The notes under the pieces are model-generated. The model was not told the origin of the DNA. It saw only the letters and a list, made by a program, of their open reading frames with translations, and made no database searches. Shown here in pieces: positions 1 to 64,000 of a stretch of 64,000 nt of DNA. Position 1 is the stretch's first letter. Each line of letters starts with the position of its first letter. The stretch is from a virus, in IMG/VR virus record IMGVR_UViG_3300027833_000025, positions 33,819-97,818 of that record; one strand, 5' to 3'. The position numbers and the translations under genes were made by a program.

Positions 1-12
1 ATACTCCCATCT

Positions 13-75
13 TTCAATTATACATTGAATTACTAAACATCACAATATTAGAGTTCAATATTGTAAAAATTGAAC
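13..75. repeat. Nested inverted repeats upstream of tRNA-Arg
   Basis: TTCAAT (13-18) is answered by ATTGAA (24-29). ACAATATT (42-49) is answered by AATATTGT (57-64), and GTTCAAT (53-59) by ATTGAAC (69-75). The last two pairs overlap, so they are alternative hairpins. They could be an operator or a processing or terminator element ahead of the tRNA. The function is unknown. Confidence 0.4.
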
Positions 76-89
76 ATTAAACCGAATAT

Positions 90-166
90 CTCCACTTAGC
101 TCAGTTGGATAGAGCAAGTGCCTTCTAAGCACTAGGTCAGGGGTTCGAATCCTCTAGTGGAGGCCA
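90..166 (+). tRNA. tRNA-Arg (anticodon UCU)
   Basis: The cloverleaf is complete. The acceptor stem CTCCACT pairs with AGTGGAG (156-162), the D-arm stem is GCTC/GAGC, and the anticodon stem is AGTGC/GCACT around loop 122-128 with anticodon TCT at 124-126. The T arm carries TTCGAAT, the discriminator is G163, and CCA is encoded (164-166). It reads AGA/AGG arginine codons, which are common in AT-rich phage genes, so it probably offsets host codon bias. Confidence 0.97.
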
Positions 167-185
167 CCATTAACGAGATTGTATT

Positions 186-989
186 ATGTCTACCGCAAAT
201 ATTTACCCACAAGTCACATTAAATACTCTACTAAAACATGATGAAATTGAAGAAATGCACAAGTACTATGACGAACGGGCATCAAGCAGTCTTTTATCAG
301 TTAGCATAGAAGGTGCATTGGCTGTATTACTCTATATGAATAGAACTCATGTATTCCCTGAGTCCATGAGTCTGTTCACAAACTGCTGCGACGGCAATAC
401 ACTTAATGCAACAATTCCTCTTGCAGAAGATTACGCAAACGCTGCTGATATATTTTCATATTGGGAAAATAAGTTCTTCATGTCAAAATTAAGTGATGAT
501 ATTACACTTACTTCCTGGAGGAAAAAACTGCTGCATATGTGTAGTAATCGAAATACACCAATGATGGAATCGTACAAGAAGTTATTAATGACGTTGCCGC
601 GAATCACTTCGTATGAAAAACGCACTGATGCTATTGCTGAAAAATATGTGTCTCATGATTATAATCATCGCTCTCATTGTGAATTTGAGGGATTACAGTT
701 ACGTCTTATCGAAAAATATAGACATGATACAATGCGACAAAAAGCATTTGTATATAGGTTGACAGACAATCACAATAAGGTATATGAATTGTCCGTTTCA
801 AGAAACCGCGATAGTGAGCATACTATGGCTGACTTGGTTAGCGCAGCATCGGCATTTGATGCAATCTTTGCCATAACAGGTAGTGTGAGATTGGATGGTA
901 GAGGACAATTAAAACCACTTAACAATGTTCTTCATGATAAGTTTCTTTATAAGACGCTAGAGAATATTACTTCAATTACTCCTATATGA
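186..989 (+). CDS. Hypothetical protein, 267 aa, upstream of DNA methylase
   Basis: I do not recognise this protein. It is soluble-looking, with no membrane segment or obvious catalytic motif, and is rich in charged residues. It starts 20 bp after the tRNA, and its TGA overlaps the methyltransferase start by 4 bp (ATGA), so the two are probably translationally coupled. A partner role for the methylase is possible from position alone. A restriction enzyme is not supported by any motif I can see. Confidence 0.8.
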   Translation: MSTANIYPQVTLNTLLKHDEIEEMHKYYDERASSSLLSVSIEGALAVLLYMNRTHVFPESMSLFTNCCDGNTLNATIPLAEDYANAADIFSYWENKFFMSKLSDDITLTSWRKKLLHMCSNRNTPMMESYKKLLMTLPRITSYEKRTDAIAEKYVSHDYNHRSHCEFEGLQLRLIEKYRHDTMRQKAFVYRLTDNHNKVYELSVSRNRDSEHTMADLVSAASAFDAIFAITGSVRLDGRGQLKPLNNVLHDKFLYKTLENITSITPI

Positions 990-1747
990 TTGATTTGATA
1001 CATGGTGACAATATTGAAATAATGAAGGAAATGCCAGATGGTTCGGTTGATCTAACAGTCACGAGTCCTCCATATGATAATTTGCGCACCTACAATGGAA
1101 ATAATGATCAATGGGGAGAACAAGTATGGAAAGACGTATTAACTGATCTATTTCGAGTCACAACTGATGGTGGTGTAATAGTTTGGATAGTTGCAGACGC
1201 GACAATTGAAGGAAGCGAAACTGGCACATCGTTTAAGCAAGCATTATGGGCTAAAGAGTGTGGGTTTCGCTTACATGATACAATGATCTATCAAAAGTCA
1301 CAGTCGTTTACTGGATCAAAATATGCATACTTTAATAGTTTTGAGTATATGTTTGTATTCAGTAAAGGTAGACCAAAAACATTTAATGCGATCAAGGATA
1401 GAAAAAATGTTAGAGGCGGTATGACTGAAAGCACCGCTAAGTCTGGCATGAAAAAAGATGGAACTATCCCTGATAGAGTGTACAAAACAGCAGCAGAATA
1501 TGGCAAACGAAAAAACATTTGGGAATATGGTGTTGGTGGTGGTAAGATTCCGCATCCTGCTGTGTTTCCACTAAAGATGGCCCAAGATCATATACTCTCA
1601 TGGAGTAATGAGGGTGATGTTGTGTTTGACCCGTTCATGGGAAGTGGCACAACAGGATTAGCTGCAATTAATCTAAATCGTGATTTCATTGGCATTGAGT
1701 TAGATACGAACTACTTTAAAATATGTAAGGAACGTATTGTAAAATAA
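986..1747 (+). CDS. DNA methyltransferase, beta-class, N4-cytosine/N6-adenine type
   Basis: Catalytic motif IV TSPPY lies at residues 26-30 and the SAM-binding motif FMGSGTTG near residues 214-222. Motif IV preceding motif I is the beta-class order. The SPPY form is typical of m4C enzymes but does not exclude m6A. At 253 aa it is a normal length for a solitary methylase. It probably modifies phage DNA to evade host restriction, or alters regulation. The target site cannot be read from sequence. It is coupled to the unknown gene upstream, and a strong promoter starts 4 bp after its stop. Confidence 0.93.
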   Translation: MIDLIHGDNIEIMKEMPDGSVDLTVTSPPYDNLRTYNGNNDQWGEQVWKDVLTDLFRVTTDGGVIVWIVADATIEGSETGTSFKQALWAKECGFRLHDTMIYQKSQSFTGSKYAYFNSFEYMFVFSKGRPKTFNAIKDRKNVRGGMTESTAKSGMKKDGTIPDRVYKTAAEYGKRKNIWEYGVGGGKIPHPAVFPLKMAQDHILSWSNEGDVVFDPFMGSGTTGLAAINLNRDFIGIELDTNYFKICKERIVK

Positions 1748-1750
1748 GTG

Positions 1751-1779
1751 TTGACAAGTAAGGATCCTTGTGTTATAAT
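1751..1779 (+). promoter_or_regulatory. Sigma70-like promoter with palindromic spacer
   Basis: Perfect TTGACA (1751-1756), a 17-bp spacer and TATAAT (1774-1779). The spacer contains the perfect palindrome AAGGATCCTT, and a leader TATAAGTTAATTAA follows that is shared with several other promoters here. It drives the small genes from 1816. Confidence 0.88.
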
Positions 1780-1815
1780 TATTGTATAAGTTAATTAATT
1801 AAAGAGAGAAAGACT

Positions 1816-2088
1816 ATGATTAAAACAGCAAAAGGTATGAAAGTTTACGAGCAGTGGTCACATGCATACGTGCGCGACCTTGATGGTGTCGTATTATGGA
1901 AGTCTAATGATCGTAGTCCATTCGCGGATGTGCTAGGTGATTTCCTAGCATTCGGTTACATTAGTCAGGTATCTTATGATAACACTGTCATTGCAAAAGA
2001 AGAGCAGGATATGGTGGCAGTAGAAGCATACCTTAATCGCAAGCCTACTGGTGAGCAATTATTTGAACGCAACGCTAATCGGTTTTAA
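1816..2088 (+). CDS. Hypothetical protein, 90 aa
   Basis: First gene behind the perfect promoter at 1751. An AAAGAGAGAAAG purine-rich ribosome-binding stretch precedes the ATG. No domain is recognised. Its position behind a strong host-type promoter suggests an early takeover protein, which is inference from context only. Confidence 0.8.
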   Translation: MIKTAKGMKVYEQWSHAYVRDLDGVVLWKSNDRSPFADVLGDFLAFGYISQVSYDNTVIAKEEQDMVAVEAYLNRKPTGEQLFERNANRF

Positions 2089-2091
2089 ATC

Positions 2092-2298
2092 ATGAACACA
2101 TCTAGTCATTTTAGAGAAAGTATTGTTGTAGACATATCAGGTGAGCAAGGTTCTGAGCAGAATCTAATCGCATTGGCAACTAGTTTTGCCAAGCCTGATC
2201 ACGAAGATATCGTAAGAGATATGAAGAGTGGTGACTACGAGCATTTAGTAAATGTATTCGATGAACATTTCAGTGATATCGTTACATTAGTAGCATAG
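2092..2298 (+). CDS. Hypothetical protein, 68 aa
   Basis: Small acidic protein starting 3 bp after the previous stop, in the same transcription unit. No recognised motif. The ribosome-binding site is weak, so translation probably depends on coupling to the upstream gene. Confidence 0.65.
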   Translation: MNTSSHFRESIVVDISGEQGSEQNLIALATSFAKPDHEDIVRDMKSGDYEHLVNVFDEHFSDIVTLVA

Positions 2299-2321
2299 AA
2301 TATTTAAATAGGAGATAGAAG

Positions 2322-2612
2322 ATGTCTAACAAAACTGATGATACAGAAATCTACGTATACGCATGGTTGATTGTTACTGCGGTTATTCTCATTCCTGCGT
2401 TGCTGCTTGGTGGTGGTCCAGGTTGGATTTTTGGTGCCCCGATATTGGCAGCAGTGTCTATGCTGGTAGGTAACAGTGGCAACAACAATGATGATGATGA
2501 TGATGATGATGATAGCGGACCTAGACGTAAATCCTCTATAGGAAAAACAGTTCTTATAGGTGGCGGCGCAGCAGCAGCAGGATATGCGTTAGGTAAGAAA
2601 TTAGAACTTTAA
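2322..2612 (+). CDS. Small membrane protein with poly-Asp run, 96 aa
   Basis: A hydrophobic segment (about residues 12-30) and a second (about 33-50) are followed by eight consecutive Asp residues (57-64), a short basic stretch, and a Gly/Ala-rich segment (79-91) that resembles a glycine zipper. A GGAGATAGAAG ribosome-binding site is present. It is probably an inner-membrane protein. The Asp run is encoded by a GAT microsatellite that could slip. No function is recognised. Confidence 0.72.
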   Translation: MSNKTDDTEIYVYAWLIVTAVILIPALLLGGGPGWIFGAPILAAVSMLVGNSGNNNDDDDDDDDSGPRRKSSIGKTVLIGGGAAAAGYALGKKLEL

Positions 2613-2631
2613 AAGTTTAAGGAGATAGAAG

Positions 2632-2874
2632 ATGTCGTTTGAAGTAACTAAACAAGGTAAACTATGTGATCAATTAGAGTCACTTGCCTATGATTGGGTA
2701 TTATATAGTATTGAGGAGCAGTATGGTGTTGAAAGTACTGACGATTTAGGTGTTGAACAGATTAATGAGATTGAAGATTATCTGGAAGACGAAGAAAATT
2801 ATATTGAGGGTTACTGTAGGATGGTACTACGAGGTATGATTGACAATCACGAATCACGAGAGGAGATTGAATAA
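2632..2874 (+). CDS. Hypothetical acidic protein, 80 aa
   Basis: Preceded by the same AAGGAGATAGAAG leader as the previous gene, which suggests a duplicated ribosome-binding region. The protein is very acidic, especially over its second half. Its TAATG end overlaps the next start by 1 bp. Acidic early phage proteins sometimes mimic DNA, but nothing here proves it. Confidence 0.72.
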   Translation: MSFEVTKQGKLCDQLESLAYDWVLYSIEEQYGVESTDDLGVEQINEIEDYLEDEENYIEGYCRMVLRGMIDNHESREEIE

Positions 2875-3518
2875 TGGCAAATCATGTACACTTTTATGTG
2901 CAATTTCATCAAATCAATAATGATGCACGCACAAAACTGAAAGAGATGTTTGGACGTATTCGTGATGATGCACCGCACAAATGGTTTTCTGATATCTTTG
3001 TTGAGGGCGACTTGACATATGAAGAGACAGAAAAGTATGAGTGGACTACCTCTAACATAGGCCCTAAGTGGAGTTATTTTGAGGATTTTTCTGCCGAAGA
3101 GGATGATGTATATTTCTCTGGAGAATCTGCATGGAGTTCCCCAGAACAGGGGTTGGAGAAATTACTAGGTATTCTGGTAGAATATGATCCTAAAATCATT
3201 ACATCTATTTCATATGAGGATGAAGGGCCAAACTTCTTTGGTGCAGATATCTATGAAGGTGAGGAAATGTATGATGGTATTGAACATGATTATGAAGAAA
3301 CCATTGATCTTGTTATTAATGATTCTGAACGATTGACAGAAGAGTCTTACGTTGATGATGAATGGGTTGACGATGAAGCAGAAGATGCTTTCCATGAAGA
3401 AATGTGGGAAACAATCAATAATACTCAAGCCAGTCTAATTGGTGAATGTCTTGAAGCAATTAAGAGGGATCAAGAAGAGCAGATAAAGAATGAGAATTGG
3501 CAAACTTATTGTAATTAG
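2874..3518 (+). CDS. Hypothetical highly acidic protein, 214 aa
   Basis: It starts MANHVHF, has a Trp/Tyr-rich middle (WFSDIF, KWSYF, SAWSSP) and a strongly acidic second half. The N-terminus faintly resembles a ferredoxin-like domain (Api92/YubB type) found in other phages, which I could not confirm. Last gene of the 1751 transcription unit. The next promoter begins directly after its stop. Confidence 0.78.
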   Translation: MANHVHFYVQFHQINNDARTKLKEMFGRIRDDAPHKWFSDIFVEGDLTYEETEKYEWTTSNIGPKWSYFEDFSAEEDDVYFSGESAWSSPEQGLEKLLGILVEYDPKIITSISYEDEGPNFFGADIYEGEEMYDGIEHDYEETIDLVINDSERLTEESYVDDEWVDDEAEDAFHEEMWETINNTQASLIGECLEAIKRDQEEQIKNENWQTYCN

Positions 3519-3521
3519 GGG

Positions 3522-3550
3522 TTGACAAGTAAGGCGCCTTGTGTTATAAT
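3522..3550 (+). promoter_or_regulatory. Sigma70-like promoter with palindromic spacer
   Basis: TTGACA (3522-3527), 17-bp spacer, TATAAT (3545-3550). The spacer holds AAGGCGCCTT, the same arms as at 1751 with a different palindromic centre. The TATTGTATAAGTTAATTAA leader is also shared. It drives the HAD gene at 3588. Confidence 0.88.
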
Positions 3551-3587
3551 TATTGTATAAGTTAATTAAAGCAAGGAAGTAAAGAGT

Positions 3588-4160
3588 ATGAACGAAAAGA
3601 TTATATTGACTGATTGTGACGGAGTGTGTCTAGATTGGGAAGCAGGATTTAATGATTGGATGTCAACGAAAGGTTATGTAGTTGTTGTGTCTGGAGTATA
3701 TGATATTTCTGTCATGTATGGTATTGAGAAAGCAAAAGGAAAGAGTTTAATACGTGAGTTTAACAACAGTGCTTGGATGAGTTCATTGCCAGCGTTGCGT
3801 GATTCTCGTTCTGGTATGGCTAAGTTGGTTGAAGCAGGATATAAGTTTCTAGCGATCACTAGTCTAAGTTTAGATGTAAAAGCAAAGGCGTTACGTGTTA
3901 GTAACTTGAAAGAGTTATATGGTGATGTGTTTGTTGATGTAATCTGTCTTGATACTGGTGCTGACAAAGATGATGCATTAGAGTATTATCGTGGTAGTGG
4001 TATGTATTGGCTTGAAGATAAATGGGAAAATGCTGTGTTGGGTGCAGATTTGGGATTGAAATCAATTTTAGTTGATCATCCTCATAATGCAGAATACAGT
4101 GATGAACGGATAGTACGAGCAAGTACTTGGGCAGATATAGTCGAGAAAATTCTCGGCTAA
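3588..4160 (+). CDS. HAD-superfamily hydrolase, 5'-nucleotidase-like, 190 aa
   Basis: Motif I DCDGV is at residues 9-13 with Asp9 as nucleophile and Asp11 as acid/base. A motif II-like ITS follows, and a C-terminal ED...NA segment fits motif IV. These are the Mg-dependent HAD phosphatase features. The family includes 5'(3')-deoxyribonucleotidases, so a role in nucleotide salvage during host DNA breakdown is plausible. The substrate is not determinable. It is convergent with phoH, whose stop abuts it. Confidence 0.82.
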   Translation: MNEKIILTDCDGVCLDWEAGFNDWMSTKGYVVVVSGVYDISVMYGIEKAKGKSLIREFNNSAWMSSLPALRDSRSGMAKLVEAGYKFLAITSLSLDVKAKALRVSNLKELYGDVFVDVICLDTGADKDDALEYYRGSGMYWLEDKWENAVLGADLGLKSILVDHPHNAEYSDERIVRASTWADIVEKILG

Positions 4161-4901
4161 TTAGTCTTCATCACCATATATGTTTAATATGGCTTCTACT
4201 ACGATATGTCTTTCAATGTCTTGTTTTTCAAATTCAATGACTCCGATCATATCACTTTTTTGTTCTTTTAGTCGTACTAAAAAGTCTTTTAGACCATTCG
4301 CTTCAAATCCCCTATCGTGTTGAGCGAGATCGCCTGTTACGAATATGCGACTATTAGTTCCGATACGGGTTAGTAGCATTTTCATTTGACTTGGTGTGGC
4401 GTTTTGCATTTCATCACCTATTATCCATGCATTTTTAAATGTACGTCCTCTCATGTATGCGAGTGGTGCGACTTCTATAACACCATCTTCAACCATATTT
4501 TCGATTTCTTGTGGTGTCCAATATTCTTCAAATACGTCAAATATTGGTCGAGTCCATGGCGCCATTTTTTCTACTAGGCTGCCTGGAAGAAATCCGTGTT
4601 GTTCGTCCACACTTACTGCTGGTCGTGTTATGACTATTTTTTCACAGATACCTTCTTTGAATGCTCGTATAGCGGCTAAAACCGCTAACATTGTTTTTCC
4701 TGTGCCCGCTGGTCCCATTGCGAATACTATGTGTCGATTGTTATCATCTAGTAATTCTATGTAGTCTTCTTGTCTGCGGTTTTTTGGAATCATGGTAACG
4801 AATCGCTCTCGGCGCTTCATCCCATTAAGTTGGATAACGTCCTTTTTTACATCATGATCTTGACGTTGTTGGTTTTTTGTTTTTCTTGCTCGTCTGGCCA
4901 T
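4161..4901 (-). CDS. phoH: PhoH-like P-loop ATPase, 246 aa
   Basis: Walker A GPAGTGKT is at residues 63-70, and the Walker B-like IIGDEMQNA with the following SQMKMLLTRIG and FVTGD stretches are characteristic PhoH motifs. The N-terminus is a short basic extension. PhoH is very common in marine phages. Its role is unsettled, with RNA metabolism and phosphate stress both proposed. It runs alone on the minus strand with a GGAG-type site before its ATG. No TTGACA promoter is obvious upstream. Confidence 0.93.
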   Translation of the reverse strand: MARRARKTKNQQRQDHDVKKDVIQLNGMKRRERFVTMIPKNRRQEDYIELLDDNNRHIVFAMGPAGTGKTMLAVLAAIRAFKEGICEKIVITRPAVSVDEQHGFLPGSLVEKMAPWTRPIFDVFEEYWTPQEIENMVEDGVIEVAPLAYMRGRTFKNAWIIGDEMQNATPSQMKMLLTRIGTNSRIFVTGDLAQHDRGFEANGLKDFLVRLKEQKSDMIGVIEFEKQDIERHIVVEAILNIYGDED

Positions 4902-5026
4902 TAAAAACTCCTTTTAAGTTTTATGAGTGTGCCTCGTACTTGCTCGTACAATATTATTTAGCATTAATACAATAACTCGTTAACATATACTATTAACTAT
5001 TACAGTAAGTCAATTAATAAAGAAAG

Positions 5027-5035
5027 GCTAAATAC
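5027..5035 (+). promoter_or_regulatory. T4-type late promoter candidate (weak)
   Basis: GCTAAATAC lies 28 bp before the 5063 start, a one-base variant of the GATAAATAC box seen before structural genes in this window. Confidence 0.4.
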
Positions 5036-5062
5036 TGTTATATTAATAGTTAGGAGAATACT

Positions 5063-5584
5063 ATGGAACAAACAGACATCATTGCCCAATTAGGTAAGAA
5101 CATAAAGAGAAATTCGGCATTGGAAACATTGATGCAAATTGATGGTGTATTAGAATCATTAAACGTATATGCATACAAGAACTGGATTGAAGGTGAGATT
5201 GTAGATGGTCCACAAATTGAGCGTTATTGGGTAACAGTGACTTTGTTATATCCACATAAGATGATGCCAGATCCAGATGGTGCAGATAGATTGCTTAAAA
5301 ATGGCTGCAAAGTATTCTATGCAAAAGACACACTTACCACCGCAGCAAAGTTAATTGAGCCAGAAGATTCTGAGATTGATCCAGAACGTCCAAACAAGCG
5401 TAGAGCAAAGAAGATACTACGACCAGTATGGTTGGTTACACTTGAAGTCCCACGTGGTTTAATAGACACCATTGAATCAAGTCGTGTGAAAGTAGATGAT
5501 ATGCAGTTTGACAGTGCAGCAGTTGAACAAGCATACGATGATAATCTAGGAGCAAGTGATGAAATCATATCAGACGACACTTAA
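5063..5584 (+). CDS. Conserved phage protein, probably structural or assembly, 173 aa
   Basis: A TAGGAG ribosome-binding site precedes the ATG. It contains a YAYKNW...IVDGP...YWVT segment and a MMPDP stretch that I associate with conserved proteins of marine T4-like phages. No catalytic motif. It heads a tight operon (5063-7144) with a morphogenesis-like gene, IF-1 and the spanins, so late expression is likely. Confidence 0.75.
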   Translation: MEQTDIIAQLGKNIKRNSALETLMQIDGVLESLNVYAYKNWIEGEIVDGPQIERYWVTVTLLYPHKMMPDPDGADRLLKNGCKVFYAKDTLTTAAKLIEPEDSEIDPERPNKRRAKKILRPVWLVTLEVPRGLIDTIESSRVKVDDMQFDSAAVEQAYDDNLGASDEIISDDT

Positions 5585-6056
5585 TGAAGCAGTGCAACAC
5601 AATGATCTACGTGGTCTTGTGAGCAATGTAGTTAGTATTGATCAATACAAAAGTAAGATTGGATATGATAAGAACATCGTTGTAGTCGCAATTGAAGTAA
5701 ATCACATCGAAGCAGCGTCAGACCTTAGTCAATTCATCGAAACTGGACACAAAGATGCACTAGATGTTGATGTATCAGTAGGACCCACTCCAGAAGGAAA
5801 ATATACAGTGTTTATTGAATACACACGTAGTAATTTTTTATTTAGGTTAATTGATGTTATGTTACAAGATATTTTAAATATTGACAATGAAGTAGAATCT
5901 TGGAAATTTGTAGCATACAAGGACACTATTCCAAAAGATTGGACTTCGGAAGAGTTTGAACAATCAGTACACACATCCAGTTATGAATATGTTATTGCAC
6001 ATGACCCAGATGCTAAAGTGATATCAGAAAGAATTAAGTTTTTGAATAGTTACTAA
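5559..6056 (+). CDS. Conserved phage protein with capsid-targeting-like N-terminus, 165 aa
   Basis: An in-frame GTG lies one codon upstream (5556), but ATG 5559 is better placed behind AGGAG. The N-terminus [11 protein letters not shown] resembles the T4 internal-protein targeting peptide and holds LNE followed by Ala, matching the gp21 protease rule (I/L-x-E). The body contains IDQYKSKIG. It overlaps the previous gene by 26 bp. Confidence 0.78.
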
Positions 6057-6277
6057 TGTCTAAAGAAGATACAATAAAAACAACTGGAATTATAACAGAG
6101 TGTCTACCAAACGCTAAATTCAGAGTTAAGTTAGACATGAATGAACATGTTCTATTAGCGCACTTGAGTGGAAAGATGCGAAAAATGAATATTAATGTAC
6201 TTCTTGCAGATCAGGTTGAGGTAGAAATATCACCTTATGATTTGACAAAATGCAGAATCATATATAGGAACAAATAA
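6056..6277 (+). CDS. infA: Translation initiation factor IF-1 homologue, 73 aa
   Basis: Length and sequence match bacterial IF-1 throughout: start MSKEDTI, then [18 protein letters not shown], and the C-terminal [13 protein letters not shown], which lines up with the canonical TPYDLSKGRI. IF-1 is an OB-fold protein that binds the 30S A site and assists initiation. A phage copy could bias initiation towards phage mRNA. It overlaps the genes on both sides by 1 bp (TAATG), inside a likely late operon. An unusual phage gene, with strong identification. Confidence 0.93.
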
Positions 6278-6747
6278 TGTTTTCACGTATTAAACTATAT
6301 CTAATAGCAGCAGTGATCTTTGGAGCAGTTGGTTATGGTGCTTGGCAATATTACAAATACACCCAAAACCAAATTCAAATATTCGCAGTCAACGCAGCAC
6401 AAGCAGAACAAGCACAACAAGCAACAGATGTCGCATTAAAATTAGTACAAGCAGATTTAGTAAGAGTGCAAGATGAGTATTTGCGTGTATCTAATAAATT
6501 TGAAGCAGCAAATTCACGAGTTAAAGATTTACAGTCTAAGTTAAGTAGACATGAACTAGGTGCATTAGCAGAATCAAAGCCTGTATTAGTTGAAAAAATA
6601 GTTGACAAAGGTACTAAAGATGTGTTAAGATGTTTTGAGATAGTAAGTGGTTCACCACTAACAGAGGAAGAATTAAATGCAGTTAAAAAGAGTCAAACGA
6701 ATAGCAGTTGTTATGACATTGCTAATCCCAACTATATTCCTAAGTAG
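6277..6747 (+). CDS. Inner-membrane spanin (Rz-like), 156 aa
   Basis: One N-terminal transmembrane helix (about residues 7-25) is followed by a long Ala/Gln/Glu-rich coiled coil (about 38-95) and a periplasmic tail with two Cys. The 3' end overlaps by 71 bp, in another frame, a lipoprotein gene. This is the Rz/Rz1 architecture. Spanins fuse inner and outer membranes in the last step of lysis of Gram-negative hosts. Confidence 0.8.
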   Translation: MFSRIKLYLIAAVIFGAVGYGAWQYYKYTQNQIQIFAVNAAQAEQAQQATDVALKLVQADLVRVQDEYLRVSNKFEAANSRVKDLQSKLSRHELGALAESKPVLVEKIVDKGTKDVLRCFEIVSGSPLTEEELNAVKKSQTNSSCYDIANPNYIPK

Positions 6748-7144
6748 TTGTTCATCTGTACCAAAAGTAGTTACATATAAATCAGCGCCCATAGATAAGC
6801 CTGATTTAATATTGCCAGATACTTCTGTATTAGCATTGCGTGACGTAGATTTTATTATAGTCACAATAGATAATATGGATGAAGTAATGAAAGAGTTACA
6901 AAAAGTAAATAGTAATATTGCATTATTTGCATTAACTGATATTGGATATGAAAATCTAAGTCTGAATAATTCTGAAATATTAAAATTGTTATCACAGCAG
7001 CAATCTATTATAGCAGCATACAAATCATACTATGAAGGTGTTCAAATCAATATTGATAATCACAATGATAATCGTGATGTAACTATTCCCGTCCCTGTAG
7101 AGCCAGGAATTACTGATAAAGTACTAAAGATATTTAAAGACTAG
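6677..7144 (+). CDS. Outer-membrane spanin lipoprotein (Rz1-like), 155 aa
   Basis: A lipoprotein signal peptide has a basic start, a hydrophobic core and lipobox LSSC with Cys25. The +2 residue of the mature protein is Ser, which favours outer-membrane sorting. It starts inside the i-spanin gene in the +1 frame, the classic overlapping spanin arrangement. It is longer than lambda Rz1 and has a Pro-containing tail. Confidence 0.8.
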   Translation: MQLKRVKRIAVVMTLLIPTIFLSSCSSVPKVVTYKSAPIDKPDLILPDTSVLALRDVDFIIVTIDNMDEVMKELQKVNSNIALFALTDIGYENLSLNNSEILKLLSQQQSIIAAYKSYYEGVQINIDNHNDNRDVTIPVPVEPGITDKVLKIFKD

Positions 7145-7304
7145 CAAAAAATCAGTTCATATATAGTGTCATATAATTCATATAAAAAAATAAGTAAATA
7201 CAACTACACGAGAAGTGTGATTGTTCGTTGTCGAGCAATGAAATATATGGTAACGATGTTGAGGCAGTTTATAGGAACAAACTAATTCAGCAGTATGAAA
7301 TAAT

Positions 7305-7997
7305 ATGAAACAAACAAATAGTAACCCTTGGGACATTTTAAATATAGCGACATCTTCATCCCAAGAAGAAATAAAGCAAGCATTTAAAAAACTTGCAATG
7401 AAGCATCACCCAGATAGAGGCGGCAAATCAGTCGAATTTAATCGTGTTGTTCAAGCATACGAACAACTACGAAAGAGTACTATCGTGCCTATTATTGTAA
7501 CTTCACATACACATTTAGTAAATGTAAAATTAACAATCAAGCAGCAGATAGAAGGTGTAGATGATTACATTGAGACAGATACTGGTGAGATATTGAAAGT
7601 AGCAATACCAGCAGGATCTAGGTTAGATGATAAGTATAAAGTAAACACTCCTATTGACAAATATATTGTTAATATCAAAGAATTATCACATAAAGTATTG
7701 ACAAGACAGGGATTATCGCTTATAATGAATATCACAATTGATATCGTAGATGCGATGCAAGGAAGTGTAATCCCAATTATAGGTCCATGTGACGAGCATT
7801 TAGAAATAGAAATCCCAGCGGGAGCGCAAGATGGGTTAGTCATTCTAGTACCTAACAAGGGCTTGATGAATAAACTAACAAAGAAGCGTGCAGGATTGCA
7901 CATTATTGTGAATACTGAAATCCCAAAATTAGATACTGATACTAGTATCGATCAATTTATATTAAGGTTAAGAGAATGTCAGAAATTGAAAACATAG
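7305..7997 (+). CDS. DnaJ-like co-chaperone, 230 aa
   Basis: The J domain spans residues 1-55 with the invariant HPD at 35-37, which stimulates DnaK ATPase. The C-terminal part (about 65-215) resembles the DnaJ substrate-binding domains (IPAGSRLDDKYKV, then IPAGAQDG). The Gly/Phe linker and zinc-finger domain of full DnaJ are missing. It overlaps clpA by 22 bp, so it may deliver or unfold substrates for Clp. The 160 bp upstream hold no clear consensus promoter. Confidence 0.87.
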   Translation: MKQTNSNPWDILNIATSSSQEEIKQAFKKLAMKHHPDRGGKSVEFNRVVQAYEQLRKSTIVPIIVTSHTHLVNVKLTIKQQIEGVDDYIETDTGEILKVAIPAGSRLDDKYKVNTPIDKYIVNIKELSHKVLTRQGLSLIMNITIDIVDAMQGSVIPIIGPCDEHLEIEIPAGAQDGLVILVPNKGLMNKLTKKRAGLHIIVNTEIPKLDTDTSIDQFILRLRECQKLKT

Positions 7998-10252
7998 TAG
8001 TTCGCGCTATTGATCTAGCAAAAAGTCATAATCATGAATACGTGACGCTAGAGCATTTATCGTTGGTAATTTTAGACGATACCGCAGTACGTATTATGTG
8101 TTACGAAATTCAAGCAGATTGTGAAAGTATACAACTCGCGATTGAGGATTACCTAGCAGCAGAATGTGATGAATTAGTTATGTCATCTGATGAAGAAATT
8201 ACTCCACGTAAGACACAAATGTTAGAGCGCGTATTCAATCGTGCAATGACACAGGCTGTATTTTACGGAAAGCAATCAATCAACAATGTTGATTTGCTAT
8301 TAAGTATTCTCTCAGAAGAGCAATCAGTAACAGCACATTTCGCATACGAATGTGGACTAGATAAGCATTCACTATCAGCGTGGTTGCATGATGTGAATTC
8401 AGTAATAAGTGAAGACTTTCGTGATGAAACAACAGGAACCAAACAGAAGCAAATACCTCGTAGTAATACAGCACCTTCGGCATTAGCACAATTCACTGTC
8501 AATATGAATGAAGAGTCAAGTAATTATGATGATGTAATTGGTCGCCGTGATGAATTACGTGATCTAGTACAGACACTTGCACGTAAGAAGAAATCTAATG
8601 CAGTGTTAGTAGGAGGTAGTGGTGTTGGTAAAACTGCTATTGTGGAAGGATTGGCAAAACTCATCGTAGAAGATGAAGTACCAGATGTTATCAAAGGTAA
8701 AACTGTATTAATGCTTGACATGGCAAAATTAGTCGCTGGTACTAAGTATCGTGGTGATTTCGAAGAGCGTATGAAGGCACTAGTTGAAGAATTAGAAAAG
8801 CGTGACGATATCATATTGTTCATTGATGAAATTCATATGGTAATTGGAGCAGGCTCAACTAGTGGTGGTTCTGGCGGTATGGATGCAGGAAACTTACTCA
8901 AACCCTCATTGTCAAGTGGTAAATTAAAAGTAATTGGTGCAACAACTGATCAAGAATATCGTAAATTATTTGAAAAAGAAGCAGCGTTAGCAAGAAGATT
9001 CACTAAGATTAATATCGAAGAGCCTACTTCCGAAGAAGCAAAGAAGATTATTCGTAATGCTGCTATGTCATATGAGATACATTATGGATTTGAAATTGAA
9101 CCATCTGCATGTGACTTAGCAGTTGATTTAAGTGCAGAGTATGTATTTAATAAGAAATTGCCAGATAAGGCATTCGATGTAATTGATCGTGCATGTGCAT
9201 TTAATAAGATTCAGCCTATCAATGAGCAAGTCACATTGATTACTGACGAAGCGATTCGTGCAGAATTATCTCGCTACACTGGTATACCAGCAGAGCATTT
9301 AGGAACTAAAGCAGAAGAACAAACAAACAACAAGCATATTCAAGTAGAGAATTTCTTGCGTAATAATGTATTTGGACAAGACGAAGCGATCAATCGTGTA
9401 ATCAATTCAATTACCATTAGTTTAGCAGGATTAAAAGAACCAAATAAGCCTATCGCAAGTTATTTATTCACTGGTCCAACTGGTGTTGGCAAAACGGAAA
9501 CAGCAAAGCGACTATCAGAGTCTATGGATATGAAACTCGTGCGATTTGATATGAGTGAGTATCAAGAAGCACATTCTGTATCGAAGTTGATTGGTTCACC
9601 TCCTGGTTATGTAGGTCATGGTGACGGAAAAGCAGGAGATGGTTTATTGATCACTGCATTGGAAGATTCACCAAATTGTGTGTTATTGTTAGACGAAGTA
9701 GAAAAAGCACATCCAGATATTATGTCAGTATTATTGGCATTATTAGACGATGGTGTGATCACATCAAGTACAGGAAAAAAAGTATCAGGTAAGAATTCAA
9801 TTATCATTATGACATCTAACTTAGGTGCGCGTGAAGGTTCAAAGAAAGCGATTGGATTTGGTGATCAAGCATATAACGCAGTAGCCGTTAATGAAGCAAT
9901 TAACAAATTCTTTGCACCAGAATTCCGAAATCGATTAGATGGTATTGTACAATTTAATGCATTAAAATTAAAATATATGCGCAGTATCGTTCTAAAGTTC
10001 TTAGGACAATTAGAAGGTTATATCGCATCACGTGGTGTTGAGATTGAATGGGACGAGAGTATATTAGTTTTCCTTGAAACAGAAGGTTATGATCCAGCAA
10101 TGGGCGCACGTCCTCTTTCACGACTAATCAACGAGCGTATTAAATTACCATTAGCAAAGCATATTATGAATGATACAATCACTGAAAAACTGATTATCAG
10201 TTATACAGATGGTGAAGTATTAATAACAACGAAAGAACTGGAGGCAGTGTGA
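7976..10252 (+). CDS. clpA: ClpA-type AAA+ unfoldase, 758 aa
   Basis: It has an N-terminal Clp repeat domain (about 1-140), a first AAA+ module with Walker A GGSGVGKT (about 213-220), and a second with GPTGVGKT (about 500-507). A ClpP-docking IGF loop (about 626-628) sits where E. coli ClpA has IGL. Its 758 aa equals the E. coli ClpA length. It unfolds proteins and feeds them to ClpP, and a phage ClpP is encoded at 63.6 kb. pepA overlaps its 3' end. No ClpS adaptor was seen. Confidence 0.95.
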   Translation: MSEIENIVVRAIDLAKSHNHEYVTLEHLSLVILDDTAVRIMCYEIQADCESIQLAIEDYLAAECDELVMSSDEEITPRKTQMLERVFNRAMTQAVFYGKQSINNVDLLLSILSEEQSVTAHFAYECGLDKHSLSAWLHDVNSVISEDFRDETTGTKQKQIPRSNTAPSALAQFTVNMNEESSNYDDVIGRRDELRDLVQTLARKKKSNAVLVGGSGVGKTAIVEGLAKLIVEDEVPDVIKGKTVLMLDMAKLVAGTKYRGDFEERMKALVEELEKRDDIILFIDEIHMVIGAGSTSGGSGGMDAGNLLKPSLSSGKLKVIGATTDQEYRKLFEKEAALARRFTKINIEEPTSEEAKKIIRNAAMSYEIHYGFEIEPSACDLAVDLSAEYVFNKKLPDKAFDVIDRACAFNKIQPINEQVTLITDEAIRAELSRYTGIPAEHLGTKAEEQTNNKHIQVENFLRNNVFGQDEAINRVINSITISLAGLKEPNKPIASYLFTGPTGVGKTETAKRLSESMDMKLVRFDMSEYQEAHSVSKLIGSPPGYVGHGDGKAGDGLLITALEDSPNCVLLLDEVEKAHPDIMSVLLALLDDGVITSSTGKKVSGKNSIIIMTSNLGAREGSKKAIGFGDQAYNAVAVNEAINKFFAPEFRNRLDGIVQFNALKLKYMRSIVLKFLGQLEGYIASRGVEIEWDESILVFLETEGYDPAMGARPLSRLINERIKLPLAKHIMNDTITEKLIISYTDGEVLITTKELEAV

Positions 10253-11670
10253 GTGAATATGAAAATAATTCAGCAATTGTAGTTGAATATAAATCAAAGT
10301 ATTACAAAGTATTAGACAAAACAACGAAAGGACAGTTACAAGCAGCATGGGATATGAATGATTCAAGTAAAGATGATGATATGATTGAAGTAACATATCC
10401 ATCTGGTATGTCTGTTCATGCAGTACTCATTGTAAAAACAACAGCATCTACCGATACCGATTACCGCAATCTTGGTGGTAAATGCTTTTCCAAATATAAT
10501 AAAAAGTGCAATCATGTTTATTTTGAGTTTAATGATAAGACATCAGCGTTTATCATTGAAGGTGCACGACTTGCTGCATACTCATTCAGTAAGTACAAGA
10601 CAGATACAGAAAGTACTACGTTTACATATATTCATGGTACAGATTCAGTCAAAACCATTGAAGAAAGTGTGTTCTTGGCACGTGACCTAGTTACTGAGCC
10701 GGGTAACGAATTGTATCCAGAAGAGTACGCAGATCGTATCAACCAAATGTTAACACCTTTGGGTGTAACAGTAAAGATTATGCATGAGAAATTTCTACGT
10801 AAACTAGGATTTGATTTGCTATTGAGTGTTGGTGAAGGTTCTGATCGTGACAGTTATGTTGTTGTGATGGAACACATGAATGCTGATACAGACGCAGCAC
10901 CACTTGCTCTAGTAGGAAAGGGTGTTACATTTGATTCTGGCGGCATCTCACTAAAGCCTGGAAAGGGTATGGGAGATATGAAGACTGACATGGGTGGTTC
11001 AGCAGCAGTAGTTGGTGCTATGCACGCAATTGCTTCTCAGAATGTAAAAGCCAATGTAGTAGGAATCGTAGGACTTGTAGAAAACATGCCGTCTGGTGGT
11101 GCAACTCGCCCAGGTGATGTTATCGGGTCATTAAATGGTCAAACAGTCGAGAACTTGAATACAGATGCAGAAGGTCGCTTGGTACTTGCAGATATTCTAA
11201 CGTATGTACAAAATGAATACAAGCCAGCACAGATTATTGATTTAGCAACATTAACTGGTGCTATTTTGGTAACACTAGGTCACGAAGCAGCAGGTTTGTT
11301 TAGTAATTCTACTGGGTTCGCTAGTCATATTTCATCAGTTGGTTCAGATGCAGGAGAGAATTATTTCCGTATGCCAATGGGTAAAGTATGGAATAAGATG
11401 ATAGATTCCCCTATTGCTGATATGCAGAACATTGGCGGTCCGTATGGTGGTTCCACCACAGCAGCAGAGTTCTTGTATCGGTTCGTTGATAGTGATACTC
11501 CGTGGGCACATTTGGATATTGCAGGAATGGCATGGGCTGATAGTCCTAAAGATACCACACCTAAAGGTGCAGTAGGATTTGGTGTACGTACCCTGTACGA
11601 TATCGCCTGTGGTTTAAATCACGATCCAGCAACAACTCACTGGGCTATCGATCTAGATATGCAATACTAA
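10249..11670 (+). CDS. pepA: Leucyl aminopeptidase, M17 family, 473 aa
   Basis: A GTG start overlaps the clpA stop. The C-terminal catalytic domain has the metal-binding GKGVTFDSGG and the NTDAEGRL family signature, with PSGGATRPGD between them. M17 enzymes are hexameric two-zinc aminopeptidases that release N-terminal residues from peptides. Directly after clpA this suggests that Clp-made peptides are trimmed to amino acids. PepA can also bind DNA in bacteria. Which role applies here is not visible. Confidence 0.94.
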   Translation: MSEYENNSAIVVEYKSKYYKVLDKTTKGQLQAAWDMNDSSKDDDMIEVTYPSGMSVHAVLIVKTTASTDTDYRNLGGKCFSKYNKKCNHVYFEFNDKTSAFIIEGARLAAYSFSKYKTDTESTTFTYIHGTDSVKTIEESVFLARDLVTEPGNELYPEEYADRINQMLTPLGVTVKIMHEKFLRKLGFDLLLSVGEGSDRDSYVVVMEHMNADTDAAPLALVGKGVTFDSGGISLKPGKGMGDMKTDMGGSAAVVGAMHAIASQNVKANVVGIVGLVENMPSGGATRPGDVIGSLNGQTVENLNTDAEGRLVLADILTYVQNEYKPAQIIDLATLTGAILVTLGHEAAGLFSNSTGFASHISSVGSDAGENYFRMPMGKVWNKMIDSPIADMQNIGGPYGGSTTAAEFLYRFVDSDTPWAHLDIAGMAWADSPKDTTPKGAVGFGVRTLYDIACGLNHDPATTHWAIDLDMQY

Positions 11671-11698
11671 TTTGATTGTTGTGTACTCTCTTTATAAT

Positions 11699-11707
11699 GA
11701 TAAATAG
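11699..11707 (+). promoter_or_regulatory. T4-type late promoter
   Basis: GATAAATAG, 27 bp before the 11734 start, inside a TATAATGATAAATA context that is repeated before 12653. It fits a T4 gp55-dependent late promoter box. Confidence 0.65.
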
Positions 11708-11733
11708 TATTGTTATAAAGAGAGATAAACCCA

Positions 11734-12591
11734 ATGGCATATAGAGGTATTCAAGCAACAAACTTAATAAGTGTAGACGCAGCATTTGATGATGCGTTGC
11801 TTATATTAAATAAATCAGGTACAACTCCAGTAGATGTGGGATTCTTAGGAAGAATTGGTCCGTCATCTTACTCTGGTCTTGTTAAAGATTCAGAAACAGA
11901 TTCGTTCATTCTAATTAACTCAATTAATTTAAGTTCACAATCTATTAATGATATCAGTCCATTAGATACAAGTATAGTAAAAGGCAATATTACAGTAGCA
12001 ACGATTACAGCAGATTCATTTGTTGGTAATATTAAAGGTAACATTTTAAATCCAACTACTGGTGCAATGGTAGTAAACGCCTCCGGAGGTATTTACACAT
12101 TAACAGGTAATGTAGCAGGCAACTTATATGGCGATGTACTTTCACCTACCCAAAATACGCCAATTATTACTACTGGTCCAGTAAGAGACACATTAACAAT
12201 CCATGATGCACATATTGAAAAAATAAAAGCACCTGCAAGTAGTGGCGGTGCAACAATACTTAACACTTCTGGAGCAACTACACTATCAGGACATAACGTT
12301 CATCTAACAGGATCACTATATGGTGATATCGGTGATACACTAGCAAATGATCCAGTGCTTACAGTTGGTACTGGCAATAATGATTCGCAAATAGCAGTAA
12401 CAGTAGCATCAATAGATGAATTGCAAGTTAATGACTCGTTTGTGTTACCAAAAGGTACAGCAGCACAGCATCCAGCCAATCCAGTTGAAGGACAGATGTT
12501 TTTCAATACAGAAACGAAACTGTTTGAAGGTTATGACGGAACATCATGGATACAATTCCTACCAACTACATTCTCAATGGCAACTCCTTAA
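11734..12591 (+). CDS. Virion structural protein, probable tail fibre or appendage, 285 aa
   Basis: Low-complexity beta-rich sequence with recurring GN[IL].G(D/N) units (GNIKGNI, GNVAGNLYGDV, GSLYGDIGD). The C-terminal GQMFFNTE...YDGTSWIQF module is typical of phage fibre and appendage proteins. No enzymatic motif. A late promoter box and a strong ribosome-binding site precede it, and it leads a block of structural genes. Confidence 0.75.
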   Translation: MAYRGIQATNLISVDAAFDDALLILNKSGTTPVDVGFLGRIGPSSYSGLVKDSETDSFILINSINLSSQSINDISPLDTSIVKGNITVATITADSFVGNIKGNILNPTTGAMVVNASGGIYTLTGNVAGNLYGDVLSPTQNTPIITTGPVRDTLTIHDAHIEKIKAPASSGGATILNTSGATTLSGHNVHLTGSLYGDIGDTLANDPVLTVGTGNNDSQIAVTVASIDELQVNDSFVLPKGTAAQHPANPVEGQMFFNTETKLFEGYDGTSWIQFLPTTFSMATP

Positions 12592-12620
12592 TACATCATA
12601 GTTAACATAGTTCCTATAAT

Positions 12621-12629
12621 GATAAATAC
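12621..12629 (+). promoter_or_regulatory. T4-type late promoter
   Basis: GATAAATAC, 24 bp before the 12653 start, again in a CTATAATGATAAATACT context. Confidence 0.65.
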
Positions 12630-12652
12630 TATTATATTAATAGGAGTATCTT

Positions 12653-12826
12653 ATGGCTAAGATAGCAGAAACGGTCATCGTGATTAAGGCAAGCAAATTG
12701 CTAAAAGATGGTGACGAATCAATAGACGTATTAGATAGTGATTCACTCGCTCAACTTACAGCAGTAATTGAAGAATTGACTGGCACTGGCGTGTTGATTG
12801 AAATTGAAACATTAGACGGACAATAA
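12653..12826 (+). CDS. Small protein in structural block, 57 aa
   Basis: ATG behind TAGGAGT. The protein starts MAKIAETVIVIK, is acidic and ends in TLDGQ. It has its own late promoter box and abuts the next structural gene. No known domain. It may be a minor structural or assembly component, judged from context only. Confidence 0.72.
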   Translation: MAKIAETVIVIKASKLLKDGDESIDVLDSDSLAQLTAVIEELTGTGVLIEIETLDGQ

Positions 12827-12830
12827 TAAA

Positions 12831-13202
12831 ATGGCTAGTTCAACAGTAATTTTAACAAACAAAGCAGAAATGTCATACACAGGTGAAAAAGCCAGAGGTG
12901 ATGGATTTTATGGATACAGCGACGGTCTACATACTGTTAGTTTTCATGTAAATAATTTCACTGGTCGTATTTGGTTAGAAGCAACATTACTTGAGTCACC
13001 AACAGAAGCAGATTGGTTTAATATTGCATTATCAAGCGGTACTGCATATTTACCATACGATGCACAATCAACAACATACGGAGCAACATTCACTGGTAAT
13101 TTTGTATATGTTCGTGCAAGAATAGACAGATCGTACTTGGTTGATCAAACATATGATGCATCAACGCACGGCGTGGTAAACAAAATAGTACTAATGATTT
13201 AA
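12831..13202 (+). CDS. Probable virion structural protein, 123 aa
   Basis: Short beta-rich protein (WLEATLLESP, TFTGNFVYVRARID) resembling jelly-roll-type appendage proteins. It lies 4 bp after the 57-aa gene and just before the large fibre gene, so it is probably part of the tail or fibre assembly. The specific role is unknown. Confidence 0.7.
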   Translation: MASSTVILTNKAEMSYTGEKARGDGFYGYSDGLHTVSFHVNNFTGRIWLEATLLESPTEADWFNIALSSGTAYLPYDAQSTTYGATFTGNFVYVRARIDRSYLVDQTYDASTHGVVNKIVLMI

Positions 13203-13213
13203 GGAACTAAACA

Positions 13214-15727
13214 ATGGCAATTAACGCAGTAAGACCTCGTGCGACCCTTGATGGTTCACAGCAAGGTATCGTAGATACTACGATGCCTGTAACTACTGGT
13301 GACATGTTAGTATATGATTCATTAAAGAACATGTACGTACCATCAACGACCTCGGCATTAACACTTGGTAGTTTTAACAATGACCTTGGTTTTCTTTCAC
13401 TAGAGGAAGTTAATGCAGCGATTGATGCCAATGCGGTAGCATCTGTGGGTGGTGTTATTGATCTAGCAGCATACATAAAAACAGTAGAAGTAGAAGCATT
13501 ATTCACTGCATATGTACCTCCTCTAGTAGATTATGCAAACATACTAAACACTCCATCACTAACACCATATGCAACAAGCGTATACGTAGATCAACAAATA
13601 GCAGCAGTTGACGTATTTAGTGGTGATTATACTGATTTGATTAATAAACCAAGTTTATTCAGTGGTGATTATGCTGATTTGACAAGTCAACCAATCATTC
13701 CAAGTATCGATGGATTAGCAAGTATTGCATATGTAGATCAACAAATAGCAGCAGTTGTACATCCAGCAACTGATTTATCAGCACATGCATTGATAAGCAG
13801 TTTGCCAACTGATATAAATGATTTAACAGACACCGATTCATTATTAGTAACCGATCTAACTGAATATTCAACCATTACATACGTTGATCAGCAAATTGCA
13901 AATGTCAGTGCTGGTAATCTTAGTGAATTCATAACCACATCTTCATTAGCGACTTCATTGGCTGCATATACATTAACTACTGCGTTATTCAGTGGTAGTT
14001 ATGATGATTTAACTAACAAACCAGTAGATTTTGTTACAACTGGTTATCTTACGAATACATTGGCTTCTTATCAGCCTATAACTGATTTAAGTGTTTATGC
14101 ATTAACAACTTCATTGTTTAGTGGTGATTATGCAGATTTAACTAATACACCTACATTGTTCAGTGGTGAATTTGCAGATTTGATTAATACACCTACCATC
14201 TTTAGTGGTAGTTATTCTGACTTGACTAATCAACCAATTATTCCAAGTATCGATGGATTAGCAACGATTGCATCGCTGCCAACAGATGTAAGTGACTTAA
14301 CTGACACCAACAGCCTATTAGGTAGTGGTGGAACAACTAATTACAACAACTTAACTAACAAGCCCACCATACCAACAGATGTAAGTGACTTAACTGACAC
14401 CACTAGTTTATTAGGACAAGGCGGAACCACACTTGATGGTCTGTCAAGTGATGTAAACACGAACACACTAACTATAGAAGCAGGTTGGGACTTAATTCCT
14501 GCAACTGACGGATTGCAATCACTTGGTAGTGCCACAAACCGCTTTACAGAAATTTATATCGATGATAGTACCATCAATATCGGTGGAAATGCCATAGAAT
14601 CTGATGGTTATGGTAATCTATTATGGAACACAAAACCACTTGCAACACAAGAGTATGTAACAAATGCGATAAGCGTTGCTGATTTTGGAACTCTCAGTTC
14701 AACATCTGATTTAAATGATGTTGCAATATCTGGTGTATCAACCAACCATATACTTATGTATAACGCATTAAGTTCGATGTGGGAAAATATAGACTTAGAC
14801 GTTAGTTGGGCAAGTAAAGATTATGTTACGGCACAATTAGTAGGACTGCAAACAGATGGTGTAATCGACTTAGAAGGCTATGCAAGTGAATCTTGGGTAA
14901 CACAAAAATTAGTAGAACGTGGCGATCACTTTAGTGCTGACTACAACGATCTTGTTAACCGACCTACCTTGTTTAGTGGAAATTATAACGACTTATCCAA
15001 TATACCAGCAAGTAGTTTACCAAACTTATCGTTTATATTAACACAGAACGTACTTTCATTAAATAATGGAAATGAAATTGACTTATCTACACTTGCATTA
15101 GATTACAGCACGTTAGTAAATAGTCCAACAGTCTTCAGTGGTAGTTACAGCGATTTATCTAACGCACCAGTATTGTTCAGTGGTAATTATTTAGATTTGG
15201 CTAATAAGCCTTATATACCAAGTGTTGCGGGATTAGCAACAGAGAGTTATGTTAACAATAAACATGCAGAGCCAGATGTTATTGGTGATAGAAATTTCAC
15301 TAATAATATTGAGTTTAGAGCAGATATTAAGCAAGTAGTATCTGGTGTGTCAACAACAGCACAAAGACGTGACTTAGTGTTTGCAATAGAGACTACTGAT
15401 GCAGTGGAAACAGAGGTATCATTTAGTGATAGCACTTACGTTACATTAGCAGATAATACTACTGCTAAGTTTTCTGCTACTTATGTTGCTACTAGTGGTA
15501 CAGCACATGATAGTTTTAAAGTAACTGGTATTGTTCACAAGATGTCAGGAACTATGGTCGCCATTGGAAATAACAGTTATGAAGTAACACAGGATAGTGA
15601 TTCAGGATGTACAGGATTTGTATCAGTAGATGTAGCAAATGATAGAATCAAAGTATCAGTACAAGGTCCAGCAGCAACATCAACTGATTGGGTTGTATTT
15701 TTAGAACTGATAGAGGTCACACGTTAA
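13214..15727 (+). CDS. Long tail fibre protein with degenerate repeats, 837 aa
   Basis: At least ten copies of an FSGxYxDL(T/V/S)NxP unit occur across about residues 135-670, interleaved with IPSIDGLA and PTDVSDLTDT units. This is the pattern of trimeric beta-structured fibres of marine myoviruses. The conserved N-terminus may attach to the virion, and the non-repetitive C-terminal 150 residues are likely the receptor-binding end. Repeat number may vary by recombination. Confidence 0.85.
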   Translation: MAINAVRPRATLDGSQQGIVDTTMPVTTGDMLVYDSLKNMYVPSTTSALTLGSFNNDLGFLSLEEVNAAIDANAVASVGGVIDLAAYIKTVEVEALFTAYVPPLVDYANILNTPSLTPYATSVYVDQQIAAVDVFSGDYTDLINKPSLFSGDYADLTSQPIIPSIDGLASIAYVDQQIAAVVHPATDLSAHALISSLPTDINDLTDTDSLLVTDLTEYSTITYVDQQIANVSAGNLSEFITTSSLATSLAAYTLTTALFSGSYDDLTNKPVDFVTTGYLTNTLASYQPITDLSVYALTTSLFSGDYADLTNTPTLFSGEFADLINTPTIFSGSYSDLTNQPIIPSIDGLATIASLPTDVSDLTDTNSLLGSGGTTNYNNLTNKPTIPTDVSDLTDTTSLLGQGGTTLDGLSSDVNTNTLTIEAGWDLIPATDGLQSLGSATNRFTEIYIDDSTINIGGNAIESDGYGNLLWNTKPLATQEYVTNAISVADFGTLSSTSDLNDVAISGVSTNHILMYNALSSMWENIDLDVSWASKDYVTAQLVGLQTDGVIDLEGYASESWVTQKLVERGDHFSADYNDLVNRPTLFSGNYNDLSNIPASSLPNLSFILTQNVLSLNNGNEIDLSTLALDYSTLVNSPTVFSGSYSDLSNAPVLFSGNYLDLANKPYIPSVAGLATESYVNNKHAEPDVIGDRNFTNNIEFRADIKQVVSGVSTTAQRRDLVFAIETTDAVETEVSFSDSTYVTLADNTTAKFSATYVATSGTAHDSFKVTGIVHKMSGTMVAIGNNSYEVTQDSDSGCTGFVSVDVANDRIKVSVQGPAATSTDWVVFLELIEVTR

Positions 15728-15743
15728 TTATTTTACAATAAAA

Positions 15744-15752
15744 GATAAATAC
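15744..15752 (+). promoter_or_regulatory. T4-type late promoter
   Basis: GATAAATAC within AAAAGATAAATACAA, about 45 bp before 15797. The context, including GTGCAAAAGCACACAAAT downstream, is nearly repeated before 16345. Confidence 0.65.
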
Positions 15753-15796
15753 AAATAGTGCAAAAGCACACAAATTAAAATTAAAGGAGTCAAATT

Positions 15797-16276
15797 ATGA
15801 CAACTAAAGTAAATGACGTATACGAAGTAGATAGCCAGTTCCTAACAGGTTCACTTGCTCACTTTACAACAACATGCGCAGACATGGACGAAGCAGCAGC
15901 GGGCGCATATGCTCAAGATGTAGTAGATACAGCAGCAGCAAAGGCAGCAACTATCGCAGCGAAAGCAGCATGGGATGCAGATCCAGGCAACGCTGGTTTA
16001 GAAACAGCATATGATAATGCAGTAATTGCAGAAGCAGCAGCAGTTGCAGCAGAAGCAGTTACACTAACTGCTCTTAACGAACACAAAGCAGCAGTAAAGC
16101 GTGCAGTTCACATTGTAGAAGGACGTGCAACACTTGTTGTTATGGGTGCAGTCGCTACTCCTGATCTTCGTGTAGCAGTTGAAAACAATGGTACATGGAC
16201 AGCAGTTTCACTAGCAGCAGAATTAAACGCTGGCTGGGCTGGATCGGCTTGGACAGTAGCAGATTTTGCATACTAA
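15797..16276 (+). CDS. Ala-rich structural protein, 159 aa
   Basis: The centre (about residues 35-100) is a long Ala/Glu/Asp-rich helix, encoded largely by GCA runs, flanked by non-repetitive ends. It starts behind AAGGAGT with a late promoter upstream, so a minor virion protein is likely. Not assigned to a family. Confidence 0.7.
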   Translation: MTTKVNDVYEVDSQFLTGSLAHFTTTCADMDEAAAGAYAQDVVDTAAAKAATIAAKAAWDADPGNAGLETAYDNAVIAEAAAVAAEAVTLTALNEHKAAVKRAVHIVEGRATLVVMGAVATPDLRVAVENNGTWTAVSLAAELNAGWAGSAWTVADFAY

Positions 16277-16290
16277 AATTTAGTATAAAA

Positions 16291-16299
16291 GATAAATAC
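16291..16299 (+). promoter_or_regulatory. T4-type late promoter
   Basis: GATAAATAC after TATAAAA, 46 bp before the 16345 start. The upstream leader duplicates the one at 15744. Confidence 0.65.
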
Positions 16300-16344
16300 A
16301 ATTAGTGCATAAGCACACAAATAACAAATTAAGGAGTCATAAAA

Positions 16345-16650
16345 ATGGCAACACGTAACCCAGCAAACGTAATTGAATTCGGTAAATTCAACTACGGACC
16401 AACAATCACAGATTATACAATCACAGCAGCAGCAGATGTTTCAGCAGAAGTTAATCCAGGCGAAGAAATGGAAGCAATTTTAGAGAGTATCGCAATGCGT
16501 GGTACAATTATTGGTCTTTCTGATCACAGCGCAGGTGGAACGGTATTCACCGTATCAGTTGAAGGAAGCGCATGGGCTGATGCAGCCGCTATGCAAACAG
16601 CACTACAGGCATTAGCACTAACAATCGCAGGTGCAATGACAGTAGCATAA
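16345..16650 (+). CDS. Structural protein, 101 aa
   Basis: Small neutral protein in the late block, with an AAGGAGT ribosome-binding site. Its leader and late box look duplicated from the gene before it. No family recognised. A terminator follows. Confidence 0.7.
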   Translation: MATRNPANVIEFGKFNYGPTITDYTITAAADVSAEVNPGEEMEAILESIAMRGTIIGLSDHSAGGTVFTVSVEGSAWADAAAMQTALQALALTIAGAMTVA

Positions 16651-16680
16651 GTTTAACATTTAACGTAAGTTAATGTAATT

Positions 16681-16719
16681 AAAAAACCGAGTATGTTTTC
16701 CTGCATGCTTGGTTTTTTT
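16681..16719 (+). terminator. Rho-independent terminator
   Basis: AACCGAGTATG pairs with CATGCTTGGTT (11 bp with two G-U) around an 8-nt loop, followed by a run of T. It ends the structural block. Confidence 0.8.
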
Positions 16720-16733
16720 ACGGCTTGACTTTG

Positions 16734-16742
16734 TATAAATAC
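16734..16742 (+). promoter_or_regulatory. T4-type late promoter
   Basis: TATAAATAC, the canonical T4 late box, 25 bp before the ATG at 16767. Confidence 0.65.
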
Positions 16743-16766
16743 TATCATATAATGGAGAAAGTAAAT

Positions 16767-17096
16767 ATGTCAGATACAGATTTAAATGAAGATGGAAAAA
16801 TAAGTATGCTAGAAGCATTTCCATATTGGTTTGATAAATTAAGATTATTTCCAAGAGCATTCATAACTGTTTACATTTATTTGCTATATGATGTATCACA
16901 GTGGTTTATGTTATTAGAAGAGCCTAATATGGCACAAGCAGGATTGGTATCAGTTATAGTAGGCGCAGGCGCAGCATGGTTTGGTCTATATGTAAACTCT
17001 GGTAGCAACCATACAACAACACCAGTACAGGTTGCGACCACGAAGTCATCGCCTCGTTCAGTATCACGTTATTCATCAGACGAACAAATAGGATAG
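16767..17096 (+). CDS. EF-hand-containing membrane protein, holin candidate, 109 aa
   Basis: The start at 16767 follows GGAGAAAG. A longer reading frame from 16725 would begin upstream of the late promoter and is unlikely. DTDLNEDGKISMLE (residues 2-15) is a canonical EF-hand calcium loop. Two hydrophobic segments follow (about 28-48 and 58-76), with a basic Ser-rich tail. Two membrane helices plus late expression fit a holin, but no family match is certain. Confidence 0.65.
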   Translation: MSDTDLNEDGKISMLEAFPYWFDKLRLFPRAFITVYIYLLYDVSQWFMLLEEPNMAQAGLVSVIVGAGAAWFGLYVNSGSNHTTTPVQVATTKSSPRSVSRYSSDEQIG

Positions 17097-17101
17097 ATAT
17101 T

Positions 17102-17668
17102 ATGTATTATCAACATCACATTCAATTAAAAACAGCAGAGCCATTAACGCAAGAGCAAGCATTAACTTGGTACAGTGCAGTTAAAGAATTTTCACCAGTT
17201 GAAACAGTATTAAAGTATCAATTAGGTGAAGACCACATAGGTATGGAATATGGTCATTGCGCAGATTGCGATATGACTCATACATATGTTATCCCGTTAA
17301 CACGTGATATTACCGCAGATGAGGCATTGTTTATTGTTAATGTATGGGAGTATCATTTTGATGATGACTTCGATATTGAATTATCTAGTCAATATGATGT
17401 AGCAGCAATGGGAAATTTTGAGAATTCAATCCACATTGATGAAGATGTAAAAAATCAAGCATTGTTTGATATGAAGAAATGGCATCACAATAGATGGGTT
17501 AGTGAGAAAGTATCTGAAGGTTGGAGACATGGGTCTTACTTTAATTCGGCAGATAAAACTCATCCAGCATTACGAGATTGGGATAGTCTTACAGAAACTC
17601 ATCGTAGATCGCCAGATTTTGATGACAATGAAATATTAGAATGGTTGTCAAAAAGAGGAATTGTTTAA
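17102..17668 (+). CDS. RyR-domain protein, 188 aa
   Basis: The C-terminal third (about residues 118-185) matches the RyR domain pattern: KKWHHNRWV, then GWRHG, KTHPAL and a DSLTETHRR segment. RyR domains occur in ryanodine receptors and in some bacterial and phage proteins, where their role is unclear. The N-terminal half has an HCADC stretch and is unassigned. It lies 5 bp after the EF-hand gene. Confidence 0.72.
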   Translation: MYYQHHIQLKTAEPLTQEQALTWYSAVKEFSPVETVLKYQLGEDHIGMEYGHCADCDMTHTYVIPLTRDITADEALFIVNVWEYHFDDDFDIELSSQYDVAAMGNFENSIHIDEDVKNQALFDMKKWHHNRWVSEKVSEGWRHGSYFNSADKTHPALRDWDSLTETHRRSPDFDDNEILEWLSKRGIV

Positions 17669-17697
17669 TTGACATAAGTGTATGATTATGTTATCAT
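17669..17697 (+). promoter_or_regulatory. Sigma70-like promoter candidate
   Basis: TTGACA (17669-17674), 17 bp, TATCAT (17692-17697). It overlaps the earliest start of the next gene. If it is active, that gene starts at 17705 or 17723. Confidence 0.45.
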
Positions 17698-18049
17698 ATT
17701 GGTTATGATAGAATTATTAAATATGCACGTGCACACTATAACAATTGATTCTTGGGATTTACAAAAAAAGATACCTAATGACATCTTGCCTCAAAATATT
17801 GAACATTGGATTAACCAAACTGTTGTATATCAGTGGTATCTAGAATCTGATTTAGGTAATTACCTAGCAAATTTATGTGATATAGATAATAACGAAATAG
17901 ATGTTCATAAACAATATAATACACACGAAGACTATATCCACATAAGCGCATGGTTGACACAAGCACAAATCGATAGAATTGAATTAGCATTCTTTATTAA
18001 GTTGAAAAGAAAAAATCCAAGGAGCAGTAAGTTGTATGAATCATTATGA
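17678..18049 (+). CDS. Hypothetical protein, up to 123 aa
   Basis: No recognised domain. The start is uncertain. ATG codons at 17678, 17705 and 17723 are all in frame and none has a good ribosome-binding site. The first lies within a promoter-like element. The end overlaps the next gene by 4 bp (ATGA). Confidence 0.6.
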   Translation: MYDYVIILVMIELLNMHVHTITIDSWDLQKKIPNDILPQNIEHWINQTVVYQWYLESDLGNYLANLCDIDNNEIDVHKQYNTHEDYIHISAWLTQAQIDRIELAFFIKLKRKNPRSSKLYESL

Positions 18050-18291
18050 ATAATAAAATACCTACAGTAGAGCAATTAGTGGAAATCGCACGAGAAGTAG
18101 AACTTGAGGATCCTATTGATTGGGAAGAGTTAAATGTAAGTGAAGATTCCGCATACAATCTCATAGCGAATCAAGTATTGTCAGATCATATGATGCGAAG
18201 TCCAGATGATCACGAAGTAGTTTTACTTGCAACTGTTACGAAGTTGATTGTTGAAAATTTCATATTAAACATAAAGTTGTTGCAGAAATAA
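18046..18291 (+). CDS. Conserved phage hypothetical protein, 81 aa
   Basis: Begins MNNKIPTVEQLVEIA and contains EDPIDWEEL and LLATVTKLIVENF. I recall similar small proteins from T4-like marine phages but know no function. Coupled by ATGA to the gene before it. Confidence 0.72.
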   Translation: MNNKIPTVEQLVEIAREVELEDPIDWEELNVSEDSAYNLIANQVLSDHMMRSPDDHEVVLLATVTKLIVENFILNIKLLQK

Positions 18292-18312
18292 CACGGAAGT
18301 AGAAGAAATAAC

Positions 18313-18675
18313 ATGGAAGTAGAAGCAGTAATATTGTTCTTGTTAATGTGTAAACATTCAGTTGCAGATTTAGCATTACAGTCACTTAGAAAACCAACCA
18401 CAAAGCGACTTTATTTTAATAAAGGATTGCACATACATGCATTAGATCATGCGACACTAACACTAGTCGTATTGGTATTTTTTATTAATCCATGGCTTGC
18501 ACTTGCATTTGCTGTATTGGATTATGTAGCACACTGGCACATTGATTGTTTAAAATCAAAACTGCTATGGACATTTGGAATACCAAGAGATGGTTCAGTA
18601 TTTTGGTGCATACAAACATGCGATCAAATATCTCATTATGCAACATATGCATTAATCGTGTATTTAATATGCTAA
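18313..18675 (+). CDS. DUF3307-like membrane protein, 120 aa
   Basis: Four or so hydrophobic segments with conserved polar positions typical of DUF3307: CKHSVAD, HALDHA, DYVAHWHIDCLK and CDQISHY. It is probably an inner-membrane protein of unknown function. The next gene starts inside its stop. Confidence 0.75.
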   Translation: MEVEAVILFLLMCKHSVADLALQSLRKPTTKRLYFNKGLHIHALDHATLTLVVLVFFINPWLALAFAVLDYVAHWHIDCLKSKLLWTFGIPRDGSVFWCIQTCDQISHYATYALIVYLIC

Positions 18676-19085
18676 TTGGATTTGATTTAGTTAGATGCTT
18701 GAGCGACATATTAGAAAAAAAAGTAGAATATAATGACGTGTTACTCGTAATAACATGTGTTGAAATTGATTTTAGAGATGAAGATCAATGGAATATATTC
18801 TGGAAGAGTACGATTGACCCAATACATTTGATGCTGGGCAATAATAGACATAAATTACATCTTCACGATAAATCAGAAGTTCACAATTTGATAGATGATT
18901 TATTATATGATGGAAAATTAGTAAAACGAGAACGCACACATGTGCTAGATTCAATAAGTAGTCTGCCAGGACATTGGCACGATATTATCCCATTAGAAGA
19001 ACATATGACACCCGCTGTACAAGACGCTTGGAATTATTTTAAGATGCTTGAGGCATTATGTCGCACAGGCAAAAACCCAACTTAA
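18669..19085 (+). CDS. Hypothetical protein, 138 aa
   Basis: The start ATG at 18669 overlaps the previous stop (ATGCTAA). An upstream in-frame ATG at 18546 would overlap the DUF3307 gene heavily and is disfavoured. The protein is acidic and rich in His, Trp and Leu, and not recognised. Confidence 0.65.
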   Translation: MLIGFDLVRCLSDILEKKVEYNDVLLVITCVEIDFRDEDQWNIFWKSTIDPIHLMLGNNRHKLHLHDKSEVHNLIDDLLYDGKLVKRERTHVLDSISSLPGHWHDIIPLEEHMTPAVQDAWNYFKMLEALCRTGKNPT

Positions 19086-19097
19086 ATTAAACAACAG

Positions 19098-19106
19098 CAT
19101 AAATAC
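19098..19106 (+). promoter_or_regulatory. T4-type late promoter
   Basis: CATAAATAC, 30 bp before 19136, at the head of the block of possible packaged proteins. Confidence 0.6.
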
Positions 19107-19135
19107 TACTAATATAAATTAATAGAGGTATTTTC

Positions 19136-19360
19136 ATGTCATTAGAAGAAGAAATTGAACAATTAAAGAAATTAGCAGGCATATACGATAAGGATAAAGA
19201 TATCGTAGATGGTGATGATGAATCTAATATATCAATAACAGGTTCAGAAAAGCGTAAAATTGAACGAGATAATAATATACAGCCAGGAACACCAGAATGG
19301 TTTAAGTTATGGTTTTCGTTGCCAAAAATGACAGGCGAAAAGCCGTTTGAAAAGGAATAG
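19136..19360 (+). CDS. Hypothetical protein, 74 aa
   Basis: Charged protein with an N-terminal helix (EEEIEQLKKLAGI) and an acidic central linker. First gene behind the late box at 19098. No family recognised. Confidence 0.65.
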   Translation: MSLEEEIEQLKKLAGIYDKDKDIVDGDDESNISITGSEKRKIERDNNIQPGTPEWFKLWFSLPKMTGEKPFEKE

Positions 19361-19363
19361 ATT

Positions 19364-20584
19364 ATGAGATTAAATGAATTTGATGATTCACTGAGTAGAG
19401 CAGACTTAGATGCGTTAGAAGTTTTTGCAGACAAAGTATTTGGTAAAGTAGGCATTGATGTAAACTTCACACGACACTTCTTAGATAGAGTAAATGACGA
19501 GCGCAACATTAAGCAGATCACCAAAGGTGAATTGACTCGCTTGTTCAAGCAAGAAGCAAAACGTTGGGCAAAGCCTATTGCTAGATTGGGACCAGATGCA
19601 GAAGGTACTATGAAGGATTTACAGACACAGATAAATCTACCATTTGTATTAGTATGGGATCATAATAATCAAGAACTTGATTTGATTGCTAAGACTGTTA
19701 TGCGCAAAAAAGATTTTAAGACTCATAACACAGAATTTCCAGTAGAATCAATCACCGAAGGCGACTCTGCTCCGGGCGCTGGTGCTATACATCATTCAGA
19801 AATTGCTCCAACTCTACAGAATCTAGAACAGAAATTGGGTATACCTTTAATGAAAAATGCACTAGGTAGTGTTGGCAAAAAAGAGTTTAGTGGAGACATT
19901 GATATTGCAGTGCAACTAACTAAAGAAGAGCAAGATGATTTTCAAAAGAAACTACAATCAACACCTGGACTTACATTTGTGCAAAAAACAGGTGTATTCA
20001 TTACAAGTGCCGATATTGTTGGATACGATGATAGTAAGCAAGCAGATGGAAAGCAACGCACTGGCAAAGTACAAATTGACTTTATGCCGGGCGACATAGA
20101 CTTCATGAAGCACTACTATCATTCTCCACACTCAAAAGAGATGAGCCAAGATGGTAAAAGTAGTAACTACAAAGGTGTTCACCGTAATCTTATGGTTAGT
20201 GCAATGATTGACAAAATTGACGTTAAATCAAGTGATGAAACTACACCAGATGGTAGACCACTTGAAATAGAACGCTGGATGTTCTCACCGACACAGGGCA
20301 TGGTGCGTGTAATTCGTAGACCAGTAGAAAAGAAGAATGGTACTGGTTATACAAAAGCAAATACTAATGAAGTAATCAAGGGTCCATTTAAAAATCCAGC
20401 AGAGTGGGCAAAAATATTAAAGTTAGACAATGCTGATGATCTATACAGTTTTGAATCGTTATATGCTGCTGCTAAGAAAAATTACCCATCAGATTTAGTT
20501 CAGAAGGTAGTTAGTGATTTTAAATCTAATCCTACTATTATAAAGCAAGGTATACCAACCGAATTAGAGGAACAAGTAAAATGA
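19364..20584 (+). CDS. Polymerase-beta-like nucleotidyltransferase domain protein, 406 aa
   Basis: The central GS...SGDIDIAV (about residues 167-182) is the GS-x(n)-DxD signature of the nucleotidyltransferase superfamily, and VQIDFMPG (about 236-243) supplies the third carboxylate. An N-terminal domain (about 1-125) with TRHFLDRVNDERN is unassigned. The N-terminus MRLNEFDD is capsid-targeting-like. It could transfer a nucleotide to a host protein or RNA after injection, which is inference. ATGA overlap with the next gene. Confidence 0.77.
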   Translation: MRLNEFDDSLSRADLDALEVFADKVFGKVGIDVNFTRHFLDRVNDERNIKQITKGELTRLFKQEAKRWAKPIARLGPDAEGTMKDLQTQINLPFVLVWDHNNQELDLIAKTVMRKKDFKTHNTEFPVESITEGDSAPGAGAIHHSEIAPTLQNLEQKLGIPLMKNALGSVGKKEFSGDIDIAVQLTKEEQDDFQKKLQSTPGLTFVQKTGVFITSADIVGYDDSKQADGKQRTGKVQIDFMPGDIDFMKHYYHSPHSKEMSQDGKSSNYKGVHRNLMVSAMIDKIDVKSSDETTPDGRPLEIERWMFSPTQGMVRVIRRPVEKKNGTGYTKANTNEVIKGPFKNPAEWAKILKLDNADDLYSFESLYAAAKKNYPSDLVQKVVSDFKSNPTIIKQGIPTELEEQVK

Positions 20585-21021
20585 GAATACAAGATTTATA
20601 TGAAGCAAAAAAGAAGAAAACAAAAAGATTAGATCCTGAATGTTGGGATGGTTATAAAAAAGATGGTACAAAAATAGACAATGGTGTTCGTGTAAACAAT
20701 TGTGTCATAGAGGTTAGTGAAGACGAATACACATACGAAGGTGAATTAAGTATGTTGTATGATGAATTAGAAATCTTAGACGAAGCAGAATACCAAGGTC
20801 GTAAAGTTAAACTAGGCAAGCCTTCACGAGGTGATGTTAAGAAGTTCAAAGTGTATGTAAAGAATGACAAAGGTAACGTAGTTAAAGTTAACTTTGGTGA
20901 TCCTGATATGCGCATTAGAAAGTCTAATCCAGCAGCAAGAAAGAGTTTTCGTGCACGTCATAAGTGTGCTGATAAAAAAGATAGAACCACAGCAGGATAT
21001 TGGTCTTGTAAAAAATGGTAA
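20581..21021 (+). CDS. Candidate head-packaged protein with Cys motifs, 146 aa
   Basis: The N-terminus MRIQDLYEA holds LYE followed by Ala, a possible prohead-protease site. Two conserved phage-type patches are present: CWDGYKKDGTK and a C-terminal KSFRARHKC...TAGYWSCKKW that may bind zinc. The protein is very basic at both ends, which fits nucleic-acid association. Function unknown. Confidence 0.75.
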   Translation: MRIQDLYEAKKKKTKRLDPECWDGYKKDGTKIDNGVRVNNCVIEVSEDEYTYEGELSMLYDELEILDEAEYQGRKVKLGKPSRGDVKKFKVYVKNDKGNVVKVNFGDPDMRIRKSNPAARKSFRARHKCADKKDRTTAGYWSCKKW

Positions 21022-21029
21022 TATAGTAT

Positions 21030-22028
21030 ATGAAAATTAGTGAAATAGTAGAACCAACGAAACTAACATTACCTACGATAGAAGTAGGTGATGAAGTGCT
21101 GGTTGGTAAATTCAAGAACAGTAAAGCAACTGTAAAGGGGTTTACAAAAGATGCTTACAATCAACCTGTAATGAAGACTACAAAGGGTGATAAGAAGGTA
21201 TTCAAAGATAGACATAGTAAATTGGTACAAGAAGATCAATCGCCAGCATTGCCAGTTACATCAGTAAAAAATTTATATCATGTTGGCACATTAGATGCGT
21301 CAAAGAAGCGTGATGGATATGAGGGCGCAGGGTTGAGCGTAAGTACCCATCCAGATGATTGGAAAAAGATTGCTAGAGGACATGTAACTGGGGATACATA
21401 TAGTGCTACTAAAGATGGAAACAGATTCCTAAATGCACATGCACTTACAGATTCGCATGACGAAGTAATCAAACAATGGGCAATTGAAAATGGATACTTA
21501 GAACAGCAAGAAACTGTTACAGTATGTTACTATGATGATGAAATGGAAGATGACCTTTGTTCAACTTTCAATTCAATGGCAGATGCAGAATATGAATATG
21601 ATGGTGAATTAGAACACTATGACGTTGAAGTAGACAAGGGTGGTATTGTTCCAACTGATAAACTGAAAAAAGCAGCAAGACAGAAACGCATGGAATCAAC
21701 TGGCGTACTAGACTTTGTTCTACCCTTATATGCAGAGCAAGCAGGACTTGATGGGGTATGGTGGCAAGATACGCTAGATGTAAGTAGATATTCAGCACCT
21801 CGTGGTGTTATTGTTCCTAGCAAAATTGACTCTTGGGAGTTTAAAGTAAACGAATCAATAGTAGAAGATGGTAAGATTGTGCAAGGTGTTAATACCACAG
21901 TAGATGTAAAGCCGGGTGAAACTGAGCGACAAGCAGCAAAGTTCGGAAACAAAATGACAAAGAAAGGTCCGCCTATATTGGGTGGCAGTTCATCTCATAA
22001 ATTATTTAATATGGGACTAGGAGAATAA
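21030..22028 (+). CDS. Candidate head-packaged protein, possible ART-like fold, 332 aa
   Basis: The N-terminus MKISEIVEP matches the capsid-targeting-like pattern. The body has NLYHVGTLDAS (about residue 84) and GAGLSVSTHPDDW, reminiscent of the first strands of ADP-ribosyltransferase-type domains, and later GLDGVWWQDTLD. T4 packages the ADP-ribosyltransferase Alt in this way, so the analogy is attractive, but the fold assignment is a guess from short patterns. Confidence 0.7.
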   Translation: MKISEIVEPTKLTLPTIEVGDEVLVGKFKNSKATVKGFTKDAYNQPVMKTTKGDKKVFKDRHSKLVQEDQSPALPVTSVKNLYHVGTLDASKKRDGYEGAGLSVSTHPDDWKKIARGHVTGDTYSATKDGNRFLNAHALTDSHDEVIKQWAIENGYLEQQETVTVCYYDDEMEDDLCSTFNSMADAEYEYDGELEHYDVEVDKGGIVPTDKLKKAARQKRMESTGVLDFVLPLYAEQAGLDGVWWQDTLDVSRYSAPRGVIVPSKIDSWEFKVNESIVEDGKIVQGVNTTVDVKPGETERQAAKFGNKMTKKGPPILGGSSSHKLFNMGLGE

Positions 22029-22030
22029 TA

Positions 22031-23161
22031 ATGAAAATTAATGAAGTTGTTACCATTAAAGAAGATGCTATGGAAATAGCGAAGACATTGATGTCATTGT
22101 CTGGTGAAGAGATAGTAGCATTAAGCGCAGCACTGACTATGACAGTTCCCGTATTGAAAGGATTGTTTAAAACTGGTAAAGGCATCATGAAAGTGAAGCG
22201 TATGATGGATAGAGCAAGTGTGCGTATCGCTAATGGCATTGTTAAAGAAGATCGTATTAATGAAATAGAGTATTCATCAGATGTTCAAAAAGATGATATG
22301 TCAAAGTATGATCTAGATGACATGATAGGATCAACTGAATCAACTGGTAAGAAGATAAACGGATATGAGATTCATACAATTGATGAAGGTGATGTATCAT
22401 TCTTGGTAAAAGAGCCATACGGTGACGGATTTTTAGGTGAGTTACGATTAAAACCTGAACACAAGTATGAAGGAATGCATAAGAGTGTTGTGTTCTTTGA
22501 TGAAGTGATTCAAGGAAAAGGTATAGCACCATTATTGTATAAAATGGCGATAGTTGATTATGGTCATACTATTGTTAGTGATTATAAGCAGTCCAAAGGT
22601 AGCAAGACCTTATGGGAACGATTAGCAAAGATGTCTGGTGTGTTTGTGTATGGATGGAATCCAAGAGCAAAGGGTGATAAAGAATTTTTTCAATGGGATC
22701 CTACTGAAGACTCCGACAGTGTAATTTATCATGGTGATTCATCAACTGATGTATTAAGAGATGAATTAGATGCATTAATGAAAGATATTGGTAGTCGTAA
22801 GCAATCAGGTGAATTGTCAGCAGAACAAGCACAGGTAGAGTGGAACGAAGGTAAAAAAGAAATCAGTGCTGAATTAAAAGATGCAGACTTAGTTAGATAC
22901 AATGACATTAGACTAATTGCAACAGCAGATAATAACTTAGACGAGTCTATAGGAGCATTAATGGGTATGATATTACCAACACACGCAGCAATGTACAAAA
23001 AAGCAGCAGCAATGATGTCAGAATTTCATGATGAATATCCATCATATGGATTGAACAAACTTGCAGCATTAGTATCAAGACGCACCGCAAAAGATTTTGA
23101 CAGACGTGCTTTGGTACAAACTTACAAAAAGCAGTATCCTTCATCAAATATAGAAGAATGA
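22031..23161 (+). CDS. GNAT-like domain protein, candidate packaged protein, 376 aa
   Basis: It starts MKINEVVTIKED with an IKE site for possible prohead-protease cleavage. The central region (about residues 115-215) has VIQGKGIAPLLYKMA followed by GHTIVSDY and LWERLAK, which fits an acetyltransferase-type (GNAT) fold with the QGKGIA pantetheine-binding loop. A hydrophobic helix lies at about 30-50. The acceptor is unknown. Confidence 0.7.
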   Translation: MKINEVVTIKEDAMEIAKTLMSLSGEEIVALSAALTMTVPVLKGLFKTGKGIMKVKRMMDRASVRIANGIVKEDRINEIEYSSDVQKDDMSKYDLDDMIGSTESTGKKINGYEIHTIDEGDVSFLVKEPYGDGFLGELRLKPEHKYEGMHKSVVFFDEVIQGKGIAPLLYKMAIVDYGHTIVSDYKQSKGSKTLWERLAKMSGVFVYGWNPRAKGDKEFFQWDPTEDSDSVIYHGDSSTDVLRDELDALMKDIGSRKQSGELSAEQAQVEWNEGKKEISAELKDADLVRYNDIRLIATADNNLDESIGALMGMILPTHAAMYKKAAAMMSEFHDEYPSYGLNKLAALVSRRTAKDFDRRALVQTYKKQYPSSNIEE

Positions 23162-23167
23162 GTAATA

Positions 23168-23548
23168 ATGGATATTACAGTACGTAGACTAACGCCTGCT
23201 GATGTTTATAAACTGCAAAGTATAGTAAAGGAAGATATAGCAAAAAACGCATATATCACTTGGCCCTTTACTAGAGAGATAGCATTGTCGTTTATTACTG
23301 AATACAACACATGGGGTATTTGGCTCAATGATGGTATACTTGCTGGTGCGATTGAGATAAAAGATACGCATGAAACTGCATATTTGGTTGCTACAATATA
23401 TCAAAATAATGGTATTGCTACAGCAGCAATTGAGCAGATAAAAGAAATATATCATTATAGACAATTATGGTGCAAGATAAATCCAAATAATAAAGCGAGT
23501 TTAAAAGTTGCAAACAAAACACATATGAGAGTTCAGTTTTATAGATAA
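23168..23548 (+). CDS. GNAT-family N-acetyltransferase, 126 aa
   Basis: Begins MDITVRRLTPADV as many RimI-like enzymes do. QNNGIATAAIEQI provides the acetyl-CoA-binding loop (Q/R-x-x-G-x-A/G), followed by a C-terminal NPNNKASLKVANK typical of the family. It is small for a GNAT but contains the core. Target unknown. No targeting-like N-terminus, unlike its neighbours. Confidence 0.78.
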   Translation: MDITVRRLTPADVYKLQSIVKEDIAKNAYITWPFTREIALSFITEYNTWGIWLNDGILAGAIEIKDTHETAYLVATIYQNNGIATAAIEQIKEIYHYRQLWCKINPNNKASLKVANKTHMRVQFYR

Positions 23549-23552
23549 ATAG
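23544..23552 (+). promoter_or_regulatory. T4-type late promoter
   Basis: GATAAATAG overlapping the GNAT stop, 18 bp before 23571, followed by an AGGAGG ribosome-binding site. Confidence 0.5.
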
Positions 23553-23570
23553 TAATGCAGGAGGCAGATT

Positions 23571-23825
23571 ATGGCGAACAAGAAAGTAGAGAATCATGAT
23601 ATCGAAGATTTACATGGTCCCATGAATAGTGTTGCAAAAGAAGATGCAAAAATATGGACAGGTCTAGAAAATAAAAAAGAATCAGAATATGAATTACATG
23701 AACATAGGACAGTAGTCGCAAAAAAGCAGAAAGCGAAGAAATCTAGTAAAAAGCAAGATAGGCGAATATCGAAGCAATTAGTCAAACAAACTGACAATGG
23801 ACAAAGTGCATTATTGCATAAATAA
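23571..23825 (+). CDS. Small basic protein, 84 aa
   Basis: Preceded by a near-perfect AGGAGG site. The second half is Lys/Arg-rich (KKQKAKKSSKKQDRR), suggesting nucleic-acid binding or a head-internal role. No family recognised. Confidence 0.65.
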   Translation: MANKKVENHDIEDLHGPMNSVAKEDAKIWTGLENKKESEYELHEHRTVVAKKQKAKKSSKKQDRRISKQLVKQTDNGQSALLHK

Positions 23826-23829
23826 TATT

Positions 23830-24039
23830 ATGAAAATAAATGAAATTATAAGTGAAGAGGCAGCAACAGGTGATACGATGTCTGGCAATTTTGGTGCTGT
23901 TTCGTTCCCAATGACACCTGGAACTACGAAAATGGCTGCTAGAAAGGCAGTTGATCCTAAAGGACATTTAGGTTTAGGTAAATCAAATAAATCTTTTAAA
24001 GGATTTAGACAATACAAGTTGGATAAAAAAGATAAATGA
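23830..24039 (+). CDS. Small candidate head-packaged protein, 69 aa
   Basis: ATG 23830 is chosen because it gives MKINEIISEEA, matching the neighbours' N-terminal pattern and containing ISE before Glu (possible protease site). The tail is Lys-rich (GKSNKSFKGFRQYK). A longer frame from 23797 lacks support. It overlaps the next gene by 4 bp. Confidence 0.68.
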   Translation: MKINEIISEEAATGDTMSGNFGAVSFPMTPGTTKMAARKAVDPKGHLGLGKSNKSFKGFRQYKLDKKDK

Positions 24040-25217
24040 AATTCGAACAATTAAATGAGAAGTCAACATTACCATTATCACAAGAAGTTTCTAACTTACT
24101 TGGACGTGGTGATACAGTTTATATTCAAATTGATGATGCTAATGTAGCAGAAATAGTAGGAGTCAATCTTGACAAAGATAAGCGAACCGTAATTGTAGGA
24201 TTTGGTAAATCTAGAAAATCTATCCCAGTACATAACGACACATACAGAATTGATGATAGCGAGGGCTATAACGTAATTCGTAAAATTAAAGAATCAAACA
24301 TACAGGAAATTCCCATGACAAACAAAAAAATTAACGAAGGCGCATTTGGCGACTTAGCCAACGTAGCAGAACGTGATCACGAAGTGCAAATGGCACGTGC
24401 TGATCTATATAAGATAGCAAAATATGCTATGAAACTTCATGATATGTTAAAATCTGTATCAGAAGTAGAAGGTATTCAAGGTTGGCAGCAAGCTAAAATT
24501 ACTATAGCAGCAGACGATATATCAAGTGTGTACCATGCAATGGATTACGATATGATGGATCTAGATGCAGACTATGACGTAGATGAAGGAATTTCGTCTA
24601 GACCAGGCTTGAGTGCTCCATTGAAGCGTACCATTGAAAATTTACCACATTTGGTAGGCGATAAAGTTGCTGATGAACGATGGGAAGCGAAAAGAGCAGC
24701 AAAGAAAGCAGCAGTCGAAAAGCGTGGTTTAAATGCATTATTTGCTGGTGCTGGAGATACCAACTCTGTTATCACACGTCAGCGTACAGAAATGGACAAT
24801 GAAGGTAGCGCAGGCAACATATATAAAGATGGTGTTGATCAAGGTATGTATGAAATTGACACAAACGCAGATACTTTATTTTTTAATAATCAAGGGTTTG
24901 ATTCGTTTGAAGATGTAGCAGCAGCATTGGGTGGTGAATTCTCTTGGGATGAATCTGCAAAATTAAACAATGTGACCGAAGCAACTGGAACACAAGAAGG
25001 AGATCGTATGTACAAAGTTGTACACGCAAAGAAAAATCCAATTGAAGTTTCAGCATCAACTAGTTACGAAGCAGCAACAAAAGCAGCAGCGATTTGGAAA
25101 TTAAAATCAACAGCAGGTATTTCCCCGTATCTATTAGATATGAAACATGTTTCAGAACAAGCATCATCTATGTTTGAATCTGCTAGAAAGAAAGCAAAAT
25201 TAAAAGCGAAAAAATAA
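24036..25217 (+). CDS. Candidate head-packaged protein, 393 aa
   Basis: The N-terminus MKFEQLNEK fits the targeting-like pattern. A second start-like point lies at Met94 (24315), with AGGAAA upstream and a second INE site before Gly. The C-terminal MYKVVHAKK...SYEAATKAAA...KSTAGI segment recurs in other phage proteins as I recall. No enzymatic motif. The stop overlaps the next start (TAATG). Confidence 0.72.
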   Translation: MKFEQLNEKSTLPLSQEVSNLLGRGDTVYIQIDDANVAEIVGVNLDKDKRTVIVGFGKSRKSIPVHNDTYRIDDSEGYNVIRKIKESNIQEIPMTNKKINEGAFGDLANVAERDHEVQMARADLYKIAKYAMKLHDMLKSVSEVEGIQGWQQAKITIAADDISSVYHAMDYDMMDLDADYDVDEGISSRPGLSAPLKRTIENLPHLVGDKVADERWEAKRAAKKAAVEKRGLNALFAGAGDTNSVITRQRTEMDNEGSAGNIYKDGVDQGMYEIDTNADTLFFNNQGFDSFEDVAAALGGEFSWDESAKLNNVTEATGTQEGDRMYKVVHAKKNPIEVSASTSYEAATKAAAIWKLKSTAGISPYLLDMKHVSEQASSMFESARKKAKLKAKK

Positions 25218-25381
25218 TGTTTGAACCATCACTAGAAAGTAGAAATGAATGTAATCAATGCGGTGGAGTTTGTCATGGCAAAGCCGCAAGATATCGCACA
25301 CTAACAATATTGGGCGAAATACCAAGACGAATCAAAGTGTGTGATTCATGTCAGTGCAAGAAGTGTATACCAGAAGACTAA
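25217..25381 (+). CDS. Cys-rich zinc-ribbon-like mini-protein, 54 aa
   Basis: Read directly after the previous stop (TAATG). Contains CNQCGGVCHG near residue 12 and CDSCQCKKC at 42-50, a pair of Cys knuckles spaced as in zinc ribbons. Probably metal-binding, with nucleic-acid or protein contacts. Function unknown. Confidence 0.68.
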   Translation: MFEPSLESRNECNQCGGVCHGKAARYRTLTILGEIPRRIKVCDSCQCKKCIPED

Positions 25382-25391
25382 GAGAACTATT

Positions 25392-26393
25392 ATGAAAGCA
25401 ACTCAATTTTTACAAGAAGGATCCCTGACCAATCAAGAATTACGCAAGTATGGTGGTAAGCGGTTGGATTTATTCATAGCAAAGATTCAATCAGGTTCTC
25501 CATTTGTAAAAGCAGGAGAAACTGAACCTTCTATTGTGTTAGTTAATGACCCAGATATTATTGAGCGTTTAAAGAATAACGATATCCCTGCGATGTTTGA
25601 TATGGAAGAAGGCGGTTCAATTCGTCTTACTCAATTACAAAAAACTAAAGAATTCGGTAGCACAGGTAGTAAGAAAGACACCTCTGAAAAGCAAGAACAT
25701 GGTTTAATAGAAATAATCAATAATAATCCAGGTTGTATGATTAGCAAAATGGGTATTACCGCACAATCAGCGCGTGGCAATGAAGGTTTGAATGCCATGA
25801 AGAAAGAACGATACATTGATATATTCATAACTGACAGTAAAGGAAAAGATCACGGTATCTCTATGAAAGGAACAACTGCTCCATCATTAGGTGGCGGTGG
25901 CGCAGCAGGAATCAATTCTGTAGCCCCAGATTTATTCAAAAAGATATTCGCAAGAATTGAACAGTTCATGAAGAATGAATTACAATTAACCAATGGTGAT
26001 ATTATTGCATCAAAGCATATCCCAGATATATTTGTTCGTGTACCAGATGATTATGTGGAAGTCATAATGAAGGGTAACGAAGCAATGGGTGGCCCTATTG
26101 ATTATATGTATGTAGGTCCTATGGATGCTATCGGAGAAGTTGATAATAATAATATGTTGAATTTAAATGGAAAATTCTATACAATAGAAGAGTACATTAA
26201 TAAAATCGGTAATTTCTACTTTAGAATACGTAAGCGTGACATAGCAGATAATAAGACAGTTCAAGTGGCGTATGATGAAAAGAATACACTCGGTCTGCCT
26301 AAGTTATTAAAAAATCCTGAAACTCATAAAAACAATTTAAGACTAGTTGTTACTAATAAACCTTCTACAACAGGTATTATCTTAGACTTGTAA
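25392..26393 (+). CDS. Candidate head-packaged protein, possibly nuclease-like, 333 aa
   Basis: ATG 25392 gives MKATQFLQEG, with LQE before Gly as a possible prohead-protease site. An upstream in-frame ATG at 25341 lies inside the previous gene. The middle has YIDIFITDSKGKDHGISMKG, which vaguely resembles a PD-(D/E)xK core, then a Gly-rich SLGGGGAAG. The nuclease idea is weak. Confidence 0.7.
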   Translation: MKATQFLQEGSLTNQELRKYGGKRLDLFIAKIQSGSPFVKAGETEPSIVLVNDPDIIERLKNNDIPAMFDMEEGGSIRLTQLQKTKEFGSTGSKKDTSEKQEHGLIEIINNNPGCMISKMGITAQSARGNEGLNAMKKERYIDIFITDSKGKDHGISMKGTTAPSLGGGGAAGINSVAPDLFKKIFARIEQFMKNELQLTNGDIIASKHIPDIFVRVPDDYVEVIMKGNEAMGGPIDYMYVGPMDAIGEVDNNNMLNLNGKFYTIEEYINKIGNFYFRIRKRDIADNKTVQVAYDEKNTLGLPKLLKNPETHKNNLRLVVTNKPSTTGIILDL

Positions 26394-26456
26394 TATGTCA
26401 CGATTGCACTACTCAGTGCAATTATCATTACCTTTGTAAATAACCTAAAAAATCAA

Positions 26457-26485
26457 TTGACAACTCTGTGTTTATAGTGTATTAT
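26457..26485 (+). promoter_or_regulatory. Sigma70-like promoter
   Basis: TTGACA (26457-26462), 17 bp, TATTAT (26480-26485). It precedes the small gene and DNA polymerase. The AAGG palindrome is absent. Confidence 0.75.
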
Positions 26486-26536
26486 AGTTAAATGCATTAT
26501 CTAATGCATATTCATTAATTTTAGGAGAACATCACA

Positions 26537-26791
26537 ATGGCTCATTTTTCACCAGAAGACGTAAATAAATTAAAGCAGATCATCACAGAAGGCATTCACA
26601 TCACAGAAGAAGTGAATGTATTAAAAGAAGGTCTTAAAGACACAGTAACCGCAATTGCAGAAGAACTTGATATTAAGCCTGCGATTCTAAACAAAGCAAT
26701 TCGTGTTGCATATAAATCAGAATTCCAAAAAACGAGTGAAGACTTCAGCGAACTTGAAGATATCCTTGAGAAAGTGGGGCGTACTCTATAG
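26537..26791 (+). CDS. Small DsbA-like protein, 84 aa
   Basis: All-helical charged protein with size and pattern like T4 DsbA, a double-stranded-DNA-binding protein linked to late promoters (LKEGLKDTVTAIAEEL, then AILNKAIR). The match is by pattern only. It is coupled directly to DNA polymerase, whose ATG follows the stop, and has a strong TTAGGAG site. Confidence 0.6.
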   Translation: MAHFSPEDVNKLKQIITEGIHITEEVNVLKEGLKDTVTAIAEELDIKPAILNKAIRVAYKSEFQKTSEDFSELEDILEKVGRTL

Positions 26792-29434
26792 ATGAGTTAT
26801 GTCGATGGATTAATTGATCGTGACAGAGACATCATTCATGTGGTTGAACGTGTGAATGGTGTCCGTCGTTACTTAGAATATCCTGCACATCATACATTGT
26901 ACTATCCGTCACCGAAGGGAAAATATACTTCTATCTTTGGTGACACGTTAGAGCGAGTAGTGTGTAATTCTGGTCGCAAGTTTGCCGCAGAGAAAAAGTT
27001 ACACCATCGCAAAGGTTTATTTGAGAGCGACACAAACCCAGTGTTTCGTTGTCTCGCAGATAATTATCTTGATGCTGAACCACCAACACTCAATGTGGCA
27101 TTATTCGATATTGAAACAGACTTTAATAGAGAGATAGGTTATGCACCACCAGATGATCCGTTTAACGCGATCACTGCTATATCAGTGCATATGAGTTGGA
27201 TGAAGCAAACAGTGTGTTTGGTAATCAAGCCTAGTTCAATGACTGAGGAAGATGCACAAGCGATTGTTGATAGGTTTGACAATGCTATCTTGTGTGATAG
27301 CGAAGAAGCAATGTTGACTTCATTCTTAGAGTTGATAGACGATGCCGATATATTGACAGGTTGGAATAGTGAAGGATTTGATATACCATACACAGTAAAT
27401 CGTGTATCGCGTGTATTGAGCAAGAGTCACACACGACAGTTCTGTCTCTGGGATAAATTTCCGAAGCAAAAAGAAGTTGTTAAATTCGGCAAAGAAACAC
27501 AAACTTATGACTTGATTGGTCGTATACATCTTGATTATCTTGAATTGTATCGTAAATACACATATCATGAAATGCACTCATACTCACTTGATGCTATCTG
27601 TGAATATGAACTAGGTGATCAAAAAGTTGAATACGAAGGAACACTTGATCAGTTATACAATAATGACTTTTTTAAGTTCATTCAGTATAGTATACAAGAT
27701 GTTGACTTGATGGTTCGGTTAGATGAAAAACTTCAATTTATTGATTTGGCAAATCTTATTGCACACTCAAACACCGTACTATTACCAACTACCATGGGAT
27801 CAGTGGCACAGATTGATCAGGCAATAATCAATGAAGCACATTCACAAGGTTTAATTGTGCCTGACAAGAAGCGTGGTGAAAAACCTATTGCAGCAGCAGG
27901 CGCGTATGTAGCAACACCGATCAAAGGTGTTCATAGAGACATCGCATCAATTGACTTGAATTCATTATACCCATCTATCTTACGTGCATGTAATATGTCT
28001 ACTGAGACAGTTATCGGTCAGATAAAGCACGTGCACACTAGAAAGATGCTTGAAGATCATGACTTTAACGTACCGAAGGCGTGGGAAGGTAGATTCGCTT
28101 GTATAGAATATGAAATGGTCATGGAAAAGAATACCACATCATTACTTACACTTGAATTTGTAGACGGAACTGCTCATACCTTATCTGGTGCTGAGATATA
28201 CGAACTTGTATTTGAAAGCGATCAGCCTTGGATACTTACTGCTAATGGTACATTGTTCACACACGAAAAGAAAGGAATTGTACCTAAATTACTTGAAACT
28301 TGGTATGCTGAACGTAAAATATTACAAACAAAAGCACGAGATGCGCGTGATGAAGGTGGTGATAAGTTTGCATATTGGGATAAGCGACAGTTAGTTAAAA
28401 AGATTTTGCTTAACTCATTGTATGGTGCTTTATTGAATCCTGGAAGTCGTTTCTTTGACGAGCGATTAGGACAGTCTACTACCTTAACAGGTCGTTGTAT
28501 TGCACGACATATGGCAGCATCATTAAATGAAGTCATTACTGGTGAGTATGATCACAAAGGTAAATCCATTGTATATGGTGATACTGACTCTACTTATTTT
28601 AGTGCATATCCTATTTTAAAAGATCAGATTGCAGCAGGTTCAATTAATTGGGATAATGACACAATGATTTCATATTATGATGCAGTGTGTGGAGAAGTAG
28701 ATACTACGTTTGCAAAATTCATGATGGACACCTTTCATACCACCCATGAGTTAGGAGTAATTATTGCAGCAGCACGTGAAGTGGTGGCTACTTCGGGTCT
28801 GTTTGTAATAAAGAAGCGTTATGCACTTATGGTGATTGATAACGAAGGCAAGCGCGAAGATGTAGAAGGTAAGCCTGGCAAGATCAAAGCAATGGGACTT
28901 GACTTGAAGCGAAGTGATACACCTAAGTTCATGCAGGAGTTCTTGAAAGAGATTCTTGGAATGGTACTAACTGGTATTGAAGAATCCATAGTAATAGATC
29001 GTATTGTGAAATTTCGCAGCGAGTTTAGAGCAATGGATAGTTGGCAGAAGGGTACACCTAAACGTGTAAACAACTTGACTAATCATACAAAGAAATATAA
29101 TAAGATTGGCAAGTGTGGCGTTGGTCATGCAATGGCAGCAATCAATTGGAATCGTTTGAAGAAGATAAACGATGATGCATATAGCATGGATATCACTGAT
29201 GGTATGAAAACTATTGTATGTAAGTTGAAGAAAAACCCAATGGGTATGACTAGTATTGGTTATCCGACTGACGCGAAGCGTATACCTGATTGGTTTAAAG
29301 AACTACCATTTGACGACGGCTTAATGGAAGAAACTATCATCACAAAGAAGATTGAAAATCTAATCGGTGTTTTGAAATGGGATTTACAATCAGCAGCAGC
29401 GAATAATACATTCTCTGATTTATTTGAGTTTTGA
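26792..29434 (+). CDS. 43: DNA polymerase, family B (T4 gp43-like), 880 aa
   Basis: The exonuclease motif FDIETDF (about residue 105) and further proofreading segments precede the polymerase motifs DLNSLYPSI (about 388-396) and YGDTDS (about 595-600), which supply the catalytic Asp pair. Its 880 aa is close to T4 gp43 (898 aa). It replicates the phage genome with the clamp loader at 62.3 kb. The sliding clamp, helicase and primase are not in this window. Confidence 0.97.
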   Translation: MSYVDGLIDRDRDIIHVVERVNGVRRYLEYPAHHTLYYPSPKGKYTSIFGDTLERVVCNSGRKFAAEKKLHHRKGLFESDTNPVFRCLADNYLDAEPPTLNVALFDIETDFNREIGYAPPDDPFNAITAISVHMSWMKQTVCLVIKPSSMTEEDAQAIVDRFDNAILCDSEEAMLTSFLELIDDADILTGWNSEGFDIPYTVNRVSRVLSKSHTRQFCLWDKFPKQKEVVKFGKETQTYDLIGRIHLDYLELYRKYTYHEMHSYSLDAICEYELGDQKVEYEGTLDQLYNNDFFKFIQYSIQDVDLMVRLDEKLQFIDLANLIAHSNTVLLPTTMGSVAQIDQAIINEAHSQGLIVPDKKRGEKPIAAAGAYVATPIKGVHRDIASIDLNSLYPSILRACNMSTETVIGQIKHVHTRKMLEDHDFNVPKAWEGRFACIEYEMVMEKNTTSLLTLEFVDGTAHTLSGAEIYELVFESDQPWILTANGTLFTHEKKGIVPKLLETWYAERKILQTKARDARDEGGDKFAYWDKRQLVKKILLNSLYGALLNPGSRFFDERLGQSTTLTGRCIARHMAASLNEVITGEYDHKGKSIVYGDTDSTYFSAYPILKDQIAAGSINWDNDTMISYYDAVCGEVDTTFAKFMMDTFHTTHELGVIIAAAREVVATSGLFVIKKRYALMVIDNEGKREDVEGKPGKIKAMGLDLKRSDTPKFMQEFLKEILGMVLTGIEESIVIDRIVKFRSEFRAMDSWQKGTPKRVNNLTNHTKKYNKIGKCGVGHAMAAINWNRLKKINDDAYSMDITDGMKTIVCKLKKNPMGMTSIGYPTDAKRIPDWFKELPFDDGLMEETIITKKIENLIGVLKWDLQSAAANNTFSDLFEF

Positions 29435-29436
29435 TA

Positions 29437-29586
29437 ATGTTTCCTAAACACGAACAATATAGGTATCTTTATATTCTACGCTCCCGTTGGTGGAATATTC
29501 AGATTACTTGTTGGTTATACAAATACAATGCAATTAAAAAGGTGAAGAGATGGAAAGAACAATTTTTGAAACAGAACACAATTTAA
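29437..29586 (+). CDS. Small basic Trp/Tyr-rich ORF, 49 aa
   Basis: ATG two bases after the polymerase stop. It overlaps the acyl-CoA dehydrogenase start by 37 bp in another frame. Composition (many Trp, Tyr, Arg, Lys) resembles small phage proteins. No good ribosome-binding site beyond coupling. Tentative. Confidence 0.4.
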   Translation: MFPKHEQYRYLYILRSRWWNIQITCWLYKYNAIKKVKRWKEQFLKQNTI

Positions 29587-30695
29587 TACGAGATGCAGTA
29601 CGCAGTTTTGCGACTGAGCATATTTCTCCATTCTATGAGCAATGGGAAGAAGATGGTCAAGTAGATCGTGATATGTGGCGTAAGGCTGGCGAAGCGGGAT
29701 TACTGTCACCCAATGTACCAGCAGAGTTTGGTGGGATGGAAGCAGATTTCCTAGTCAATGCTGTCATAGGCGAAGAACTATCAGCGATGGGATTCATTAG
29801 TCAAGCGGTAGGTTTTAGTATTCATTCCGATATCACTGTTCCTTATATAATGAATTATGGTACACAAGAACAAAAAGAAAAATATCTTCCTGCATGTATC
29901 ACGGGCGATATTGTATTAGCCCTCGCTATGTCAGAACCAGCAGCCGGATCAGATTTGCAAGGTATTAAAACGACAGCAGTAAAAGATGGCAACGATTATA
30001 TATTGAATGGTTCTAAGGTATTCATTACTAATGGACAACATGCCGATCTAGTATTAGTAGTAGCAAAGACCGATCCGACAGCGGGCGCTAAAGGCATTTC
30101 TCTATTCTTAGTAGAAGCAGATAGTGTTGGATTCACTCGTGGTCAGAACTTGAAGAAGATTGGATTACATTCACAAGATACTTCTGAATTATTCTTTGAT
30201 AATGTTCGTGTTCCTGTAGAGAACTTATTGGGAGGTGAAGGCATGGGCTTCATTATGCTTATGAGCGAATTACCAACCGAGCGTATGTCAGTATCGGTAG
30301 GCGCTATTGCATCGGCACAGTCTATTCTACAGCAGACTATTACATATACAGCAGAGCGTAAAGCATTTGGCAAACCTATTGCAGTTTTTCAGAACACTCA
30401 GTTCAAGTTAGCAGAAATGGATACCGACATTACAGTAGCACAAGTGTTCGTTGATCGTTGTCTTGAACTGTTAGTAGAAGGTAAGTTAGATGATGTTACG
30501 GCAGCAAAAGTAAAGTTGATGACTTCTGAACTACAATGTAAAGTGATTGATGAGTGTTTACAATTACATGGTGGTTATGGATATATGATGGAATATCCAG
30601 TGGCGAGAGCATTCCTTGATTCACGGGTTCAGCGTATATATGCAGGCACGAGCGAGATTATGAAAGTGATAATTTCTCGCAGTTTGTTTAAGTGA
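29550..30695 (+). CDS. Acyl-CoA dehydrogenase, 381 aa
   Basis: Full-length FAD-dependent acyl-CoA dehydrogenase with the N-terminal helical domain, LALAMSEPAAGSD, the C-terminal ERKAFGKPI, LQLHGGYGYM and RIYAGTSEIMK. As in long-chain and isovaleryl-type members, the catalytic base is probably Glu244 (in PTERM) rather than one next to the GTSEI loop. It passes electrons to electron-transfer flavoprotein, which is not encoded here, so host ETF would be needed. It may support lipid or branched-chain amino acid breakdown. Rare in phages as far as I know. Confidence 0.95.
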   Translation: MERTIFETEHNLIRDAVRSFATEHISPFYEQWEEDGQVDRDMWRKAGEAGLLSPNVPAEFGGMEADFLVNAVIGEELSAMGFISQAVGFSIHSDITVPYIMNYGTQEQKEKYLPACITGDIVLALAMSEPAAGSDLQGIKTTAVKDGNDYILNGSKVFITNGQHADLVLVVAKTDPTAGAKGISLFLVEADSVGFTRGQNLKKIGLHSQDTSELFFDNVRVPVENLLGGEGMGFIMLMSELPTERMSVSVGAIASAQSILQQTITYTAERKAFGKPIAVFQNTQFKLAEMDTDITVAQVFVDRCLELLVEGKLDDVTAAKVKLMTSELQCKVIDECLQLHGGYGYMMEYPVARAFLDSRVQRIYAGTSEIMKVIISRSLFK

Positions 30696-31093
30696 TTAAG
30701 ATTGGAATCACTGGCACTCGCTATGGTATGAATGAGACTCAATTTGAGTTAATACATGAGTATCTAGATCGTGATGAAAAGTTTCAAATACACCACGGAG
30801 ATTGTAATGGAGTTGATGCCGAGGTAGCATGTCTTGCAAAAGAGTTAGGTCATTATATAATATCCCATCCACCTACTAGTTCAGCATTAAGAGCATATAC
30901 TGACTATGATGAAATTCGTGAACCATTGGGTTATCTTGAACGAGATAGAAAAATAGTAGAATCTACTGATTTTCTTATTGTTGTCCCAAACACAGACGAA
31001 TGGCAATCACGAGGTGGTACATGGTATACACATGATTATGCGGTAAAGAAAAATAAAATGGTTGATGTGTTGTATCCATCTGGTAGAAAATAA
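30692..31093 (+). CDS. SLOG-fold (DprA/YspA-like) nucleotide-binding protein, 133 aa
   Basis: A GTG start overlaps the previous stop by 4 bp. GITGTRYG (residues 4-11), IHHGDCNGVDA and LERDRKIVESTDFLIVV follow the Rossmann-like SLOG pattern used to bind nucleotides or nucleotide-derived signals. Related single-domain proteins occur near defence and nucleotide-metabolism genes. Ligand unknown. Confidence 0.75.
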   Translation: MIKIGITGTRYGMNETQFELIHEYLDRDEKFQIHHGDCNGVDAEVACLAKELGHYIISHPPTSSALRAYTDYDEIREPLGYLERDRKIVESTDFLIVVPNTDEWQSRGGTWYTHDYAVKKNKMVDVLYPSGRK

Positions 31094-31117
31094 ATTGAAA
31101 TTAATTGAAATTAGGGG

Positions 31118-31146
31118 TTGACAAAAGTAAGGCATCTTGCTATAAT
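31118..31146 (+). promoter_or_regulatory. Sigma70-like promoter with near-palindromic spacer
   Basis: TTGACA (31118-31123), 17 bp, TATAAT (31141-31146). The spacer has GTAAGGCATCTTG, a degenerate form of the AAGGNNCCTT element, and a TAAGTTAATAAAG leader. Confidence 0.85.
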
Positions 31147-31182
31147 AGTTAGGTAAGTTAATAAAGCAAAGAGAGAACGATT

Positions 31183-31503
31183 ATGAAGACTGAAATGAAT
31201 AACTTGTTAGAAGCAATCAAAGCAGATTACGTGTTTGCAACAGGAACATCTGATACATCTAAACGAATGACTAAAGCATTTAATGAAAGTTTATCTTATA
31301 AATCTGGTAAGAAGTATATCAAGGTACTTCATGATCGTTCTGTTTGGGGTTTTATTGTCAATGTTGATGATGATGTTAGATTCAAGAAAGGCGATATCTT
31401 AAAAGCAGCAGGTTGGTCAGCACCAGCGCGTAACCAAGCACGCGGTAACATCATTGATGGTGGTTATTCTGTTCTATGGACTGGTCCTCGTTATTTAAAA
31501 TAA
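31183..31503 (+). CDS. Conserved phage hypothetical protein, 106 aa
   Basis: Basic protein with SVWGFIV, FKKGDILKAAGW and ARGNIIDGGY. Single-gene unit between two strong promoters, so probably expressed early. No assigned function. Confidence 0.75.
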   Translation: MKTEMNNLLEAIKADYVFATGTSDTSKRMTKAFNESLSYKSGKKYIKVLHDRSVWGFIVNVDDDVRFKKGDILKAAGWSAPARNQARGNIIDGGYSVLWTGPRYLK

Positions 31504-31526
31504 ATTGAATTAAATGTTAATAACAG

Positions 31527-31555
31527 TTGACAACTACTCAGATATTTGTTATAAT
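31527..31555 (+). promoter_or_regulatory. Sigma70-like promoter
   Basis: TTGACA (31527-31532), 17 bp, TATAAT (31550-31555), without the palindrome. It precedes the MoxR-type ATPase gene. Confidence 0.83.
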
Positions 31556-31598
31556 TATTAAGTAAATTAAATTAAGTAAATCCTAAAAGGAATATTAT

Positions 31599-32708
31599 AT
31601 GTCTGTCACACAAACTCGTACTATCAAGATGTCAGAAGCAAATCAGATTCTACCTATTTCGTTTCGTCAAAAGCGCCCAGTGTTCCTATGGGGACCTCCT
31701 GGTATTGGCAAATCAGAACTAGTTAAATCTATTGGTGATTCTGGTGTACTTGGTACTACTAAAGTAATCGATATGCGATTAGCATTGTTTGAGCCTACTG
31801 ATCTTCGTGGTTATCCTGTACCAAATGTTGAGACAGGAACTATGCAATGGCTACCACCATCTGATTTACCTACTAAAGAAATGTCAGAACAATATGAGAC
31901 AATCATCTTATTCCTTGACGAACTCAACTCAGCAGCACCTAGTGTGCAAGCAGCAGCATATCAGTTGATTCTTGATCGTAAGATTGGTCAGTATGTATTA
32001 CCAGATAACGTTGTTGTAATGGCAGCAGGCAACCGGGAGTCGGACAAGGGTGTATCGTATCGTATGCCTAAGCCTCTTGAAAACCGTTTCGTTCACTTTG
32101 AGTTGCGTGTAGACTTTGATGATTGGTTAAACTGGGCATTAGATAACAAGATTAATTCTGATGTTGTTGGTTTCTTAAACTTTGCAAAGAATGATTTGTA
32201 TCAGTTTGATCCCAAATCATCTTCACGTGGTTTTGCTACACCTCGTTCATGGACTTATGTAGGTGAGTATCTAGATGGTGAAGCAGGTACATTATCAGAA
32301 GGTTTACAGACTGATATCGTAGCAGGTTGTGTTGGTGAAGGCACTGCGATTAAGTTTATGGCACATCGTAAGATTGCGGGTGATCTACCTAATCCGTCTG
32401 ATGTATTAGATGGTAAGGTTTCTACTCTAGAAACTAAAGAGATTTCAGCAATGTACGCACTTGCTACTAGCATGTGTTATGAGTTGAAGGATCGTTCTGA
32501 AAAGTGCAAAGAGTCGAAAGATTCAACTATCTTTGATGAATCATTCAGCAACTTCATTAGTTACATGATGGATAACTTTGAAACTGAAATGGTTATCATG
32601 GCATCACGTATCGCAATGAAGAACTATGGTCTTGTACCACAGCAATCTAAGATTGCACGCTTCCAAGACTTTTTTGACAAATACGGAAGATTAGTCCTTG
32701 ATGCATAA
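31599..32708 (+). CDS. MoxR-family AAA+ ATPase, 369 aa
   Basis: Walker A GPPGIGKS (about residues 32-39), Walker B IILFLDELN, and a sensor-1-like VVMAAGNRESD. MoxR ATPases usually act with a von Willebrand A-domain partner to insert metals or remodel complexes, and none is adjacent here. Strong promoter upstream and terminator downstream, so it forms its own unit. Confidence 0.88.
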   Translation: MSVTQTRTIKMSEANQILPISFRQKRPVFLWGPPGIGKSELVKSIGDSGVLGTTKVIDMRLALFEPTDLRGYPVPNVETGTMQWLPPSDLPTKEMSEQYETIILFLDELNSAAPSVQAAAYQLILDRKIGQYVLPDNVVVMAAGNRESDKGVSYRMPKPLENRFVHFELRVDFDDWLNWALDNKINSDVVGFLNFAKNDLYQFDPKSSSRGFATPRSWTYVGEYLDGEAGTLSEGLQTDIVAGCVGEGTAIKFMAHRKIAGDLPNPSDVLDGKVSTLETKEISAMYALATSMCYELKDRSEKCKESKDSTIFDESFSNFISYMMDNFETEMVIMASRIAMKNYGLVPQQSKIARFQDFFDKYGRLVLDA

Positions 32709-32730
32709 GTGCTACGATAAGCAATAGATA

Positions 32731-32756
32731 AAAGAGGCTCAATGAGTCTCTTTTTT
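32731..32756 (+). terminator. Rho-independent terminator
   Basis: AAAGAGGCTCA pairs with TGAGTCTCTTT across a very short loop, followed by a T run. It ends the MoxR unit. Confidence 0.85.
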
Positions 32757-32769
32757 GTAGGTATAAATT

Positions 32770-33093
32770 ATGTTAACAGATAAACAGAAAGAAATGAGTC
32801 TTATTGATTTTTCTCAATACAATCCGACTGAACGTAAGAACATTCGCTTATATGGAAAAGAACATAAAGATTGGACACTTAGCCAATGCATTGATCATAA
32901 ACATAGTTGGTTTGCTAGAGGATTAGATGTTAGAATCACTGCTACTGATACAGAAGAAATGCAGAAATGGTGCAAAAATAATATCTATCTACAATCATGG
33001 AATGTCATTAAGCGATTAGAGGGAGAAAAGAATAAGCATCAGTTTTTGTTTGAAAACCAAAATGATGCATTCATATTTAAATTATTATTTTAG
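32770..33093 (+). CDS. WC-DA family hypothetical protein, 107 aa
   Basis: The C-terminal half contains KWCKNN and ends in NQNDAFIFKLLF. This WC...F-x(3-5)-DA-x-x-F-K pattern recurs in several unrelated-looking proteins in this window (33642, 56351, 61780), suggesting a shared small C-terminal domain. Function unknown. Confidence 0.73.
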   Translation: MLTDKQKEMSLIDFSQYNPTERKNIRLYGKEHKDWTLSQCIDHKHSWFARGLDVRITATDTEEMQKWCKNNIYLQSWNVIKRLEGEKNKHQFLFENQNDAFIFKLLF

Positions 33094-33102
33094 GAGTATA
33101 TT

Positions 33103-33645
33103 ATGACAACACATGCAATGATAGATATTGAAACACTAGGCACTAATACAGATGCAGTGGTACTTACTATCGGTGGGGTTAAATTTGATCCTAATGACGA
33201 GTCACGTGGTACTTGGGATGAATTCTATTACAGTTTAGATATTGCAGAACAGTTAGATACTCGTAGTACTACTGACGAAACTATTGCATGGTGGGCTAAA
33301 ACAAATGGAGCAATGTTACTTGAAGAACTTGACAATCCTGATCGTACCCCAGTAATCGATGTATTAAAAGCATTAAATAGATGGCAAGTAGGCACAGGTC
33401 ATATCTGGGCACAAGGTCCTCAGTTTGATTTCGGTATTCTTGAAAACATGTATCGTGAGTATGATCATCATATTCCGTGGTCTGGTTTTTGGAGAATTAG
33501 AGATAGTCGCACCTTGCTAGGACTTATGGAAATTGATCCTCGCAAAGCAATTACATTTGAAGCGCATAATGCAATGGAAGATTGTAAAGTACAAGCATTG
33601 TGTGTACAACGCACATTGAAGCATTTTGGTGTGACTCATTCATGA
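33103..33645 (+). CDS. DexA-like 3'-5' exonuclease, 180 aa
   Basis: DnaQ-like exonuclease with MIDIETLG (acidic motif I), FDFGILE-type motif II and a C-terminal HNAMEDCKVQA motif III with its His and Asp. The arrangement with DETIAWW matches the Rv2179c/DexA-like family that includes T4 exodeoxyribonuclease A. Likely role: DNA or RNA turnover. Confidence 0.85.
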   Translation: MTTHAMIDIETLGTNTDAVVLTIGGVKFDPNDESRGTWDEFYYSLDIAEQLDTRSTTDETIAWWAKTNGAMLLEELDNPDRTPVIDVLKALNRWQVGTGHIWAQGPQFDFGILENMYREYDHHIPWSGFWRIRDSRTLLGLMEIDPRKAITFEAHNAMEDCKVQALCVQRTLKHFGVTHS

Positions 33646-34070
33646 TGCTACGTTTTGTAAAATCCATATATAAAAAATGGGTTGATAAACGATATCTAAA
33701 GAAACATAATTGTGAATCGTGGGAACAATATAATCATATTTACGACCCATATATAGATCATGATGCTAAAAACATTAGAGATTATTTTTTTGGTTATAGT
33801 AGTATTGTTCATGTGAGATGGGCTGTTGTCAGCAATCTTCCATCATGGCATGAATTTCATGCCCAACCACATGAATTGACTAAATGGTGCAAAGAACATT
33901 GTGCAGATGATTTCAGACTTGATCAGATACGTGGTTCATTTATAAATTCTAAATTTGTGTTAGCGTCCGTATCAATACATTCAGATAATATTTTACGAGT
34001 TCCTGTAGAAGTGTTCTTGGCATTCAAGTCAGAAAAAGATGCATTATTATTTAAGTTACATTGGATATGA
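33642..34070 (+). CDS. WC-DA family hypothetical protein, 142 aa
   Basis: The start overlaps the exonuclease stop (ATGA). Basic N-terminus, then KWCKEHC and the terminal SEKDALLFKLHW. Second member of the family in this locus. An upstream in-frame ATG at 33600 is disfavoured by the overlap it would need. Confidence 0.7.
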   Translation: MMLRFVKSIYKKWVDKRYLKKHNCESWEQYNHIYDPYIDHDAKNIRDYFFGYSSIVHVRWAVVSNLPSWHEFHAQPHELTKWCKEHCADDFRLDQIRGSFINSKFVLASVSIHSDNILRVPVEVFLAFKSEKDALLFKLHWI

Positions 34071-34076
34071 TAGGTA

Positions 34077-34166
34077 ACATCTATGCGAGATCAACATATG
34101 TGCCTACAAAAGCGCGTGCGGTTGTCACCTCCCAAGTTGGTGTTATATTGCGCTTTGCATAGATGT
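34077..34166. other. Candidate structured RNA element
   Basis: One uninterrupted 17-nt 3' arm (34150-34166) pairs perfectly with two separated 5' arms: ACATCTATGC (34077-34086) pairs with GCATAGATGT, and AAAGCGC (34109-34115) with GCGCTTT. A 22-nt insertion and an inner hairpin CACC/GGTG (34126-34142) complete the fold. It is not a canonical tRNA (no TTCGAAT arm). Possibly a small RNA or leader. Confidence 0.55.
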
Positions 34167-34297
34167 CTGATTTTCTTAGAAACGTGTTCTTTAATCATCA
34201 CTTGTATTTAGTAAAATAAAAATCATGATATTATTCACTATAAGTTCTGTGAATAACAAGTATAAACAACATAACCACCTATTATGTAATACTTTAG

Positions 34298-34305
34298 TAT
34301 AAATA
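34298..34305 (+). promoter_or_regulatory. T4-type late promoter
   Basis: TATAAATA, an exact match to the T4 late box, upstream of the micro-cistron cluster at 34363. The rest of 34167-34362 shows nothing further that I can name. Confidence 0.6.
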
Positions 34306-34362
34306 ATCGTGTTAGTATGCTACACTGTATACTGATTATTAAATCATACTGGAGGACATACA

Positions 34363-34533
34363 ATGTCATTATTAAAAAAGATGCGAACAAAATTCGCAAC
34401 ACGTTCAACTTCCAAGACTAAAAGAGAATTGAAAGTATGGGCGCAAACTGAGTACAGTAAAGATTGGCAGATGGTATATAACCATATGCTAGAGAATGAT
34501 GGTAGAGTACCATCTTTAAAGGAATTATCATAA
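34363..34533 (+). CDS. Small basic protein, 56 aa
   Basis: ATG behind GGAGGA. Starts MSLLKKMRTKFA and carries WAQTEYSKDWQMVY. Unknown function. The first of four genes chained by TAATG overlaps. Confidence 0.7.
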   Translation: MSLLKKMRTKFATRSTSKTKRELKVWAQTEYSKDWQMVYNHMLENDGRVPSLKELS

Positions 34534-34724
34534 TGAGTCGAATTAGACGAGTATTAAAGAAGTTAAATAATAAATTACGTACACCAACAAAATCAAACTT
34601 TGATCACAAAGGTTATAAGCAACTAAGCAAATTAAGCGACTACGAATTGCGCGACATAGGTATTTCCCGTGGCGACATTGATTACGTTTGTAGCGGTGGC
34701 ACAGTGCGCAGAGGAGAAAAATAA
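34533..34724 (+). CDS. DUF1127-domain protein, 63 aa
   Basis: The C-terminal LSDYELRDIGISRGDID matches the DUF1127 (YjiS-like) core, and the N-terminus is basic. Small DUF1127 proteins are abundant in alphaproteobacteria and some bind RNA and affect RNA turnover. A phage copy could influence host RNA metabolism and hints at an alphaproteobacterial host. Start and stop both overlap neighbours by 1 bp. Confidence 0.82.
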   Translation: MSRIRRVLKKLNNKLRTPTKSNFDHKGYKQLSKLSDYELRDIGISRGDIDYVCSGGTVRRGEK

Positions 34725-34825
34725 TGCAAGATACATTTTTGGTTAGAGGATTAAATCGTTTTAAAAAATCCCAAAAAGCAAATTGTCGTTCTTTCTCTGG
34801 CTTCACTAAACTAAAGGGGCTATAA
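34724..34825 (+). CDS. Micro-protein, 33 aa
   Basis: Basic peptide (about one third Lys/Arg/Ser) beginning MQDTFLVRGLNRFKK. Start and stop both sit in TAATG overlaps, and GAGGAGAAAAA precedes the start, so it is probably really translated despite its size. Confidence 0.55.
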   Translation: MQDTFLVRGLNRFKKSQKANCRSFSGFTKLKGL

Positions 34826-35025
34826 TGAAAACTAATAGATGGATACGTTTCATTAGAGCGATGGAATTCAGAGCATATGTTATTGCGGAAAGAGAAAAAC
34901 GTGCGATGGGACCCGATTATGAAAAAGTGCTAGATAATTGGAAATCACGATTGTTGCGTAAACCAGAAAATATTAACACTAGTATAGGTGTTGATATGGA
35001 ACAGTTAAAAAAAAGGGTGCTATAA
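34825..35025 (+). CDS. Small basic protein, 66 aa
   Basis: Last gene of the chained micro-cistrons, with AAAGGGGC before its start. Arg-rich N-terminal helix. The terminator stem covers its last codons and stop. Function unknown. Confidence 0.68.
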   Translation: MKTNRWIRFIRAMEFRAYVIAEREKRAMGPDYEKVLDNWKSRLLRKPENINTSIGVDMEQLKKRVL

Positions 35026-35036
35026 GCGCCCTTTTT
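35009..35036 (+). terminator. Rho-independent terminator overlapping a stop codon
   Basis: AAAAAGGGTGC pairs with GCGCCCTTTTT around TATAA, and the TAA stop of the 66-aa gene (35023-35025) lies in the loop. Confidence 0.85.
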
Positions 35037-35047
35037 GTTGTCTAAAA

Positions 35048-35326
35048 TTAAGTGTATTCAATATCCACATCAGTAAAATATCCTTCTATTATATTTTGTA
35101 CGATAATGGGATTGCAATGAACATACTCTCTATTCACCTTGAACGATTCTCTCAATAAATCTAGTATCTTACGCTCATGTCTAATGTCGGGGATTTCATA
35201 TATCTTCTTGAAGTAACAATCTGGCGCAGCAGTTCTATATGCTTTTATGCGTTGCTCTGGATCTTTGGTGATACCTAACTTACAATAGTCTGGTTTGTGT
35301 GGGTCAATCAAAATATAATATTTCAA
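35048..35326 (-). CDS. T5orf172-like GIY-YIG-superfamily protein, 92 aa
   Basis: Pattern YYILIDP...YCKLGITKDPEQRIKAYRTAAPD...HERKILDLL fits the T5orf172/MUG113 branch of the GIY-YIG fold, where YIL replaces GIY, KLGIT replaces YIG, and R and E remain. It may be a small nuclease or DNA-binding module. A late-type box lies upstream. Confidence 0.78.
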   Translation of the reverse strand: MKYYILIDPHKPDYCKLGITKDPEQRIKAYRTAAPDCYFKKIYEIPDIRHERKILDLLRESFKVNREYVHCNPIIVQNIIEGYFTDVDIEYT

Positions 35327-35353
35327 TATAATTTATCTCCTATAATTATATAG

Positions 35354-35362
35354 GTATTTATT
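35354..35362 (-). promoter_or_regulatory. T4-type late promoter (minus strand)
   Basis: Reverse complement reads AATAAATAC, 28 bp upstream of the 35326 start. Confidence 0.5.
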
Positions 35363-35391
35363 CACAATAAATTATGTAGTTGAAATCACTA

Positions 35392-35400
35392 CATAAATAC
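35392..35400 (+). promoter_or_regulatory. T4-type late promoter (plus strand)
   Basis: CATAAATAC lies directly before the TTGACG of a sigma70-like promoter, so the next gene could be read both early and late. Confidence 0.45.
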
Positions 35401-35401
35401 C

Positions 35402-35430
35402 TTGACGGACATATAAACATAGTATATAAT
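35402..35430 (+). promoter_or_regulatory. Sigma70-like promoter
   Basis: TTGACG (35402-35407), 17 bp, TATAAT (35425-35430), 35 bp before the ATG at 35465. Confidence 0.7.
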
Positions 35431-35464
35431 AGTATCAATGTTATAAAACTTATTGGAGATTGAC

Positions 35465-35695
35465 ATGATAAACGCAGACGTAGTAACAAGTATTATCCAA
35501 GATGAGATTGACAAAAGTACTGATAGTGGTGTAACAGAAGTTTTATCTTCTATAAAATCACGTATCGTAGACTTAGAAGAGAATGATTTGAATAACATGT
35601 TCAAGGATTACATGCAACGAGAAATTGAAGTAGCAGATGCAACTCGTCGTGACAATATGACAGTAGAAGCAAAACTATTAAGTGAATTGTTTTAA
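35465..35695 (+). CDS. Hypothetical protein, 76 aa
   Basis: ATG 35465 follows TTGGAGAT, and an earlier in-frame ATG (35453) lies too close to that site. Acidic, helical protein without a recognised motif. It leads towards the biosynthetic cluster but need not belong to it. Confidence 0.7.
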   Translation: MINADVVTSIIQDEIDKSTDSGVTEVLSSIKSRIVDLEENDLNNMFKDYMQREIEVADATRRDNMTVEAKLLSELF

Positions 35696-35727
35696 TCAAG
35701 TGAACCATATATTAGAAATTGAAAGTT

Positions 35728-35979
35728 ATGTCAAATAGTGCAATCTGCACATTTGTATCAACACAAGATGGTATTGTAGTTGTACATCATAAGGAATGGG
35801 GTGGCTATATATATGACGATGAGTGTATATGGCATAATGATATTGGACCCGCTGTTGTATGGCCTGATGGACATGCTGCATGGTGGTTTGATGGGAAAGA
35901 GTTCAACTTCAATGATTGGGTTGAACTAGTTGACCTACGAGATGAAGAAGTATTTTTACTAAAGATGACATATTTATAA
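35728..35979 (+). CDS. WH-DGPA motif protein, 83 aa
   Basis: Contains IWHNDIGPAVVWPDG and ends DEEVFLLKMTYL, a pairing also found in the protein at 56557 (WHREDGPA, DEEVFIFKLAEL). Probably paralogous phage proteins with MORN-like short repeats. Function unknown. The stop overlaps the methyltransferase start. Confidence 0.7.
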   Translation: MSNSAICTFVSTQDGIVVVHHKEWGGYIYDDECIWHNDIGPAVVWPDGHAAWWFDGKEFNFNDWVELVDLRDEEVFLLKMTYL

Positions 35980-36506
35980 TGAATATTAGCGAAGGCTGGA
36001 TAAGTCTACAAGAAATGGAATTTGTAAAAAATCTAATGACTGTAGAACATGGTAATATTTTAGAAGTAGGTGCTGCAAACGGAAGACTATTTACTTATTT
36101 GTATAGTTCTTTTCCAACTTGGAAATATGTAGCAGTAGATCCGTGGGAACAAGAACAAGTAAGATTACAAGTTGATTGGGATAAAGGATATTTTGAGCCT
36201 AACAACTTAAAAGAAGTAATTACTATAGATATGTTTAAATCAAATTGTCCATATGCAGAAACACACGAAATGTATTTTGACAATTTTAAATCAGATTACA
36301 AATACGACATAATAAGTATGGGGTTAGTAAGTAAACATATGGATTGGAAAAGTGTTTATAAAAAAGCATTTTCAATGTTACAACCTAATGGGGTTATCAT
36401 TGGAAGAAATTTAACACATAAAAGATATGGCGCAATGATCAAGGAAGCAATACATGAATATAATATTATTGATACTTGTTCTGGATCATTTTTAATAAAA
36501 AACTGA
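35979..36506 (+). CDS. Class I SAM-dependent methyltransferase, 175 aa
   Basis: Motif I LEVGAANGRLFTYL (about residues 28-41), an acidic VAVDPW after strand 2, and a LQPNGVIIGRN strand-5 region identify the Rossmann methyltransferase fold. No DNA-methylase motif IV is present, so the substrate is probably a small molecule or protein. It sits just upstream of the oxygenase-like gene, as the possible first gene of the cluster. Confidence 0.8.
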   Translation: MNISEGWISLQEMEFVKNLMTVEHGNILEVGAANGRLFTYLYSSFPTWKYVAVDPWEQEQVRLQVDWDKGYFEPNNLKEVITIDMFKSNCPYAETHEMYFDNFKSDYKYDIISMGLVSKHMDWKSVYKKAFSMLQPNGVIIGRNLTHKRYGAMIKEAIHEYNIIDTCSGSFLIKN

Positions 36507-36513
36507 TAAATAT
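36505..36513 (+). promoter_or_regulatory. T4-type late promoter
   Basis: GATAAATAT overlapping the methyltransferase stop, 25 bp before 36538. A TTGACA also follows but has no matching -10. Confidence 0.5.
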
Positions 36514-36537
36514 TGACATAAAACAGGGAAAAGTAAT

Positions 36538-37620
36538 ATGACAGCACGTAATGAAAAAAATTGGTTAGCCGAACCAACCGTCGAATATATTAGTAGTGAA
36601 TGCTACAGTAGTCAAGAAATTTATGAAGCAGAAATTAAAGAGATATTTTCTAAAGTTTGGATCCCTATTATTCATAAGAGTGAAATAAAGAATACAGGCG
36701 ACTATCGAACATCTCAAATTGCATTTCGAAACATAGTTATAATCAATCACGGTGATCGTATTGGATGCTATATCAATCCAGGACTCAAGGGAGTAGCCGG
36801 TACAGTTGATCCAACTACTGTAATTGAATCTAGAGAATTATTATCCGAAGTAAAATATGGCGGTATGGTATGGACAACACTAAATCCAATCCCAACCATG
36901 GATGTAGAGCAATGGACAGACGGTGCATTTGATTGTATTTCACAAGCAATTGATACCGAAGAACTAGAAGTGTTCCATTATCATAAAGCAATTATTCCAA
37001 CAAACTATAAACTATGGCATGACACTAACAGTGAGTTCTATCATGACTACATGCATTATTTTAATAGAATTACTGGATTCACTCCTGAGTACTTTGCTCG
37101 TGCATGTACAGGGTTTGACAACGGGCACGTTAATGTTGGTAGTTTCGAAGTTCAGTATGATAAATTTGAATGTGCAGCAGATCGGGGTGCATTAAGCTTT
37201 CCGGGTGTCCCGCCTAATCAGTGGTACATGGTAGACTTGTTTCCAGGATACAACTTTAACCTACGAGGCAGTGCATACCGCAGTGATAGCATTACACCAC
37301 TAGGTCCAGACAGTGTATTAATTGAGTTTCGTGGATACGGATTGTTAAGTGATTCTCCAAAAGAACGCGAACAACGTATAAATGACCATAATACTATATG
37401 GGGACCATTTGGTCGTAACCTACATGAAGACCTGTTAGGAGTTACTGGACAAGGTATAGCAATGGCGCCTGGCACAGAACGTAGAAACATACTACATGGT
37501 AGACATGAAAACAATACTATACATGATGAAATTGGGATGCGTCACTACTATGCAGAATGGGGGAAGTACTTAAACGTAGACCCAGCAAGTCCGTTAAAAG
37601 AATTGGTCAGTCATTCGTAA
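36538..37620 (+). CDS. Ring-hydroxylating oxygenase alpha-subunit-like protein lacking the Rieske site, 360 aa
   Basis: The N-terminal VWIPIIHKSEIKNTGDY matches the start of Rieske oxygenase alpha subunits. Where the CxH...CxxH cluster region should be (about residues 75-105) there is only a short linker, and no CxH pair exists anywhere. The mononuclear iron site seems kept: Glu166, His169, His173 and Asp298, with the typical GVTGQG after it. It may be an oxygenase fed electrons differently, or a repurposed fold. Confidence 0.72.
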   Translation: MTARNEKNWLAEPTVEYISSECYSSQEIYEAEIKEIFSKVWIPIIHKSEIKNTGDYRTSQIAFRNIVIINHGDRIGCYINPGLKGVAGTVDPTTVIESRELLSEVKYGGMVWTTLNPIPTMDVEQWTDGAFDCISQAIDTEELEVFHYHKAIIPTNYKLWHDTNSEFYHDYMHYFNRITGFTPEYFARACTGFDNGHVNVGSFEVQYDKFECAADRGALSFPGVPPNQWYMVDLFPGYNFNLRGSAYRSDSITPLGPDSVLIEFRGYGLLSDSPKEREQRINDHNTIWGPFGRNLHEDLLGVTGQGIAMAPGTERRNILHGRHENNTIHDEIGMRHYYAEWGKYLNVDPASPLKELVSHS

Positions 37621-37631
37621 TAGGAAATAGT

Positions 37632-38558
37632 ATGGAGTACACTGATATAACATTTGAAATGTTAGGTACACGTAGACAACGTCCTATGTACCTTAGTAAG
37701 TTTCCTAAGTTTAGACAAAGTATGAGTATGAAAGATTATCCAAAAGATGCACATGCATACACAACTTATTTTTTAGAAGAGATAGATACTTGGATAAATT
37801 CACATAAACATGTAAAATACACGGGCTTAGAGACCTTTACAATCAGAGATGCTATACTTGGCACTACGCATCAGTTAGATGAATTACATCACATGCATGG
37901 TGCAAATATAGCGACATACCAAGGGGAATATAAATATCATAGACGATTGACAGATTTCGATGTTAAGCAGATCACACACTATACCGACTTAACACAGGGT
38001 GATGTATTCATTGTAAGTTATCCTAGTTGTATCACCACAGGGTATCATGAAAACTTTGATTTATTATTAGACCATTGCGATGAACATAACATACCCGTAC
38101 ATATTGATGGTGCGTGGTTTGGTCAATGCAGAAACTTTAATTTTGATGTTACTCATCCAGCAGTAAAAAGTGTTAGTGTAAGTTTATCAAAGGCATTGGG
38201 CATGGGTAGTCAGCGTATAGGTATTAGATATACTAAAGAGAAAACTGTTGGTCCAATAAGTATTATGAATGACTTTGCATATGCAAATGTTAGTGATATG
38301 TGGTTAGGTGTAGAAGCAATGAAGCACTTTGGTCCAGACTACTGGTGGTCTAACTATAGTGACTTATATAGTAAAGTTTGTAAAGACTTTAACTTAGGTG
38401 AGGCAAATAGCATTCATGTAGGCTGGTTAGACTCAGGTGAACATGGAATTAATCAATTTGGTGTGCGTACCCCTTTGCGATTCTTAATAGAAGGTTTTTT
38501 TGATGAACGTGGAACTGACAAAGGCCTAAACAAAATTGAAAGAGAAGAACGAGTATGA
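37632..38558 (+). CDS. PLP-dependent aminotransferase-fold enzyme, 308 aa
   Basis: ATG 37632 follows AGGAAATAG. An upstream start at 37557 would overlap the oxygenase gene. VHIDGAWFG supplies the PLP-ring Asp159, and SLSKALGMGSQRIG the Schiff-base Lys187 and phosphate-binding Arg, as in class I/II aminotransferases. At 308 aa it is shorter than typical (about 400 aa). Likely role: amine transfer or decarboxylation in a biosynthetic pathway. ATGA overlap with the next gene. Confidence 0.78.
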   Translation: MEYTDITFEMLGTRRQRPMYLSKFPKFRQSMSMKDYPKDAHAYTTYFLEEIDTWINSHKHVKYTGLETFTIRDAILGTTHQLDELHHMHGANIATYQGEYKYHRRLTDFDVKQITHYTDLTQGDVFIVSYPSCITTGYHENFDLLLDHCDEHNIPVHIDGAWFGQCRNFNFDVTHPAVKSVSVSLSKALGMGSQRIGIRYTKEKTVGPISIMNDFAYANVSDMWLGVEAMKHFGPDYWWSNYSDLYSKVCKDFNLGEANSIHVGWLDSGEHGINQFGVRTPLRFLIEGFFDERGTDKGLNKIEREERV

Positions 38559-39217
38559 TATTAGATCATCAAGACGGAACAACTGTTGGAATGAAACTCA
38601 GCGGAGGTGCTGATAGCAGTATTATATACTATGCATTTTGTGAAAAGTATAAAAACAATGATAGTGTAAATATAGTAGTCATTACCTTAGACACTGATCT
38701 GAACTTCTATTATGTAGCAAATGCTACCCGTATAATAGAAAAAGTTGCTGAATTAACAGGTAAACGTCCACTAAAGCATTTTACTAATCGCATACCGCAT
38801 GGATGGAGAGAGTATACCGCTGGACAAGAAGACCTCGTGAAACAATCTCAAAGTGAGTTTGGTGACATGAAGTTTTATAGTGGAATGACTACAAATCCTA
38901 ATATTGATGACATGAAAGAATATTTTCTAAACAACGATTTTGGATTAAATTATACAACCGTATTAGATACCATTGCAAGTCGCGATGTTGAAAGAGATGA
39001 ACTACATGGTTTAAATCGTGGATACAGACCATTTGGCAACAGTGATAAAAGAGCAGTATCACACGCCTACAACGACTTAAATGCATTAGACATAATTTAT
39101 ACTCATACGAACAGTTGCGAGTCAGTGACAATGGTAGGGGATGATGGTATCCCCATACACTGCGGTCATTGTTGGAATTGCTTAGAACGCTGGTATGCAT
39201 TTGGTAGGATCTTATAA
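38555..39217 (+). CDS. QueC/PP-loop-like ATP pyrophosphatase, 220 aa
   Basis: PP-loop LSGGADSS (residues 15-22) activates substrate with ATP. The C-terminus has C188, then CGHCWNC (C203, C206, C209) followed by ERWYAF, the zinc arrangement of QueC (7-cyano-7-deazaguanine synthase). No QueD or QueE is recognisable beside it, so the substrate may differ from the queuosine precursor. Amidation or nitrile formation on a carboxylate is the likely chemistry. Confidence 0.8.
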   Translation: MILDHQDGTTVGMKLSGGADSSIIYYAFCEKYKNNDSVNIVVITLDTDLNFYYVANATRIIEKVAELTGKRPLKHFTNRIPHGWREYTAGQEDLVKQSQSEFGDMKFYSGMTTNPNIDDMKEYFLNNDFGLNYTTVLDTIASRDVERDELHGLNRGYRPFGNSDKRAVSHAYNDLNALDIIYTHTNSCESVTMVGDDGIPIHCGHCWNCLERWYAFGRIL

Positions 39218-39237
39218 TAAAATGGAGAATAATTTGA

Positions 39238-40203
39238 ATGCCAAAATGCTTAGCTTTTAAACATGCAGCATGTATAGGATTAACAGGACATGTACGACCA
39301 TGTTGTGCATGGAGAGGTGATGGTGCAACTGGTCTTACCATTACTGACGATTGGCAATCTGTGCACAACAAATACTATGAGGAATCATTACATGATTGGT
39401 TGCCAGAATGTAAGGAGTGCCAGCAAGACGAAGAATCAAACGGTAAAAGTTATCGAAAGACTATTAATAGAAGGTTAAAAGATAGTACTGGTATTGAATT
39501 CTGGGACTTGAAGATTAATAATACATGCAACCTCACATGTGTATCTTGCAGTAGTTATAGTTCAAGTTCATGGTCAATAATCACTGGCAGAAAAGAATAC
39601 CAAATAGGATGGCACAAAGAGATTGAGCAAATATATGCACAATTACATAGTGCAAAAATTGTTAAATTCACAGGTGGTGAGCCATTTATGATACCACAAG
39701 TAAAGAAAATAATTAAATATCTAATAGATATAGATGTTTCATCTAAGATTGAATTACAATTCGTTACTAATGGAACAATCGATATTAAATCATATTATAC
39801 TTTATTTGAATGCTTTAAAAAAATCGATGTAATAGCAAGTATAGATGCTATAGGTGAGCGTTTTGAATACCTTAGACGCGGTGCTATCTGGGAGCAAGTA
39901 AGTAATAATATTATTGACATACATAAAAATGCACCAGATAATACACTTGTATCTATTACTTGCTTGCCAAGTGCACTAAATATTAATAACATTCATGAAG
40001 TCGAAGACTGGGCAACAAGTTATGATATTAAATTTCATAGGGCGAGTGATCTGATTACACCAACATATATGACTCCGAATGCATTGTCTGATCAAGATAA
40101 TAAACAACAATTAATTGATCATGTAATGATTTTAGATGATATAGATGGAAAAGACCATACTAAATGGATAAACACTAATGAAAATTTTAAGGATATAGAA
40201 TGA
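39238..40203 (+). CDS. Radical SAM protein with N-terminal twitch-like Cys domain, 321 aa
   Basis: The radical SAM cluster motif CNLTCVSC uses C97, C101 and C104, and FTGGEPF is the SAM-binding GGE motif. An N-terminal domain has C4, C12, CC22-23 and CKEC (58-61), probably an auxiliary Fe-S or zinc site as in twitch-domain radical SAM proteins of marine phages. It overlaps the next radical SAM gene by 4 bp. Substrate unknown. Confidence 0.87.
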   Translation: MPKCLAFKHAACIGLTGHVRPCCAWRGDGATGLTITDDWQSVHNKYYEESLHDWLPECKECQQDEESNGKSYRKTINRRLKDSTGIEFWDLKINNTCNLTCVSCSSYSSSSWSIITGRKEYQIGWHKEIEQIYAQLHSAKIVKFTGGEPFMIPQVKKIIKYLIDIDVSSKIELQFVTNGTIDIKSYYTLFECFKKIDVIASIDAIGERFEYLRRGAIWEQVSNNIIDIHKNAPDNTLVSITCLPSALNINNIHEVEDWATSYDIKFHRASDLITPTYMTPNALSDQDNKQQLIDHVMILDDIDGKDHTKWINTNENFKDIE

Positions 40204-41555
40204 GTTGTACATTTTGTCCACTTCCGTGGAATAGCATTAACTTACGCAACAATGGAGATTTACGAATTTGTTGTAATACAAACAGTTATAGTCCACAACG
40301 TGGAATTATGAGAAAAGAAGATGGCACACCTTACAATGCAGGGAAAGACGATTGGAATGAAGCACGTAATGCTGCACTTGTAAAAGAAGTACGTGTTAGT
40401 ATGATGAATGGGGAATGGCATCCAGAGTGTACTCGTTGCAAAAAAGAAGAAGAAAGTGGTATGCGTAGTCGTAGAGAATATGAAAATGACGATTGGGGTA
40501 CATGGTTTGGTGATATGGGTCTTGAAAAAGTATTGCCAATTACCGAAGCAGATGGTACACTAGATACAAGTAAGCAAGACATTGAGTATATGGATATTCG
40601 TTACGGTAACTTTTGTAATTTAAAATGTCGCATGTGTGGACCTACTGATAGTCATATGTGGTATGATGATTTCGTAAAGATACATGACAAAACATCATAC
40701 AAAGATACACACGACACAATACAGTTAACTAAAAACGCTAAAGGTAAATGGCATACTGATCAATATAATTGGTTTCAGGATAATGACATTTACTGGGATA
40801 ACTTTGAAAAGTATGCACCTGATGCTAAAAAACTTTATATTGTTGGTGGTGAGCCTTTAATTATTGCTGAACACCAAGAAAGTCTTGAACGGTTAGTTGC
40901 TAGTGGAAAATCAGGTAAAATACAATTAGAGTATAATACAAATTTAACTATGGTTCCTAACAGTTTAGTACACTTGTGGGAACAGTTTAAACAAATACGT
41001 ATTGGAGTTAGTATAGATGGTATAGACGATGTGTTTAATTATCAACGTACTCCTGCAAAGTTTGATGCAGTGTATAAGAATATGATGATATTACAAAATA
41101 ATGAACGCATTAATCTTAAAGCATGGTTTGCTTATACTGTTACACCTATGAACGTGTTCCATACAGCAGACTTTATGAAATGGAAACTTACTGAAAGCGG
41201 ATTGGATAAATTTAATCCACTAGACGGCATGCGTCCTGTCATTACACATCACATGTGTCATAGTCCAAAATATTACAATGTAAAAGTGTTACCTCAATAT
41301 CTTAAAGATCAAGTTGCTGAACATTATCAAGAACATAAAGATTGGATACTAACTACAGACTTTAGTGACAAAGTTAAAGACAATTTTATTAAAGTATTAA
41401 ATAGTATTGAAAAGTTTATGATGAGTGAAGACTATAGTGAAGAATGGCTAGATCAATTTATATCTCAAACTACAAAATTAGATGAAGTTAGAAATCAAAA
41501 TATATTAGATATAGTTCCGCAGTATGCGAAATTGTTTAATGAACATAACAAATGA
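40200..41555 (+). CDS. Radical SAM protein with N-terminal twitch-like Cys domain, 451 aa
   Basis: The N-terminus carries CTFCPLPW, then ICCNT and ECTRCKKEEESGMRSRR, the same Cys layout as in the preceding protein, so the two are paralogues. The cluster motif FCNLKCRMC uses C139, C143 and C146, and YIVGGEP is the GGE motif. Followed by a 260-bp gap that can form a strong RNA fold. Confidence 0.88.
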   Translation: MSCTFCPLPWNSINLRNNGDLRICCNTNSYSPQRGIMRKEDGTPYNAGKDDWNEARNAALVKEVRVSMMNGEWHPECTRCKKEEESGMRSRREYENDDWGTWFGDMGLEKVLPITEADGTLDTSKQDIEYMDIRYGNFCNLKCRMCGPTDSHMWYDDFVKIHDKTSYKDTHDTIQLTKNAKGKWHTDQYNWFQDNDIYWDNFEKYAPDAKKLYIVGGEPLIIAEHQESLERLVASGKSGKIQLEYNTNLTMVPNSLVHLWEQFKQIRIGVSIDGIDDVFNYQRTPAKFDAVYKNMMILQNNERINLKAWFAYTVTPMNVFHTADFMKWKLTESGLDKFNPLDGMRPVITHHMCHSPKYYNVKVLPQYLKDQVAEHYQEHKDWILTTDFSDKVKDNFIKVLNSIEKFMMSEDYSEEWLDQFISQTTKLDEVRNQNILDIVPQYAKLFNEHNK

Positions 41556-41569
41556 CGATTGCTAACAAA

Positions 41570-41666
41570 GCACTGGAATACGACTTTTTTATTAACGCCA
41601 GTGCACTCTGACAGTACTATCATGAACTACTACTAGATGTAGTGTATAAAACCGCACAGAGTGCAC
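41570..41666. other. Candidate RNA switch or structured element
   Basis: GCACTGG (41570-41576) can pair with CCAGTGC (41598-41604), but the last four bases also belong to GTGCACTCTG (41601-41610), which pairs with CAGAGTGCAC (41657-41666). The folds are mutually exclusive. An inner hairpin ACTAC/GTAGT sits in the long loop. The rest of the gap up to 41815 has no ORF that I support. Confidence 0.5.
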
Positions 41667-41815
41667 GGAAGTCCCTACATATAGTGTCAATTGTTTTCAC
41701 CACTGATTGTGGTACAAAAGGTCTTATTGTACATATCAATAAGAGAAGAAAGCATTGATCCTATACAAGTGACTGATGCAGAATAAATCTAAATAATACT
41801 ATAAGGAGTATACAG

Positions 41816-42289
41816 ATGAACAAATATATTAAGAACGCAGTAGTTTTATTAGCAAAGGTGGCAATGGTGTCATTGACTTTATTTTTAACAGCATCACCAA
41901 TTATGGCGAAAGAAGTAGAAATGGAAATATATAATTTTCCGATTACAAGAGTTATAGATGGTGACACAGTTGCATTTCAAGCAAATTTTTTACCATCGCC
42001 GTTGAAGCAAGAATTAAGCATTCGTGTGTATGGTGTAGATACACCTGAGAAGAGTTGGAGAGCCGAATGTCCTAAAGAAGCAGCATGGGGAGAAGAAGCG
42101 TCACAGTTCACTACAGATCGTTTAAACGCAGCAACCGTTATACAAGTAGCCATTTATAAATGGGACAAGTTTGGTGGTCGAGTACTTGGTGACATCATTA
42201 TAGATGGTAGGAGTTTAAGACACATGCTTATAGCAGAAGGCTTTGCTAGAGAATATTATGGTGATAAGAAAATTTCTTGGTGCATCTAA
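41816..42289 (+). CDS. Secreted thermonuclease-like nuclease, 157 aa
   Basis: Signal peptide (residues 1 to about 31, ending PIMA). The staphylococcal-nuclease core has RVIDGDTVAF, IRVYGVDTPE, a catalytic GGRVLGDI Arg and LIAEGFAREYYG. It probably cleaves DNA or RNA in the periplasm or outside the cell, for example host or competing phage DNA. It interrupts the radical SAM genes and is 4 bp from the next one. Confidence 0.88.
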   Translation: MNKYIKNAVVLLAKVAMVSLTLFLTASPIMAKEVEMEIYNFPITRVIDGDTVAFQANFLPSPLKQELSIRVYGVDTPEKSWRAECPKEAAWGEEASQFTTDRLNAATVIQVAIYKWDKFGGRVLGDIIIDGRSLRHMLIAEGFAREYYGDKKISWCI

Positions 42290-42292
42290 TAC

Positions 42293-43462
42293 ATGAGCGA
42301 AGATTTAAAATACAGTACATACGATTTTACTAAAATACCATTTGATAATTTAGTAAGAGTGGGACAACGTACCATGCTACATCGTGATTTATTCACGGTG
42401 AGCTGGTTGTTAGGTCGCTATTGTAATTACAGATGTAGTTACTGCTGGCCTTATGCCCGCAGTGATAAGAAAGACTTTAGACCTACTGAATTATGTCTAC
42501 TTACGATTGACGAGATTAAGCGTCAAGCACGAGAAAATGGGTTTAATAGTTTCCACTTTAGTTTAAGTGGCGGTGAACCAACATTCCATCCGGGTTATCT
42601 GGACATAATGAAGCATCTATCAGACGATGTAAACAACACAAATTATACATCAGTTCATATGACAACTAATATGTCACGTCCTATGAAATGGTTTGAGACT
42701 TACGTTAAGTACGTATCGAAATTTCATCGTGCAAGTATTACCGCAAGTTTGCATACAGAGCATTTAGACACCAGAGAAAAGATGCAAGTCTTTGCCGACA
42801 AGTTAGTATTCTGTCAAGAACATGATGTACAAGTAACTATTAATCAAGTGATGGTTCCAGAATGGTTTGATAGAGACTGGGATAATGCATTATTTTTTCA
42901 TAATCAGGGAATCAACTGCACATTAAAACCGATGTCGGATCCTACTGCTAGTAAGATAGTAGATGGTTATACACCCGAAATGCTTAAAGCATTGCACAAT
43001 GGTATGCCTCAACGTGGTTATACAGAAGATAAAGCAAAAAAGTCTATGTTAGTCACACGTCCTAAGCCTAACTTTAAGAGAGATGGTGATCCATTGTATT
43101 GGAAAGAGAATGCATCTGTGCCTCAACATTTTCAAGTTGAGTTCATTGATAAAGATAACAAGCATTGGTTCATGGATCAGGCTGAACGATTTAACGCATT
43201 TGGTTTTAATAAATTTAAGGGTTGGGAATGTTCATCAGGTCATCGTAGTATTATAATTAGAGAGCCTGATGGTAGTGTAAAGCGTAGTTATAGTTGTGCA
43301 GATCAGCCGTTAGGAAATATAGAAACTGGGTTCAAACTGTTTGACGCACCTACTGTGTGTACAACAAATGCTTGCGTTAGTAGCGCAGATAGCAAGATAC
43401 CAAAACGTGCGGCTGGGACTCAATTACCATTGTTTCCAGGCGACACTACTTTTAAAGAATAG
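42293..43462 (+). CDS. Radical SAM protein with Cys-containing C-terminus, 389 aa
   Basis: Cluster motif RYCNYRCSYCW (C44, C48, C51) and LSGGEPTFHPG. A C-terminal stretch with ECSSGH, YSCADQ, VCTTNAC resembles a SPASM-like auxiliary cluster domain, often used to modify peptides. It lacks the N-terminal Cys domain of its two neighbours. Last gene of the cluster, followed by a terminator. Confidence 0.86.
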   Translation: MSEDLKYSTYDFTKIPFDNLVRVGQRTMLHRDLFTVSWLLGRYCNYRCSYCWPYARSDKKDFRPTELCLLTIDEIKRQARENGFNSFHFSLSGGEPTFHPGYLDIMKHLSDDVNNTNYTSVHMTTNMSRPMKWFETYVKYVSKFHRASITASLHTEHLDTREKMQVFADKLVFCQEHDVQVTINQVMVPEWFDRDWDNALFFHNQGINCTLKPMSDPTASKIVDGYTPEMLKALHNGMPQRGYTEDKAKKSMLVTRPKPNFKRDGDPLYWKENASVPQHFQVEFIDKDNKHWFMDQAERFNAFGFNKFKGWECSSGHRSIIIREPDGSVKRSYSCADQPLGNIETGFKLFDAPTVCTTNACVSSADSKIPKRAAGTQLPLFPGDTTFKE

Positions 43463-43473
43463 TTATAATAACT

Positions 43474-43512
43474 AATGAATGCCCAACAATAATAAGTTGA
43501 GCATTCATTTTG
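43474..43512 (+). terminator. Rho-independent terminator
   Basis: AATGAATGC pairs with GCATTCATT and, after one mismatch, CAAC with GTTG. A short T run follows. Confidence 0.75.
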
Positions 43513-43556
43513 TTACATTTCCGTGTGTTTTAACGCTGTTTTATACTGTGCAATCT

Positions 43557-43640
43557 ATGCTAGTAGTAGCATTTCCCGCAATATCTTCTCACACAGCCTG
43601 TGAGGACCTGAGCGATGTACGACTTGATGTTGTCGTACAT
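43557..43640. other. Three consecutive hairpins in a convergent gap
   Basis: GCTAGTAGTAGC, CTCACA/TGTGAG (43588-43604) and ATGTACGAC/GTCGTACAT (43615-43640) follow each other between convergent genes. No T run follows, so they are not simple terminators. A small RNA is possible. Confidence 0.4.
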
Positions 43641-43650
43641 ATGTCTTCAT

Positions 43651-43899
43651 TTATTCATCAAAATAATTTGATGGTGGGTTCAGTTTGAATTCAGCACCAT
43701 TAATGCAAGTAACTGATTCCATATAATCGTCTGAGTTAATTTGGCTTTCAATTGTCATGAAATCAACACCATCGTTGTTCACGCATAGACCAACCGCCAT
43801 TTCATAATCTGGTAGTGTTGTTCTAACTGTCGCTATATCAAGGCCACACCCGATTCCAACACCAATTAAACCTATAAACAGTATAATAGTTTGTATCAT
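43651..43899 (-). CDS. Small membrane-anchored or exported protein, 82 aa
   Basis: One N-terminal hydrophobic segment (residues 2-20) ends in GVGIGC, a possible but imperfect lipobox, followed by a soluble acidic part with two more Cys. GGAGAA precedes the start. Function unknown. Confidence 0.68.
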   Translation of the reverse strand: MIQTIILFIGLIGVGIGCGLDIATVRTTLPDYEMAVGLCVNNDGVDFMTIESQINSDDYMESVTCINGAEFKLNPPSNYFDE

Positions 43900-43911
43900 T
43901 TTTACTTCTCC

Positions 43912-44178
43912 TTAAAAATAATGACGGCGAGTAGTATCGCAGTTATCAAATGTAAAATCAGTATTATCTTCAAGAAACCGAATGCCCGGAAGATCATTTT
44001 CTACTTCGTTCACATCAAGATAACGAAAGCCTTTGTAATTACCAGTAGAAGACAATGCTGCTTCTATCATAGATGTTACACCTTCACGATGCTCAGGACA
44101 TGTATATCGCCCAGTATACGATAATTCGTTGTTAGCAATAGTACGTAGTACTTCAACACTAATAGTTTTGCGTGACAT
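43912..44178 (-). CDS. Conserved phage hypothetical protein, 88 aa
   Basis: No known domain. It is the first gene behind the palindromic promoter at 44212, with a GAGAG site, so it belongs to the promoter regulon described here. It is followed closely by the 82-aa membrane protein gene. Confidence 0.75.
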   Translation of the reverse strand: MSRKTISVEVLRTIANNELSYTGRYTCPEHREGVTSMIEAALSSTGNYKGFRYLDVNEVENDLPGIRFLEDNTDFTFDNCDTTRRHYF

Positions 44179-44211
44179 AGTCTTTACTCTCTTTAATTAA
44201 CTTATACAATA

Positions 44212-44240
44212 ATTATAACACAAGGAGCCTTGCTTGTCAA
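44212..44240 (-). promoter_or_regulatory. Sigma70-like promoter with palindromic spacer (minus)
   Basis: On the minus strand TTGACA, 17 bp, TATAAT. The spacer has AAGGCTCCTT, and the TATTGTATAAGTTAATTAAAGAGAG leader is the same as at 1751. It drives the 88-aa gene. Confidence 0.88.
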
Positions 44241-44243
44241 CGC

Positions 44244-44672
44244 TTATCTCCTCATTCGTGCGATTTCTATTGCCAGTTGTTTGTTATCTTCAAAGATTGG
44301 AACCATATTACTTTTGTGCATTGTTGAGATTCCAAGTAGTTTTTGTTCACCAGTATACACAGGCGATTCTTTTTTAGATGCTACACCAATACCAGTTCCC
44401 TTACTGGGATATTGTTTTGTATCACTTTGGAACACAGCAGATGGAACAAGTTCTTTAAACTTCTTTTTTTCTGGCTTGTAGTGACCACGTACATACAAAT
44501 CATATTCTGCTAACGACATCATTTGATCATGTGCGCCACTTTGCTTCATACGCTTATTATGATCACGATGTTGTTTTTCAAATATAGATTGCTGCACCTT
44601 AGTACGATTAGTTTGCTTACGCTTCTTATAAGATGTAGTTGTTAGTCCTGGACCTACTAGAGACATAGTCAT
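44244..44672 (-). CDS. Hypothetical basic protein, 142 aa
   Basis: Lys/Arg-rich N-terminal half (SYKKRKQTNRTK) suggests nucleic-acid binding. It starts 1 bp after the HD gene stop region, so the two are probably co-transcribed. No family recognised. Confidence 0.72.
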   Translation of the reverse strand: MTMSLVGPGLTTTSYKKRKQTNRTKVQQSIFEKQHRDHNKRMKQSGAHDQMMSLAEYDLYVRGHYKPEKKKFKELVPSAVFQSDTKQYPSKGTGIGVASKKESPVYTGEQKLLGISTMHKSNMVPIFEDNKQLAIEIARMRR

Positions 44673-44673
44673 T

Positions 44674-45222
44674 TTACTTTCCCATTAATAATGTTTCATG
44701 TGGTTGACCCACATAATATTCTTCTAGTAATCGCATTGCTGCATTGTATATGTCAGTGCCATGAATTTTGGTCATAGCCCCTAACAGCAATTCTTTTTCT
44801 TTCATATAGATTCTTGCGAATCCTTCGCTACCCTCACAGATATCATTTGCGTTGGAAATCAAGTCTGCAACTTTTACAAACTGAGCATCACGAGGCGCTG
44901 CTGCTAAATGTTCCCTATCCATTGTCTTTCTAATGTCTCTATTACCATCGTCAGGCTTAGATACATCAGTTAACCAATCTACCATTGTAGCGACTTCTTT
45001 ACCAAACATACTAGATACGAACTCTACTGTAAGTGCAGTGTCTTCTACAACATCATGAAGTAACGCGGCTTGAATTTGGATAGTATTACCACCATAAGAC
45101 TTAACGATTTCCGCTACTTCACGTGGATGAACAATATATGGTTCATTGCTGTATTTTCTAAATTGACCTACGGCTGCATGCGCAGTGCTTGCAACTGTAT
45201 CTGCCAATGTTTCTTTAAGCAT
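44674..45222 (-). CDS. HD-domain ppGpp hydrolase-like protein (SpoT/Mesh1 type), 182 aa
   Basis: Matches the RelA/SpoT hydrolase domain: RKYSNEPYIVHPREVA with His32, ALLHDVVEDT (His56, Asp57) and VKVADLISNAND. At 182 aa it is a stand-alone small alarmone hydrolase with no synthetase or regulatory domain. It would remove the 3' pyrophosphate of (p)ppGpp and blunt the host stringent response. It overlaps the preceding gene by 8 bp. Confidence 0.87.
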   Translation of the reverse strand: MLKETLADTVASTAHAAVGQFRKYSNEPYIVHPREVAEIVKSYGGNTIQIQAALLHDVVEDTALTVEFVSSMFGKEVATMVDWLTDVSKPDDGNRDIRKTMDREHLAAAPRDAQFVKVADLISNANDICEGSEGFARIYMKEKELLLGAMTKIHGTDIYNAAMRLLEEYYVGQPHETLLMGK

Positions 45223-45622
45223 AAGTCTTCTCCATGTTTTTCTCTGCTGCTAGATATGTGTCTACACGAGTAAATGTTTTTCGTTTTTCAGTCTGAACTA
45301 ACCAGCCGTCACGAGTGTATAGATAAACGTACTCACAGTCACCTAGATAAGAACTGGAAAATTCAAGTATTGACTCAAATTCATCAGTAGATATATCTAC
45401 TGTTTCACCGCGATCACGACCATAGAAGACTGAACTTTTAAGATCAATCCCTAGTTGACTCATATGACCTGATTCAACTAACTGTGCTACACGATAAGCA
45501 GCCTGCCATTCGTTAACTAGCGTTTCGCCAACACCGTTAGTAACGTAGCCGTCGAAATGACAATATACTGCACGAACATTGCCGTTTGGAGTTAAGTAAC
45601 CAATTGCGCTTCTAGTACTCAT
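45215..45622 (-). CDS. Conserved phage hypothetical protein, 135 aa
   Basis: Starts MSTRSAIGYLTPNGNVRAVYCHFDGY, of a type I recall in many phages, with no known function. Second in the unit behind the promoter at 45808, and overlaps the HD gene. Confidence 0.77.
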   Translation of the reverse strand: MSTRSAIGYLTPNGNVRAVYCHFDGYVTNGVGETLVNEWQAAYRVAQLVESGHMSQLGIDLKSSVFYGRDRGETVDISTDEFESILEFSSSYLGDCEYVYLYTRDGWLVQTEKRKTFTRVDTYLAAEKNMEKTYA

Positions 45623-45623
45623 A

Positions 45624-45776
45624 TTACACCTCTTCTTTCAATTGAGACATTAATTTTTTGATATTCTTTTGTATAGCATACTTTTTCATCTTAACTGATG
45701 ATGTGTTGCCGTGTAACGTTTTTAAGTAACGCTCTTGTTGTTCAATTCGTATCATGATCTGTTCATTGTTCATCAT
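45624..45776 (-). CDS. Small protein, 50 aa
   Basis: First gene behind the palindromic promoter at 45808, with AGAGAGCAAG before ATGATG. Helical, Lys/Gln-rich, possibly coiled coil. Function unknown. Confidence 0.65.
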   Translation of the reverse strand: MMNNEQIMIRIEQQERYLKTLHGNTSSVKMKKYAIQKNIKKLMSQLKEEV

Positions 45777-45807
45777 AGTCTTGCTCTCTTTATTAACTTA
45801 TATAACA

Positions 45808-45836
45808 ATTATACTACAAGGATCCTTACTTGTCAA
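45808..45836 (-). promoter_or_regulatory. Sigma70-like promoter with palindromic spacer (minus)
   Basis: TTGACA, 17 bp, TATAAT on the minus strand, with AAGGATCCTT in the spacer, identical to the element at 1751. It drives 45776 through the HD gene. Confidence 0.87.
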
Positions 45837-45849
45837 GTGTTTTAAGGAA

Positions 45850-46596
45850 TTAATTTAGAAGTTTATTAAAATATGGTTCAAGCCATTTGTATACTTCTAA
45901 CTGTCCTTCATGACCATAGTGAGGTGCATCGTCTACTCCTAATTGCATAAATTTAGTGTCACCGAATTCTGTTGCAACACTACCTACCCAATTTGATGGA
46001 ACAGTAATTGATGTTTCATCATTTGATCCTGGATGGTGATGTCGATTATACCAATCAAACATTAATACATTATCTTGTCCATATACTGCATTAACTAAAT
46101 CAATTTCTTTTTGAGTGTTCCATCTTTGTTGATGGCTATCTAAGTACCAACTATAAAACGCTGTTAAATATTCAACGGGTAGTGTAGAAGACTGTGCAAG
46201 CATTTCTAGTCGTCCGTGTTTATCGTGGGGAGTAGTTAATAAAGAAGCCTTGACACATATACTTTCATTAGTTTCAAAGTGATCATCAAAATATGTATAA
46301 TTGTCTATAGTTTTAAAATCTGAATATATAAAACGAGGTGTGTGAGAATCAGTTAATACTATGTTTGCTCTCCCTAAATGTGTCCACTGTACGATAACTT
46401 TATCTGGAGTACCTACATTGTCTTCACACTGTCGTAATCGTAAATAAACACTATCATTGGCTCCGCCAGGTTCACTTAAATCATAAACATGCCAATCCGG
46501 GAAATGTTTAGCAATTAGTGCAGGATAACTTTCGTTTAAACAATAACCATCCGACCAGTGCGAATAACTACATCCTGCTATAAATAATTTCTTCAT
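45850..46596 (-). CDS. SGNH/GDSL-like hydrolase, 248 aa
   Basis: The N-terminal LFIAGCSYS is block I with the nucleophile Ser. A GGANDS stretch fits block II/III, and DDAPHYGHEG near the end supplies the Asp/His pair. No signal peptide is evident. Likely an esterase or acyl-hydrolase acting on a modified sugar or lipid. Related in pattern to the protein at 48310. Own promoter at 46633. Confidence 0.77.
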   Translation of the reverse strand: MKKLFIAGCSYSHWSDGYCLNESYPALIAKHFPDWHVYDLSEPGGANDSVYLRLRQCEDNVGTPDKVIVQWTHLGRANIVLTDSHTPRFIYSDFKTIDNYTYFDDHFETNESICVKASLLTTPHDKHGRLEMLAQSSTLPVEYLTAFYSWYLDSHQQRWNTQKEIDLVNAVYGQDNVLMFDWYNRHHHPGSNDETSITVPSNWVGSVATEFGDTKFMQLGVDDAPHYGHEGQLEVYKWLEPYFNKLLN

Positions 46597-46632
46597 TAAA
46601 AACTAACTCATATTTTATTAAATCACTTAACA

Positions 46633-46661
46633 ATTATACTATAAGTCGTATTATTTGTCAA
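46633..46661 (-). promoter_or_regulatory. Sigma70-like promoter (minus)
   Basis: TTGACA, 17 bp, TATAAT on the minus strand without the palindrome. It precedes the SGNH gene. Confidence 0.78.
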
Positions 46662-46675
46662 TAGTATTTAATTAC

Positions 46676-46684
46676 GATAAATAT
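46676..46684 (+). promoter_or_regulatory. T4-type late promoter
   Basis: GATAAATAT, 21 bp before the lipase ATG, back to back with the sigma70-like promoter serving the opposite strand. Confidence 0.55.
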
Positions 46685-46704
46685 TATTATAATTGGAGAA
46701 ATAT

Positions 46705-47460
46705 ATGTCAAACACTAAAGAAGTAGATTGGGCAGTAACAGAATTATGTTCACATTTATGTGATAAAGCATATTCTGATAAAGAAGGTATGACTACATAC
46801 TTGAAAGAGAATAATATAAAATATTCTAGTGTAAAATTCTTTACGAATGATAGTGCGCAAGGATATGGTATTGTTATGCCTGATTATGTTGTTATCGCAT
46901 TACGCGGAACAGAACCAACGAAGGTTAAAGATATGTTAGCAGACATTAAAGCATGGCCTTCGGAAAGTGACACTGATGGTAAAGTTCACGCTGGATTTAA
47001 AGCAGAAATTGATAAGTTGTATCCTGCGTTAGTTAAATGGTTGAAGCCTAAAAGTAAGAAAAAACTTATTATAACTGGACATAGTTTAGGTGCAGCAATG
47101 GCAACTATACTTGCAAGTAGACTGAAACCAACTACACCAGATTTAGTGTTGTATACATTTGGCTGTCCTAGAGTAGGTAATAGGGAATGGGGTGTTCAGT
47201 TTGACGATATAGAAGCGTATCGATTCGTGAACACGAATGATATCATACCACAAGTTCCGATGTTAGGATATTATCGTCATGTTGGTCAATTACAATATAT
47301 ATCATATGATTATAGAATCTTAACTGGTCTTAATTGGTGGCATCGGTTTGTTGATAAAGTGAAAGGTAAATTGAAAGCATGGAGTAAGTTTCAATTGTTT
47401 AATGGAATTTATGATCACCTAAGTGTTCATTATATTAAAAAAATTAAATTACGCAAATAA
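46705..47460 (+). CDS. Class 3 lipase-like alpha/beta hydrolase, 251 aa
   Basis: ATG 46705 follows TTGGAGAA. The nucleophile elbow GHSLGAA (about residues 125-131), FGCPRVGN, FVNTNDIIPQVP (Asp) and the C-terminal HLSVHY (His) match the Lipase_3 family catalytic triad and landmarks. No signal peptide, so it would act in the cytoplasm or reach membranes after lysis starts. It could damage membrane lipids. It is the only plus-strand gene in this half, and a late box precedes it. Confidence 0.9.
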   Translation: MSNTKEVDWAVTELCSHLCDKAYSDKEGMTTYLKENNIKYSSVKFFTNDSAQGYGIVMPDYVVIALRGTEPTKVKDMLADIKAWPSESDTDGKVHAGFKAEIDKLYPALVKWLKPKSKKKLIITGHSLGAAMATILASRLKPTTPDLVLYTFGCPRVGNREWGVQFDDIEAYRFVNTNDIIPQVPMLGYYRHVGQLQYISYDYRILTGLNWWHRFVDKVKGKLKAWSKFQLFNGIYDHLSVHYIKKIKLRK

Positions 47461-47461
47461 A

Positions 47462-47480
47462 AGCCCAGTTAAACTGGGCT
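47462..47480. terminator. Bidirectional terminator
   Basis: AGCCCAG-TTAAA-CTGGGCT hairpin between the convergent lipase and ferredoxin-NADP reductase genes, with A/T-rich flanks on both sides. Confidence 0.75.
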
Positions 47481-47484
47481 ATTA

Positions 47485-48267
47485 TTATCCTACGAATGCA
47501 CGTTCTACTACGAATGTGCCTGGATCGCTCATGTTGCCCTCAACAAATCCTTTTTTAAGTAAATGATTTTGTAAGTCTTGATTGAATGGAATAGATCCAC
47601 AAATCATAACTCTATCAAATTCAGAATCAAGATGAGGCAACTGTAAAGTATTTTCTATCGAATGATCGAATAGTGCGGTGGTTACTCTTCCCTCATTATC
47701 GTATGATTCGCGAGAAACAGTTGGATAATAATGAAATTTATTTTGTACTAATTCACCATACATTTCATGTTCGTTAAGACTCAACCACATATCTTTCCAA
47801 ACCAAATCTTCTATCTTTCTAGTACCATGTACTAATATTACATTATCGTAGTTTTCATAAATTTCAATACTACGTGCTAAACTCATAAATGGTGCGATAC
47901 CAGTTCCCGAACTTAGCATATATAGATTACGACCAGGTTTGACATTATCAGGTACTAATGTACCAACTGGTTTAGTACCTACTAGAATTTCTTCACCTAC
48001 TTTAACATGTTGTAATTTACTGGTTAAAGGACCGTCTTGTACCTTGATACTATAGAATTCTAAGTAGTCAGCATGTGATGGAGAAGCAATACTGTATGCT
48101 CTTAATATAGGTTTATTTCTTTGAAGTTTTTCAGAGAAATGATCTAAGCCCATCATGACGAATTCACCATCTTTAAATCGGAATCCGGGATTACGTGTTG
48201 TCTTGAAATAGAATAATTCGTCTGTATAATGAATTACTTCTAACACAGTTTCATATGTAGTTGCCAA
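47485..48267 (-). CDS. fpr: Ferredoxin/flavodoxin-NADP reductase, 260 aa
   Basis: RAYSIAS (FAD binding), SSGTGIAPFMSLAR (NADP binding), ILVHGTR, MICGS and the terminal FVVERAFVG are the signature of bacterial ferredoxin-NADP reductases. Full length. It could reduce ferredoxin or flavodoxin to feed the radical SAM enzymes at 39-43 kb or a ribonucleotide reductase elsewhere in the genome. Confidence 0.93.
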   Translation of the reverse strand: MATTYETVLEVIHYTDELFYFKTTRNPGFRFKDGEFVMMGLDHFSEKLQRNKPILRAYSIASPSHADYLEFYSIKVQDGPLTSKLQHVKVGEEILVGTKPVGTLVPDNVKPGRNLYMLSSGTGIAPFMSLARSIEIYENYDNVILVHGTRKIEDLVWKDMWLSLNEHEMYGELVQNKFHYYPTVSRESYDNEGRVTTALFDHSIENTLQLPHLDSEFDRVMICGSIPFNQDLQNHLLKKGFVEGNMSDPGTFVVERAFVG

Positions 48268-48309
48268 TTAAGTGCCCTCATGGTTATCTTGTGAATTTTT
48301 AAATAACAT

Positions 48310-49047
48310 TTATAACTGTTCCTTAACATAATTAAAGATGTGTTCGTTTGTTAGTGTACCTATATGGCTACAATCGTATGCCCTATCTATCCGTTCAATC
48401 TCATTAAGTGCTGGAAAGAAGTGTGCATGGTCTTCTTGATTTAGAGTATACTCAATAGTGTTAATATCAAAACTATTTAATAAATTTAAAGTGTGCCTAC
48501 GACACCATTTAGAGTGTGTTTCTATAGGGTTAATTTCACCTTGTATAAAGTATTTGTCGAGGTTTTGGCATGGCATTATTCTCAGCATTTCAGGCATAAT
48601 ATCTGTATAAGGATAATTTAGTCTCATAAATTTGGGCCATTGTATAACCACTGCTTTTGGTTTGTTTGATACATTATACAGTAGATTAGATATATTCATC
48701 ATAATGTAATTTGGACTACCACCGCATGACGCTAAATTGTAAGTTTTTATATCTAAATTTGTTTCTATAAGACTAGACGCACGTTCATGTTCATGTAAGT
48801 ATAGTCCATATGTATTACTACAACCAATATGGATAATGTATTCATCATCGTTGTCAAAGTCAAATTCATGTGTTCTATATCCCATGCTATTATGTTTAAA
48901 TTCTATAGGATTTTGTAAAAGATTACGATATTTCCATACGTTGCTCTGTGATTTTATATTCTTGCACCACATATTATGGTCGTCTGGATTTGGAAAGTTA
49001 ATTGTTACTTCGCCTGCGTCAGGCAAATCAATTAAATCATATTGCAT
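48310..49047 (-). CDS. SGNH-like hydrolase, 245 aa
   Basis: IIHIGCSNTYG carries block I, SCGGSPNYI fits block II/III and YDCSHIG near the end is a DxxH-type block V. No signal peptide. Distant paralogue of 45850 by layout. A role in removing or adding acyl groups during surface modification is possible. Confidence 0.72.
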   Translation of the reverse strand: MQYDLIDLPDAGEVTINFPNPDDHNMWCKNIKSQSNVWKYRNLLQNPIEFKHNSMGYRTHEFDFDNDDEYIIHIGCSNTYGLYLHEHERASSLIETNLDIKTYNLASCGGSPNYIMMNISNLLYNVSNKPKAVVIQWPKFMRLNYPYTDIMPEMLRIMPCQNLDKYFIQGEINPIETHSKWCRRHTLNLLNSFDINTIEYTLNQEDHAHFFPALNEIERIDRAYDCSHIGTLTNEHIFNYVKEQL

Positions 49048-49059
49048 TATTTCTTCTTT

Positions 49060-49344
49060 TTAATTTTTTTTATTTTCTAAATCTACAATACGAGATTCTA
49101 GATCAACTATCTTCTTAGATAGGTTCGGGTTTAATTTTGTCCATGCATTAGGATCAGTCTTAAACCATGTCCAACCCCATTTATTTACTACATGATTTAA
49201 ACATGCCGACCATTTACCATAAGTCCATAGTGCGATTTTAGTATCAGTAATCCATGCTATAAACAATGCACCAAAAATACTACCAGCCAACGCTGTCCAT
49301 ATCCATAGTCTATCTGTAAACATACTTTGTATTGTTTCCCACAT
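49060..49344 (-). CDS. Small membrane protein with C-terminal coiled coil, 94 aa
   Basis: One clear transmembrane segment (about residues 11-34, Trp/Ala/Ile-rich), a Trp-rich region, and a C-terminal heptad stretch (KKIVDLESRIVDLE). The GTATTG upstream and AAAGGAGAT site support translation. Function unknown. Confidence 0.7.
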   Translation of the reverse strand: MWETIQSMFTDRLWIWTALAGSIFGALFIAWITDTKIALWTYGKWSACLNHVVNKWGWTWFKTDPNAWTKLNPNLSKKIVDLESRIVDLENKKN

Positions 49345-49357
49345 TGCGTAATCTCCT

Positions 49358-49744
49358 TTAAGCGGTTGTGTTCTTTTCTTTATAATCTGCTACTGCTGCT
49401 TTGATAGCATCTTCTGCTAATACTGAGCAGTGAATTTTAACAGGCGGGAGTGCAAGTTCCTGTGAAATATGACTATTAGTTATAGATACTGCTTCATCTA
49501 AGTCCATACCTTTTAATAGTTCGGTCACAAGTGAACTAGATGCAATTGCTGAACCACACCCATAGGTTTTAAACTTAGCATCTTCTATGATGCCTTCATT
49601 ATTAACTTTAATCTGTAGACGCATAACGTCACCACATGCGGGCGCTCCCACCATGCCAGTACCTACGTTTTCATCTGATTCATCCATCTTACCTACATTA
49701 CGTGGATTGTCGTAATGATCTAATACTTTTTCTGAATATGCCAT
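49358..49744 (-). CDS. iscU: IscU-type iron-sulfur cluster scaffold, 128 aa
   Basis: The start at 49744 follows AGGAATA and gives MAYSEKVLDHYDNPRNVG. All functional residues are at the same numbers as in E. coli IscU: Cys37, Asp39, Cys63, His105 and Cys106, and LPPVKIHCS is kept. The length is identical at 128 aa. It assembles and hands on Fe-S clusters, and would depend on host IscS and chaperones. An upstream extension in frame (to 49816) is unlikely. Confidence 0.95.
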   Translation of the reverse strand: MAYSEKVLDHYDNPRNVGKMDESDENVGTGMVGAPACGDVMRLQIKVNNEGIIEDAKFKTYGCGSAIASSSLVTELLKGMDLDEAVSITNSHISQELALPPVKIHCSVLAEDAIKAAVADYKEKNTTA

Positions 49745-49794
49745 AATTGTATTCCTTAATCTATTTCTTATTGTAAAAGTGACCAACCAACATA

Positions 49795-50130
49795 TTAAAG
49801 TGACCAACCACTGCATTTATTATTATGATTTTCTGCGTGTACACATCGTTTTGAACCACATTCGGAACATACTACAACATTACCTACACTTAGTAAAAAT
49901 CCACTTTTATCTATTAACTTATTGTCTTTAATACATTCATTGCAAAGACAGTCTTCTGCTTCTGCAAGTCTTCCATCGATAGGACGTAAATCATCAGTTT
50001 TTTCGACTGTCTTTGTCTTTTCAAATGTTGCTTCTTTCTTGCCCCAAATTTTGTCATAATTATCACCAAACTTAGAACCATAGGTAGAGCCGCGTCTTAA
50101 ATCGCCTTTACCACCATGCCATTGCGTCAT
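49795..50130 (-). CDS. Zinc-ribbon-containing phage protein, 111 aa
   Basis: The N-terminal TQWHGGKGDLRR...NYDKIWGKK pattern recurs in T4-like marine phage proteins as I recall. The second half has CLCNEC, VVCSECGSKRC and a late NKCSGW, consistent with one or two zinc sites. Function unknown. Confidence 0.72.
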   Translation of the reverse strand: MTQWHGGKGDLRRGSTYGSKFGDNYDKIWGKKEATFEKTKTVEKTDDLRPIDGRLAEAEDCLCNECIKDNKLIDKSGFLLSVGNVVVCSECGSKRCVHAENHNNKCSGWSL

Positions 50131-50178
50131 TATTTGTTTTCTCTTGTATTATTTGTATTTACCAATTAACGTATGTGA

Positions 50179-50373
50179 TTACACAGTTTGGTTGTTTACA
50201 AATATTTTCATAGTGCGCCCATCGTCTTGTATACTGATCTGAACATTTTTTAGATCATATTTTACAAGTTCACGACCATCATCTATCACTTCAAGTCTAG
50301 ATACTTCAGGATAGTTAATTATATTATTATCATCCATGTATTCACCTGCTGTTATAAATTTTAAATCATCCAT
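50179..50373 (-). CDS. Hypothetical protein, 64 aa
   Basis: Start chosen at 50373 (MDDLKFITAGEYM). The longer frame to 50406 would run into the upstream hydrolase gene. Acidic beta-rich protein without a recognised motif. Confidence 0.6.
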   Translation of the reverse strand: MDDLKFITAGEYMDDNNIINYPEVSRLEVIDDGRELVKYDLKNVQISIQDDGRTMKIFVNNQTV

Positions 50374-50374
50374 A

Positions 50375-51022
50375 TTAATCACGCCTATAAAATATGTGCG
50401 CACCAATACGACCTACTGAATGCATACCACGATCTGTGCGCCAATTTGGTTTTACATATGTAGCATGATAATGAACTGCGCCGTCAGTAATTCCCCTCAT
50501 GTTAGCATTCACGTAAATATCCCATGCGACTTCTTGTGAGCGTACCCAATTATCACTACCATAAGGTATTGTGTCAGGTTTCCCGTCACAGTACCAAGAA
50601 AATTGGCATTTGTGTAAAATTGGATAGTATATTCTTAATTCATCAGGAAGAGTGGGGTCTTGTTTTGTTTTCCAACTCTCTCTCGTATACCCCTCATAAA
50701 CAACATCACATACTGTATGAGCCCAACGACGATCTGTTACTCTATTTAATGTAACATCGGCTACCGCATACATACCCGCTTTATTATCAATACCTGCTTC
50801 AAAGTATATATTCTTTGCAAGACAGAAGATTTGAGGATGTTTTTCTGGATTAGTCAGAAAGTATTCGCTGTCAGTGCGTTTTTGAATACTAGCCCAAGAT
50901 TCATCATCTGACAAATCAATTTTTGCTGGGACTAATAATGGTGCGTCTGCTGCCAAAATAAACTGACCATAAGCCGCACCACCTAGCATTGTCAACATTG
51001 ACATTACCAATAAAATTTTCAT
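50375..51022 (-). CDS. SleB-type cell-wall hydrolase, 215 aa
   Basis: Start 51022 follows AAGGAA and gives a signal peptide (residues 1-19, ending AYG). The catalytic region IYFEAGIDNKAGMYAVADVT, CQFSWYCDG and a late YHATYVKPNW...GAHIFYR are typical of the Hydrolase_2/SleB lytic-transglycosylase family, with Glu as the likely catalytic acid. An exported peptidoglycan hydrolase for lysis, or for entry if virion-associated. Confidence 0.9.
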   Translation of the reverse strand: MKILLVMSMLTMLGGAAYGQFILAADAPLLVPAKIDLSDDESWASIQKRTDSEYFLTNPEKHPQIFCLAKNIYFEAGIDNKAGMYAVADVTLNRVTDRRWAHTVCDVVYEGYTRESWKTKQDPTLPDELRIYYPILHKCQFSWYCDGKPDTIPYGSDNWVRSQEVAWDIYVNANMRGITDGAVHYHATYVKPNWRTDRGMHSVGRIGAHIFYRRD

Positions 51023-51035
51023 ACTGTATAATTCC

Positions 51036-51137
51036 TTATTTAGAGTCGATGCTATTTGCAATCAAGTGAAGGGGGACAGTCACAAACAATGCGGCTGGTA
51101 GGGACAATAATGCTATTGCGTGTAATAACCAAAACAT
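51036..51137 (-). CDS. Small membrane protein, 33 aa
   Basis: A GGAAG site 6 bp before the ATG. A single hydrophobic segment covers most of the peptide (MFWLLHAIALLSLPAALF). Located beside the cell-wall hydrolase, so a lysis accessory or pinholin-like role can be imagined but is not shown. Confidence 0.5.
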   Translation of the reverse strand: MFWLLHAIALLSLPAALFVTVPLHLIANSIDSK

Positions 51138-51147
51138 AATTACTTCC

Positions 51148-51453
51148 TTAATATAAAGAAACATTAATTGCATAATCAAGTGTTTCACGCGCATGTTCTT
51201 CGTCTAACTCTTGCAATTCTTCTTCCCACTCTTCGAATGTACGGAACTGTGTTGGAAACTCTTTGTATCCAAGGTCGTTCTCACCATACTTAGCCATAAC
51301 ATAAGCAACAGCATCTTGAATTCGTGTTAGGCCATCAACGATATAATCGCTACCACCTTTCATCTTCCAATATGCGTTACCACTAGAGAACTTGCCGTCC
51401 TCTAAGTGAGCGCCGTAATTTTCCAAACACTGAGTTGAGATTACAAATTTCAT
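51148..51453 (-). CDS. Conserved phage hypothetical protein, 101 aa
   Basis: Begins MKFVISTQCLENYGAH and continues YWKMKGGSDYIV, a form I recall from T4-like phages. Acidic C-terminal helix. It heads the unit behind the promoter at 51487 that leads into the small membrane protein and the SleB-like hydrolase. Confidence 0.76.
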   Translation of the reverse strand: MKFVISTQCLENYGAHLEDGKFSSGNAYWKMKGGSDYIVDGLTRIQDAVAYVMAKYGENDLGYKEFPTQFRTFEEWEEELQELDEEHARETLDYAINVSLY

Positions 51454-51486
51454 AATATATCCTTGCGTTATTTAACTTATGCATAT

Positions 51487-51516
51487 ATTATAACATAGTG
51501 TTTGGGGGGCTGTCAA
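51487..51516 (-). promoter_or_regulatory. Sigma70-like promoter (minus), 18-bp spacer
   Basis: TTGACA, 18 bp, TATAAT on the minus strand. The spacer holds a GCCCCCC run instead of the palindrome, but the leader ATAAGTTAAATAACG matches the family. Confidence 0.75.
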
Positions 51517-51535
51517 GTATTAATTGAAAGTTATT

Positions 51536-51727
51536 TTATTTAATATCTTTCAATTTAATAATTATTGCTTCGATGTCGTCACGCAGTTGTAACTTTTCTT
51601 TTTTCATAGTATGTAATAATACATCATCTGAATTTTGTTTATACATGTCAGTAATGACCTTATCTAATAAACGGTGGCGTTGTTCTAGGACTTCTTTATG
51701 GTGTGTTAAACTATCTAATGTACTCAT
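51536..51727 (-). CDS. DUF465 (YdcH)-like small protein, 63 aa
   Basis: Helical protein with LEQRHRLLDKVI and LHTMKKEKLQLRDDIEAI, the pattern of DUF465 proteins common in proteobacteria. Probably a small coiled-coil dimer. Function unknown. Confidence 0.72.
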   Translation of the reverse strand: MSTLDSLTHHKEVLEQRHRLLDKVITDMYKQNSDDVLLHTMKKEKLQLRDDIEAIIIKLKDIK

Positions 51728-51761
51728 ATTTTATCTCCGTAGGTTATTTTGCCAATTCTTA

Positions 51762-52226
51762 TTATACTACAATTCCATTTAGATAAACTGTTTTACCATC
51801 TTCCTTGACTGCTGTTAAGATTTGGTTTCTATTTTCTGACTGTGATTTATAACTACAATGAGTCCAACCTGAGTTAGGATCTCCTGGGATATAAAATTCC
51901 AATATTAGTTGATCAAAGTCTAAGTTGTCTGCAATCCATTGTGATACTTGTACCGTTGAAGCAAAGTTTGTTTCCATATCTGCTGCTTCAGCCTTTGAAT
52001 GCTGTGAACCACGCGCACCACCAATTGCATCATTTAATGCTTCTGATCTATAGCCAGATGTAATTACTGTAGGACCAAAGTGATCTCTTACTGGTTGAAC
52101 TATATTTTCAAATAATGCTTTAGCACTTTCTAAGTGTGCATCCGTCATTGAGTTATCAATGCATCTACGAGTTGCCGTTGATGATTTCGTGTATTCGCTT
52201 ACTGTAAAATTTTTACTTAATTTCAT
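51762..52226 (-). CDS. Peptidase M15-type endolysin, 154 aa
   Basis: SQHSKAEAADME provides the His and Asp zinc ligands and WTHCSY the second His of M15A D-Ala-D-Ala peptidases. FTVSEYTKSSTA and TSGYRS are also family landmarks. No signal peptide, so export would need a holin, as for T4-type endolysins. A late box and GAGGTAT site precede it. Confidence 0.9.
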   Translation of the reverse strand: MKLSKNFTVSEYTKSSTATRRCIDNSMTDAHLESAKALFENIVQPVRDHFGPTVITSGYRSEALNDAIGGARGSQHSKAEAADMETNFASTVQVSQWIADNLDFDQLILEFYIPGDPNSGWTHCSYKSQSENRNQILTAVKEDGKTVYLNGIVV

Positions 52227-52246
52227 AATTATATACCTCTATAACT

Positions 52247-52254
52247 ATTTATAC
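52247..52254 (-). promoter_or_regulatory. T4-type late promoter (minus)
   Basis: Minus strand reads TATAAATA, an exact T4 late box, 21 bp upstream of the endolysin start. Confidence 0.68.
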
Positions 52255-52262
52255 TTAATTAA

Positions 52263-52394
52263 TCAATCATCGTATTGATCTGCTTCATTATATCTATCTT
52301 GTTCATCTTCGCCTTCTTTATATAAGACATACTCATGTAATACTACAACTCCACCATAACCCGACACAAAAAGTGCCAATTCTAAAATACTCAT
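52263..52394 (-). CDS. Small membrane-anchored protein, 43 aa
   Basis: A short hydrophobic N-terminus (ILELALFVSGYGGVVVL) precedes an acidic tail. Just upstream of the endolysin late promoter. Could be a lysis-related peptide. The evidence is limited to composition and position. Confidence 0.5.
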   Translation of the reverse strand: MSILELALFVSGYGGVVVLHEYVLYKEGEDEQDRYNEADQYDD

Positions 52395-52423
52395 TACTTT
52401 TTTAAATTCAACCTCACTATTAT

Positions 52424-52504
52424 GTCAGTAATTCCTTTACTATGCGTATTCATTACACATAGTTGCAATTTAATTGTATGAGGATCATATTACTGACCCT
52501 CATA
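52424..52504. other. Candidate pseudoknot RNA element
   Basis: GTCAGTAAT (52424-52432) pairs with ATTACTGAC (52489-52497). TATGAGG (52477-52483), inside that loop, pairs with CCTCATA (52498-52504) outside it, so the two stems form an H-type pseudoknot. An inner CTATG/CATAG adds a hairpin. It lies in a 127-bp gap without an ORF. Confidence 0.45.
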
Positions 52505-52521
52505 TTTATCATGTAGTCAAA

Positions 52522-52701
52522 TTACATTGCATTCTTTTTGTCTTGGATTTCACCACGACGAGATTTGGTAAGTTTACCAAGATCACCTAGTGCCTTTCGT
52601 GCACGTGCTGCTGCTGCTTTTACACCTTTGTCTTCCCATGAGGCATGTTCTGTTAAGTATGCTTCATATGCTGCTACGATTTGTTCATGAATAGTATCCA
52701 T
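52522..52701 (-). CDS. Small basic protein, 59 aa
   Basis: Contains SWEDKGVKAAAARARKALGDLGKL, Ala/Lys/Arg-rich as in histone-like phage proteins, with a GGAGAATAC site. The SW..xG.K..xAR.K pattern is shared with the 81-aa protein upstream (52746), so the two look paralogous. May bind DNA. Confidence 0.68.
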   Translation of the reverse strand: MDTIHEQIVAAYEAYLTEHASWEDKGVKAAAARARKALGDLGKLTKSRRGEIQDKKNAM

Positions 52702-52745
52702 TGTATTCTCCGTTTTTATTTAATTATATCGCAATCTGTGCGACA

Positions 52746-52991
52746 TTACTTTGCTGCATCAAAAGCCTTTAGTGCGAGTCGTAATTCTGCCGCCTCTAAT
52801 ACTTTCGATTCATCTCCTGCTTCACCTTCTTTTCTCGCTTGAATTAGAGCAAGTCGTATTTTGTCACGGGCTGCACGTGTACGTTTTTGACCTGCTTCAG
52901 TCCACGATTTGTCATAATCATCAGCGTCAACACATTGTGTAGTTATTGGATTATTATTCTGCTCACTCATAATCTTAAAGATTTTGCCCAT
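52746..52991 (-). CDS. Hypothetical protein, 81 aa
   Basis: Shares SWTEAGQKRTRAARDK with its smaller neighbour. The start overlaps the preceding stop (TAATG), although Met8 (52970) is an alternative. Charged helical protein. Function unknown. Confidence 0.68.
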   Translation of the reverse strand: MGKIFKIMSEQNNNPITTQCVDADDYDKSWTEAGQKRTRAARDKIRLALIQARKEGEAGDESKVLEAAELRLALKAFDAAK

Positions 52992-53365
52992 TATACTAAT
53001 GCCTCGATTTCTACTATGTCTGATGTTTCATTAACTTCACTGATTAGTCCCCATCGAAACGAGCGCCAACCTTTCGCTTTTACATCCCATACACTAAGAA
53101 CATCTTCGTTAACCTTGCGAACTTTTTCTGGTGTTAATGAATCTGTTTTAGGTGCTGCGGGCTTAATATCTTCATGCAGTGTGCATGTCATAATTCGTTC
53201 ATCTCCATTTACTTTCAAGAATGTGACTTCTACAATACCTTCTTGTAGTTGTGCAATGAGTACATCTTTTTTCTTTTCCCATTCTGAATGAATATCACGA
53301 GGATTCAATGAACCTTCTTTAATCATTTCACCTACTGACTTAACTACGGTATTCTCTTCGATCAT
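52991..53365 (-). CDS. WYL_2/DUF2693-like SH3-fold protein, 124 aa
   Basis: VTFLKVNGDERIMTCTL, then VWDVKAKGWRSFRWGLI are the core of the small Sm-like/SH3 domain (WYL_2) found in many T4-like phages. Possibly nucleic-acid or protein binding. Located behind the promoter region at 53423. Confidence 0.78.
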   Translation of the reverse strand: MIEENTVVKSVGEMIKEGSLNPRDIHSEWEKKKDVLIAQLQEGIVEVTFLKVNGDERIMTCTLHEDIKPAAPKTDSLTPEKVRKVNEDVLSVWDVKAKGWRSFRWGLISEVNETSDIVEIEALV

Positions 53366-53422
53366 TTTATTTCCTTAGTTTATTTGGTAAGCATTATTGC
53401 CTAGTTAGTATTGTTGTATATT

Positions 53423-53451
53423 ATTATAACAAAGTAGTTTAAATAAGTCAA
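53423..53451 (-). promoter_or_regulatory. Sigma70-like promoter (minus)
   Basis: TTGACT, 17 bp, TATAAT on the minus strand. Drives the SH3-fold gene at 53365 and the genes after it. Confidence 0.7.
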
Positions 53452-53453
53452 GT

Positions 53454-53915
53454 CTATTTTGCTAATTTCTCAAGTAGTTCACATTTCTCTAGTATATCAT
53501 TATATGCTTTTTCTGCTAACAATAATTTTTTACGTTGTTTCAATAGTTCTGGATATATTTGTTCAAGAGTTTCATCTCTCGTATCTATACGCATTTTCAC
53601 AGTCTGTTCATGATTTAATATAGGTTTATGGAATTCATGTTCAACTCCATCAATTGTAACCGTATCAAATTTACCAACGGTTGCCCTGCTGACTTTACTA
53701 ATAGGTGTTAGTGATTTTTTAGTAAAATAAGTATCTGCTAATATTACATCATAGTCTGTTATAATTAAAACACCATGTCCGTTACATAACGGGCACTCAT
53801 TAATATTAATCAATGGTGTAGTCATAGTACAAGGACACACATCATAATAACTTTCATCACATAAATCCGCAAAGATAGTACTAGTAACTACGTGGTCAAA
53901 CATCTTATCGTGCAT
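53454..53915 (-). CDS. Zinc-finger and coiled-coil protein, 153 aa
   Basis: An N-terminal CPC...CPLCNGHG motif (about residues 27-48) resembles a DnaJ-type zinc knuckle. The C-terminal third is a Lys/Leu/Glu coiled coil (LLKQRKKLLLAEKAYNDILEK). Function unknown. Confidence 0.73.
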   Translation of the reverse strand: MHDKMFDHVVTSTIFADLCDESYYDVCPCTMTTPLININECPLCNGHGVLIITDYDVILADTYFTKKSLTPISKVSRATVGKFDTVTIDGVEHEFHKPILNHEQTVKMRIDTRDETLEQIYPELLKQRKKLLLAEKAYNDILEKCELLEKLAK

Positions 53916-53934
53916 TAAATTATATCTCGCTGAG

Positions 53935-54189
53935 TCATAGCATTAGTTTTGCTATGAACATGTCTTCTGTTGTTTTAAACCGCAGTACACCATATGGTAG
54001 ATAAGACTTATGCAAACCACGCATTCGTCCTGATGAATACGATATAAGTACACAATCAACTACTTCATTAATTGCATTTAAGTCAATTGATACCCATTGG
54101 CCCATATTGATTTCCATGATGATTGGATAGTTGCGCTCAATTCGTAGTTGTCGTTGCCCGCTACCACGATAGTAACTATTTTTATTCAT
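53935..54189 (-). CDS. Hypothetical protein, 84 aa
   Basis: Beta-rich protein with a terminal TTEDMFIAKLML, a loose version of the recurring F/xK C-terminus in this window (see 56557). No further recognition. Abuts the membrane protein gene upstream. Confidence 0.65.
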   Translation of the reverse strand: MNKNSYYRGSGQRQLRIERNYPIIMEINMGQWVSIDLNAINEVVDCVLISYSSGRMRGLHKSYLPYGVLRFKTTEDMFIAKLML

Positions 54190-54396
54190 CTATTTTGATA
54201 GTATCTTAACACAGTATTCATATGCAAAACAAAAAGCGAAGATTACCCACACAAATGGACCTGCAAATACTGATATAATAAGAACTTCTTTATCTGTGGG
54301 CCTATTACCATATATTATGGTGCTTAATGATGTAACCACCATAAACCACATAACACTAAGTAATACACCTCCTATAAAATCAAAAATTGTTATCAT
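54190..54396 (-). CDS. Small membrane protein, 68 aa
   Basis: Two hydrophobic segments (about residues 4-26 and 40-62) with a short charged loop. Adjacent to the phosphoesterase gene with a TAGGAG site. Function unknown. Confidence 0.68.
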   Translation of the reverse strand: MITIFDFIGGVLLSVMWFMVVTSLSTIIYGNRPTDKEVLIISVFAGPFVWVIFAFCFAYEYCVKILSK

Positions 54397-54397
54397 A

Positions 54398-55135
54398 CTA
54401 TTCTCCTATTTCAAATGTTTTGTTCACATCAAATTCAAGATTTTCGTTTTCCCCATCACCAACAGGGTATCCTCTAGGATTACATAGAACATTAGTCTCA
54501 CCAATGGTATAATCAGATGTATTATGCATATGACCATGTACCCAAAAACTAGGCTTATAGATAAACATAAATTCAGATAGATCGGTGGCGAAAGCAGGAT
54601 TTAATGTGCTTCCTATAAAGCAATCCAAAGACGATTTGAATGATGGTGCATGGTGAGTGATTATTACATCACCCTCATTCACACTCTTTTTCAAATAATC
54701 CATAGCAGCATAATGCGCTAATTTAGAGTCATATGCAGTGAATCTACGAAAATCTTCATCAATTTTAATAACACGAAAGTCTGCCATACCTTTGTTAGCA
54801 AACCATTCATCTTCAGGCTTCATATCTGTCCATAGAGTAGTACCATGAAATACAGTATTTTCTATCTTCACTGAACTATTCTGTAAGAAATGAATACGCG
54901 GATCAAGATCCTCTTCTATTCTTTCTTCTAGATGTGTAATATTAGACCTATAATATTCATGATTACCAGTAACATAAATTACATGCTCAAAATTTTCAAG
55001 TTGGGCATTAATCCATTCTACTCTACCCTTGATATCAATATCACCAGCCAGTATTAATACATCAGCATCACCCTTTGGTATGTTGTCTAGTGGTGCGAAC
55101 TCAAGATGAATATCGCTGATATATTTAATTTTCAT
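54398..55135 (-). CDS. Calcineurin-like metallophosphoesterase, 245 aa
   Basis: All metal motifs are present: SDIHLEF, LAGDID, VTGNHEYY, ITHHAPS and VHGHMHN. These bind two metals and hydrolyse phosphoesters. Candidate substrates include cyclic nucleotides and nucleic-acid ends. No signal peptide. Overlaps the gene upstream by 11 bp. Confidence 0.9.
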   Translation of the reverse strand: MKIKYISDIHLEFAPLDNIPKGDADVLILAGDIDIKGRVEWINAQLENFEHVIYVTGNHEYYRSNITHLEERIEEDLDPRIHFLQNSSVKIENTVFHGTTLWTDMKPEDEWFANKGMADFRVIKIDEDFRRFTAYDSKLAHYAAMDYLKKSVNEGDVIITHHAPSFKSSLDCFIGSTLNPAFATDLSEFMFIYKPSFWVHGHMHNTSDYTIGETNVLCNPRGYPVGDGENENLEFDVNKTFEIGE

Positions 55136-55304
55136 CAGATTCCTTCGGGTTATGCCATATTACATTATTAGTGTCCAGTTCCGCACTCCATTGCATCAAT
55201 TTATTATACACTGGATAGATAACATCAACGAGAATATCCAAATATAACAATTTTGAAATCATATCGCCTAGAAAATAACAAATATGTGCAAGTATTAATT
55301 TCAT
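55125..55304 (-). CDS. Conserved phage small protein, 59 aa
   Basis: Starts [18 protein letters not shown] and contains [11 protein letters not shown], a pattern I recall from marine T4-like phages. The start overlaps the prs stop, and the end overlaps the phosphoesterase start. Probably translated by coupling. Function unknown. Confidence 0.68.
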
Positions 55305-56269
55305 AATTTTACTATTTTTTGAGTGAATAAACTGCTTACGCTTTCTTCGTTGGTGACACGTCGAATTGCTTCACCAAACATAGTGGAAGCACTCACTACA
55401 CGTGTTTTTTTATGATTCTTTGGGCAGTTAAATTCAATGCTGTCAGTAATTACTAGTTCAATGAGTACACTCTTTTCAATTTTTTGACATGCAGTACCAC
55501 TAAGGACGCCGTGTGTAATGTATGCTCTAACACTAAGTGCACCAGCATCTATAATTGCTTGAGCAGCATTGCATAATGTACCACCTGAGTCAACGATATC
55601 GTCTACTAGGATAGCGTGTTTACCTTTAACATCGCCAATTAACCCCATGACTTCACTTTGTCCTGCACGAGGTCTACGCTTGTCTACAATAGCAATGTCG
55701 CCACCAAACATGTCAGCGAACTTACGTGCACGTACTGTACCACCTGCATCGGGGCTTACAAATACAGTTTCAATTTTGTTTAAGTCAGTACCTTCTTTAA
55801 AGAACTGCTTCTTAATATCTTTTGCAAATGCAATACGTGATGTTAGATCATCTACGGGGATATCAAAGAATCCCTGTATTTGTCCAGCGTGCAAATCCAT
55901 TGTGAGAACTCGGTTTGCGCCTGCGGTTGTTAGTAAGTCTGCTACTAACTTCGCGGTAATTGGAGTGCGTGATGCACTCTTACGATCTTGTCGTGCATAT
56001 CCAAAATAAGGTATGACTGCTGTAATGCGAGTTGCGCTGCTACGTTTAGCAGCATCAATCATAACCAACAATTCCATGAGATTGTCATTCACTGGAGTGC
56101 TTGTACTTTGCACAATAAAGACATCTTCACCTCTAATATTTTCGTTAAACTGAATACTAGATTCACCATCAGCAAATGTTTTGATGTCCGCTGATACGAG
56201 TTCTACAAAGCACCTGTCTGCTATATCTTGTGCCATTTGTAGGTTGCTATTTCCTGCAATAATTTTCAT
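55301..56269 (-). CDS. prs: Ribose-phosphate pyrophosphokinase, 322 aa
   Basis: Full-length PRPP synthetase with FADGES, the ATP-binding [22 protein letters not shown] and the PRPP loop [10 protein letters not shown]. It makes PRPP from ribose-5-phosphate for nucleotide and NAD synthesis. Some phages pair it with a nicotinamide phosphoribosyltransferase, which is not in this window. Single-gene promoter at 56311. Confidence 0.96.
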
Positions 56270-56310
56270 ATTTTATAACCTGATAGATCATGATATTCAT
56301 GACAGTAATA

Positions 56311-56339
56311 ATTATAACATCTTAGGCGAGGTTTGTCAA
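56311..56339 (-). promoter_or_regulatory. Sigma70-like promoter (minus)
   Basis: TTGACA, 17 bp, TATAAT on the minus strand. The spacer AACCTCGCCTAAGATGT lacks the palindrome. Drives prs. Confidence 0.82.
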
Positions 56340-56350
56340 CTAATTTAACT

Positions 56351-56557
56351 TTATGAATTTGCAATTTTAAACATCATTGCATCTTGTTCTTTCTCAAACC
56401 AGAACATTGATCCTGCTGGAGAATTTGCAAAGTCACCAGTACAATGTGTTAAACACCATTTCCTATCAATATCAATTCGTTCACCTGACTCACTATATGG
56501 TCGTTCAATACGATACCAGCCTTCATATGCAAGTTCATGTAAGGACGAGAACACCAT
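56351..56557 (-). CDS. WC-DA family hypothetical protein, 68 aa
   Basis: Contains KWCLTHCTGDF and ends KEQDAMMFKIANS, the clearest short member of the family at 32770, 33642 and 61780. Coupled by a 1-bp overlap to the gene upstream. Function unknown. Confidence 0.7.
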   Translation of the reverse strand: MVFSSLHELAYEGWYRIERPYSESGERIDIDRKWCLTHCTGDFANSPAGSMFWFEKEQDAMMFKIANS

Positions 56558-56868
56558 TATAATTCAGCCAACTTAAATATGAATACTTCTTCATCGGTTG
56601 GTTTGAGTGGATTTAGAAAATATTTATCTATTATTTTTTGAGATAGTTTGTTGCCATGAACCCACCAGTTGTATTGTACTACTTTGCCACTTTTATTATA
56701 CACAAGTCGTGCAGGACCGTCTTCACGATGCCATATGGTTATACATTCATAAGCGGGATTTAATGGAATGATACCCTCTTTTTTAATTCTAGGATCGTAT
56801 CCGTATTGCTCTTCTTTGAGCAATCCATTTGGAAAGAATCGTTTTATGTATTGTGGATTTTTGAGCAT
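56557..56868 (-). CDS. WH-DGPA motif protein, 103 aa
   Basis: IWHREDGPARLVYNKSG, then YNWWVHGNKLS and a terminal DEEVFIFKLAEL. It shares both the WH.xDGPA repeat-like motif and the terminal segment with the protein at 35728. Paralogous, function unknown. Confidence 0.7.
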   Translation of the reverse strand: MLKNPQYIKRFFPNGLLKEEQYGYDPRIKKEGIIPLNPAYECITIWHREDGPARLVYNKSGKVVQYNWWVHGNKLSQKIIDKYFLNPLKPTDEEVFIFKLAEL

Positions 56869-57062
56869 TCAAATCTCATATCAATTATAGTACCCATTGT
56901 CTCTTCTGTCAGATAACGATAAATGTGGGTCCTTGATTCATCGGTTGTCATTGCAGTGCATTCTTCTTCTGTCGCAAATTTGACAGGATGTAATACGTTT
57001 GAATCTGATATAACACCATCATTTACAATAGTAAGGAAAATAAATAAAATATATTCGTTCAT
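56844..57062 (-). CDS. Small exported or membrane protein, 72 aa
   Basis: A short hydrophobic N-terminus (MNEYILFIFLTIV) may be a signal peptide or anchor. The rest is acidic with two Cys (33 and 68 region). GAGAGAATTG precedes the start. It overlaps the next gene by 25 bp. Function unknown. Confidence 0.6.
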   Translation of the reverse strand: MNEYILFIFLTIVNDGVISDSNVLHPVKFATEEECTAMTTDESRTHIYRYLTEETMGTIIDMRFECSKIHNT

Positions 57063-57076
57063 AACAATTCTCTCTT

Positions 57077-57406
57077 TTACGCTCGACTGATTGTGGAAAA
57101 CATTTCCAAATCTGCTTTACACTTACTCCAATGACCAGTAAATCCATTCTTTTTGCTATGCTTGATAAAGCCTAGACCATTGAATTCTTTGTTCCATAAT
57201 ATGGTTGAACCCATCGCTTCTGCGCCTTCTTCTTTTTCAATCTGATGTACTAATAGATCAACCTTGCGATGAATGTCACTCATACCTTTACCTTTGATAT
57301 TGGCAACAAGCACATCGTAGTCAGGAGTAGAATAGTTAAACATAACATTGTCTGGTGTAGTAGGAGTTTCAAACTTATTAACTGTAATACGAACAATTGC
57401 TTTCAT
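57077..57406 (-). CDS. Hypothetical protein, 109 aa
   Basis: Start chosen at 57406 (MKAIVRITV) behind GAGAAAG. The earlier in-frame ATG (57436) would sit at the transcription start of the promoter at 57439. Contains IEKEEGAEAMGSTI and GFTGHWSKCKADLE. Unknown function. Confidence 0.72.
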   Translation of the reverse strand: MKAIVRITVNKFETPTTPDNVMFNYSTPDYDVLVANIKGKGMSDIHRKVDLLVHQIEKEEGAEAMGSTILWNKEFNGLGFIKHSKKNGFTGHWSKCKADLEMFSTISRA

Positions 57407-57438
57407 AATCTTTCTCGCTTTAATTAACTTATACAATA

Positions 57439-57467
57439 ATTATAACACAAGGCGCCTTGGTTGTCAA
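57439..57467 (-). promoter_or_regulatory. Sigma70-like promoter with palindromic spacer (minus)
   Basis: TTGACA, 17 bp, TATAAT on the minus strand. The spacer contains AAGGCGCCTT, the same element as at 3522, and the leader TATTGTATAAGTTAATTAAAGC is identical. Confidence 0.88.
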
Positions 57468-57490
57468 GGCTTTATAGGGAATTATTTATA

Positions 57491-57736
57491 TTAAGATGTT
57501 AACATTTCAAAACGTGCTTCTGATTCTGCATCTTTGCGAATCTCTGCAATTGTAAGATTTACAATTTCATCAAAGTCACTGTAGAACCTTTCAACACTTG
57601 CATACATATGAAAACATTCTTGAACTGCATGTAGTTCCACCAAATTCCAATCAGTGTCCCCGTCTTTGTTCCAGTTTTCTAGACTGAACGCTGCGTTGCG
57701 TATTGAGTTGGTTAATCTGGTGTAAATCATTGACAT
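57491..57736 (-). CDS. Hypothetical protein, 81 aa
   Basis: Acidic helical protein with AVQECFHMYASVERFYSDFDEIV. Single gene behind the promoter at 57772. Function unknown. Confidence 0.72.
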   Translation of the reverse strand: MSMIYTRLTNSIRNAAFSLENWNKDGDTDWNLVELHAVQECFHMYASVERFYSDFDEIVNLTIAEIRKDAESEARFEMLTS

Positions 57737-57771
57737 ATTGTTTTCTCTCTGCTTTATTAACTTATGTAACT

Positions 57772-57800
57772 ATTATAACGCAATGAGCCTTACTTGTCAA
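57772..57800 (-). promoter_or_regulatory. Sigma70-like promoter with near-palindromic spacer (minus)
   Basis: TTGACA, 17 bp, TATAAT on the minus strand. The spacer has AAGGCTCATT, a one-arm variant of the AAGGNNCCTT element. The leader ATAAGTTAATAAAGC matches the family. Confidence 0.84.
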
Positions 57801-57824
57801 GTCTTTTTGTAAAATAAATGCAAT

Positions 57825-57852
57825 AAAAAAGACGCATTTAGCGTCTTTTTTT
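57825..57852 (-). terminator. Rho-independent terminator
   Basis: AAAAAAGACGC, loop ATTTA, GCGTCTTTTTT. Works in both directions, but is placed just after the last gene of the membrane operon. Confidence 0.88.
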
Positions 57853-57864
57853 ACATAAGTTGTA

Positions 57865-58932
57865 TTATGTCTTCTTGCGATATACTCTCTTTTTCTTTGC
57901 TGGTGCTGCTGCTTCAATTAGTTCTGCTTCATCTAACACCTTATTGAATTCACGTAGACGCTTAATCACTGATTGAAAGTCAACAATCGTTGTCCATCTA
58001 TCAATGAAGAATGTCATTGAACCCTCTACTCTACTAAATGCGTTAAGTACTTGGAATAGAACACCTAATGTTATTAACTGTTCAAAGTAACTTGGTGCTA
58101 ATACAATGATTGCTATGTTTCCTGCTGCTAATCCGAATGCAGTTGACCATACACCAAACCCCATATACCAGTTGAACAAACGATAATAGTTTTTCTTTAC
58201 TGCTGCAAACATTGGAAATAAATCATCAGTTACACGTTGAGTCAAATCATCTTCTGAATGAACTAATTTCTTTCTGAATTTTGCTTCTACCACTTGGTTA
58301 TTGTATTCTAGTCCAGGCAATTTCATACCTAGTATGAATGAGATCAATGTACCACCGATAGATACGCCTAGTGCTACCCATACTAAGAATCCAGGGATGA
58401 TATGACCATTCCAAACTGGTAGTCCTTCTGAAAGTTCCCATAAGATCGGCAAGAATGCAAATAATACAAGTATTGCACTAAAGAAGCCAGTGAATAGACT
58501 TTGTAATGTTTTACCGAATACCATTAAATCTTCTTGAATACGCTGTGACCCACCTTCTATTTTAGCAGTGGATTTCTCCCATCGTTTAAGATAGTGATGT
58601 GTATTCGCTTCGCGCCAACGGAATGTATACCTCTGTGTCTGCCATATAACGTATGTTGCCATTGGTGTATATAGGATTATAATTTCCAAGAATGATGGTA
58701 CAGTATCTTCTTTTATTGTTAACAACTCGGTAAATCTGATCACATCAAATCCCCATAATAAGTCCCAAAATCTTTCTTCTTGTAGTGTTTGAATTGCGTC
58801 ATAGAACTCTTTATTCCATAAGTTGTATGCTACTAATATTTGTACATTGTACCAAGTAATAACTAACAAGAATGCAAGCATTACCCATGCATATACGGCA
58901 CTTTCTTTCGTTCCAAAGAAACTTTTTAACAT
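57865..58932 (-). CDS. SbmA/BacA-like peptide transporter, 355 aa
   Basis: Clear SbmA/BacA family: NAWYAPFYD-like NLWNKEFYDAIQT, YTFRWREANTHHY, IEGGSQRIQED, KLPGLEYNNQVVEA, GEDD-like SEDD, KKNYYRLF and SWTTxxE-like DRWTTIVDF. About six membrane helices. It lacks the first ~80 residues of E. coli SbmA (406 aa) and has a basic KKKRVYRKK tail. SbmA imports peptides and some antibiotics using the proton gradient. A phage copy is striking. Confidence 0.93.
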   Translation of the reverse strand: MLKSFFGTKESAVYAWVMLAFLLVITWYNVQILVAYNLWNKEFYDAIQTLQEERFWDLLWGFDVIRFTELLTIKEDTVPSFLEIIILYTPMATYVIWQTQRYTFRWREANTHHYLKRWEKSTAKIEGGSQRIQEDLMVFGKTLQSLFTGFFSAILVLFAFLPILWELSEGLPVWNGHIIPGFLVWVALGVSIGGTLISFILGMKLPGLEYNNQVVEAKFRKKLVHSEDDLTQRVTDDLFPMFAAVKKNYYRLFNWYMGFGVWSTAFGLAAGNIAIIVLAPSYFEQLITLGVLFQVLNAFSRVEGSMTFFIDRWTTIVDFQSVIKRLREFNKVLDEAELIEAAAPAKKKRVYRKKT

Positions 58933-58943
58933 TTAATATTCTC

Positions 58944-59831
58944 CTATTTTAACGCTGCTTCTGCATTCGATGCTGAATAACTCCAAAAGTCTTTGTAATT
59001 AGTTGCAATTGTAACTAATGCTGGTTTTGCAGCAAAATCCCTTGGATGTAACCAATACATTGATGCAGATGGAATTTGTATGAATAATAATCTTAATGAC
59101 TCATTAACTCCTAGTCTGTCTAACAATTTTAATAATGCTGCCGCAGTACGATATGCAGATGCTTCTAGTGCTGTTGGATTCATTTTACCAATCGATTCTA
59201 ATGGTGTGCGTGGACCATGTATGCCAAAATACACATCACCTATTAAGTATCGTTTATCACCTGCTAGAAATAAAAGACCGCATGCAGATGCACACATTGA
59301 CTTGTCTTTCATACTATCTTTTGTATTTTCACTATTTAAGTTCACAGTACCAGGCGTGTATATTACTTTGCCATTTTCATTAAATACTTCTGTTGCACGC
59401 ACTACCGTAATCACATCACGCAATTTAAAATGCGCTGCAAGGCATGAACCTTCTGATAGACTGCCACCTGGACTTTCTAAAATAACAGTAAATGATGATG
59501 GTAAGTCTGGAACAATACGTTCACAATCTCCTTCTAGCACAGATCCTACCAAAGTATATAAGTTCTGATCTATTTTAGTAAAAACAAGTCCAGTTTCTTT
59601 ATTGGCTTCTTCTTCTTCTGTTTTATCTTTATTTGCTTCGATATAAAGTATCATGTAATCATTATACCAAGTATGTATTTGGTTAGCAGAGAATAATAAT
59701 ATGATTATCGTCATGATTACCAATGGCGCACTGTGTGATATTTTATTGTATAATCTAATTATTAATTTAATCAATGACCAACTGATAATATACTGTTTAA
59801 TATATTCATAAACATTTTTAATTTTATTCAT
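58944..59831 (-). CDS. Membrane-anchored ClpP/SppA-fold protease-like protein, 295 aa
   Basis: One N-terminal transmembrane helix (about 35-49), then a ClpP/crotonase-type domain: ESPGGS (119-124), MCASACGLLFLAG with Ser182 as likely nucleophile, and GIHGP with His205 as possible base. Fits the periplasmic SppA/COG3904-like proteases. A cytoplasmic ClpP is separately encoded at 63.6 kb. In the operon between an 83-aa gene and the SbmA-like transporter. Confidence 0.77.
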   Translation of the reverse strand: MNKIKNVYEYIKQYIISWSLIKLIIRLYNKISHSAPLVIMTIIILLFSANQIHTWYNDYMILYIEANKDKTEEEEANKETGLVFTKIDQNLYTLVGSVLEGDCERIVPDLPSSFTVILESPGGSLSEGSCLAAHFKLRDVITVVRATEVFNENGKVIYTPGTVNLNSENTKDSMKDKSMCASACGLLFLAGDKRYLIGDVYFGIHGPRTPLESIGKMNPTALEASAYRTAAALLKLLDRLGVNESLRLLFIQIPSASMYWLHPRDFAAKPALVTIATNYKDFWSYSASNAEAALK

Positions 59832-60075
59832 CGTTTTTCTTCTCTAGATTTTTTTCTGTGATCTCAATATATTTTTTCATAGTCACACAATCTGTACGTG
59901 TGATTAACCTATATTCCATATCAAGCGTAGACTCGCTATTCATTCTACCTTTATACACTTCACAAATTTCCATTGTTGGAAATGGATATGATTTCATTAC
60001 TCCATTACCCAATTGTATTCCAAATAATGATACTACATAATGTGCTACTAATAATACTGCCTGTGGTGCATCCAT
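59824..60075 (-). CDS. Small operon protein, possibly exported, 83 aa
   Basis: Mildly hydrophobic N-terminus (AVLLVAHYVVSLFG) that may anchor it in the membrane, followed by a charged part with two Cys. Overlaps the protease gene by 8 bp. Function unknown. Confidence 0.66.
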   Translation of the reverse strand: MDAPQAVLLVAHYVVSLFGIQLGNGVMKSYPFPTMEICEVYKGRMNSESTLDMEYRLITRTDCVTMKKYIEITEKNLEKKNDE

Positions 60076-60092
60076 TATAGACTTACTCCTTG

Positions 60093-60602
60093 TTAATTTA
60101 TTACTATATTACGCGGTTTTGGTACTTCTTTCAGTATGCTTTGTCCATTATCATCTATATTAGACATTATGAATGACATTGCTTCACCGTTTAATCCTTT
60201 CTTGAACTTTCCTTGTGGTTGAGATTTACCATCAGCACCAGTTAATTCTTTTACCTTCTGTAAATTTTCTTTACTCCAATCTATTTTATATAATTTGGGA
60301 CCAACGTACTTAGTTGGTTCTGACAATAGTAAGTATATCCAAGGTTTTTCATCGTATGCATATAATAATTGTACCTCTTTATTATATGGTAAACCATATA
60401 TTGGCATTCCTTGCAATGCAGTTATCGCTTGCCAACTATAGAGTGACATTAGTAACGCTGTTGGAATAATAATAAATGTGTATAACCTATTTGCTTTGCT
60501 CTGTATTAGTGCATACACGCATACTACTACTAGTAAAAACAAACCAATAACATACAACACGATCATGATATCTACATTCATTACATTTAATACACTATAC
60601 AT
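60093..60602 (-). CDS. Membrane protein of late operon, 169 aa
   Basis: Two N-terminal membrane helices (about residues 11-31 and 41-58), then a soluble domain with WIYLLLSEPTKYVGPKLYKI and a terminal PKPRNIVIN. No family recognised. Between the TolR-like gene and the 83-aa gene. Confidence 0.72.
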   Translation of the reverse strand: MYSVLNVMNVDIMIVLYVIGLFLLVVVCVYALIQSKANRLYTFIIIPTALLMSLYSWQAITALQGMPIYGLPYNKEVQLLYAYDEKPWIYLLLSEPTKYVGPKLYKIDWSKENLQKVKELTGADGKSQPQGKFKKGLNGEAMSFIMSNIDDNGQSILKEVPKPRNIVIN

Positions 60603-60616
60603 AATACTTATCCTCT

Positions 60617-61273
60617 TTATCTTGCCCCGCCAGGCGAAGGTCTTGTCTCTCTAGGTGAAGGTATTGTAACAGAAGATCCAGAATTAACACGTGGTATTAC
60701 CATATCACTGATAAAAATATCTGATATATTACCTTCATTATCCACTGTAAACGCTGGCATTTTGAATATCTCACCTTTCTTGGTTGCATACTCTTGTATG
60801 TGAATTACTTCTTTATATGGATTAATGTCCACTAATGAAACTGTGAACAATGTTGGTTTGTCTGTGGGATACTTTCCGTATATATGTACATTAATAAAAT
60901 AGTCACCGGGCATTATACCACGCATATTAACTACTTCTCTATTAATTCTTATTATTTTTGGTACACCAGCAACCATGATTGTATCAGATGTGGATCCTAA
61001 ATCATCTCTATCAAGATGCATGAATCCGCTAGTTTTATTTTGAAAACTCAATGGAAATTCCATACCTGGACCCATCACCCATATATCAATATCATCAGAA
61101 ACCTGACCATCCCATTCAAGGATTATCATTATTTCTGCATACGCAGGTATATCTCCCTGTTTTGTAATAGGATTTATTAGTACTAGCACTAGAATGAATA
61201 ACGTTACAAAGCCTAATAAGGCGTTAAATAATATGTCATTAAATGCGAGATTAGAACTATATCTCTCTTTCAT
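60617..61273 (-). CDS. TolR/ExbD-like membrane protein with DUF2135-like domain, 218 aa
   Basis: A single N-terminal helix (about 16-34) with Asp13 just before it, as in MotB/TolR/ExbD proton-channel partners. The periplasmic part has DIDIWVMGPG (61-70), resembling the DUF2135/YfaP pattern, and a Pro-rich tail. The start overlaps the TolQ-like gene by 4 bp, which strengthens the pairing. The TolR peptidoglycan-binding region is not evident. Confidence 0.7.
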   Translation of the reverse strand: MKERYSSNLAFNDILFNALLGFVTLFILVLVLINPITKQGDIPAYAEIMIILEWDGQVSDDIDIWVMGPGMEFPLSFQNKTSGFMHLDRDDLGSTSDTIMVAGVPKIIRINREVVNMRGIMPGDYFINVHIYGKYPTDKPTLFTVSLVDINPYKEVIHIQEYATKKGEIFKMPAFTVDNEGNISDIFISDMVIPRVNSGSSVTIPSPRETRPSPGGAR

Positions 61274-61716
61274 TTATTATTATTATCCTGTAATATAAGT
61301 TGAGATCGTAATGAGACAGACGCTATCAGACCAACTAATGTAGTCAACAATGCTGTTGCCATACCATTCGCTAATTGTCCGATTACATCTTTCATTGATT
61401 GAATATTAGATGGGTCTAATGAACCTAAGTCACTACCATCTAACATAAGAATAAATCCAAGAACTGTACCCATCATACCAATAGACATACAGGTTTCTGC
61501 TATGAACCAATATTTTTCATCAGATGTGGTAGAACGGGTATAAGACCTATGCCCAATTTTAACACTTGTTAAAAACCATAGTCCTAACAATGCAAACGAA
61601 ATATATGTTTGATCATTTTGAAATACATATATATGTAAATCATAATAGTATGCTGTCCCAAGTGCAAGCAGTTGAATTACGAAAATTAACCACCAAAATA
61701 AAAAATCCTTTGTCAC
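61270..61716 (-). CDS. MotA/TolQ/ExbB-like proton channel subunit, 148 aa
   Basis: GTG start behind AGGGAG. About four helices. SIGMMGTVLGFIL (79-90) and GQLANGMATALLTTLVGL (113-130) match the conserved TM pair of MotA/TolQ/ExbB channels, including the small-residue and Thr positions lining the proton path. It is shorter than TolQ (about 230 aa), with a reduced cytoplasmic loop. With the TolR-like protein it probably forms a proton-driven complex. Confidence 0.85.
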   Translation of the reverse strand: MTKDFLFWWLIFVIQLLALGTAYYYDLHIYVFQNDQTYISFALLGLWFLTSVKIGHRSYTRSTTSDEKYWFIAETCMSIGMMGTVLGFILMLDGSDLGSLDPSNIQSMKDVIGQLANGMATALLTTLVGLIASVSLRSQLILQDNNNK

Positions 61717-61739
61717 TATAATATTCTCCCTGTTAATAC

Positions 61740-61747
61740 TATTTATG
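61740..61747 (-). promoter_or_regulatory. T4-type late promoter (minus)
   Basis: Minus strand reads CATAAATA, 23 bp upstream of the TolQ-like start. It suggests that the whole membrane operon is expressed late. Confidence 0.6.
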
Positions 61748-61753
61748 TCAAAA

Positions 61754-61779
61754 CAAAAAAAGACTCCTCAGGAGTCTCA
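61754..61779 (-). terminator. Rho-independent terminator (minus)
   Basis: GAGACTCCTGAGGAGTCT followed by a T run on the minus strand, directly after the WC-DA gene, separating the clamp-loader unit from the membrane operon. Confidence 0.85.
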
Positions 61780-62271
61780 TTATGCATTTGCAATTCTAAA
61801 CATTAGTGCGTCTTTTCCATCTTCAAAGTAAACCTTACATGAATTGAATTTTGCGTTGTCTGGATTGATATATCGTTGTCCCACATAATATCTACCTATA
61901 ACGTTATCTTCACACCAATCAGAGTATGAAGTGTATTCTTCATGTATGTTTCTTTCTGGTAATACGACTGTACTCCATCCATCAGGTATGTTAGTCTTAA
62001 AAGTTCTACGCATCCAGTTCGGGATAGATGGTGGGTGCGGCTGTAACCAAGTTGGAAATTTACTGTAGATATCGTATAACATTCTATATGATTTATAATG
62101 AAACGGAAATATCATAAGTAAAACTGCTATCACATACATGAAAACCGCAATCCAGTAAACTATTTCGCCTAAATTATCACTAACCATCAACGCAATCAAC
62201 TGAATGCCCATTGCGAAAGAATATAATGTATTCCTAATAAAGAAAGATTTAACTACATTTACATACTTCAT
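61780..62271 (-). CDS. WC-DA family membrane protein, 163 aa
   Basis: Two membrane segments (about residues 15-32 and 36-54) precede a soluble C-terminus with SDWCEDN and the terminal DGKDALMFRIANA. It joins the WC-DA module to a membrane anchor. Coupled by 1 bp to the clamp-loader gene. Function unknown. Confidence 0.7.
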   Translation of the reverse strand: MKYVNVVKSFFIRNTLYSFAMGIQLIALMVSDNLGEIVYWIAVFMYVIAVLLMIFPFHYKSYRMLYDIYSKFPTWLQPHPPSIPNWMRRTFKTNIPDGWSTVVLPERNIHEEYTSYSDWCEDNVIGRYYVGQRYINPDNAKFNSCKVYFEDGKDALMFRIANA

Positions 62272-63194
62272 TATAATGCGCGTGCTAGTTCAATCATTGT
62301 TGCAGATAAATTAATCTCTACATCAGCCACTTGAGTATGCTTTACTAAACCATTACGGATAGCAAGCACACACGCATCATATTGTTCATCAGTTGATGTA
62401 TACAAATCAAGATTACGATATAGCCAAGTATAAATTTCATTATATTCGTCTGCACGCGCTTTAGACACAATCAGTTGTCGTGCTTGTTTGAGGTTGCCCG
62501 CTTTGAATAGATCAATCATTTCCAAACGCCATACTGCACTAGCACCACTATCATCAACAGGCTTCTGTAATAGATTGTCTGCAATACTCATTTGTACCGT
62601 ATTAATCGTCTTACGTAAATCGGGATAATTCGCACGAACCATTGCATCTAATGTATCAATATCAAATTCAACATTATTGTCTGCTAAAATTTCTGCAACA
62701 CGCACTGTGAAATCTGTTTGATCTAGTTTCTCAATATGGAAACCTTGACAACGACTATGCAATGCTGGGATAATCATGTTAGGATAGTTGCATGTTAAGA
62801 TAAATCGAACACTAGCATGGTACTGTTCCATTACACCACGCAATGCTGCTTGACCTTCTGGTGAAATATGATCAGCCTCATCTAACAAAATGACCTTGAA
62901 ATCACCCCAAGGCATTGTTTCACTAAATGCGGTGATCTTCTTACGAATCATTTCCACACCATTATCACGACTAGCGTTAATGTATAGTACGTCAGCATCT
63001 TCAATAGAAAGTTCGTTGATAAGAACTTTTGCTATTGTCGTCTTACCAGTTCCAGGACTACCACTGAACAATAAGTGTGGAATACCACCATCACTGATCC
63101 AGTTCTGTACTTGCTTACGTTGAGTCTCGTCCTTGAATACGTAGTCTTTTACTGTTGTTGGTCTATAAGTTTCGACCCATAAATCCTTAGCCAT
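62271..63194 (-). CDS. 44: Clamp loader large subunit (T4 gp44-like RFC), 307 aa
   Basis: Walker A GSPGTGKTT (about 44-52), Walker B LLDEADHIS and the SRC motif (SRCQGF) identify an RFC-type AAA+ ATPase, close in size to T4 gp44 (319 aa). It loads the sliding clamp for the DNA polymerase at 26.8 kb. The gp62-like small subunit is not visible here. Promoter at 63227. Confidence 0.95.
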   Translation of the reverse strand: MAKDLWVETYRPTTVKDYVFKDETQRKQVQNWISDGGIPHLLFSGSPGTGKTTIAKVLINELSIEDADVLYINASRDNGVEMIRKKITAFSETMPWGDFKVILLDEADHISPEGQAALRGVMEQYHASVRFILTCNYPNMIIPALHSRCQGFHIEKLDQTDFTVRVAEILADNNVEFDIDTLDAMVRANYPDLRKTINTVQMSIADNLLQKPVDDSGASAVWRLEMIDLFKAGNLKQARQLIVSKARADEYNEIYTWLYRNLDLYTSTDEQYDACVLAIRNGLVKHTQVADVEINLSATMIELARAL

Positions 63195-63226
63195 ATGCTG
63201 TTCCTAATTTAAGTTGTTAATAAGAT

Positions 63227-63255
63227 ATTATACATTACTTCTACTTCTTTGTCAA
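63227..63255 (-). promoter_or_regulatory. Sigma70-like promoter (minus)
   Basis: TTGACA, 17 bp, TATAAT on the minus strand, no palindrome, overlapping the end of the 115-aa gene. It drives the clamp loader. Confidence 0.8.
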
Positions 63256-63588
63256 GGAATGCATCATTAAAATTTTACCTAGTTCGTCAACTAATTCAGT
63301 ACCATCTGGTATTACATATAAGTCTATAATTTCATTTTTGAATTGCTGATTAGCCTGAGTAGTACTTGTATGGCATTCAACTACCCTACCACCTTTTGCA
63401 GAATATATACGAATATTGTATGATGGTTCTGTATCAGGTGTGAGTTTATGACTAGAATATTTATTTAAACCAGTGTAGCGTGTGCCTTTGACAGATGAGC
63501 CTGATTCGTTAAAGTCACGATCTTCCCAATATTCATCAGTACGCCTCAAAAAGAAGTGACCAATCATGCTATATATTTTGTTTAACAT
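63241..63588 (-). CDS. Hypothetical protein, 115 aa
   Basis: Basic soluble protein (YWEDRDFNESGSS, SAKGGRVVECHTST). Between clpP and the clamp loader, 11 bp after clpP. No known domain. Confidence 0.72.
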   Translation of the reverse strand: MLNKIYSMIGHFFLRRTDEYWEDRDFNESGSSVKGTRYTGLNKYSSHKLTPDTEPSYNIRIYSAKGGRVVECHTSTTQANQQFKNEIIDLYVIPDGTELVDELGKILMMHSLTKK

Positions 63589-63599
63589 TCTGATACCTT

Positions 63600-64000
63600 T
63601 TAATATGTTTTGATCACTTTATCGGCAATACCATGCTTTACTGCTTGATCTGGTGTTAACCAATGATCTGTCTTAGGTGCTAATGTAAACTCACGGATAT
63701 ATTTTTCAGACTTACCAGTGCATTTCTTGTAATGCTCTAGCAGTTTTTTATTTGTCCAATTCATGTGCTTGTGACTGTCTATCATGTCGTGATACTGACC
63801 TTGTGTACCACCACTGAATTCGTGTGACATCACTGCGGTATTATGTGTTAGATAACGATGTCCTTTAACACCAGACATCATCAGCATTACACCACAACTT
63901 GCGATAGATCCCATGCCGTATGTATACACTGGAATACGTGATTGCTTCACAACATCAATTAGATGCATACAAGAATCCACATAACCGCCAGGCGAATTAA
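63600..64000 (-). CDS. clpP: ClpP protease, 5' end beyond the window
   Basis: The reading frame continues upstream past 64000 (NSPGGYVDS is encoded before the first ATG at 63980), so the true start is outside. The catalytic triad is visible: Ser in SIASCG, His in VMSHEFSGG, Asp in KTDHWLTPDQA. It forms the proteolytic chamber for ClpA or host ClpX. With clpA at 8.0 kb it gives a phage-encoded Clp protease. Confidence 0.93.
   Translation of the reverse strand, partial: NSPGGYVDSCMHLIDVVKQSRIPVYTYGMGSIASCGVMLMMSGVKGHRYLTHNTAVMSHEFSGGTQGQYHDMIDSHKHMNWTNKKLLEHYKKCTGKSEKYIREFTLAPKTDHWLTPDQAVKHGIADKVIKTY

Follow-up and report, generated by a model that had tools for sequence, protein, structure and literature searches.

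A six-gene operon in a viral genome

The DNA that we have analysed (the window, 64,000 nucleotides) is part of a 97.8 kb viral record, that of a marine phage. Six open reading frames lie on its minus strand, running from 61716 down to 57865, and they are packed as a tight operon. There is an overlap of 4 bp between Q and R and of 8 bp between T4 and S, and the remaining intergenic gaps are 11-17 bp. In the direction of reading the features are:

61760..61778, minus strand: terminator-like hairpin before Q, parting the operon from the upstream gene
61740..61746, minus strand: ATAAATA promoter-like box ~30 bp before Q, of a kind common to endolysin and virion genes
61270..61716, minus strand: Q, minimal MotA/TolQ/ExbB-type channel subunit of 148 aa with four predicted helices
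60617..61273, minus strand: R, TolR/ExbD-like partner having one helix with Asp13 and an Asp-rich periplasmic beta-sandwich
60093..60602, minus strand: T3, two-helix protein with a predicted periplasmic C-terminal domain
59824..60075, minus strand: T4, small protein, hydrophobic at its N-terminus, with two Cys residues that are invariant
58944..59831, minus strand: S, serine protease of ClpP-like layout with a membrane anchor, predicted to lie in the periplasm
57865..58932, minus strand: B, SbmA/BacA-type inner-membrane peptide transporter
57825..57851, minus strand: intrinsic-terminator-like hairpin with a T-run, closing the operon after B

A preliminary description of this DNA had six genes running in one direction and ending at a terminator, and this is the arrangement we find, with the closing hairpin reading from 57851 to 57825. 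It treated the six as a single set. The operon is real, but its genes form two modules, the triad Q-R-T3 and the pair S and B, and the triad is mostly found without S and B. In a Pfam search of the six operon proteins R, T3, T4 and S gave no significant match.

The operon had also been placed behind a late box. In the exact T4 form TATAAATA this shows no enrichment in the window (7 copies, with 11.8 expected), and was rejected as the late box. The core ATAAATA is enriched, however, with 11 of 24 copies (both strands) lying no more than 60 bp upstream of 40 gene starts, where 0.45 would be expected. The copy that precedes Q, at 61746, has the sequence GACATAAATAGTATT. Another at 52252 precedes an M15 endolysin gene (51762-52226; PHROG 894, endolysin), and a further copy precedes a virion-like gene at 11734. 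The enrichment upstream of gene starts makes a late-type box for the operon plausible, and late expression of the operon is probable, driven by a box of the type that also precedes the endolysin gene; 'late' is used here in that sense, of a promoter-like sequence in common with an endolysin. There is a second promoter class in the window, with full sigma-70 hexamers.

The channel subunit and its partner

Q passes the Pfam cut-off for MotA_ExbB (PF01618, 8e-7), in agreement with its first description as a MotA/TolQ/ExbB-like channel. On alignment of the homologues G80, G83 and G129 are invariant and T84, T125 and T126 nearly so, and around the proton path the homologues keep the GxxGT and TT motifs. 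Four helices are predicted in 84 of 90 homologues, and the loop between helices 2 and 3 is short in Q. A profile search of the PDB aligns the motif region with MotA, TolQ, ExbB and ZorA, at E-values of 0.015 and above. The phage Q proteins are 137-178 aa in length, with almost no cytoplasmic part; Q proteins encoded in bacteria likewise match the MotA_ExbB domain, and are longer (173-326 aa).

Asp13, in the sole helix of R, is invariant across 83 phage R sequences, and a further set of Asp residues is invariant in the domain following the helix. The chromosomal R of one 65% GC lineage has no Asp at the aligned position. An AlphaFold2 model of R (mean pLDDT 86.6) comprises a helix from 8 to 33 followed by a beta-sandwich. 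Foldseek matches to this model were weak, the best being 2qng at E 2e-3, followed by other sandwiches that include a calcium-bound one, and comparison with viral models gave nothing informative. R had been described as a TolR-like partner with a DUF2135-like domain. The helix and its invariant Asp agree with the first part of that description, but DUF2135 was matched by just one of the 32 R members searched (E = 0.024), and we have dropped this identity. None of the 32 gave a Pfam match to ExbD, TolR or OmpA.

TolQR, ExbBD and MotAB are proton motors with a 5:2 composition. Q and R resemble these pairs in several respects. The family domain, with its motifs of conserved Thr and Gly, is present in Q. 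R, the partner, has just one helix, at the beginning of which stands an invariant Asp, and the two genes adjoin in the order seen in those pairs. They differ from them in that Q has almost no cytoplasmic domain when set against TolQ, ExbB or MotA, and R carries its Asp-rich beta-sandwich in place of a TolR, ExbD or OmpA-like domain. The features of both proteins agree with the proposal of a proton-driven envelope machine, which is well supported at the level of sequence. On the pattern of the family, five Q and two R subunits would form a rotary unit driven by protons. Since phage Q is almost devoid of a cytoplasmic part, we would expect force to be delivered in the periplasm via R and T3, and Q would hardly signal inward in the manner of ZorA. 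The beta-sandwich of R and the domain of T3 would thus do their work on the periplasmic side.

The third protein and its fusion to lysozyme

T3 has two helices, connected in 84 of 90 homologues by a positively charged loop. By the positive-inside rule this loop places the C-terminal domain in the periplasm. The predicted model has a small beta domain, and the soluble domain has neither a sequence match nor a fold match. T3 matches neither TolA nor TonB.

In some relatives T3 runs on into a Phage_lysozyme (GH24) domain, with E-values for that domain of about 1e-47 to 3e-49. This is seen in loci L048, L049/L133, L050, L051, L055, L056 and L134, and L149 is also fused as judged by match length. 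The catalytic E-8-D-5-T spacing is intact in all eight fused lysozymes checked. A single change on the R tree explains the fusion, which is restricted to one clade; it occurs in eight relative loci and is absent from the window, where the M15 endolysin lies ~6 kb from the end of the operon. Of the roles suggested previously (envelope remodelling, a block to superinfection, lysis and peptide uptake), it is lysis or wall remodelling that is best evidenced, by this fusion.

Close relatives in which T3 is unfused have a wall hydrolase at a fixed place, flanked by a GxWxDWQV gene on one side and, on the other, by a short gene that precedes PhoH. The enzyme is Hydrolase_2 in L046, L053, L099/L109 and L103, and a SAR-type GH24 in L059. 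At the same place in the fused L049/L133 and L050/L051 there is no recognised hydrolase, the fused contigs being short, and L050/L051 hold two ORFs of unknown function there. By distinct lineages the comparison is five to two (Fisher p about 0.05). With so few lineages, the two ORFs and the short contigs, it is suggestive, rather than proof, that the fusion phages lost their separate wall hydrolase. A search for larger contigs carrying the fusion found none. Unfused triads are not clearly nearer to hydrolases than chance (about a dozen unfused loci have a hydrolase within the fetched flanks, roughly the number that we estimate for chance), and we have dropped hydrolase proximity as general evidence for lysis.

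The fusion invites comparison with SAR and holin-endolysin-spanin lysis cassettes. As in these, a GH24 lysozyme would be held at the inner membrane, in the relatives through T3, and the operon box is the same as that of an endolysin. The differences are that tethering would be through a motor-linked two-helix protein, and that neither a holin nor a spanin is recognised in the block.

The protease and the transporter

S has a predicted periplasmic domain behind one helix. Ser182 (CASAC), His205 (GIH) and four Cys residues are invariant in 24 S sequences, in a ClpP layout, and we predict that S is a ClpP-like periplasmic serine protease. It had been called a membrane-anchored protease of ClpP/SppA fold. 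The spacing of Ser and His in the 24 sequences accords with this, but there is no profile match, S finding nothing in Pfam or among PDB sequences. The identification of B as an SbmA/BacA homologue is secure. Residues 12-333 match the full-length family profile SbmA_BacA (PF05992) at 5e-80, and B matches NCBIfam NF009036 at 7e-91, a score below the cut-off of that model. Unlike the SbmA/BacA transporters, B is a phage protein, and its gene is linked to those of a protease and a motor.

The genes for S and B lie side by side, either after the triad (Q-R-T3-T4-S-B) or before it (S-B-Q-R-T3). T4 occurs nowhere but upstream of S-B. Another group of loci has B without S after T3, and the B of this group matches SbmA_BacA at 9.5e-138. 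The R tree requires a minimum of two changes for upstream S-B, three for downstream S-B and three for B alone, so that S-B and the triad have come together, or been parted, again and again. Seven near relatives have a beta-rich protein with a signal peptide, ending in Phe, encoded directly upstream of Q. SbmA matches in Acinetobacter 'phage' records were set aside, as their neighbours (threonine dehydratase, YaaJ) look bacterial.

The triad in phages and in bacterial chromosomes

Profile searches of IMG/VR revealed at least 375 stretches that encode R, and the best 80 of these were fetched. Among 92 non-redundant loci, including that of the window, Q immediately precedes R in 89 and T3 immediately follows R in 86. 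Where there are two or more genes on both sides, Q and T3 are close to R with the order kept in 82 of 83 loci. The recurrence of the triad is far beyond chance. The preliminary description asked whether the gene order recurs in phage genomes, or whether the genes are unlinked in all relatives; the triad is linked, and S-B joins it repeatedly. In many phages the triad lies near genes of replication and metabolism.

GenBank has 27 phage records with R, every one from a phage of Rhizobium or Sinorhizobium. In the temperate Rhizobium phage 16-3 p038 is Q, p040 is R and p042 is T3, and the triad is located between the tail-fibre/immX genes and attP. A secreted trypsin-like protease is encoded upstream of Q in 10 of 10 phages and prophages of the 16-3 type, directly so in most, and p036 of 16-3 is Pfam Trypsin_2. 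A periplasmic serine protease is thus tied to the triad in two unrelated families, ClpP-like in S and trypsin-like here. In complete Rhizobium phages the triad occurs without S, and there is no match to B. The 16-3-type phages have a GH24 domain elsewhere, from which it follows that their triad does not replace the endolysin, and some have an Rz-like gene.

The R profile was then applied to whole genomes sampled from the class and the phylum of a Mesorhizobium centre. It matches 57 of 385 alphaproteobacterial genomes, about one in seven, and 18 of 399 in the phylum-level sample. The order is again Q-R-T3 in nearly all the bacterial loci read. Three small genomes of 27% GC have the triad at one common place beside Suf-type iron-sulphur genes, and two genomes of 65% GC have it at another common chromosomal place. 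A lipoprotein-like gene follows T3 in 6 of 20 bacterial loci. Some other bacterial matches may be prophages, and L305 has portal-like genes. The triad is therefore no phage invention, and these sequences identify it as a chromosomal bacterial system too. The R proteins of marine phages form deep clades apart from chromosomal R, which argues against recent capture of a host gene.

The function of the phage motor

It is firm that Q, R and T3 make up a gene family; what the family does we infer from its features and neighbours. We tentatively favour the view that Q-R-T3 is the phage branch of an undescribed proteobacterial motor family, with a late, wall-directed role that would probably be lysis. 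What favours such a role is that the enzymes attached to the motor, a lysozyme and serine proteases of two kinds, have the envelope as their target. The phages would attach envelope enzymes to the motor, namely the T3-fused lysozyme, the ClpP-like S or a trypsin-like protease, and often an SbmA-type transporter, and use the proton gradient to position or pull components of the wall and outer membrane. S could cut proteins that hold the envelope layers to one another, and the wall would then open at the proper moment; B may clear or import the peptides released. The chromosomal triads have no lytic genes nearby, which indicates that the basic job of the triad is not lysis. Lysis would be at most the use that phages make of a more general envelope motor, and the chromosomal occurrence is the strongest argument for this. 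A more specific proposal, which we regard as possible but somewhat doubtful, is a proton-driven lysis motor in which the MotA/TolQ-type unit drives or gates a T3 arm that carries or recruits the endolysin. A dedicated periplasmic protease would aid it, and the motor would have its origin in, or be common to phages and bacteria with, a bacterial envelope motor that is as yet uncharacterised.

An unlikely but substantial alternative is envelope maintenance, whereby a phage version of a host system like Tol-Pal keeps the outer membrane and the proton gradient sound during a long infection, S degrading stray periplasmic peptides and B importing them. Like Tol-Pal the operon has a motor pair and a third membrane protein, and in several bacteria a lipoprotein-like gene is next, though none of the operon proteins has a Pfam match to TolA, TolB or Pal. 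The conserved chromosomal places of the triad in bacteria, and its position near replication and metabolism genes in many phages, are what maintenance would lead one to expect. It leaves unexplained the fusion of T3 to an intact endolysin-type domain and the missing separate hydrolase, and the marine phage forms stand in clades of their own rather than as recent copies from a host.

Rotary proton motors of the Mot, Tol and Ton type are familiar from bacteria, and Zorya is their known form in defence. The operon might then serve superinfection exclusion or inter-phage defence, as a Zorya-like inner-membrane sensor and motor with the protease and lysozyme as periplasmic effectors; we judge this distinctly unlikely. 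The best PADLOC matches of Q are ZorA models (2e-8), the pairing of a MotA-like protein with a helix-Asp partner is common to both systems, and temperate 16-3 carries its triad between tail-fibre/immX genes and attP. Yet Q at 148 aa lacks the long cytoplasmic tail of ZorA, the models of which are about 400-700 aa, R has no OmpA-like ZorB domain, and the effectors of the triad appear to be periplasmic. PADLOC gave no match for the other five operon proteins. ZorC, ZorD and ZorE are absent from the conserved block, and so are helicase and nuclease partners, as had been remarked at the outset. On the size of Q, the lack of an OmpA-like domain and the lack of Zorya partner genes we reject membership of Zorya, and the ATAAATA box would point to late expression.

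A shade less probable again is peptide scavenging, in which energised uptake across the outer membrane, cutting by S and import by B feed virus production. B clearly belongs to the SbmA/BacA transporters, at least three arrangements of it with the triad are seen, and the Phe-ending beta-rich protein of the seven near relatives would suit such a scheme; against this, most triads have neither S nor B, and uptake does not account for the T3-lysozyme fusion. That these are merely unrelated membrane genes under a common promoter is very improbable: in G007, a contig of 342 kb, about 30 kb separates the triad from S-B, but S-B repeatedly neighbours the triad, on either side, in distinct R clades.

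The statement that no described phage system has this set of genes is in accord with our search of the literature, which found none matching, and neither a TolQR-like motor encoded by a phage nor a phage SbmA came to light in the open-access papers covered. The superfamily of Q is already known. As far as we have found, there is no earlier description of the R domain, of T3, of the lysozyme fusion or of the linkage to proteases and SbmA. Attention is also drawn to a locus of three genes, as yet uncharacterised, that is carried by about one in seven of the alphaproteobacterial genomes sampled, and as phage 16-3 has a laboratory host the question of function is directly testable. If our reading is correct, a widespread phage-borne branch of these motors, which has a partner domain of its own and a lysozyme joined to one subunit, would add force generation to the means by which phages take over or lyse their hosts.

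Genes beside and within the triad

Directly upstream of Q, the MotA/TolQ/ExbB-type protein, the nearest relatives encode a beta-rich protein of 275-285 amino acids with a signal peptide and a C-terminal Phe, probably an outer-membrane protein.

L014:3951-4778, beta-rich signal-peptide protein before Q; likewise in six further loci

R, the single-helix Asp partner, and the two-helix T3 are separated in L087 (7626-8888) and L084 by an inserted gene that matches 2OG-Fe(II) oxygenases weakly. A ClpP-type protease gene, often lying a few genes from the triad, is present in the window (63600-63998) and in 29 loci, and its product is probably cytoplasmic. In Rhizobium phage 16-3, p036-p042 correspond to the Q-R-T3 triad together with a trypsin-like protease.

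L145 (phage 16-3) 6244-9132, p036-p042, annotated as a protease and unknowns

Wall and lipid enzymes, and an apparent second promoter class

The window encodes three such enzymes, two of them preceded by the promoter-like ATAAATA box.

46693-47460, class 3 lipase, box before gene
50375-51061, SleB-type cell wall hydrolase
51762-52226, M15 endolysin, box before gene

A glycine-zipper lipoprotein resembling the 17 kDa surface antigen adjoins a wall hydrolase in L046 (9082-9552) and relatives; lipoprotein and neighbouring hydrolase are absent together from L049, the phage with T3 fused to lysozyme. Between 1816 and 57800 of the window, several starts lie behind sigma-70 promoters that are near-perfect and have a leader like TAAGTTAATTAA; these apparently form a separate promoter class that is perhaps early.

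R homologues and the triad in bacteria

Two R homologues occur in each of the Azospirillum megaplasmid records L307 and L308. Bacterial chromosomes (L287-L303) carry the triad at conserved places, adjoining Suf-type genes in the small low-GC genomes and followed in others by a lipoprotein-like gene. This chromosomal triad is an uncharacterised bacterial three-gene locus, a putative motor.
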